Of a stretch of 27,061 nt of DNA, positions 1 through 27,061 are shown in pieces. This stretch comes from a virus. The position numbers were made by a program, and so were the translations under genes. Position 1 is the first letter of the stretch. Every line of letters begins with the position of its first letter. Below the pieces are notes generated by a model. The model did no database searches and was not told where the DNA came from. It saw nothing but the letters and a program-made list of their open reading frames with translations. The stretch covers positions 1 through 27,061 of the IMG/VR virus record IMGVR_UViG_3300010885_015141. One strand, 5' to 3'.

Positions 1-185
1 ACGGCTGAAAGCGCCGCCTTCAATTCCGACGCCGCGAGGCTTATGCCACTCGCTTTCTTCTTTCGTTCCTTCGTCATTGTCATCCTTTGATTCCTTTCGT
101 AGAGAACTTCCAACCAACACGCCGAGGGAAAACATTCCCGCAGCGATGATTTGTCCAACGGCCAACATGGCGAGGTTTTCGGTGG

Positions 186-189
<4 letters not shown>
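1..189 (-). CDS. Partial small membrane protein, runs off left edge
   Basis: An open frame starts at an ATG whose last bases overlap the TGA of the methyltransferase gene (ATGA overlap at 186-189) and continues to the window edge without a stop, so only the first 63 codons are seen. Residues about 5-30 are hydrophobic (LAMLAVGQIIAAGMFSLGVLVG) and fit one membrane segment. A charged, lysine- and glutamate-rich tail follows. No family is recognised. The overlap places it in the same early transcription unit as the methyltransferase. It is shorter than common annotation cut-offs within this window, but its composition and exact coupling support it as real. Confidence 0.6.
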
Positions 190-1249
<1,060 letters not shown>

Positions 1250-1253
<4 letters not shown>

Positions 1254-1441
1254 AGCCCCACCTCCGTGCGCTCAATCACGCTTGCCAGCCTGATGCAACG
1301 GTCAAGCGTGACTTCCAGCGTCTTCGCAGCCGTCTCGAGCAGAATCCGGTCGTCGTCGCTGATGTCGTCGTCCCACGCACGCTGCATCAACGCCTGGACG
1401 ACATCGAGCGGTGGCGGAAGGTAGTGCCACTCGGGTTTCAT
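1250..1441 (-). CDS. Small acidic protein of unknown function
   Basis: This is a 63-residue acidic protein with a central DDDISDDDR stretch and a helical C-terminal half. No family is recognised. It is coupled on both sides: its ATG overlaps the stop of the LexA-like gene (ATGA at 1438-1441) and its TGA overlaps the GTG of the methyltransferase. It is therefore translated from the same message as both neighbours. Reality of the gene is supported by this tight packing rather than by homology. Confidence 0.65.
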
Positions 1442-1674
1442 GCGTCACCGCCGATCACGCGGATGGTGCGAGCCTCGCCGTCCTGCCACGTAATCCAGCC
1501 CTTACGCCGCATGGGCCGCAAGTGGCACATGACGCCGTTGGTCGTCCACTCAAATGCGTGGCCGATCTGACGAATGGTCGGGCTGTACCCGTGGACGTCG
1601 ATGTAGCCGGAAATCCAGTTGAGGACGTCCTGCTGGCGTGGCGTGAGGGGCTGGCGTTCTGTTGCTGTGGTCAT
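1438..1674 (-). CDS. Stand-alone LexA-like winged-helix DNA-binding protein
   Basis: This 78-residue protein matches the N-terminal DNA-binding domain of LexA from about residue 10 to 72: LTPRQQDVLNWISGYI, then GYSPTIRQIGHAF as the helix-turn-helix entry, then a recognition helix and the wing GWITWQDGEARTIRV. The LexA self-cleaving serine peptidase domain is absent, so it is not an SOS repressor of the classical type. It would be a small transcription factor. The start ATG overlaps the stop of the upstream 169-residue gene (1671-1674). It is a possible source of a regulator for the repeated operator near 5494-6387, but nothing in the sequence proves this. Confidence 0.82.
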   Translation of the reverse strand: MTTATERQPLTPRQQDVLNWISGYIDVHGYSPTIRQIGHAFEWTTNGVMCHLRPMRRKGWITWQDGEARTIRVIGGDA

Positions 1675-2180
1675 GATGCACCTCCAAATCCGAATGGCGT
1701 GATGTCGCCGTTGTCGTCCACTCGTCCGAATTTCGGTCCTTCGCCGAGCAGTCGCTTCTTGGCGTAAGCGATGATCCGCAACGCTGTGCGGCTGTGCATC
1801 TTCAAAAGCTTGTCAAGCACGCGGTCGTGGATGTCTTGGTAGTCAGCCGGTGCCGCCGAATCGATGTACGCAATGAAGTCGTCAGCCAGGCGGCTGTTCT
1901 CGTCCTCGTTGACGTTGACTCCAACGCGAGGCTCTGGTGCCTTGCTGTGTGTCTTCGCCTGCCGCTTGGCGTGCGAAAGCTCACGGTACGCATCAAGCAT
2001 CCACTTCAGTTGCGGCCACTGCGTGTCGCGGCTTCGCTTCACGTTGCGGATCGCGTCGTACAGCACGTCTTGGTCAAGGCTTCCAAGGTCATCGCCCCAC
2101 AGACGCTTCTCCTCGTCGGTGAACGAACACGTCGGCCAGAGTTGGTTGATGCTCGTCTTGTTCTGCTCCCAAGTTCTCAC
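1671..2180 (-). CDS. Hypothetical protein, possible helicase-loader-like role
   Basis: This 169-residue protein has an N-terminal region (about 15-70) of alternating helices ending in QWPQLKWMLDAYRE, a charged linker (about 73-95), and a helical C-terminal region. The N-terminal half is loosely reminiscent of small phage proteins of the G39P/helicase-loader type. Its position directly after the replication initiator gene, with an overlap at 2177-2180, is where such loaders or helicase partners usually sit. No Walker motif is present, so it is not a DnaC-type ATPase. The product name is inference from position and helix pattern; an unrelated early protein is possible. Confidence 0.62.
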   Translation of the reverse strand: MRTWEQNKTSINQLWPTCSFTDEEKRLWGDDLGSLDQDVLYDAIRNVKRSRDTQWPQLKWMLDAYRELSHAKRQAKTHSKAPEPRVGVNVNEDENSRLADDFIAYIDSAAPADYQDIHDRVLDKLLKMHSRTALRIIAYAKKRLLGEGPKFGRVDDNGDITPFGFGGAS

Positions 2181-2959
2181 AGGTTCCCTCCCGTTGGTTG
2201 CCGTACCTTCCGCCTGACGTCCTGCTTGGCGTGGTCGAACTCGCCGGCCAAAATCCGGTCCACGTATTCAAAGAATCTGGTGACAGCGACCGGATCGCCG
2301 AACCACTGGCAGCGAGGCAGACGGGCCAGCGCCTCATGTGCCCTGTCGAGCCATCCTGGAGCCGCTGCGAGGTCTACCCACGACGAGGGTGCCATTAGCG
2401 ACGTCCACGGCGTCGCCCGTTCTGTGGCGTTCCAGACGGCTGCAAAGCGATCCCACTCGTCTGCCGCCCATCCCGGTTGGCGAAAGCCGTCGCCGGCGCT
2501 GTGTAGTGTGTGTGTTTCTTCTAAGAACGAATCCGAAACAGAATCCGAAACAGAAACCGAAACCCCCCTGTTTTGCTTGGTCGTTTGCTTTGGTTTTGCT
2601 TGAGTTTTGCTACCCCCTTTGCTTCCGCTTTGCTTGCGGGCGGCGCTGAGTTCAGCCAGCCTAGAAATGCGTCGGCTGTACAAAACACCGCGAGAATCGC
2701 GGGAAAGAACGCCACTTCGCTCAAGTTCAGCCAAAGCGGACAGCTTTTGTTCCCGAGATCCGCCAGCGACGGCGTCAGCAATCTGCTCGTTTGTACGAGG
2801 CGTGCCGTCTGGGTTGCTTGCGTATCCCTGCTCGTTTGCTTCAAACAAGATGCAAAGCAAATCGACAAGCAAACCTCGAGCAAAAAGCGAGCAAAATCTT
2901 AGCTCTGGGTCTTTCATCCAATCGCCAGTGAAGAACCAGAATCCCGGTGACTTAGCCAT
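2177..2959 (-). CDS. Phage replication initiator (O/replisome-organiser-like)
   Basis: The frame is open upstream to 3139, but the ATG at 2959 (MAKSPGFWFFTGDW) is chosen because GGAAAGGAA precedes it at about 7 bases and the preceding gene ends at 2952. The 260-residue product begins with the aromatic FWFFTGDWMKDPELR pattern and a helix-rich winged-helix domain (about 5-110, including TPRTNEQIADAVAGGS and LERSGVLSRD). This pattern is common to phage replisome organisers and O-like initiators. A low-complexity K/Q/S/G-rich linker and VSVSDSVSD stretch follow. A C-terminal Trp-rich region (WAADEWDRFAAVW) may contact a loader or helicase. The gene itself carries two arrays of short phased repeats that look like origin iterons, as described separately. 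Confidence 0.75.
   Translation of the reverse strand: MAKSPGFWFFTGDWMKDPELRFCSLFARGLLVDLLCILFEANEQGYASNPDGTPRTNEQIADAVAGGSREQKLSALAELERSGVLSRDSRGVLYSRRISRLAELSAARKQSGSKGGSKTQAKPKQTTKQNRGVSVSVSDSVSDSFLEETHTLHSAGDGFRQPGWAADEWDRFAAVWNATERATPWTSLMAPSSWVDLAAAPGWLDRAHEALARLPRCQWFGDPVAVTRFFEYVDRILAGEFDHAKQDVRRKVRQPTGGNL
2530..2563. repeat. Tandem 12-bp repeat in the initiator linker
   Basis: AATCCGAAACAG occurs twice in tandem (2530-2541, 2542-2553), followed by a partial third copy with one change (2554-2562). It encodes the VSVSDSVSDS stretch of the initiator linker. It is immediately adjacent to the TTTGCTT array and has the same 12-bp pitch, so it may belong to the same origin region or may be a simple coding minisatellite. 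Confidence 0.8.
2572..2635 (+). repeat. Iteron-like array 1: six TTTGCTT copies at 11-12 bp pitch
   Basis: Copies start at 2572, 2584, 2595, 2606 (last base A), 2618 and 2629, giving spacings of 12, 11, 11, 12 and 11 bp, about one helical turn. The spacings are not multiples of three, and the copies fall in all three codon phases of the initiator gene. Selection on DNA is therefore a better explanation than repeated amino acids. The setting inside an initiator gene is that of the lambda origin in gene O. Confidence 0.72.
2835..2895 (-). repeat. Iteron-like array 2: inverted AAGCAAA/GAGCAAA copies
   Basis: AAGCAAA at 2855 and 2867 and GAGCAAA at 2878 and 2889 are spaced 12, 11 and 11 bp. They run opposite to array 1. 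One further TTTGCTT at 2835 forms an inverted pair with the 2855 copy. This array lies in the part of the initiator gene that encodes the conserved RFCSLFARGLLVDLL helix, yet the copies still occur in different codon phases. Confidence 0.68.
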
Positions 2960-3272
2960 TTTGGATTCCTTTCCATTCCCTTTCGCCCCTGCCGCTCGCA
3001 CTCTTAACCGTCCTGCCCGTCTCCACGATCCTGCCAGCCCTTGCAAGTTCTCCGAGTCGCTTATTGACTTGATGCCCGAGCAGCCCGCATCGAGCAGCGA
3101 TGCCGCTTGCCCCAGCCGGCCCGTGCGAAAGCGCCTCAAGGATCGCCGCGTGGTGCTCGCCCTGGAACGTCTTGATGCTGGCGGCTGCGGCCTTGCTCGT
3201 CACCGGATCGGTGCGGCGAAATAGCGGCAGCGTGTCCTCAATGTCGGGCGTGATGTAGTGGGGGCGGGTCAT
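2952..3272 (-). CDS. Winged-helix protein with DPVTSKAAA motif
   Basis: A 106-residue protein. The ATG at 3272 is preferred over an in-frame TTG at 3278 because AAGGAGG lies 8 bases upstream of the ATG and only 2 from the TTG. The motif DPVTSKAAAAS (about 22-32) is widespread in small phage early proteins. It is followed by a winged-helix pattern: EHHAAILEALSHG, GASGIAARCGLLGHQVNKRL as a helix-turn-helix, and a basic wing. It probably binds DNA or regulates early genes. It overlaps the start of the replication initiator by 8 bases, so the two are co-translated. A direct role in replication is possible but not shown. Confidence 0.75.
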   Translation of the reverse strand: MTRPHYITPDIEDTLPLFRRTDPVTSKAAAASIKTFQGEHHAAILEALSHGPAGASGIAARCGLLGHQVNKRLGELARAGRIVETGRTVKSASGRGEREWKGIQNG

Positions 3273-3274
3273 GC

Positions 3275-3781
3275 TCAACGCCTCCTTGCCTTAATCCAGA
3301 ACACGCCCGAGTAATCACGCGGAGGCTCTGTCTTTTCTTCCTGCTTGCGTCGCCACGCAGATCTTTTTGCACCGGCGTCAATGCCAGACTTGCTCTTCCA
3401 CGGCTTTCGTTCTTTGTAAAACCGCTGTAGCCACGTTTGCTTCGCGTCTTTACGTCGCGCCATCTCAAACATCAACGTATTCGCGCGAGCCATTGAGCCC
3501 TTATCGCCGTCGTCTTGGATCTCAATGGCTTCGTGACACTTGTGGCATAACGGAGCCAAGTGCAGTCGATGTACGCCAAGCAGCGTTGCCGAGTCGTAGC
3601 GGACGTGATGCACAACCTGCGCTTTGTGTTCGCAGCAAATGCACTCGCTGTACTCTGCAAACACTTCGCCACGAATCTGTGACCACTCATCCGACTTGAG
3701 GTACTGCTTGTAGGATCGAAAGCCAAAGCTGCGCAGCAACTCGTCCCGCGTGGCGTACCTCAAAGCGTGTTTTTCTTGCAT
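3275..3781 (-). CDS. HNH-fold endonuclease-like protein
   Basis: A 168-residue protein. The ATG at 3781 is chosen for the strong AAGGAGG 5 bases upstream, although the frame is open to 3853. The segment YLKSDEWSQIRGEVFAEYSE (about 26-45) leads into an HNH pattern: ECICC, then VVHHVRYD, then LAPLCHKCHEAIE. The CxxC pair and the CHKC pair would hold a structural zinc, and the HH pair supplies metal-binding residues of the nuclease site. The C-terminal third is strongly basic. The usual role of such proteins is nicking or cutting DNA. Its placement between the RecT gene and the replication genes suggests recombination or DNA processing rather than a mobile intron. Confidence 0.8.
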   Translation of the reverse strand: MQEKHALRYATRDELLRSFGFRSYKQYLKSDEWSQIRGEVFAEYSECICCEHKAQVVHHVRYDSATLLGVHRLHLAPLCHKCHEAIEIQDDGDKGSMARANTLMFEMARRKDAKQTWLQRFYKERKPWKSKSGIDAGAKRSAWRRKQEEKTEPPRDYSGVFWIKARRR

Positions 3782-3944
3782 GCCAACCTCCTTGTATTGG
3801 CGGCGTTTCGTGCCGCTGACGGTGGAGATACCTGTCGGAGAACCGGCCTCCACTGCACTGATACAACGCCTCTTGAGTGCTCAACTGGCGGCCAATGCGG
3901 CTCCGATGCGTAGCCGCTACGGCAATGGCGTGCCGGTCGCAAAT
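3782..3944 (-). other. Intergenic gap between early genes with a small dyad
   Basis: This 163-base stretch holds no convincing gene. It contains a short dyad CGTAGCCGCTACG (3909-3921), which could form a small hairpin, and the AAGGAGG site that serves the HNH gene at its lower end. No T-rich tail follows the dyad, so it is not called a terminator. Confidence 0.4.
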
Positions 3945-4181
3945 TCACCATTCGCCGCCGTATTTGCTGCGCATCCGGTCAATGTATTCGTCCTCACGAC
4001 CGCGCTTGTAGGCGAGGCTCGCGTTCATCCTTCCAGGCTTAATCACAAGCGGTGGAATCATTGGGTCGTCCAGCACCTTTCCGAGATCCGTCTCCACCGT
4101 GAGCGGCTCGGCCTGGTCTTCGCGTGCAAGCCGCGCCCTCATTTCCTCGACGGTCTCAAAGTCCTTGCGAAACGTGCTCAT
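3945..4181 (-). CDS. Small early protein of unknown function
   Basis: This 78-residue charged protein shows a helical N-terminus (DFETVEEMRARLARED) and a C-terminal YKRGREDEYIDRMRSKYGGEW segment. No family is recognised. Its ATG overlaps the RecT stop (ATGA, 4178-4181), so it is translationally coupled to RecT and probably produced with it. Partners of RecT in this position are often exonucleases or single-strand binding proteins, but it is too short and lacks motifs for either. Confidence 0.7.
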   Translation of the reverse strand: MSTFRKDFETVEEMRARLAREDQAEPLTVETDLGKVLDDPMIPPLVIKPGRMNASLAYKRGREDEYIDRMRSKYGGEW

Positions 4182-5008
4182 GCGGGCACCTCGCTTCCAA
4201 TCAGCATCTCCGCCTTTGTGACCAGCAGGCCCACGATCTCGTCGTGCTCGGCCTGGGTGAACGTGCCGTCAGCAAGCCGCTCTGTCGTCGTCTTTCGCAG
4301 CGCATCGCACCTCTCAAGCGTTGCGGCACGACTTACGGCGAGCCTTGCCTTCTCAACGGCTGAGAACTCCTGCGGCTCGGAAGGCGAAGCCTTCAGCTTG
4401 ATGACGCCACCAGCGGGCCGGTCGTCAAACTTGGGACGCACCACGACGGGTTCTGACGCCACAACAGGCTGCGGGTAGTCTTGGGCTTCCTCTGCGGTCA
4501 CAAGCCCCTTGAGAACGTCAGGGAAGGCGTCACGCAGGGCAAAGCCCCTCGCCCGCATCTGGAGCATGCGGCGTGGATACTGGCTCCACGGGCCGCTCTT
4601 GCCCCACAGACTCGCCTTCTTGGCATCTGCAACCGAGAACTTGACCACGGTCGGCTGCGGGTAGCCTCGACGCTTCGCCGTGCATGTGGCGACCATCTGC
4701 TCACCGTCTCCGTCAATGCTCTCGGTGACGTACTCACAGACGTTGCTGGCCTTGCAGACAGCCAGGGCGGCGTCACCGTAGACGCTGGGCCTGCCGTTCA
4801 CGACGGCGATGCTCTGCAACGACTGAAGCGGGGCCAGCCCGATCTCTGCACCGCACTGGATCGCCAGCATGCAACTGGCTGGCTTGCCCCGAAAATCCTT
4901 GGGGGCAAAGTCCGAATTGGCTACCGTCTCGCTGAACTTCATGGCGTCCGTGACCGACTGCAACGCAAGCCCTCGCGGCTGCGTGTGCGTGCTGATTTCC
5001 GTGCTCAT
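4178..5008 (-). CDS. recT: RecT-family single-strand annealing protein
   Basis: This 276-residue protein is a RecT-type recombinase that would anneal complementary single strands during phage recombination and replication. Residues about 20-80 (MLAIQCGAEIGLAPLQSLQ, IAVVNGRPSVYGDAAL) and 112-170 (KFSVADAKKASLWGK, GPWSQYPRRMLQMRARGF, ALRDAFPDVLKGL) carry the conserved pattern of this family. The C-terminal 100 residues are variable and may bind a partner. The ATG at 5008 has GGA-rich sequence upstream (AAAGGA about 9 bases away). It lies at the head of the recombination block before the HNH gene. No YqaJ or RecE exonuclease partner is seen in the window. Confidence 0.88.
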   Translation of the reverse strand: MSTEISTHTQPRGLALQSVTDAMKFSETVANSDFAPKDFRGKPASCMLAIQCGAEIGLAPLQSLQSIAVVNGRPSVYGDAALAVCKASNVCEYVTESIDGDGEQMVATCTAKRRGYPQPTVVKFSVADAKKASLWGKSGPWSQYPRRMLQMRARGFALRDAFPDVLKGLVTAEEAQDYPQPVVASEPVVVRPKFDDRPAGGVIKLKASPSEPQEFSAVEKARLAVSRAATLERCDALRKTTTERLADGTFTQAEHDEIVGLLVTKAEMLIGSEVPA

Positions 5009-5143
5009 CCTTCGTGTCCTTTCGTGTGAAAAATGCCCGCTCTGCGTCCTGCTCGGCGGGTGGTTGGTGCGTCCTTGCTGCTGGCGACTCCGTCGCCACT
5101 CCTTTCCGCTCGCTGCGTCCTGCTGGCGAGCGTTCCTGTGCGT
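5009..5143 (-). other. Leader region of recT with short repeats and a hairpin
   Basis: No gene is supported in these 135 bases. A perfect 6-bp stem with a 3-base loop (GGCGAC-TCC-GTCGCC, 5083-5097) sits in the middle. The sequence GCGTCCTGCT occurs at 5044-5053 and 5115-5124, with a one-base variant near 5069. No clear -10/-35 pair was found, so recT may be read from the promoter upstream of the 5144-5356 gene. Confidence 0.4.
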
Positions 5144-5356
5144 CTAGTGCGTGATGTCCTGCGTGCTGACCGATAGCCAAGCACCGTCAACGTCCACAAC
5201 CATGCGGTCGCCTTCGACTGCCTGTACGTGACCGCTCCAACGTCGCTCTGCGGTCAAGCCCGAGACAAAATCGCCAACGGCGACTACTTGCTTTCGTCCG
5301 TATGTTTCAGCCATTCCTGCGATTGCTCCTGCGTACTCAGCGTGATGTGCGTCCAT
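5144..5356 (-). CDS. Small early protein, possible SH3/KOW-like barrel
   Basis: The frame is open to an ATG at 5365, but the ATG at 5356 has AAGGAG 9 bases upstream and is preferred, giving 70 residues. The C-terminal half (VVAVGDFVSGLTAERRWSGHVQAVEGDRMVVDVDGAWLSVS) alternates hydrophobic and polar residues, consistent with a small beta barrel of the SH3 or KOW type. No family is named. It is the first gene after a good promoter (5385-5412) and stands upstream of recT. Confidence 0.65.
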   Translation of the reverse strand: MDAHHAEYAGAIAGMAETYGRKQVVAVGDFVSGLTAERRWSGHVQAVEGDRMVVDVDGAWLSVSTQDITH

Positions 5357-5384
5357 GTCGGTCATCTCCTTCGTGTTGAGGGCA

Positions 5385-5412
5385 AAGATATACGGCTGTT
5401 CAGGTGAGTCAA
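5385..5412 (-). promoter_or_regulatory. Sigma70-type promoter for the small early gene and recT block
   Basis: On the minus strand TTGACT (5407-5412) and TATCTT (5385-5390) are separated by 16 bp. Transcription would begin near 5378, about 20 bases before the ATG at 5356. This is the closest promoter to the gene and lacks the dyad found in the other early promoters. Confidence 0.6.
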
Positions 5413-5471
5413 CTGGCTGGTGAACAAAATGCGGGGACTAGAAACCGTGTGCAGTAGTGGCTGCGTTGTTC

Positions 5472-5513
5472 TGATAGCGGTAGGTAGGCTAATAACTATC
5501 GGTAGTTCGTCAA
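5472..5513 (-). promoter_or_regulatory. Promoter-like site with operator copy 1 and a degenerate second copy
   Basis: TTGACG (5508-5513) is followed directly by the dyad AACTACCGATAGTT on the minus strand (5494-5507 as AACTATCGGTAGTT on plus). A weak -10, TAGCCT, lies at 5486-5491 after 16 bp. A degenerate copy (TGATAGCGGTAGGT, 5472-5485) lies 22 bp away, two helical turns. The layout repeats that of the promoters at 6003-6030 and 6364-6391. Confidence 0.55.
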
Positions 5514-5653
5514 GAGAGAAATCGGGAGAGCGTTGAAACCACAAAGTCAATGCTGTGAGCGACCGACTGAGCGAGATCCGAATCAGTGCCGAGCTGCTGC
5601 CCGAGGCGGATGAAGACCAACGCTTGAATGAGTCGGTCTATGTGGCGTCGCAT
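5510..5653 (-). CDS. Small early protein, 47 residues
   Basis: A short frame starts at the ATG at 5653 with GGAGGG 8 bases upstream and ends at 5510. The product MRRHIDRLIQALVFIRLGQQ... is predicted to be helical throughout. No family is recognised. The frame is open further upstream, but that part overlaps a hairpin and the neighbouring gene and has no binding site. It follows the 73-residue gene at 5730-5951 and probably shares its promoter at 6003-6030. Confidence 0.5.
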   Translation of the reverse strand: MRRHIDRLIQALVFIRLGQQLGTDSDLAQSVAHSIDFVVSTLSRFLS

Positions 5654-5686
5654 CGCGTGGCCCTCCGTGGCCGGAAGAATCCTTGA

Positions 5687-5712
5687 GCCCGCTGGCGAGA
5701 TTGCCAGCGGGC
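5687..5712. repeat. Perfect 10-bp inverted repeat between two early genes
   Basis: GCCCGCTGGC (5687-5696) and GCCAGCGGGC (5703-5712) form a perfect 10-bp stem with a 6-base loop, between the stop of the 73-residue gene and the start of the 47-residue gene. There is no T tract on either side, so it is not a standard intrinsic terminator. It could attenuate or stabilise the message. Confidence 0.75.
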
Positions 5713-5729
5713 GTGGTGGCTGTGGATCG

Positions 5730-5951
5730 CTACAGCGCAAACCGATTGAGCAGGCTGTCACAACAACGGTCAATGTCGGACTGAACATCGTGCAGGGTTT
5801 CGTAAGCGTCCGGCAGTCCTTCTTCGCCGCCAACGTCGTCCATCAAGCCATCAAGAGTGCTTGAGAGTTTTTGCAACGCGAACCGTATTGATTCGGCGCG
5901 GCGGGACATTTCTTGCCTGTTGATGCCGGTCGTGTTGCCCTTGGTCTTCAT
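5730..5951 (-). CDS. Small helical early protein, 73 residues
   Basis: The product is rich in helix-forming residues, with heptad-like spacing of leucines (IRFALQKLSSTLDGLMDDV), and may form a coiled coil. The ATG at 5951 has GGAG 9 bases upstream. It follows the excisionase-like gene but has its own promoter with an operator in the spacer (6003-6030), so it appears to be separately controlled. No family is recognised. Small proteins in this position of temperate phages are often regulators or host-interaction factors, which remains inference here. Confidence 0.6.
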   Translation of the reverse strand: MKTKGNTTGINRQEMSRRAESIRFALQKLSSTLDGLMDDVGGEEGLPDAYETLHDVQSDIDRCCDSLLNRFAL

Positions 5952-6002
5952 CGTTTCGTCTCCGGTTCGTCATCCGCGAGTCTCATTCGCTCGCATGCCC
6001 AC

Positions 6003-6030
6003 AGTATAGCTATCGGTAGTTAGGCTGCAA
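6003..6030 (-). promoter_or_regulatory. Early promoter with operator copy 2 in the spacer
   Basis: TTGCAG (6025-6030) and TATACT (6003-6008) are separated by 16 bp on the minus strand. The plus-strand sequence AGCTATCGGTAGTT (6008-6021) overlaps the spacer and the edge of the -10 and matches operator copy 1 at 13 of 14 bases. A protein bound there would block RNA polymerase. The promoter would drive the 73-residue gene at 5730-5951. Confidence 0.7.
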
Positions 6031-6077
6031 GTGCGTTAGAAAAGATTTTTGCAGGTGCTTTTTTCCCGAGAGAAACG

Positions 6078-6347
6078 CTACTTCTTGCGCCGAACTGCTT
6101 TCTTGGGCTTTTGCCTAGATGCAGCAGGCCGCTTGGCGAGGTGCTTTTTCCCCTTCGCCCTAGTCGTGAGGTTGTCACGCATTTCAGACGCACTCTCTCG
6201 GGTAACGAGCCAGAGCCGCTGCCCGATTTGCTTGCCGCGAAGTTTCTTGGTTCGCAGCAGAATCCGCACCCAGCCATCGGTGCAGCCCATGTAGTCAACG
6301 GCCTCCGCAATCGTGAGGTACTCGATGCCGTCGATGTTGTGAGACAT
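6078..6347 (-). CDS. Excisionase-like helix-turn-helix protein
   Basis: An 89-residue protein. The ATG at 6347 is chosen over one at 6356 because GAGG lies 10 bases upstream of it. The core EYLTIAEAVDYMGCTDGWVRILLRTKKLRGKQIGQRLWLVTRES (about 8-51) is the MerR/excisionase-type winged-helix pattern, in which the protein reads DNA and bends it. The last 25 residues are very basic (KGKKHLAKRP, KPKKAVRRKK). It is divergent from the integrase gene, the usual place for a recombination directionality factor. It could equally be a transcription regulator, including of its own promoter, which holds a dyad operator. Confidence 0.78.
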   Translation of the reverse strand: MSHNIDGIEYLTIAEAVDYMGCTDGWVRILLRTKKLRGKQIGQRLWLVTRESASEMRDNLTTRAKGKKHLAKRPAASRQKPKKAVRRKK

Positions 6348-6363
6348 GCTGACCATTCCTCAG

Positions 6364-6391
6364 ATACTACCACCAACCGATAGTTGGTCAA
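6364..6391 (-). promoter_or_regulatory. Promoter of the excisionase-like gene with operator copy 3
   Basis: TTGACC (6386-6391) and TAGTAT (6364-6369) are separated by 16 bp on the minus strand. The spacer begins with AACTATCGGTTGG, sharing the ten bases AACTATCGGT with operator copy 1 and placed at the same distance from the -35. Transcription would start near 6357, just before the ATG at 6347. Confidence 0.68.
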
Positions 6392-6444
6392 ACTAACGCA
6401 AGATTTCCAGTCCTCACCGATTCCCGTCCCGCTCGTTGCCCGGC

Positions 6445-6477
6445 CCGCCCGGCAGCTTTAGGATGGCTACCGGGCGG
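6445..6477. repeat. Inverted repeat between the divergent integrase and excisionase genes
   Basis: CCGCCCGGCAGC (6445-6456) and GCTACCGGGCGG (6466-6477) pair at 11 of 12 positions around a 9-base loop. It sits in the 218-base control region between the divergent genes. It may be a regulator site, an integrase or excisionase arm site, or a barrier to read-through. No T tract follows. Confidence 0.65.
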
Positions 6478-6507
6478 ATGTTTAGCGGAGAGGGCGGGAC
6501 TACCCCC

Positions 6508-6535
6508 CTTGTACACCTGTACACCGCTGTATACT
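6508..6535 (+). promoter_or_regulatory. Integrase promoter with tandem TGTACACC repeat
   Basis: TATACT (6530-6535) is a good -10. CTTGTA (6508-6513, 16 bp spacer) or TTGTAC (6509-6514, 15 bp) would be the -35. TGTACACC is repeated exactly in tandem at 6510-6517 and 6518-6525, filling the -35 and spacer. This is a different sequence from the early operators, so integrase expression may have its own regulator. Confidence 0.55.
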
Positions 6536-6565
6536 ATGCCCTTCTACACGAGAAGGACGACAACA

Positions 6566-7480
6566 ATGACGCTGAGAGATGTGCTGAACCGATACGCGAT
6601 TCTTCAAAACCTGACTGACAGAACGGTGGTGCTCTACGGGCACACGCTTGACCGCTTTGCCGAGTTCCTCAAGCACGAGCCGACGATTGACGACATCGAC
6701 GACTTGGTCGTCGCCGGATTCCTCCGCTGGCGTGCAGCCACTCCACGGAAGCGTGGCAAGCCCTCTGCCGCCTCGGTAGCCAAGGACAAGTCCCAACTGA
6801 CAGCTTTGGCTAACTGGGCCGGTAAGAAGCGTCTGAAGCGTTCAGACGGCACAGACGTTGAGTTCCTATCCCTGCCACGGATGCGGAAGATTCGCCACGC
6901 TCCGCAGGCGTACACAGTCGATGAGGTCTCGCGGCTCATCCGGCTGGCGAAGCAGCGGATAGGGCACATTGACGGCAAGCCAGCCGCTTGGTGGTGGAGC
7001 ACGATTATTTACGCTGCTTGGTGCAGCGGCGAACGTATTTCTCCACTGCTTGAGATTCGTTGGCAGGATGTTGACCTAGACGGGCAGACGCTCCTGTTTA
7101 GAGCCGAGACGCGAAAGGGACGCTGCACCGACATCCAGCGAGCCATCACGCCAGACTTGGCTGACATGATGCGGATGCAGGCAGGCCCGCCCGAGGCTCT
7201 GGTGTGGCGTTGGGATCGAGCGTACCACTCGCTTTGGCCCAGCCTGAGGCTGCTGTGCCGGCGGGCTGGTGTGCGTGGCACGGGCTTTCACAGGCTGCGG
7301 AAGTCGTCGGCCAGCTACGTGGCACTTGGCGGCGGTGACGCTACAGAGCACCTCGGGCACGCATCGCCGGAAATGACGCGGCAGCACTACCTAGACCCGA
7401 GAATCACGCAGGCGAAAAGGGCGCTGGACTACCTGCCGAAGCTGGATTTGGACGCAAGGAACGAAGACCCAAATCCTTGA
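6566..7480 (+). CDS. int: Tyrosine-family phage integrase
   Basis: This 304-residue site-specific recombinase would integrate and excise the phage genome. The ATG at 6566 is chosen because AGAAGGA lies about 8 bases upstream; the frame is open to a TTG at 6509 inside the promoter. The N-terminal half (1-110) has the SAM-like core-binding pattern (TVVLYGHTLDRFAEFL). The catalytic domain carries Arg157 in CSGERISPLLEIRW, Lys184 in ETRKGR, His242 and Arg245 in HRLRKS, His265 in HLGHASPEMT and the nucleophile Tyr275 in QHYLD. All catalytic positions are present, so it should be active. It is the only large plus-strand gene and diverges from the excisionase-like gene. Confidence 0.93.
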   Translation: MTLRDVLNRYAILQNLTDRTVVLYGHTLDRFAEFLKHEPTIDDIDDLVVAGFLRWRAATPRKRGKPSAASVAKDKSQLTALANWAGKKRLKRSDGTDVEFLSLPRMRKIRHAPQAYTVDEVSRLIRLAKQRIGHIDGKPAAWWWSTIIYAAWCSGERISPLLEIRWQDVDLDGQTLLFRAETRKGRCTDIQRAITPDLADMMRMQAGPPEALVWRWDRAYHSLWPSLRLLCRRAGVRGTGFHRLRKSSASYVALGGGDATEHLGHASPEMTRQHYLDPRITQAKRALDYLPKLDLDARNEDPNP

Positions 7481-7591
7481 CCAACTCTGTCAATGTGACG
7501 AAACGTCTGCCCCTAAAGCATTTGAGCCGACATTCCCTAACATTTGACGCTTGCGCCACAATCGGGCGTTCCACATTCGCGAAACACGAAA

Positions 7592-7801
7592 ATGCACGCC
7601 ATCCTCCGCTTCCGATTGCCAGACGAACAGGCCGAGTTCGACGCTGCCATGCAGGGGCGCGACGCCAAGTCGGCGATCTGGGCGGTCGATCAGCACTGCC
7701 GCAGCATCCTCAAGCACGGCGAACCAAGCGAGGAGACGCGACGGCACCTCGAGGGGATTCGCGAGATGCTCAGAGAAAGGCCGGGGCTGCTAGATGACTG
7801 A
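7592..7801 (+). CDS. Small phage protein of the LPxEQxEFD type
   Basis: A 69-residue protein starts at the ATG at 7592 (MHAILRFRLPDEQAEFDAAM). The N-terminal beta strand followed by LPDEQAEFDAAMQG and WAVDQHCRSILKHG resembles a widespread family of short phage proteins of unknown role, from memory. The 111 bases between the integrase stop and this start hold only a small dyad, TTGAC(N7)GTCAA at 7477-7493. Its stop overlaps the start of the next gene by 8 bases, so the two are coupled. Confidence 0.7.
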   Translation: MHAILRFRLPDEQAEFDAAMQGRDAKSAIWAVDQHCRSILKHGEPSEETRRHLEGIREMLRERPGLLDD

Positions 7802-8069
7802 CCGCGACACGTTCGCCGCTGCGGCGTTGACGGGGCTGCTGGCGGACCAATCGCTTGGCGACCTCGGAGACACCACTCTCGCTACACGGGCGTATGAGTT
7901 GGCTTCCGCCATGATCGAGGAGCGAGTGAAGTGGAACCGGGCACCCACGCTCACCGACGAAAATCGGACGGCGATTGAGATCGTCGCAGATTGGGCAGAC
8001 GACCACTTAGGCAAAGACGATCCCGGCGTTGTCGCGCTCCGCAAGCTGATGGAGCGACTGCACACCTAG
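7794..8069 (+). CDS. Small phage protein, DTFAAAALTGLLAD type
   Basis: A 91-residue acidic protein. Its N-terminus DRDTFAAAALTGLLADQ and the later TRAYELASAMIEERVKW resemble short proteins found in many temperate phages, function unknown. It overlaps the preceding gene by 8 bases and forms a two-gene plus-strand unit behind the integrase. It converges on the end of the late minus-strand unit at 8155. Confidence 0.72.
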   Translation: MTDRDTFAAAALTGLLADQSLGDLGDTTLATRAYELASAMIEERVKWNRAPTLTDENRTAIEIVADWADDHLGKDDPGVVALRKLMERLHT

Positions 8070-8108
8070 TCGCACGAACCGTCATGTTACGTGTAGCGAC
8101 ACTTGCCC

Positions 8109-8145
8109 CAAACGTGTTGCAAAAACCACAAAATGTGTACGTTTG
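8109..8145. repeat. Inverted repeat between convergent transcription units
   Basis: CAAACGT (8109-8115) and ACGTTTG (8139-8145) form a 7-bp inverted repeat around an A-rich 23-base centre, within the 85-base gap between the convergent genes ending at 8069 and 8155. A candidate for an attachment core region or a weak bidirectional termination signal; neither is proven. Confidence 0.4.
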
Positions 8146-8154
8146 CCGATACGA

Positions 8155-8544
8155 TCAGTCAAAGATGTGCAGCTTCGCCGCCTGCCGTCTCGCCATCGCT
8201 TCCACCCTGGCTGGCTTGCCCGGTTCAGAAGGCAGCTTTTCCGGTGGCGTCATGAATATTTCTATGTCCTCGGCCAGCTGCGACGCTCGATATTCCACCT
8301 CGCGGACAGTGTCGAGGACGAGCGTATGGTCTCCCGCCCTGGCTCTGTCTGACAACTCGCCCTGCCCTCCCTTGCTGGGATCGTAAAGCAACTCGATGCA
8401 CCAAGTGACCCGAGCACCGATCCTCGCCAGCTTCGTCAGGAACTTCCGCATGGGTGGCGTCAACCTCTCGGGCATGCGGCGTCGCTTGCCTTTTGCTGGC
8501 GGCAAATCATCGTCGGTCATGAATGAACGCTGTACCTCGCCCAT
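8155..8544 (-). CDS. Last gene of the late unit, unknown function
   Basis: A 129-residue charged protein (121 if the ATG at 8520, MTDDDLPPAKG, is the true start; neither start has a strong binding site). A basic N-terminus KGKRRRMPERLTPPMRKFLTKLARIG is followed by a helical, acidic region (ELSDRARAGDHTLVLDTVREVEYRASQLAEDIEIF) that may be a coiled coil. No family is recognised. It lies at the end of the long minus-strand late unit, converging with the plus-strand genes behind the integrase. Confidence 0.65.
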   Translation of the reverse strand: MGEVQRSFMTDDDLPPAKGKRRRMPERLTPPMRKFLTKLARIGARVTWCIELLYDPSKGGQGELSDRARAGDHTLVLDTVREVEYRASQLAEDIEIFMTPPEKLPSEPGKPARVEAMARRQAAKLHIFD

Positions 8545-8565
8545 GCGGTGAGTGTTGCACAGACG

Positions 8566-8943
8566 TCAAGTTCGTCGGGCTTCCTTGCATGCCTGACGCA
8601 TCCACGTACGGTTCGCCATTGACTCAAACCAGAGGCGAGCAAACACCTCGACAGCCTGGTGCCCGACGTCAGCGTAGAGCGTTCGCAGTTCCGGCGACGA
8701 TCCCCACATGGCTTCGACGTCCTCGCCAACCTTGGCGATGAGCACCTTGGCGTCCATCACGGCAAGCATCTGCGATTCTGGCTGAGTCCTCGCCAGCTTC
8801 GTCCAATGCTCTGCGTTCCAGCAGCGGCAGATGGCGTCTACGAACTCATCGAACGCCCTGCCAGCCTTGACGGCTTGAGGTCCGATCTCTGCTCGCAGCC
8901 GGCCACGCAAGTGCGCCAGCATCCCAGCCGGCGCGTCGCCCAC
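8566..8943 (-). CDS. Helical protein of unknown function
   Basis: The frame is open from 9084, but the region above 8946 is better explained by the Cys-rich protein. A GTG at 8943 with GGGAGG just upstream is preferred, giving about 125 residues (another GTG at 8949 overlaps the upstream TGA). The product is largely helical: LAHLRGRLRAEIG, AFDEFVDAICRCWNAEHWTKLA, VEDVEAMW-like and EVFARLWFESMANRTW segments. No family is recognised. The start is uncertain. Confidence 0.6.
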   Translation of the reverse strand: MGDAPAGMLAHLRGRLRAEIGPQAVKAGRAFDEFVDAICRCWNAEHWTKLARTQPESQMLAVMDAKVLIAKVGEDVEAMWGSSPELRTLYADVGHQAVEVFARLWFESMANRTWMRQACKEARRT

Positions 8944-8945
8944 CG

Positions 8946-9254
8946 TCACCTCCCGCCCGCAGGCAGAGCAGATGAAACAGGCGTGAGCGACGCGCCGGGC
9001 GGGGTTTTGCACTTGCAGGACGATGGGCACGGGCAAGCAGTCCGGTGCCCGTCGCCGTGGGTGATGTATCCCTTGCCGCCGCACTCGGTACAGCAGCTGG
9101 GCCTAGGAGGCTCTGGCAAGGGCTCTGGCGCCTTCTCAGTCGCCGTGGTGGCATACGCTGCCGAGACCGCCGCCGAGGCTCTAGGTGCCTCACGGTCGAT
9201 CTGGGCAGGGTCAGCGGACAGGGCCGCAAGCACCGAGAGGATGTACTGCCACAT
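8946..9254 (-). CDS. Membrane-anchored Cys-rich zinc-binding-like protein
   Basis: A 102-residue protein from the ATG at 9254 (MWQYILSVLAALSADP). It has a short hydrophobic N-terminus that may be a signal or anchor, then an Ala/Pro-rich linker (about 20-50). A compact Cys-rich module follows: SCCTECGGKGYITHGDGHRTACPCPSSCKCK, quoted here only by its parts CCTECGGKG, HGDGH and CPCPSSCKC. The spacing suggests one or two zinc or disulfide clusters. I recall similar CGGxGxxxHGDGH proteins from planctomycete phages. It lies with other membrane proteins of the lysis-like cluster. An in-frame GTG at 9263 is the alternative start. Confidence 0.72.
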   Translation of the reverse strand: MWQYILSVLAALSADPAQIDREAPRASAAVSAAYATTATEKAPEPLPEPPRPSCCTECGGKGYITHGDGHRTACPCPSSCKCKTPPGASLTPVSSALPAGGR

Positions 9255-9256
9255 GA

Positions 9257-9517
9257 TTACCACCCTTGCCCGTGGTTGAGGACTCGGTTCCCATCGGCGT
9301 CTACGCGAGCGTGGACGACGTACGCCTGCTCGGATGGCGGCTGCTCGGCGAACATCATTGCCCAGAGTCCGAGGCGGGCGAGCCGCTGGATAAGCCGCAG
9401 GACGGGACGCTGCGGTTCTGGCTTAACCGGGCTGTAGTCGCTGGTGGCGGCCCACCAAGTCAGAGCCACGGCGACCAGGCCGACGACCAGAGCGGATTGG
9501 ATTTCTCGTCGTGTCAT
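9257..9517 (-). CDS. Single-pass membrane protein of the lysis-like cluster
   Basis: An 86-residue protein. One hydrophobic segment (ALVVGLVAVALTWWAA, about 9-24) follows a short basic N-terminus. A proline-rich stretch (SPVKPEPQRPVLR) and a second weakly hydrophobic helix (LARLGLWAMMFAE) follow. The ATG overlaps the stop of the upstream gene (ATGA, 9514-9517) and GGAG lies 9 bases away. Its size, topology and place next to the peptidase and a small multi-pass protein would suit a holin or spanin-like role, but no family match is claimed. Confidence 0.72.
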   Translation of the reverse strand: MTRREIQSALVVGLVAVALTWWAATSDYSPVKPEPQRPVLRLIQRLARLGLWAMMFAEQPPSEQAYVVHARVDADGNRVLNHGQGW

Positions 9518-9741
9518 CGGTCAACGCTCCAGATCGAGTAGAAAAACATCACAACGCAGGCACCGATCACGCTGCCGATGAGCCCGGCGGGAGCGTCCCC
9601 GAACGGCAGACCACCAGCGAGAGAGCCGATGATGCCGAGTCCGATGGTGGGCACCCAGCCTTGAGGGCAGCGACCGGGCATCAACCACTTGGCGATGCCG
9701 CCGACGACGGCACCGAATGCAATCCACAGAAGCAGTCCCAT
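9514..9741 (-). CDS. GlsB/YeaQ/YmgE-family small membrane protein, holin candidate
   Basis: A 75-residue protein with three hydrophobic segments (about 1-18, 30-47 and 52-70). The pattern GAVVGGIAKWLMPG, GWVPTIGLGIIGSLAGGLPFG and GLIGSVIGACVVMFF is that of the transglycosylase-associated (GlsB/YeaQ/YmgE) family, normally a bacterial envelope stress protein. TAGGAG lies 6 bases before the ATG. In a phage, directly downstream of a membrane-anchored peptidase gene, a small three-segment protein could serve as a holin. That role is inference; a captured host gene is the alternative. Confidence 0.8.
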   Translation of the reverse strand: MGLLLWIAFGAVVGGIAKWLMPGRCPQGWVPTIGLGIIGSLAGGLPFGDAPAGLIGSVIGACVVMFFYSIWSVDR

Positions 9742-9750
9742 GCGTGTCTC

Positions 9751-10827
9751 CTAGTTTGGTGAAGGCGAGAGCCAATTTCCGTGGTGAATGTCTCGGTATT
9801 TGAAGCCCGCCGTGTCGCCTATGGCCCATGCGTCTTCAAGCATCCCTTCAATGACGCTGCGGCGTGCCCAGAACGATCCGTCAGGCTGGTCGCTCGGGAA
9901 CTTGCTTTCTTTCGGTCCGCACCAATTCGGTCCCCAGCTATTGAGCACGAGGCACAAGTCATCCGGTGCCCCGTTCTTTTTGTGGCGGATTCCTATGGCA
10001 CACATCTGATGTTGCCATGTCCCAGAAGCCTCGCAGATGCCCTCCTTACTGCGTGTCGAAGTGAAGCCCTGCGAGCTCGCCAGCGTCACGGGATATCCTG
10101 ACTCCAACGCTGCCGCAAGTTCAGCCCAAGAGCGAACGGCGACCACATGCCGCAGCGGATGCTTCTTTGCCTCGGCATCCAATCGGCCCGCGTCACCCTG
10201 ACCACCGCAGCCGTAGGCTCCCCACTGGCGGGCACGCTCGCCCGAATACTCAGTGAGATCCGCAGACGGATACTTCTGGCGATAGACGACTCCAAACTCA
10301 CGCAGGAACTTGGCAGCACCGAAGCCGGTCGCACCGTCTGAAAATCCGCCGTAGGGCTGGGCACCGTCGCCAGGCTTATTGCGGGCTTCTACCCTGGCTC
10401 CACCGTACAACGCTTCTGTTGCTGGCATCAGTGGCGGCTCAGGCAGTTTGCCAAGCGACCACGACACAGCCTCCGAGACGGCGACAGCGTGCATCGCGCC
10501 CCAGCTGACGCAATCACCGATGAGTTGCCTGCCGACGACGAACGGCTTGCCGTAGCGTGCTCGATGTGCGGCATCCAGTTGGCGATACAAAAAGACGTCA
10601 ATGCCTTTGGCCTGCTCCATTGCCTCGGCACCAGCCTGAAAGAAATACTTCTCGTCACCGAGGGTAGCAAGAAACTGTCGCGTCCCGACAGGATCGGGCA
10701 CGTATCCGAACTGCCCATCAATCCGTGCGGCGACTCTCTTGGTGGCACGCTCAACGAGCACGCCGAGGATCGCCATCACAATGACGAACGTGACAGCACC
10801 GACAGACCAACGGTTAGCGCGTGACAT
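9751..10827 (-). CDS. Membrane-anchored papain-like (C1) cysteine peptidase
   Basis: A 358-residue protein from the ATG at 10827 (GAGG about 10 bases upstream). Residues about 7-25 form one membrane segment (VGAVTFVIVMAILGVLV), placing the rest probably outside the cytoplasm. The papain-like triad is visible: Gln and Cys in RQLIGDCVSW (Cys106), His273 in GTWQHQMCAIG and Asn296 in LVLNSWGPNW. The product should cleave peptide bonds. It lies among small membrane proteins where a lysis enzyme is expected, and no muramidase or amidase gene is seen in the window. It may be a lysis or entry enzyme acting on envelope proteins, or a structural-protein protease. Confidence 0.85.
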   Translation of the reverse strand: MSRANRWSVGAVTFVIVMAILGVLVERATKRVAARIDGQFGYVPDPVGTRQFLATLGDEKYFFQAGAEAMEQAKGIDVFLYRQLDAAHRARYGKPFVVGRQLIGDCVSWGAMHAVAVSEAVSWSLGKLPEPPLMPATEALYGGARVEARNKPGDGAQPYGGFSDGATGFGAAKFLREFGVVYRQKYPSADLTEYSGERARQWGAYGCGGQGDAGRLDAEAKKHPLRHVVAVRSWAELAAALESGYPVTLASSQGFTSTRSKEGICEASGTWQHQMCAIGIRHKKNGAPDDLCLVLNSWGPNWCGPKESKFPSDQPDGSFWARRSVIEGMLEDAWAIGDTAGFKYRDIHHGNWLSPSPN

Positions 10828-11371
10828 CGGCAGCAGCCCTCGACAGGTCACGTAGTGCAGCCACCCAAGCCGCCCGGCTCTCGGGCGTCACTGGACCGCC
10901 AGACGAACCAACAGAATCGTCTAGAAACTTGTGTACGGCGTCTCGCACTTGCGGCTGGCGAGCACCTATGCTCTCGCCCTTGCAACGCATCTCTCGGGCG
11001 GCAATCCGCAGGTCGTCGAACGCAACGCCGGTCTTGAGTCGCTGGTCGTGCTTGCCGTCGTACTCGATGCACTCAGCGAGCTCGCCGCACAGAGCCGACA
11101 TCGTCGCAGCATCCTCGGCAGCGGTCGGGCCGATGAACTTGCCTCTCAGGCTGAACGCATCAGGCGGCACTGGAACGGGCTGCGGCGTCGGGCTACTCGA
11201 GCGGCCGGGCATGAACGCAATCGCAGCAGCCACGACCAGGGCGAGTGCGGCGACGTGCTTGCCGTCAATCGTCGGCATCTTTGCCGTAGCGATGAACGCC
11301 TTCGCCTTCTCGGTGATCTGTTGACCGGCAAGGACATAGACGGCGAAAGCCACAAGTAACGCTGTGATCAC
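10814..11371 (-). CDS. Membrane protein with two hydrophobic segments
   Basis: A 185-residue protein. The GTG at 11371 is chosen because it overlaps the upstream TGA (GTGA) and GAGG lies 8 bases away; the frame is open to 11464. The N-terminus VITALLVAFAVYVLAG is hydrophobic. A second segment, HVAALALVVAAAIAFMPG, lies near residues 38-56. A proline-rich linker and a helical soluble domain follow (FIGPTAAEDAATMSALCGELAECIEYD, AWVAALRDLSRAAADVTR). No family is recognised. It precedes the peptidase with a 14-base overlap, so the pair is co-translated and may form a membrane complex. Confidence 0.72.
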   Translation of the reverse strand: MITALLVAFAVYVLAGQQITEKAKAFIATAKMPTIDGKHVAALALVVAAAIAFMPGRSSSPTPQPVPVPPDAFSLRGKFIGPTAAEDAATMSALCGELAECIEYDGKHDQRLKTGVAFDDLRIAAREMRCKGESIGARQPQVRDAVHKFLDDSVGSSGGPVTPESRAAWVAALRDLSRAAADVTR

Positions 11372-11730
11372 GTTGACGACCTCACCATAGGGATCATGGA
11401 TTCCACGGCACCGCTCGCTAGAGCGAGCACAAACGCACGAAGTGCTGGGCGAAGAATTGCCCACGCTGGATATGCCATCAGCGGCACGCAGCTGCCCGCC
11501 GTCGTGTCGAAGAGTGCAGCGACGGCAGCAATGGCAATAGCCTTCTTCTCTGGACCGGAAAGCGTCTTGACTCGGTCAAGCGTCTCCACGGCGAGACGCA
11601 GCAGAGAGACCATCAACCGTCCGAACTCTTGCCACGTCAGACCGTCAGCCGCCGTGCGCCGGGCGTCCGACAGGAACGACATGACTTGTGCGTCGAGCCC
11701 GGCGACGGCGGATGGATGGTCTGCTGCCAT
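11368..11730 (-). CDS. Small membrane-associated phage protein
   Basis: A 120-residue protein. The first half is helical (LTWQEFGRLMVSLLRLAVETLDRVKTLSGPEKKA). The second half is hydrophobic (AIAIAAVAALFDTTAG, AWAILRPALRAFVLALASGAVESMIPMV) with probable membrane helices. From memory, similar proteins occur near lysis genes of planctomycete prophages, without an assigned role. It overlaps the next gene by 4 bases (GTGA). A holin-like role is possible given the context. Confidence 0.7.
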   Translation of the reverse strand: MAADHPSAVAGLDAQVMSFLSDARRTAADGLTWQEFGRLMVSLLRLAVETLDRVKTLSGPEKKAIAIAAVAALFDTTAGSCVPLMAYPAWAILRPALRAFVLALASGAVESMIPMVRSST

Positions 11731-11760
11731 CCCGTCAGACTAGGCGGGGCGGGCGGCAAA

Positions 11761-12339
11761 CTAGACCGGCTCTGCCGACTCGCACTCGGCGAGGCAGGCT
11801 GCGTAGCCAGCAAGATCGATTGGCCCGTCTGCCGTCTTGTTTGGCCCGAGGAATCGTGCCACCTTGTCGAACGTCATGAATATTGCCCAATCGCTTTCAG
11901 TCAGCGGACGCTTCAGCACGTCGGCGAAAGCGGCGTTGATCATCCCGATGGTGCGACGGAAGTGGTGCTTCGGCCCGCCGTACTTCGGTCGTCGGTCACG
12001 CACGACGTCAATGGCATCCATCAGCAATCTCTCGGCAGGACTGACGTCGTCGTGATCCTTGGCAAGGATGCTGTCACCCGTCCAGCGGATGTCGTCCGGT
12101 GCTGCGTCCATTTCCTTCTGTCCTTGCAGAATCCAATCAACCGGGATCTGCTCATCGGGCTCGGCTCGCTCGGCGTGGTACTTCTCGGCGCTGGCTTGTG
12201 CTGCCACACGCCACCGCTCGGGTGCGTCGTCCGCCGGCTGGCACTTGCCACCGTCGCAGCAGCCACCGGCTAGGCGGGTCTCTACGGCTGCTCGGAGTTG
12301 TGCGTTGGTGTCCTGCAAATCCGTAATAAATCCTTGCAT
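11761..12339 (-). CDS. DUF6378-like phage protein
   Basis: A 192-residue protein from the ATG at 12339, which has GGAAGGAA about 6 bases upstream (the frame is open to 12393). An N-terminal helical part with a CCDGGKC cluster is followed by a C-terminal domain (about 105-190). That domain shows RRPKYGGPKHHFRRTIGMINAAF, DWAIFMTFDKVARFLG and DGPIDLAGYAACLAE, the pattern of the phage domain DUF6378. The function of that family is not known. It is often found in temperate phages among accessory or DNA-metabolism genes. The 73-base gap above it contains a hairpin (12379-12395). Confidence 0.75.
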   Translation of the reverse strand: MQGFITDLQDTNAQLRAAVETRLAGGCCDGGKCQPADDAPERWRVAAQASAEKYHAERAEPDEQIPVDWILQGQKEMDAAPDDIRWTGDSILAKDHDDVSPAERLLMDAIDVVRDRRPKYGGPKHHFRRTIGMINAAFADVLKRPLTESDWAIFMTFDKVARFLGPNKTADGPIDLAGYAACLAECESAEPV

Positions 12340-12412
12340 CTTTTTCCTTCCAATTAGAAGTCGTGCCACGTCTGCGGCGAGTGATGTCGTCACTCAAGTC
12401 GTAGCCCATGCG

Positions 12413-13600
12413 TCAACTAGTCAGCACTCCTGCAACGTGCATTGAGGAAAGCCCGCCAGCAGGGTCGTACAGAAAGGTCTCCATTGCTTGCCGAGAGCCG
12501 ATGAATCCGTTGACGCTGTGCCAATCGTCTGGCGGGCAAAGTGCCGGCGCCGTCCTGACGATGACGCCGTCAAGCGTCTCAATTGGTCGCTGCCATTCAG
12601 CAGCCTGCGAGTGAAAGTGCCCTGTGTGCCACTCGCGGTATGGGCACTCGCTCCACTGGCGTGACGCTTCCAACGCCATGATCTGCGGCAGCTTCTTCTT
12701 TGCTCGATGTCCGTGAACAAAGCCCAACAGATTCCGCCCGTGCGTCAGGTACTGCCGCCCTGTGAAATCTGCCTTGACAGACACAGACTTAGACCCGCGA
12801 AAGCGCTCCTGCATGATTCGCTGGAACGTCCACGACAGCACCTCGTCGTGGTTGCCATTAACGATCACCACGTCAGTAGGCACCGTCTCGGCGGACTGCC
12901 GCACAAGAGACAAAAGCGTGTCGCATCCGACTGCAATCATCTTCTGAAGCCGCCCGTCACGCTCCAGCGGTGTACCACTTGTGGTACTTCCGTCCGGTCG
13001 GTCGTAATGGAAGAGGTCGCCAACGAAGGCAATCGTGCGTCTCGCTGGCTTGTGCGTGTCGCCGGTAGCCAGCAGCTGCGTGCCAGTGTCGCCCACCAGG
13101 CTGGCGGCGATGTCAAGGTCGTAGTCATCGCCGCCGGTCGTCTTGCCCCATGCGTATTTCCCGAAGTGCGGATCGGCAACAACTACAACTTGCCACGGTG
13201 CGTCACGTTTTGGTGCTTTGACAGACTTGGTCAAAGGCTTTCGGATGTCCTTGCGGGCGGCGTCAATCATCGCCTGCACCACCTCGCGTGTCGTCGGCCC
13301 ACCCTTTGGCTTGAGCCTGACGAACACACGGTGCAGTTCAATCGATGAACCGTCGCCGTCGCCGCATTCCCACTTCGTCGCCTCGCTCGCTGCAATCTCA
13401 AAGCGGCTCATGTCCGCCTCAATGTGCCGCAGCAAGTCCTCGACTGTCTTGATTCGCTTGGACGTTGAGCGTGCCTCAAGCACGTCGCCAGACCGCGACT
13501 GCGTCACCTGTTCAGCGTCAGGGTTGGCGGCAGCAGCCTTTGACACCTGATCCTTGGCAACATCTCGAGCGACATCGTCTCTCAAGCTTTTTCGAGCCAT
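12413..13600 (-). CDS. Calcineurin-like metallophosphoesterase
   Basis: A 395-residue protein with the metal-binding motifs of the calcineurin-like phosphoesterase fold in order: VVVADPHFG (about 140-147), AFVGDLFHYD (GD at 194-195), VNGNHDEVL (GNHD at 249-252), FVHGHRAK (297-298) and WHTGHFHSQ (327-330). All expected metal ligands are present, so it should be an active phosphatase, phosphodiesterase or nuclease. A 130-residue charged, helical N-terminal region precedes the catalytic domain. The ATG at 13600 has GGGAG 7 bases upstream and overlaps the preceding gene. The substrate is unknown; phage members of this fold are found near terminase or DNA-processing genes. Confidence 0.88.
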   Translation of the reverse strand: MARKSLRDDVARDVAKDQVSKAAAANPDAEQVTQSRSGDVLEARSTSKRIKTVEDLLRHIEADMSRFEIAASEATKWECGDGDGSSIELHRVFVRLKPKGGPTTREVVQAMIDAARKDIRKPLTKSVKAPKRDAPWQVVVVADPHFGKYAWGKTTGGDDYDLDIAASLVGDTGTQLLATGDTHKPARRTIAFVGDLFHYDRPDGSTTSGTPLERDGRLQKMIAVGCDTLLSLVRQSAETVPTDVVIVNGNHDEVLSWTFQRIMQERFRGSKSVSVKADFTGRQYLTHGRNLLGFVHGHRAKKKLPQIMALEASRQWSECPYREWHTGHFHSQAAEWQRPIETLDGVIVRTAPALCPPDDWHSVNGFIGSRQAMETFLYDPAGGLSSMHVAGVLTS

Positions 13601-13806
13601 GCAATTACTCCCTGCATGCCAACGTCAGAGATGCCACGGACACGCATATTCTCGGCTAGTGCTCTTGCCACGGTCTTCTTGCGGCTGCCGAGTTCGCCAG
13701 CCGTCCACTCTGCTTTGATGGCGTCCAGTTCTGCACGGTGCTCGTGTGCCAGCCGCTCGTACCAAGTCGCAGGCCCGTGCCGGGCGTCACTTACTGCCTT
13801 TCGCAC
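13582..13806 (-). CDS. Small helical DNA-binding-like protein
   Basis: The C-terminal 75 residues are well supported: WYERLAHEHRAELDAIKAEW, AGELGSRKKTVARALAENM and GVQ-like GMQGVIAWLEKA form a three-helix, HTH-like pattern. The GTG at 13806 is chosen because the frame above it lies inside the neighbouring 64-residue gene; the frame stays open to an ATG at 13914 that has no binding site. It could be a small terminase-like or recruiting subunit, since it adjoins a phosphoesterase, but there is no large terminase nearby to support that. Confidence 0.55.
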   Translation of the reverse strand: MRKAVSDARHGPATWYERLAHEHRAELDAIKAEWTAGELGSRKKTVARALAENMRVRGISDVGMQGVIAWLEKA

Positions 13807-13981
13807 GTCCTCGAGCAGGCCGCCGCTTCGACTTTTCGTCTTCACGCTTGGGCTCCTTCCCTTCAAGGTGTATCCACCCGTCGTCGTCGGGGATGCCGCC
13901 GCCGGCGTGCTCATCGTCGTCGTCGAGGTCGGGCGGCAGGATCACCGCTGCTGGCTTTGCTGATGGCTTGGTGCGTCCCAT
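13787..13981 (-). CDS. Small highly charged protein
   Basis: A 64-residue protein with an acidic middle (DLDDDDEHAGGGIPDDDGW) and a strongly basic C-terminus (KEPKREDEKSKRRPARGR), probably disordered. The ATG at 13981 follows a GCCAC-CCTA-GTGGC hairpin and lacks a clear binding site. A perfect TTGACA lies about 20 bases upstream, but no good -10 accompanies it. The composition argues for coding over the overlapping frame. No family is recognised. Confidence 0.5.
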   Translation of the reverse strand: MGRTKPSAKPAAVILPPDLDDDDEHAGGGIPDDDGWIHLEGKEPKREDEKSKRRPARGRAKGSK

Positions 13982-14024
13982 GCCACTAGGGTGGCAGGCG
14001 TGTCAAGCGGATGGCGAGGCGAGA

Positions 14025-16805
14025 TCAAACCCACGAAGCGGAATACGAAGTGATCCCATGCCTCGCCTTGTTGCCTCGATCAATTGACGGCAACCACTGG
14101 TACAACTCGCCTGTGTCGGAGGAAATCTTGAATTCGCTCAGGTTCAACTGAGGGTCGCCGATTGCGCGATAGATTTTGATGACTTTTGTTGGCGTTTTCT
14201 TGGTCGTAAAAAATGTGACAGTGCATGGAACCGAATATTTGCGGGTATGCGGAGTTTTCCTGAGCCCTTCGTAATTTCTCCATAACTCTCCTTCGACCAG
14301 CACTTCGGTAGGCTCACCAAACGAGACATCAGCTGCGTACACGTCAACCTCTGTCACGTCGCATACGTTGCCAAGCAAACCAATCCGCAGCATCGGATCG
14401 TCTGCGGTCGCGACTCCGTTTTCACTTGAACCATAAACGGATGTGCCGCTGCGGCCAAACCAATGCTGGAGATTCCATTCAGGGTAAGGCGCTGGGACTG
14501 TTTCGCCAGTTGCACGCAGAGGCGACGTGGCGTTGTAACTCGCTGAGTTGTGAACAAATTGAGCGCGAGCCTCAAGTGATCGCAGTTCCGAGTACATCGT
14601 CACCTGCACTGACTCACTGAAGTTCGCACACTTCGTCCACAAATCGACAACGTCCTGCTTAAACTTGGCCTTTGCCTCCGTCCAACGCTGCGTGAATGGC
14701 TTGCCTTTTATATCTGGCCCAGGAGGTATTCCTTTGAGATCAGCATCGCTTTGCTTGGTAGCCTCATGCTCATCGACAAAGTGATACCGCGTGAAGTCTT
14801 CGCCGATCCTAAAACCTAGAACGACTTCGTCAGTAACAAAACTTCTGATTGCGTTTCTGTTGTTAAACGGCTTGTATGGCCTGACAACACCATCTGAACC
14901 AAATTCTGTGCTGTCAATGTCTGAAAGTGACCACAATATGTTCCAGTCGTACACAAGCGGGTCGGCTACGTACAGCTTTTGATTCCACTCGGGCCACAAC
15001 ACGTCACTTGTGTAAAGCGAAAATGTGGTGGTGTAAGTTTGCGGGTCAGCCCCTGTAGTTGCTGCTGGCGTTCTTGCATTTGACGTGATAACTCCACTCC
15101 ACTGGGAAGGAGTTGGCGTTCCGTCTGACGTTTGTTGCTTTAGCTGTACGCTCAGATCACCGAAATGACCGAGCTTTTTACCACTAAACGAAGTGACTTC
15201 TGTGTCGCCTAAATACCAGTTGTATTTTGACCTGCCGTACTCATCAAACATTGAGTCAAAGTTGGCTGGCAATGATGGCAAGCCAGCAACTTGTCTGCCT
15301 AGAGGAACAGCGTCCGGCCATCGAGGAACAGTGCCTTGTTGGTTCCGCAACGTCTCCCTCAATGCAGCAACGGCAGCGACCGTTTTGTTTTCGGAAAGTG
15401 CTTTCTCAGCCGCGTCATGCGTCAGCGATACAGTCATTAACGCATTGATTCCGTTGTTGCACGCAGTAGAACCAATTGGCAAGGCTATGTCCGTCTTTGG
15501 CTGCGCTGCAGGCCAATACGAAACCTCTGCGGCTTTCCATTGCGCCGCAAAAGTCATCGCTGTAAAAAAGCAATATTGCTCATGCGCCGCAAGCGATGCT
15601 GATCTAGATGCTTGCGTGCTGGTTGCTACCCTAGCGCGTATGTCGTGAACTTCTCTGCCTTCAAACGGTATGGCAGTCAAACTAGGAAGCAGAATATCTA
15701 CAGGCGGGCCAGATCGAGAGTCTGAGTCAAGCAAAAGGGTTTTTGATGATTGCGTGACTTCAATTTCAAATCTCAGAGGATGCCTGTCAAGGCAATCTAC
15801 CGGCTGACGATACCGATCATCCGCGTACTCATTTGTATTGATGGCTATGGGACTGAAAAACACTCGTGGTATGAACCCGTTCCACATATCTCTGTATGGT
15901 CCGTAGTAGTCTCCATAGCCTTGATACAAACCAACGTCATTCACTGGCTTTGATCCAACGCACGCAAAAGCGGAGTCGCGATCCATGCCAAGCGTCAAAT
16001 ATCGATTAGCGCAATCAACTTGGCATTGCGTCTCTTGCACATTAAGCGATCCGCCAGTAATTCTGCCAAACTCAAAAGTGTGTAGGGCTTGATGGTAGAT
16101 TCTTCCTCGAGTTAGCCCTGTTTTGAGGGGCGAAGGATTGCTCCCCAAGTATTGCATTGATGCGCGATGGTTATAGAGACTTGAATCGTCTGAGTACGAC
16201 ATGATCGCAGACGGCTTGCCTCGCACGAAGAATGAATGCGAATCAACGCCTTGAGAAAACAACCCCAGCTGGCTAGTCCTGTCTTCGCTGAAATAGCTTG
16301 GGATGCTGTCAGATATTGCTTTTACGAGGAATGGAACAACTAAAGTTTTCATTCGCAAGAAAATGCCGTCTAACCTCTGCGTTGGGTTATCCTTGTTGTA
16401 GAAAAACGCCTTTACCGTCACGACGCCGTCGGCTGCCTCATCAACCGCGCGCGTTTGTGGGGCTTGCACTTCGGTTGCTCTTCGCGCAATTACCAGCGTC
16501 GTCAGGCAGTTTGCGTTGCACGGGCAGTAAGCATCTGGATCACGAGGCTGAGCGTCGCTTGTGAACGTGTAGCCGCCATACCCTTTCCGGAAAACAACGC
16601 TTGCAGATGTTGGCCCGCCATCCCAACCAACGCTCCACAGGTCACTCTTGTATCTGCTGCTATCAGGAGGTTGAAAGGACGGATGCGACAGCCACCAAGG
16701 CTGAATGTCGGCGCTAATCGGCGATTCCCAAGAGGCACGTTCCGTGTCCTGCGTTCCAATTGGCCGCAAGATCGGCAGTCGATAGAACGATTGCTGGCAC
16801 GTCAT
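14025..16805 (-). CDS. Large tail-associated protein of unknown function
   Basis: A 926-residue protein from the ATG at 16805, which overlaps the stop of the upstream gene (ATGA, 16802-16805); the frame is open to 16907. No domain is recognised. It is rich in Ser, Thr, Asp and aromatic residues, has a Cys cluster (YCPCNANC, about 93-100) and scattered Cys later, and shows no membrane segment or signal. Its place after the tape measure and two tail proteins suggests a tail tip, baseplate or fibre role. The DNA is visibly more AT-rich than its neighbours (for example 22 G/C of 60 at 14161-14220), suggesting separate origin. Confidence 0.8.
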   Translation of the reverse strand: MTCQQSFYRLPILRPIGTQDTERASWESPISADIQPWWLSHPSFQPPDSSRYKSDLWSVGWDGGPTSASVVFRKGYGGYTFTSDAQPRDPDAYCPCNANCLTTLVIARRATEVQAPQTRAVDEAADGVVTVKAFFYNKDNPTQRLDGIFLRMKTLVVPFLVKAISDSIPSYFSEDRTSQLGLFSQGVDSHSFFVRGKPSAIMSYSDDSSLYNHRASMQYLGSNPSPLKTGLTRGRIYHQALHTFEFGRITGGSLNVQETQCQVDCANRYLTLGMDRDSAFACVGSKPVNDVGLYQGYGDYYGPYRDMWNGFIPRVFFSPIAINTNEYADDRYRQPVDCLDRHPLRFEIEVTQSSKTLLLDSDSRSGPPVDILLPSLTAIPFEGREVHDIRARVATSTQASRSASLAAHEQYCFFTAMTFAAQWKAAEVSYWPAAQPKTDIALPIGSTACNNGINALMTVSLTHDAAEKALSENKTVAAVAALRETLRNQQGTVPRWPDAVPLGRQVAGLPSLPANFDSMFDEYGRSKYNWYLGDTEVTSFSGKKLGHFGDLSVQLKQQTSDGTPTPSQWSGVITSNARTPAATTGADPQTYTTTFSLYTSDVLWPEWNQKLYVADPLVYDWNILWSLSDIDSTEFGSDGVVRPYKPFNNRNAIRSFVTDEVVLGFRIGEDFTRYHFVDEHEATKQSDADLKGIPPGPDIKGKPFTQRWTEAKAKFKQDVVDLWTKCANFSESVQVTMYSELRSLEARAQFVHNSASYNATSPLRATGETVPAPYPEWNLQHWFGRSGTSVYGSSENGVATADDPMLRIGLLGNVCDVTEVDVYAADVSFGEPTEVLVEGELWRNYEGLRKTPHTRKYSVPCTVTFFTTKKTPTKVIKIYRAIGDPQLNLSEFKISSDTGELYQWLPSIDRGNKARHGITSYSASWV

Positions 16806-17449
16806 ACGATCACAATAGCCCAGACGATAGGCGCGTTCGTTGAGTCCGTGAACGTCGTTGCATTGCCTGCATACGACACAACCTTGACACTTGACTCGCA
16901 CGCGCATGGATGCGAATCAAGGATGCCAAAATGTTGCTGTACGCCAGCCTCAGAGATTCGTCGGATAGGGCGGACTGCAAACTTATGCGAGCCGTCAAAC
17001 TTCCTCACCCTGACAACAGCCAGACCTGAAATCACAACAGGCACGCACACAAGAGACAACGCATCGGCGGAGCTTCCATCGATGGTTATTCCAAGCGTGT
17101 CGTTAGCGCTTGAGTCATAGCTGCCGATGTATGTCAGCCCACCACGCAAATACTCAACTGCAAGAATACCTGAGTAGGAGGTTCCTGTGGTCTGACCCTT
17201 AATTTCGCTTTGCGAGCCATTGATTGACACGGCCATCCCAGGCGGCATTCCGTTTGTGAAGTTGTATGGAATCTGCACCTGGACAGTCGCAACAAGCCTG
17301 TTTGAGAATGGCTGCGCGGCACCAGCCGTCACGCCCGCATGTGCCCCAAGCACAAGGTCAGCTGCGTCCTGCGCCCGATTCCACGCCCTTGCCGAGATAG
17401 CACCGCGCAGCGGCTGGCCCTGTTCGATGCGTCCGTCTGGGCGTGGCAT
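16802..17449 (-). CDS. Minor tail-region protein
   Basis: A 215-residue protein. The N-terminus PDGRIEQGQPLRGAISARAWNRAQDAADLVLGA is a pattern I associate with a tail-region protein in planctomycete phages. The middle is beta-rich (VATVQVQIPYNF, VAVSINGSQ, LTYIGSYDSSAND). It follows the 301-residue tail protein with a one-base TGATG overlap and is coupled to the large protein downstream. Together these form the distal end of the tail operon. The specific function is unknown; an adhesion or baseplate element is likely. Confidence 0.72.
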   Translation of the reverse strand: MPRPDGRIEQGQPLRGAISARAWNRAQDAADLVLGAHAGVTAGAAQPFSNRLVATVQVQIPYNFTNGMPPGMAVSINGSQSEIKGQTTGTSYSGILAVEYLRGGLTYIGSYDSSANDTLGITIDGSSADALSLVCVPVVISGLAVVRVRKFDGSHKFAVRPIRRISEAGVQQHFGILDSHPCACESSVKVVSYAGNATTFTDSTNAPIVWAIVIV

Positions 17450-18354
17450 CAGCCTGTTCCTATTCCAAGCTCGGAGAAATCGCCGTCCATGTAGACCTTA
17501 TCCACATAAACCGCCTTTGGCTTCTTGATGAGATCAGTTCCAGAGACTGAGTCCTCGTATCTCACCCACAAATACTCGTGCCCTTTTTTGTCGATTCCAG
17601 AAATGTTGCCGATCGTCTTGTTGGTCACGTTCTGCGATGCCGCAAATCGATACGTCAGCGACCACGGGCCTTTGCCTTTCTGGTCGTCCCATTCTTGATT
17701 GCCAGAGCAGCCGAGAAAGAGAACCTCGCCAGCAGCAAAGCCACGGAAGGCAGCGTTGTTGACAGTGCCAGTAATTCCGGCAAGACCACGTATGTATGTA
17801 CTCGTCACGTACTTGTTGGGAACGTCGTACTGCTCTTGCCATTGAAGCTGTGGCGCCACAATATCGACGCCGTTGACTCCATTTGAATCAACACCGATTG
17901 CACCGCTCATCACCGGCGCACTAGGAGGAAATCGCCGCTCTGGGCTTGATGTAGTGACAGTGTTCCCCTTGACGCTGAATAGGTCGCCTTGAGCAGCCTG
18001 CGTGATGTGCTGAGTCCCGCCGGTCGTGTCAAACGACCTCGAGCGCTTCAGCGGTTCAGTCTCTTCCGTCTCGGCACCGGTCTTCTCATACTGAATCGTG
18101 ACTTGCCACGCATTGTCGCCGAGGAACGAGACAGAGTAGGACTCTGCCATCAGCTGCATGCCGGTGGAACCAGGGTACTGCCAGTATCTTCCGTTGTTGC
18201 TGATTTCGGCGTTGACGGCGTTGTGCAGCACCGTGTCGTCGGCAGTGCCGAAAATCTTGTATGACTTCACGTACGACGACGTCGCCTTCTTGCCACGACG
18301 CACAATCGTGGCTTGACGCGAGTCGCCGTCTTCTACCCAAACAAGGTCTGCCAT
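17449..18354 (-). CDS. Conserved tail protein downstream of the tape measure
   Basis: A 301-residue beta-rich protein. The segment FRGFAAGEVLFLGCSGNQEWDDQ and WSLTYRFAASQNVTNKTIG (about 205-250) followed by GHEYLWVRYED and AVYVDKVYMDGDFSELGIG is, from memory, a conserved pattern of a tail protein in prophages of planctomycetes. Its position immediately after the tape measure (TAATG, one-base overlap at 18354) matches the distal tail protein slot of siphoviruses. It may therefore form the distal tail ring. No enzyme motif is seen. Confidence 0.76.
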   Translation of the reverse strand: MADLVWVEDGDSRQATIVRRGKKATSSYVKSYKIFGTADDTVLHNAVNAEISNNGRYWQYPGSTGMQLMAESYSVSFLGDNAWQVTIQYEKTGAETEETEPLKRSRSFDTTGGTQHITQAAQGDLFSVKGNTVTTSSPERRFPPSAPVMSGAIGVDSNGVNGVDIVAPQLQWQEQYDVPNKYVTSTYIRGLAGITGTVNNAAFRGFAAGEVLFLGCSGNQEWDDQKGKGPWSLTYRFAASQNVTNKTIGNISGIDKKGHEYLWVRYEDSVSGTDLIKKPKAVYVDKVYMDGDFSELGIGTG

Positions 18355-21074
18355 TACGCTGCCACCCTTCCGTCGCCGGAGAGATTGCGTGTGTTCTTAG
18401 CAGTCTCCTCCGCGGCCTTCGCCGTGCGTTCAGCGAGCGACGATCCGAAACCCATGCCGCCGAGGTTGACGCTGGAGAAGGTGCCAGCGACTTCGGCCTT
18501 GCTGGTGGCAGATTGATCGCCTGCCCCCTTTGCTCCGCCAGTCGCCGTTGCGGTGAGACCCTCCGCAGCCTTATCCAGAGCGTCAGACAGCATCGTTTCC
18601 TGCTCGCTCGTAAGCCTCCCGAGGTCACGCATTGTCGTGAACTGATCACCTAGACCGCCGACGCCAGCCAGCTGGTCAACTGACGTGGCGCCCTTGATGG
18701 ACGCCAAGAGATCGTCTGCTTGCGAGTTCTTGGCTCGAGTCGCAGACTTGCCGCTAACCATTGACGACAGCGCTCTTTCAGCTGCGACAGTGGCAGCACG
18801 ACGGTCAGCGGCTCGCTGGCCGTTTGCCGCCTCACGGCCAGCGGCGACTGAGTCAGCAGCACCAGCGTAATCCAGTGGCACAGCTTTCCCGCGTGCAGAT
18901 GCTCGCTGCCTCATCTCTTTATCAATAGCGACGTCATTCAGTGCGGTTTGGTCTGCGCCCTGGAACGCTGCATTCAAGAAGTTCCAGCCCTTACGAACAT
19001 TTGACTCCATCACGTCCCATCCTGCCGCCATTCGATTCAGCATTCCGTCCCAGATTTCAAGGACTGTGGCAGACAGGTACGTGAAAGTGTTCTGCATCAT
19101 GGACGTCATGGGATCAACGTACGACATCAACGCCTCAACGCCACGCAGCCAGCCGGCGAGCAACCCCGCCCAGAGGACGTCCATCGCACCGGACAAGTCG
19201 CCGGCAGCAACGGATTCATAGATTCCGTTGAAGGTGGTCGTGGCAGTTGTGGCGAGGTCGCCGAGGACGGCGATGCCGTCAGATACGGCAGTTGAAAAGC
19301 CGCCAGCGATAGCACCGCCAGCCTCGGTCACGTAGCCAGCCAGACCAGAGAAGGCACCGGCGATCTGCGGGCCGAATTGTTTGACGGCGACGCCGACGCC
19401 TACAGCAGCAGCAGACAAGAGCAGCAGTGGTGCGAGCGGTGCGAGCCACGCAGCTGCCACCGCAGCGGCAGACGCCACAGAGCCAGCCACAGCCATAGCA
19501 GCGGCACCGAGATAGGTGCCGATGCCAGCCACGGCAGAGCCGACGAACGTAGCCACGCCACGAGCAGCCGTGCCAAGCCACGCCGCAGACATCGCAGCCG
19601 TCGATGCAATCGTCTTGCCCACAGCACCCGTGAGATTGGCGGCGTATTGTGCCATCCGTGCTGACGCACCAGTAGCCCACCAGACAAAAGACTTATACGT
19701 CAGCGTCAGGCCGCCGACGATGTCGCTGACAAAGCGAGCCATGCCGGAACCAGACACAGCGAACATTGCACTACGCAGAGCACTTGACGCCATCACGACG
19801 CCGTTGAGACCTCGAAGAGTAGCCGAGAAAAAGCCAGCGCCGGCAGCGATGCCGCGATTGAATCCCGTGAAGAACACCGGGAACATCGCTTGAGCGGATG
19901 CGGATGCTGCACCGCTCATCCGAACAAACCCGGCTGCACTTGATGCAGCGAATCCTGCCAGCGCCGTAGCGGATGACGTGGCAAATGCAGCCATCGCACT
20001 GCCAGCCGTGGCGGCAAACGATGTCACAGAACCAGACGCCGCCAACATTGACGAGCCAACGGTGTTTGCGAGCTTAAGCGTGGCAGGCATCGCCACTAGG
20101 GAAAAGCTCTTGGCGACGCCGCTGGCGCTGCCGATCAGCATTGTCAGTGGCGACACAGCCAGAGATGCTGCCTTGCCGAGAGTGCCGAACGACGTAGAGG
20201 CGAGAGTTATAGAGCGCCCAAGCACAGTCACGCCGCCGCCAACCACCACAAGTGCAGCACCGCCCTTGAGCACGGACACTACAAACGCCTGATTCTCGCT
20301 AATGAACTTCCCGACGTTGGCTGCAACGATGGCAAGCCCCTGAGCCAGCTGCGTCAGGATTGGTGCCACTGCTGAGCCGACTTGGATGAACGCCATCCTC
20401 ATCGAAGACTTCACGGCGTCAATTGCGTCACCCAGCGAGTCAGCCTTCGCAGCCGTCTCGGAGTCCATAATCAGGCCGAGCCGCTTTGCTTCATCAGCAA
20501 ATGCAGCCATGCCAGCAGACCCGCCCTCAAGCATCGGCAGGACCGCCGTGCCAGACTTGCCGAATAGTTTCATGGCAATCGCAGCCCTTGCACCAGGGTC
20601 TTCGATTGCCATCAGACCATCTGCAATCTTTCCCATCTGCTGATCGGCAGACAGCCCCTCTAGGTCGCCAGCAGACAGACCCACCATCGCAAGAGCTTCC
20701 GCAGCTTCCTTGCTGCCGCTGCCGGCGGCGAAGATTGCCTTCTGCATCTTCTTTACGGCAATCTCAACGCCACCCATGTCGGTGCCTGTCTGCTCGGCCG
20801 CAAACTGCAACACTGACAGCGACTCGGTCGCAACGCCCGTCCGCTTGCTCATGTCAAAGAGCGCACTGCCAACATTTGCGAACGCTGCCGCAGAGGCGAA
20901 GATCGGGCCGACGACGCCAGCCCCCAAAGCTGCCATCTTCGTGCCGGCAGACGTCATCGCCTTGCCGATTGACCCGATGTTCTTGTTGACACCCTTGAGG
21001 GCCGCAAAGAACTTTGTCGGATCGGCACCGATCTCGACAAACACGCCGCCGGCTTTGACTGCTGCGGAACTCAT
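18354..21074 (-). CDS. Tail tape measure protein
   Basis: A 906-residue protein that sets tail length and passes through the tail tube during DNA delivery. The N-terminal 300 residues match the TP901-like tape measure pattern: IGADPTKFFAALKGVNKNIG, a glycine/alanine-rich helical core, LSVLQFAAEQTG, AIAMKLFGKSG and GLIMDSETAAKADSLGDAID. A long, very hydrophobic alanine-rich middle (about 270-610) gives several predicted membrane helices, and the C-terminus is helical and charged. The ATG overlaps the stop of the frameshifted chaperone frame (ATGA, 21071-21074). Its length would correspond to a tail of roughly 130-140 nm by the usual 1.5 Å per residue rule. Confidence 0.93.
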   Translation of the reverse strand: MSSAAVKAGGVFVEIGADPTKFFAALKGVNKNIGSIGKAMTSAGTKMAALGAGVVGPIFASAAAFANVGSALFDMSKRTGVATESLSVLQFAAEQTGTDMGGVEIAVKKMQKAIFAAGSGSKEAAEALAMVGLSAGDLEGLSADQQMGKIADGLMAIEDPGARAAIAMKLFGKSGTAVLPMLEGGSAGMAAFADEAKRLGLIMDSETAAKADSLGDAIDAVKSSMRMAFIQVGSAVAPILTQLAQGLAIVAANVGKFISENQAFVVSVLKGGAALVVVGGGVTVLGRSITLASTSFGTLGKAASLAVSPLTMLIGSASGVAKSFSLVAMPATLKLANTVGSSMLAASGSVTSFAATAGSAMAAFATSSATALAGFAASSAAGFVRMSGAASASAQAMFPVFFTGFNRGIAAGAGFFSATLRGLNGVVMASSALRSAMFAVSGSGMARFVSDIVGGLTLTYKSFVWWATGASARMAQYAANLTGAVGKTIASTAAMSAAWLGTAARGVATFVGSAVAGIGTYLGAAAMAVAGSVASAAAVAAAWLAPLAPLLLLSAAAVGVGVAVKQFGPQIAGAFSGLAGYVTEAGGAIAGGFSTAVSDGIAVLGDLATTATTTFNGIYESVAAGDLSGAMDVLWAGLLAGWLRGVEALMSYVDPMTSMMQNTFTYLSATVLEIWDGMLNRMAAGWDVMESNVRKGWNFLNAAFQGADQTALNDVAIDKEMRQRASARGKAVPLDYAGAADSVAAGREAANGQRAADRRAATVAAERALSSMVSGKSATRAKNSQADDLLASIKGATSVDQLAGVGGLGDQFTTMRDLGRLTSEQETMLSDALDKAAEGLTATATGGAKGAGDQSATSKAEVAGTFSSVNLGGMGFGSSLAERTAKAAEETAKNTRNLSGDGRVAA

Positions 21075-21472
21075 ACGTGTTTCTGCCAGTCCTTGCCGAA
21101 CAGCCTAGCCAGGTCTTCCGGCGTGGCTTGCCGTGGCTTGGGCTGCTTGGCGTATGGGTTGAGCTTTCGCGGGTCTACTCTCGCCGAGTGCTTGTCCCTG
21201 TTTATATTTGCTGCCTGCGCTAACAGGTTGGCGGTATGCCACCACTGATGCTCTAGGCGGCTGTCACGAGCGGCGAAGAGTTGTCTGACGGTCCACTCGC
21301 CTGGATGGACTCCGAGGATTCCTGCGGCTTCCCAGATGGCGTCCCAGACGCTCCGGCCAGACTCTCGACCGTCGCCTTCTCTAGTCCCGCCTCCGCTCGA
21401 CCCAACATCTCGTTTGCGACCTCGTCCATTTTCTGAGCGAGCAACGAGATCATCTTGCGGAGGCGCTGCGGG
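21071..21472 (-). CDS. Tail assembly chaperone, -1 frameshift extension (GT-like)
   Basis: This 133-codon frame lies -1 to the preceding chaperone gene and overlaps its last 72 codons. It is open from just after a TGA at 21494-21496 and contains no ATG, GTG or TTG before the conserved part, so it can only be made by frameshifting at 21472-21478. The conserved part reads VWDAIWEAAGILGVHPGEWT, then RLEHQWWHTANLLAQAANIN, then ARVDPRKLNPYA, a pattern typical of the second tail assembly chaperone. A fusion of 113 plus 133 residues (246) would result, like lambda gpG-T. It would bring the tape measure to the tail tube subunits. Confidence 0.85.
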   Translation of the reverse strand, partial: PAAPPQDDLVARSENGRGRKRDVGSSGGGTREGDGRESGRSVWDAIWEAAGILGVHPGEWTVRQLFAARDSRLEHQWWHTANLLAQAANINRDKHSARVDPRKLNPYAKQPKPRQATPEDLARLFGKDWQKHV

Positions 21473-21810
21473 AAAAAATCGACAAGTTCCTGCTCAAGCG
21501 CTTTCGTTGCAGCGTCCAGCGAATCGCCACGCAAACCGTCAAGGAAGTCTTCCCGCGACAGTCCCTTGGTCTCAACTTGCTTGGTCAGCAACGCATAGAG
21601 GATTTCGCCAATCTTAGCGTACTGGCTTCGCAGCACTTGGAAAGTCTGCGAGATGTTCGCAGCGTCCACCAAGTCAAACGGCACAGGCTTCCTCTCGCCT
21701 GTCTGCTCGTCCACGACGTCAACTGTGACGTTGTCGCGGACACGCAGGGCAGAAGCGACGGTCAACGCCACTTGCCATGGCCTGCCTTGGTCATCACGAA
21801 ACTCACGCAT
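21253..21810 (-). CDS. Tail assembly chaperone (G-like)
   Basis: A 185-residue protein. The N-terminus MREFRDDQGRPWQVALTVASALRVRD and the segment SQTFQVLRSQYAKIGEILYALL (about 54-75) are typical of the first tail assembly chaperone in siphovirus-like prophages. The C-terminal region after residue 150 is Ser/Pro-rich and overlaps the extension frame. It sits between the tail-tube-like genes and the tape measure, the standard slot. Like lambda gpG it would be the main product, with a minority frameshifted to the GT-like form. The ATG at 21810 directly follows the stop of the 120-residue gene. Confidence 0.85.
   Translation of the reverse strand: MREFRDDQGRPWQVALTVASALRVRDNVTVDVVDEQTGERKPVPFDLVDAANISQTFQVLRSQYAKIGEILYALLTKQVETKGLSREDFLDGLRGDSLDAATKALEQELVDFFPQRLRKMISLLAQKMDEVANEMLGRAEAGLEKATVESLAGASGTPSGKPQESSESIQASGPSDNSSPLVTAA
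21472..21478 (-). promoter_or_regulatory. Slippery sequence T TTT TTC for -1 frameshifting
   Basis: In the chaperone frame the codons are GAT TTT TTC CCG, which fits the X XXY YYZ rule. A -1 slip after TTC leads exactly into the extension frame. An SD-like AGGA lies about 10 bases upstream, which is a known stimulator of -1 slippage in bacteria. No strong downstream pseudoknot was evident by eye. Confidence 0.8.
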
Positions 21811-21815
21811 GCCTG

Positions 21816-22178
21816 CTACCTCTTTAGACTCGTGTCGGTCATTTTTCCTTCCAGCGTGAACGTCGCCACTCCATCAATTGATTCCGTCTCGCTTATCCCT
21901 GTCAGCACTGCAAAAAATGAAAACCCACCAGCGCCGCCCCTAACTTCAAAAGTTCCGCCTGTGTGCATCTTGGTAAACGCCGAGCCCAGGTCGGTAGCGT
22001 CGTTGAACTCAACGTTCACCGTGCATTCGTACCCTGTGCTGTAGATTGCTGCGTAGCGGCTCCCGAACGGGTTGACGTCGATGGTGCGTGCTGACTCTGT
22101 TAGCGTCACGCTGCGAGCGCTTGCGATGGTTCCGTCATCAAGGCTGATGGTGCAGTCCTTACCAAGCGTGATCGCCAT
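21816..22178 (-). CDS. Tail-tube-like protein, third of three related genes
   Basis: A 120-residue beta-rich protein beginning AITLGKDCTISLDDGTIASARSVTL and containing TIDVNPFGSRYAAIYSTGYECTVNVEFNDATDLG. Its LGKD start, D-V-N/T-x-R/G segment, E-C/F-x-DA segment and DGVATFTL end match the two genes upstream at low identity. Tail tube subunits of siphoviruses have such small beta-rich folds and lie before the assembly chaperones, as here. It overlaps the previous gene by one base (TGATG at 22178). Confidence 0.72.
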   Translation of the reverse strand: MAITLGKDCTISLDDGTIASARSVTLTESARTIDVNPFGSRYAAIYSTGYECTVNVEFNDATDLGSAFTKMHTGGTFEVRGGAGGFSFFAVLTGISETESIDGVATFTLEGKMTDTSLKR

Positions 22179-22477
22179 CAGGCCATCTCTTTCAATGTCA
22201 CGCTAAACGTTATTGCCCCATCAACGCTGATGTTCTCCGTGATGCTTGTAACACTGAATCCTGACGCAGTGCCGTCAAGGCTCGCTTGCAGGCCGGTCGC
22301 GTCGTGGCACTCAATTTCCCACGTCTTCGTGACAAAACCAGCGCTGCTGATCTTTTTGCCACCTGAGTTGCTGCGATTTGTGATGTCAATCGTATCGCAC
22401 TCTTCGGTGTATGTAGCCGAAATGATGTTTGTGCCGACTGGAGGAGTTTCGCCGCTTCTTCCAAGAGTGACAGCCAT
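22178..22477 (-). CDS. Tail-tube-like protein, second of three related genes
   Basis: A 99-residue beta-rich protein. AVTLGRSGETPPVGTNIISATY is followed by DTIDITNRSNSGGKKISSAG, WEIECHDATGLQASLDG and DGAITFSVTLKEMA. The pattern parallels its neighbours. It may be a tube subunit, a tail decoration subunit or a tail terminator-associated protein; sequence alone cannot tell which of the three is the major one. Confidence 0.7.
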   Translation of the reverse strand: MAVTLGRSGETPPVGTNIISATYTEECDTIDITNRSNSGGKKISSAGFVTKTWEIECHDATGLQASLDGTASGFSVTSITENISVDGAITFSVTLKEMA

Positions 22478-22526
22478 TTGTGATTGTTCCTATGCGTGAG
22501 TGTGATTAGGTGGCCTTGGCCGTAGC

Positions 22527-22859
22527 CTAGGCAGAGCGAGATCCAGAAACCGTGTATGTCACAATGCCATCAATCGGAGCGCTTTTGGAAACATTGGTAC
22601 AGATGAACGTGGCGTTTCCTGTCGAAGTGCCAGAGATTGTGAACGACCCGCCTGCACTGACGCCTGGAGCATCAACGCACTCAAGCTCAATGGTCTGCTC
22701 AATCAGAGTCTTCTTGAACTTGCGCGAAGTGTCGCCAAGCTTGGTGACATCAACATCGCTTGCAGAGCTTGAAACCGTGCATGTTCTGACGTTGTTGACG
22801 CCACCAATCGTGACGTCCTTACCGAGAGCGACGCTGGCGGTGGTTGTGGTAGTAGGCAT
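22527..22859 (-). CDS. Tail-tube-like protein, first of three related genes
   Basis: A 110-residue beta-rich, Thr/Ser-rich protein. VALGKDVTIGGVNNVRTCTV is followed by SDVDVTKLGDTSRKFKKTLIEQTIELECVDAPGVSAGG and DGIVTYTVSGS. AAGGG lies 5 bases upstream of the ATG at 22859. It is the most upstream of the three related genes and follows the tail completion genes, the usual position of the major tail protein. Confidence 0.72.
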   Translation of the reverse strand: MPTTTTTASVALGKDVTIGGVNNVRTCTVSSSASDVDVTKLGDTSRKFKKTLIEQTIELECVDAPGVSAGGSFTISGTSTGNATFICTNVSKSAPIDGIVTYTVSGSRSA

Positions 22860-22948
22860 GGCTTGCCCTTGTGTGAGAGTGCCAGCGGTGCGGCTGGTTT
22901 GCTCACGGTATGGGCAGCAGGGCGGAAACTAGACCGGGTGTGCCGTGG

Positions 22949-23632
22949 CTAGATTCCGCCGCCGTAGCGAAGTGCGTTGCGCCACTGCTCTGGAATCTTG
23001 CCAGACGCCAAGGCGATCTTCGTGGCTCGCTCCATGTACTCTCTGCCACGCAGCTGCCGCGTGAACGAGAAGACGCCCATCTGCGGAACGCCGTTCCTGC
23101 CGCCTGCCATTGGCTGCGAGTTCGTCAGACGACCGTACACCTTGCGGCTGTACTTGGACTGACCCTTTCTGGCAAATGGCTGAAACCAGTATTTCGCCGT
23201 GCCGCCGTACGCCTGGAGCGAAGCCACCTTGTAGCCTCGGGTGTCACCAGGGCCAATAATCGCCGTTTTGCTGGTTGTGCTGTAGTCATACATGATGCTT
23301 TTCCAGAGGAAGCCGTCAGGGAATCGGCTCGTCTTCCAGCTGGTCACAATGTCGGACTTTGGCACCTTGTCGATCACGGCGTACAGCTCGTATCCCTGCC
23401 GCTCGCCTATCTTGTACCGTATGTCTGTCTTCGGCCTCGGTGTTCTGCGGCTAATGACGCTGCCTTTATTGCGAGCGACATTGAACACAACTCGCCCAGC
23501 CTTCTTGAGCGAACGCGCGTTCGCATCACCAAGCATCTTCTTGACCTTTGGCAAGTCCCACTTGAACTTCGTCCCTACACGAAATCGAAACGGTGCCGGG
23601 AAGAACGACGGGTCAATTGCAACGATGGACAT
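22949..23632 (-). CDS. HK97-gp10-like tail/neck protein
   Basis: A 227-residue basic protein. The layout is that of the HK97 gp10-like minor tail family: an N-terminal helix KVKKMLGDANARSLKKAGRVVFNVARNKGSVISRR followed by a proline-rich turn (RRTPRPKTD). Beta strands (TAIIGPGDTRGYKVASLQAYGG) and a C-terminal GREYMERATKIALASGKIPEQW motif come next, in which the protein ends on a conserved helix. Such proteins join the head connector to the tail. GGAGG lies 5 bases before the ATG at 23632. It follows the tail completion gene in the expected order. Confidence 0.78.
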   Translation of the reverse strand: MSIVAIDPSFFPAPFRFRVGTKFKWDLPKVKKMLGDANARSLKKAGRVVFNVARNKGSVISRRTPRPKTDIRYKIGERQGYELYAVIDKVPKSDIVTSWKTSRFPDGFLWKSIMYDYSTTSKTAIIGPGDTRGYKVASLQAYGGTAKYWFQPFARKGQSKYSRKVYGRLTNSQPMAGGRNGVPQMGVFSFTRQLRGREYMERATKIALASGKIPEQWRNALRYGGGI

Positions 23633-23641
23633 GCCGGCCTC

Positions 23642-24103
23642 CTAAACAGTCGGCAGCACGTTGCTCTCAAACACCCGATACGTCGCCGTAATCACTGCCC
23701 GCCAGACGTTCCGCTCTGTCAGTGCGTCGTCGGGATTCAAGTCGATGGCGACCGTCTGCGGACTCGTCACGCCAGCCGGCCACGTCACTGTCTGCCCGAA
23801 CGAATGAGCACGCACCTGGAGCATGACGCTGTCGGCGAGGTCAAGCATTCCGTCAACTTCAGCGTCCGTCGTGACGTGCCGACCAACGAATATCGTCACG
23901 GTGTAATCGACTTGCATAATCTGACGGCTAAGACGCGACACGTCTGCGTTGCCTGGAACAACAAACACTCGAGGAACGCTCATAGCGTCTACGTCGATGT
24001 TCGCCCAGTTCTTACGCTCAACAACGGTGGACGTGATGTCCCACGTCACGGACTGCAAACCAATTGCTAGGCTGTCGGCGATGCCTCGCAGGACGCTGCT
24101 CAT
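23642..24103 (-). CDS. Tail completion (tail terminator-like) protein
   Basis: A 153-residue protein. The segment VDYTVTIFVGRHVTTDAEVDGMLDLADSVMLQVRAHSF and the closing RNVWRAVITATYRVF are typical of the small tail completion proteins that cap the tail tube before it is joined to the head. Length is normal for the group. Its ATG overlaps the stop of the 52-residue membrane gene (ATGA, 24100-24103). Gene order with the gp10-like gene and the tube proteins supports the call. Confidence 0.75.
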   Translation of the reverse strand: MSSVLRGIADSLAIGLQSVTWDITSTVVERKNWANIDVDAMSVPRVFVVPGNADVSRLSRQIMQVDYTVTIFVGRHVTTDAEVDGMLDLADSVMLQVRAHSFGQTVTWPAGVTSPQTVAIDLNPDDALTERNVWRAVITATYRVFESNVLPTV

Positions 24104-24258
24104 CTCACCACCCCCTCAATTGCCGTCCCGATTTCCACAGCCAGACTCTGCGCTTCGCTGCTTTCCGCCCACCTCACAAGTCGCGTGAGAACAAACGGGC
24201 CTACCAGCGCAAGAGCTGCGTAGGCCAGGGCGACGGTGATGGTTTCGTTGTCAGTCAC
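24100..24258 (-). CDS. Small single-pass membrane peptide, 52 residues
   Basis: A short gene with a GTG start that overlaps the stop of the sulfotransferase-like gene (GTGA, 24255-24258) and a TGA that overlaps the next ATG (24100-24103). The product is V/MTDNETITVALAYAALALVGPFVLTRLVRW... with a hydrophobic segment (about 7-26), followed by a charged, helical tail (AESSEAQSLAVEIG). Tight coupling on both sides supports it. The function is unknown. Confidence 0.72.
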   Translation of the reverse strand: MTDNETITVALAYAALALVGPFVLTRLVRWAESSEAQSLAVEIGTAIEGVVR

Positions 24259-24737
24259 TGCAACGACTCCCACAGTGCGATATCTTCAGCGTAAATGCCC
24301 CGCACGCGGGCCTCCTGCTCTGCCGTTAGCATTGGCTTGTCGGCCTCGTTGGTCGCGTCCTCTTGCGGCAGCGGAGTCGGCAGTCCCAGCCACTCGGCGG
24401 CTTCGTTTAGCTGATCTTCAAAGCGGAAGTAGCGTGCAAACGTCCCTTTCGGAAGCCTGCCATAAGCAGGGGCGTCTAGATGCTCCTCAAGCGTCCGCCA
24501 CGGCCGATGTGCGACCATTGATCTAAAACGCTCGACTGGGTTTCGGACAATAAGTCCAAAGCCCGACTCGCCGTTCCACGACTCAGGCGGAAGCGAGCCC
24601 GCCGGATGCTGCCCGTCTGGTACGACAGTGTTTGGATACCACGCCGTGATCGCAGCCGATGCCAGCGAGTGACTGCCGCTACGCGGCGTCAGCAATACCG
24701 CATTACCAGTAACAGGAGATCGCAAGACTTCGCCCAT
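24255..24737 (-). CDS. Sulfotransferase-like protein
   Basis: A 160-residue protein from the ATG at 24737 (AGG 6 bases upstream; the frame is open to 24860 inside the neighbouring gene). The N-terminal AVLLTPRSGSHSLASAAI (about 13-30) matches the PAPS-binding P-loop-like 5' element of sulfotransferases. IVRNPVERFRSMVAHRP (63-79) matches the 3'-phosphate element with Arg-Asn-Pro and Arg-Phe-x-Ser. A shortened acceptor region and a closing FRFEDQLNEAAEWLGLP segment follow. It is much shorter than cellular enzymes, which are usually above 250 residues. It lies among receptor-binding genes, so it might modify a fibre or a surface sugar. Confidence 0.75.
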   Translation of the reverse strand: MGEVLRSPVTGNAVLLTPRSGSHSLASAAITAWYPNTVVPDGQHPAGSLPPESWNGESGFGLIVRNPVERFRSMVAHRPWRTLEEHLDAPAYGRLPKGTFARYFRFEDQLNEAAEWLGLPTPLPQEDATNEADKPMLTAEQEARVRGIYAEDIALWESLQ

Positions 24738-24744
24738 AACGAAC

Positions 24745-25458
24745 CTATGTGAAATAGAGAACCACGGCGCCGGACCCGCCGGACCTGCTGCTTGTGCCGC
24801 CGCCGCCGCCGTATCCTGACGCTTTTGTTGTGTCAAACTTTCCTGATGCGCCCGAACCAAACGCCGCAGTCGCGCCGCAGTCCTCTACGGTTTTCCCACC
24901 AGCCAGACTAACTGCTGCCTTAAGTCCCGATACGTCAATCATTTGCCTGCGACCGCATGAGGCGACAGTGCCATTGCCTCCGACAGGGCCGCCGCGCTCA
25001 CCATACTGCTGCCCCTCGCCGCCATTTGCGCCTCCGTCACCACCAGAGTAGGTGCCGTACCAAGTCGTTCCGGTGCCTGTTGTGCGACCACTCTGCCCGC
25101 TAATAGTCGCTCCGCCATAAGTCACCGTTGTGCTTGCCTGCCTCGCCACTCCTCCGGTTGTGCCAGCAGGCGCAACAGCGTAAGCAACAGACGATCCGCC
25201 TGTTACTGTCCACGTCTTGTATGCCGTCCCACCGCCACCGCCGCCATATCCATAGCCACCACCGCCCACGGCCCATGCCTTCATGCTCGTTGCGCCGGAT
25301 GGCACCGTGTAGCTAGTTCCGCTCGTGAGCAGCACCGCCATCGGTGAAAACGACGCCGCAACCGGCCACACTTGTGACGTGCCAAGATAAACCTTTGACA
25401 CGCTCGCGGAGCCGAGCTTGTACGCCGATGGTGTTGCTGTGCCGAGATTAATCGCCAC
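24745..25458 (-). CDS. Glycine-rich tail fibre/adhesin
   Basis: A 237-residue protein from a GTG at 25458. The first 35 residues (MAINLGTATPSAYKLGSASVSKVYLGTSQVWP) form a repeated LGxAxxSxxYLG beta pattern seen at the start of phage fibre proteins. The rest is a glycine-rich domain with glycine runs (VGGGGYGYGGGGGGTAYKT, GGDGGANGGEGQQYGERGG, GYGGGGGTSSRSGGSGAVVLYFT) like the glycine-island adhesins that determine host range. It would bind a cell-surface receptor. Two Cys (CGRR, EDCGA) may form a disulfide. Confidence 0.82.
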   Translation of the reverse strand: MAINLGTATPSAYKLGSASVSKVYLGTSQVWPVAASFSPMAVLLTSGTSYTVPSGATSMKAWAVGGGGYGYGGGGGGTAYKTWTVTGGSSVAYAVAPAGTTGGVARQASTTVTYGGATISGQSGRTTGTGTTWYGTYSGGDGGANGGEGQQYGERGGPVGGNGTVASCGRRQMIDVSGLKAAVSLAGGKTVEDCGATAAFGSGASGKFDTTKASGYGGGGGTSSRSGGSGAVVLYFT

Positions 25459-25461
25459 TAC

Positions 25462-25764
25462 TCACCCGTTGATGATGTAGAGAGTTGTGGATGACTTCGA
25501 TCCGAGAGCGTCATACGACGACTGCGTCATTGATACGATGTTGGTGATCGCCGTCGCGCCAGTGATGCCGGTGGCAGATGACGCAGCCACGCCCGAAACG
25601 TCTGCCGCCGTGAGCGTCACAGCGCCAGTGCGACCGGCAACGCTACTGACAATGGCAGTTGGTGCCACCAGCTCCCAAGCGTTATTGCCAACGTAGACAT
25701 ACTGCCGCGAGTTCTGCGTCGATGTCTGGCCCACGCTGGGCGATGCTGGGAATGAGAATGGCAT
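25462..25764 (-). CDS. Small tail fibre protein
   Basis: A 100-residue protein. MPFSFPASPSVGQTSTQNSRQYVYVGNNAWEL is a common phage fibre or collar N-terminus, and VAGRTGAVTLTAADVSGVAA is the frequent fibre hinge motif. The end SYDALGSKSSTTLYIING is also typical of fibre repeats. AAGGA lies 7 bases before the ATG at 25764. It probably acts as a connector or trimeric stalk segment between larger receptor-binding proteins. Confidence 0.78.
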   Translation of the reverse strand: MPFSFPASPSVGQTSTQNSRQYVYVGNNAWELVAPTAIVSSVAGRTGAVTLTAADVSGVAASSATGITGATAITNIVSMTQSSYDALGSKSSTTLYIING

Positions 25765-25809
25765 AAGTGAGTCCTTAGTAGTTCGCGCCAGTGAGTGTTT
25801 CGTTGTCGC

Positions 25810-27061
25810 TCACGAAACAGCCCATTTCGACGTGAGGTATGCACAAACGGAGTTCCTGTCTGTGCTAGATAGCGCCGAGTTGTAGACGACAATTTCAGCA
25901 ACTTGTCCCGTGAGCCAGAACTGTTCCGACAACGCACCGATTGTGAAATCCGACTGCGACGATGCGACAGACGCGGAGCCTGACGTTGATGGAGCGGATG
26001 CGCTGACGCCTGCGGTGTTGTAAGCGGTTGCCCTCACACTGGCAGTTGCGCTCGTCATGTCGCCGGTCATCGTCAAAACACCAAAGGCATTTGCTGGAAA
26101 GAAATTGTCAGCGCTCGTCCAGCCTAAGATGCCGTCGCTGCTGTTCAGCACGCTGTGCCCGATCCTGCTTGAGCGGGGAATACTTGAGCGGTCGTCGTGG
26201 TAAATCGCCATTCCGGGGAGCCCAGAAAACGTACTGATCGTCGAGACAATTGGATTCAGGACATTGGGCGATGCAGCTAGGCCAGCACGCACGACGCAGA
26301 AAATCGTGTACGCGCTGGCGTGCAGGAAGTTAAGCGATGCCGCACTGCCAGAGACGGCAATTCGCTGATTGCTGCTCGCAGAAAACTCCAGCGCGGCGAG
26401 CCCGTTTTGCTGCGCCGTCTTTCGCAATGGCCTGTATCCAGAAGTTGACTGCGTGGCGTGGCGCGAGTTGCCAGACTTGTCTTCCCACCTAGCAACCGCG
26501 CCGTTGGCGGAGACGAGCGAGCCGCCGGTAGTGGCGTCGTACAGCGTTGATGCGTCGCTCGCGTCCAGCCAGAGTTGCAGGCCGGTGATGGCGGTTGGTG
26601 CAAATGGCACCCAGGTTGATACTGCCGCACGAACCCATGTGTTGGTTGCAGACGCGAGATAGAAATACGACCCGTCATAAGCTATCTGGCCGGCAGTTCC
26701 CGTTGCCGTTGCGGACGATGGAACGGATGACCATGAGATTGCGGCGCTGCTGCTGCCGCCGCCGCCAGAAGTTCCTGCTTCGACGTACACGCCTGACGAG
26801 TCCCAGAAATAAAGGCGTCGAGCATTAGTCGCGTGGTAGATGGTTCCTGCGCTGCCCGTCGCGGGAAAACCGGCCACTGTCGTCGCCTCAACGATGCTTG
26901 CGGAGCCGCCACCGCCACCGCCGCCAAGCGTCACGCTGACGATGTTGCCGGTGGTCGGGTTGCGCGTGAACAGCTTGTTGTCTTGGAAATTGAAAGCTAT
27001 TTCGTTGGCAACCAAATCGCTGGTTGTGGGTACGGCGTTGGCTGTCCACGAACGCTTGGGG
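25810..27061 (-). CDS. Tail fibre with LamG/ConA-like domain, partial
   Basis: The frame is open to the right edge of the window, so the N-terminus is missing; a TTG at 27015 is only a possible internal start. Upstream of it the frame reads AVPTTSDLVANEIAFNFQDNKLF, a common fibre motif. Two glycine-rich linkers (GGGGGGGS, GGGGSSS) separate short fibre repeats. The C-terminal 260 residues begin ITGLQLWLDASDASTLYD and contain VARWEDKSGNSRHATQ and FTIGALSEQFWLTGQVAEIVVY, the pattern of a LamG/concanavalin-like jelly roll that binds carbohydrate. It would recognise a glycan receptor. Confidence 0.85.
   Translation of the reverse strand, partial: PKRSWTANAVPTTSDLVANEIAFNFQDNKLFTRNPTTGNIVSVTLGGGGGGGSASIVEATTVAGFPATGSAGTIYHATNARRLYFWDSSGVYVEAGTSGGGGSSSAAISWSSVPSSATATGTAGQIAYDGSYFYLASATNTWVRAAVSTWVPFAPTAITGLQLWLDASDASTLYDATTGGSLVSANGAVARWEDKSGNSRHATQSTSGYRPLRKTAQQNGLAALEFSASSNQRIAVSGSAASLNFLHASAYTIFCVVRAGLAASPNVLNPIVSTISTFSGLPGMAIYHDDRSSIPRSSRIGHSVLNSSDGILGWTSADNFFPANAFGVLTMTGDMTSATASVRATAYNTAGVSASAPSTSGSASVASSQSDFTIGALSEQFWLTGQVAEIVVYNSALSSTDRNSVCAYLTSKWAVS

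Follow-up and report, generated by a model that had tools for sequence, protein, structure and literature searches.

A conserved gene block around a papain-fold cysteine peptidase as a possible particle-release module of Planctomycetota phages

What does a papain-like cysteine peptidase do in a phage when it lies in the position of a lysis enzyme? This question is raised by the viral record IMGVR_UViG_3300010885_015141, a linear fragment whose 27,061 bases were all analysed and are called the window here. The preliminary description of this DNA reported a membrane-anchored C1-type peptidase among small membrane proteins, and it guessed at a planctomycete host with a protein-rich envelope. In this study, we propose that the block 11730-8946 around the peptidase gene is a particle-release (lysis) module, which is built on a redox-partnered cysteine peptidase and belongs to a temperate-type phage of Planctomycetota. 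Both the function and the substrate are what we infer, and we give this proposal about an even chance of being right.

The peptidase and its predicted fold

The window peptidase has a single hydrophobic helix at its N-terminus (residues 7-25), and such a helix was present in 86 of 99 relatives, with a mean small-residue fraction of 0.39. There were 114 relatives of the peptidase in viral contigs, and residue conservation was estimated from 99 relatives. The Cys-His-Asn triad and the oxyanion Gln of the C1 family were all found in the window peptidase in the right order, and these residues were nearly invariant (Table 1); six distant prophage members have Gln or Gly in the column of Asn296. In addition, the dN/dS ratio of the peptidase against its relatives was about 0.09-0.14, which indicates purifying selection.

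No usable relative of the peptidase was found by sequence in Pfam, PHROGs, PDB, or INPHARED. For the sequence alone, the match to Pfam Peptidase_C1 was below the gathering threshold (14.1 vs 20.7 bits, E = 0.049), and thus we describe the peptidase as a divergent, C1-like family. The structure predicted with AlphaFold2 from an alignment of 26 had a pLDDT of 88.9 and a pTM of 0.85. Using Foldseek and VIA-align, the model was assigned to the papain fold; the best match was xylellain (3ois; Z = 22.1, rmsd 3.3, 238 residues), and many cathepsins also matched (Z = 17-20). The peptidase is therefore confidently predicted to be clearly papain-like in fold, and the earlier reading as an anchored C1-type enzyme with an intact catalytic set agrees with this model.

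Xylellain is a C1A-type, papain-like proteinase of the bacterium Xylella fastidiosa. However, it shares 21% identity with the window enzyme, is not encoded by a phage, and has neither a membrane anchor nor small membrane proteins as partners. The model also matched Cwp84 (4ci7; Z = 17.4), the C1A surface-layer protease of Clostridioides difficile. Cwp84 acts on a surface-layer protein, which is a plausible type of target here as well, but it is a cellular enzyme with other domains and lies outside any phage module.

The conserved block and its thiol partner

The position of the peptidase had been taken as that of a lysis enzyme, and its gene indeed lies, at a lysis-module position on the late strand, in a block that is conserved and rich in small membrane proteins. 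The block spans at least 8946-11730, and it is wider than the preliminary description had given. All of its genes are on the minus strand and are closely packed with overlapping starts and stops; for example, the 86-aa gene starts before the 75-aa gene has ended. The counts of neighbours in Table 1 refer to viral loci with enough flanking sequence and include near-identical contigs, so that they are not independent.

Table 1. Positions and conservation of the block genes, the catalytic codons, and related features outside the window
Feature	Coordinates	Strand	Description	Occurrence
120-aa holin candidate	11368..11730	(-)	GPEKK motif, weak hydrophobic segments	62/69 viral loci
185-aa protein	10814..11371	(-)	two N-terminal hydrophobic segments and a conserved C-terminal domain	69/69 viral loci with room
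C1 (papain-fold) cysteine peptidase	9751..10827	(-)	358 aa, ATG at 10827; 366 aa with upstream GTG at 10851	
Oxyanion Gln101 codon	10525..10527	(-)	codon checked	Gln in 98/99 relatives
Catalytic Cys106 codon	10510..10512	(-)	codon checked	Cys in 99/99 relatives
Catalytic His273 codon	10009..10011	(-)	codon checked	His in 96/96 sequences reaching the column
Catalytic Asn296 codon	9940..9942	(-)	NSWG motif; codon checked	Asn in 88/94
75-aa GlsB/Transgly_assoc-like membrane protein	9514..9741	(-)	hydrophobic segments	39/52 viral loci
86-aa protein	9257..9517	(-)	one N-terminal hydrophobic helix	47/52 viral loci
Cys-rich exported partner	8946..9263	(-)	102 aa from ATG at 9254; CCxxCxGxG...HGDGH...CPCP..CKC	52/52 viral loci with room
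Blastopirellula marina DSM 3645 element	G012:C2 about 3954000-3980000 (L125-L127)			
Second exported papain/C39-like peptidase family, planctomycete phages	L178:11738-12313 and L197-L249			

The 185-aa, 75-aa, and 86-aa proteins all contain hydrophobic segments, and flanking membrane proteins had indeed been noted before; none of the small membrane proteins of the block matched a holin family in Pfam or PHROGs. Homologues of the 185-aa protein were found in B. marina, G358, G140, G352, G408, and G318, and those of the 120-aa protein in B. marina, G358, G140, G352, and L099. The 120-aa protein had no Pfam match, and we thus treat it as a candidate holin. The C-terminus of the 86-aa protein (NHGQGW) is conserved, and its counterpart in B. 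marina ends in NHAQGW.

The 75-aa protein belongs to the GlsB/YeaQ/YmgE family (PF04226, Transgly_assoc) by way of its homologue in G002, which matched at 2.6e-8; the window copy alone gave no match to PF04226. It is the least conserved neighbour, is not a constant part of the module, and was seen in none of the cassettes of the large prophages examined. Because of this patchy presence, the GlsB-like protein was rejected as the key holin, and it is unlikely to be the essential one. Elsewhere in the window, among the tail genes (24100-24273, minus strand), a protein of 57 aa with one helix is an alternative holin candidate. A separate gene at 186-1253 (minus strand) is similar to DNA cytosine methyltransferases and carries a dinucleotide repeat, read in frame as alternating Thr-His, which is a possible phase-variable site.

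The most constant component downstream of the peptidase is the Cys-rich gene, which went unmentioned in the preliminary description. By profile, its product falls into one family with the N-terminal part of several exported thioredoxin-fold proteins, which are encoded next to the peptidase in prophages. A short gene separates the peptidase from a downstream gene for an exported thioredoxin-like protein with a WCPYC or WCPHC motif in B. marina, G358, G140, and G352 (Thioredoxin_7 matches of 5.5e-7 and 1.6e-7). In D4, G013b, G124, G171, G213, G318, and G408, the gene immediately downstream bears a CxxC thioredoxin-like segment. Pfam supported this assignment in G171 (1.9e-10) and G318 (2e-6) and gave no thioredoxin support for the gene in G408; in D4, G013b, G124, and G213 the assignment was made by motif and context only. 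No clear thioredoxin was found beside the peptidase in G340 and L104.

A similar pairing was seen in a second family. The prophage G400 has the head module common to the window phage but is without the window-type peptidase. It encodes an exported enzyme of 192 aa with a predicted papain/C39-like fold (pLDDT 83.6), and the model matched a papain-like protease (Z = 13.2) and the pseudomurein endoisopeptidase PeiR (Z = 11.4). No sequence relation between the two peptidase families was detectable. There were 53 relatives of the G400-type enzyme in viral contigs, and in each of the 47 loci with enough flanking sequence the next gene downstream was thioredoxin-like. This second pairing supports the reading of the block as a lysis module. 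PeiR and PeiW are papain-like peptidases that open a cell wall. However, their target is archaeal pseudomurein, and the match to PeiR was obtained with the G400-type enzyme and not with that of the window. To our knowledge, pseudomurein endoisopeptidases have no thioredoxin partner.

Planctomycetota prophages and a domesticated element

Searched with the peptidase, the genome collection gave relatives from Planctomycetota MAGs, B. marina DSM 3645, two Mucilaginibacter strains, one record named 'bacterium', and an alphaproteobacterial MAG fragment. Among 392 sampled Planctomycetota genomes, 15 were matched by a narrow profile and 22 by a broad profile, 14 of the latter strongly. The terminase (46-49%), the portal (47-53%), and the capsid protein of the window have clear relatives in the Planctomycetota prophages G400, G306, G310, and G371. 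From these homologous blocks and head genes, the host of the window phage is very likely a member of Planctomycetota, as had been guessed. The cassette of the window matches prophages that are structurally different from these four, which are the nearest by terminase and portal. This difference in kinship suggests module exchange. A role in lysis is favoured by this exchange and by the recurrence of the block in Planctomycetota prophages, where an exported thioredoxin-fold gene often follows it.

The position of the cassette differs between prophages. In the window, the peptidase adjoins tail genes, and in D4 and G340 it lies between capsid and tail genes, which would suit a part of the virion or tail with a role in the maturation of phage proteins or in entry. 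However, the signal anchor or signal peptide at the N-terminus points to the envelope, as does the exported partner, and the relatives encode a separate fusion of prohead protease and capsid protein (S78 and Phage_capsid_4). We therefore regard a virion role as quite improbable. Because of this separate fusion, capsid maturation was set aside as the role of the peptidase, and processing of capsid proteins alone, named earlier as a refuting alternative, became less likely. The tail region of the window also contains a gene for a large Cys-containing protein (14025-16907, minus strand) without a PHROG match, and its counterparts in related phages differ in sequence.

The cassettes at L099:212-3219 and L134:7027-10182 (G352) are intact, and hardly any phage or none is left around them; host use or recent decay is possible for both. 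In addition, the Mucilaginibacter homologues (L102:10118-11041 and L103:10010-10921) are stand-alone chromosomal genes with no anchor and no phage context. These observations, together with the variable position of the cassette, speak against a lysis module, and the cassettes in L099 and G352 could point to a benefit for the host. An anchored peptidase might act on the lysogen itself, stripping or altering one of its surface receptors or envelope proteins and so causing superinfection exclusion or lysogenic conversion, and the membrane anchor, the exported partner, the variable position, and the persistence of cassettes where the phage has mostly gone are consistent with this. However, the block adjoins late genes on the same strand and showed no promoter of its own (a weak test; promoter and terminator scans of the block gave no informative signal), it is a multi-protein module with holin candidates, and one vertically inherited element has kept the cassette along with its head and tail genes. 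Thus, we think such a role improbable.

This element is phage-like and 26 kb long, contains packaging, head, and tail genes as well as the cassette, and is collinear at the same chromosomal site in B. marina, G358, and G140; no integrase was recognised in it. Between B. marina and G140, the median identity was 73.8% for element genes and 74.9% for flanking host genes, with dS of 1.14 and 1.08. Furthermore, the element genes, cassette included, are under purifying selection in the three Blastopirellula-type genomes. Divergence like that of the flanking host genes, together with purifying selection, is consistent with vertical inheritance and with a role like that of a gene transfer agent, and we propose the element as a candidate for such an agent or for a domesticated particle. 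This pattern suggests that the cassette is used to produce or release particles, and it is a further support for the lysis module.

Particle release and the host wall

None of the scanned window proteins was recognisable as a muramidase, amidase, transglycosylase, or other peptidoglycan hydrolase, in line with the preliminary description. In the related genomes, Pfam searches recognised no murein hydrolase in G003 (among the best 25 of 40 families), in G001 and G002 (best 25 of 30), in the B. marina element (best 25 of 38), in D4 (18/18 families), in G408 (20/20), or in the regions of G124, G340, and G013b (14/14). No terminal repeats were found in the 41-44 kb contigs, and thus the completeness of these genomes is putative. 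The lack of a recognised hydrolase in the near-complete relatives (families listed), D4, and G408 is in favour of the lysis module, and so is the separate prohead protease. However, five control prophages without the block, G400 among them, likewise showed none (21/21 families), and none turned up in any of the prophages when these were scanned with crude motifs. Since the controls show the same, this absence is weak and unspecific evidence; it may be general to these prophages, or the enzymes may be too divergent for recognition. The argument from a missing murein hydrolase to lysis by protease was thus rejected as proof.

The idea of a protein-rich wall in place of murein is outdated, as planctomycetes possess lysozyme-sensitive peptidoglycan (PMC4432640). 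For this reason, the main and serious rival is a papain-fold murein endopeptidase, that is, an ordinary but divergent endolysin that cuts peptidoglycan peptides as CHAP, NlpC/P60, and pseudomurein endoisopeptidases do, with a thiol partner that only keeps the cysteine reduced. Papain-fold lysins are common, such as the CHAP domain of LysK (PMC4126393), the second peptidase family resembles PeiR, and the fold relatives of the window peptidase in BFVD include proteins named as peptidoglycan-binding or muramidase. However, the peptidase has the predicted fold and the NSWG and Gln motifs of true C1 proteinases such as xylellain and the cathepsins, not those of CHAP or NlpC, and no murein-binding domain was seen in it. 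We judge this rival to be unlikely on balance. The peptidoglycan of the host, a hydrolase that may simply be unrecognised, and a holin candidate without a Pfam match nevertheless all count against the lysis module.

For the lysis module speak the predicted papain fold with its near-invariant catalytic set, the N-terminal helix, and the strongly conserved genes around it. In such a module, the peptidase would be exported, and its N-terminal signal anchor would keep it in the inner membrane, with the enzyme toward the periplasm. Late in infection, it would be released or activated, probably with the help of the small membrane proteins, and it might then cleave protein or peptide bonds of the host envelope. 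The exported partner, which is Cys-rich here and has a thioredoxin fold in many relatives, may keep the catalytic cysteine reduced or open disulfides in the target. The predicted anchor would be comparable in function to that of SAR endolysins (P1 Lyz and R of phage 21), which are exported lysins on an N-terminal signal anchor, and P1 Lyz is controlled through cysteine chemistry. However, SAR endolysins are muramidases, and the catalytic domain of the window enzyme has a papain fold.

More generally, planctomycete phages might exit by a redox-coupled protease system, in which an exported papain-fold peptidase and a thioredoxin or Cys-rich partner act against a disulfide-stabilised, protein-rich envelope layer. 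Such a system would have arisen with at least two sequence-unrelated peptidase families and been kept in the vertically inherited, gene-transfer-agent-like element of Blastopirellula. We offer this broader idea tentatively and hold it doubtful.

Nothing on phage lysis of planctomycetes was found in the open-access literature searched (subscription papers were mostly outside that search), and the subject is essentially unexplored. A conserved module of a peptidase and a thiol partner would point to a way of meeting the planctomycete envelope that differs from the one used by phages on model Gram-negatives. The reading of the block as a lysis module can be tested in cultured strains, above all in B. 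marina DSM 3645, and the module would give tools to open the cells of this phylum.
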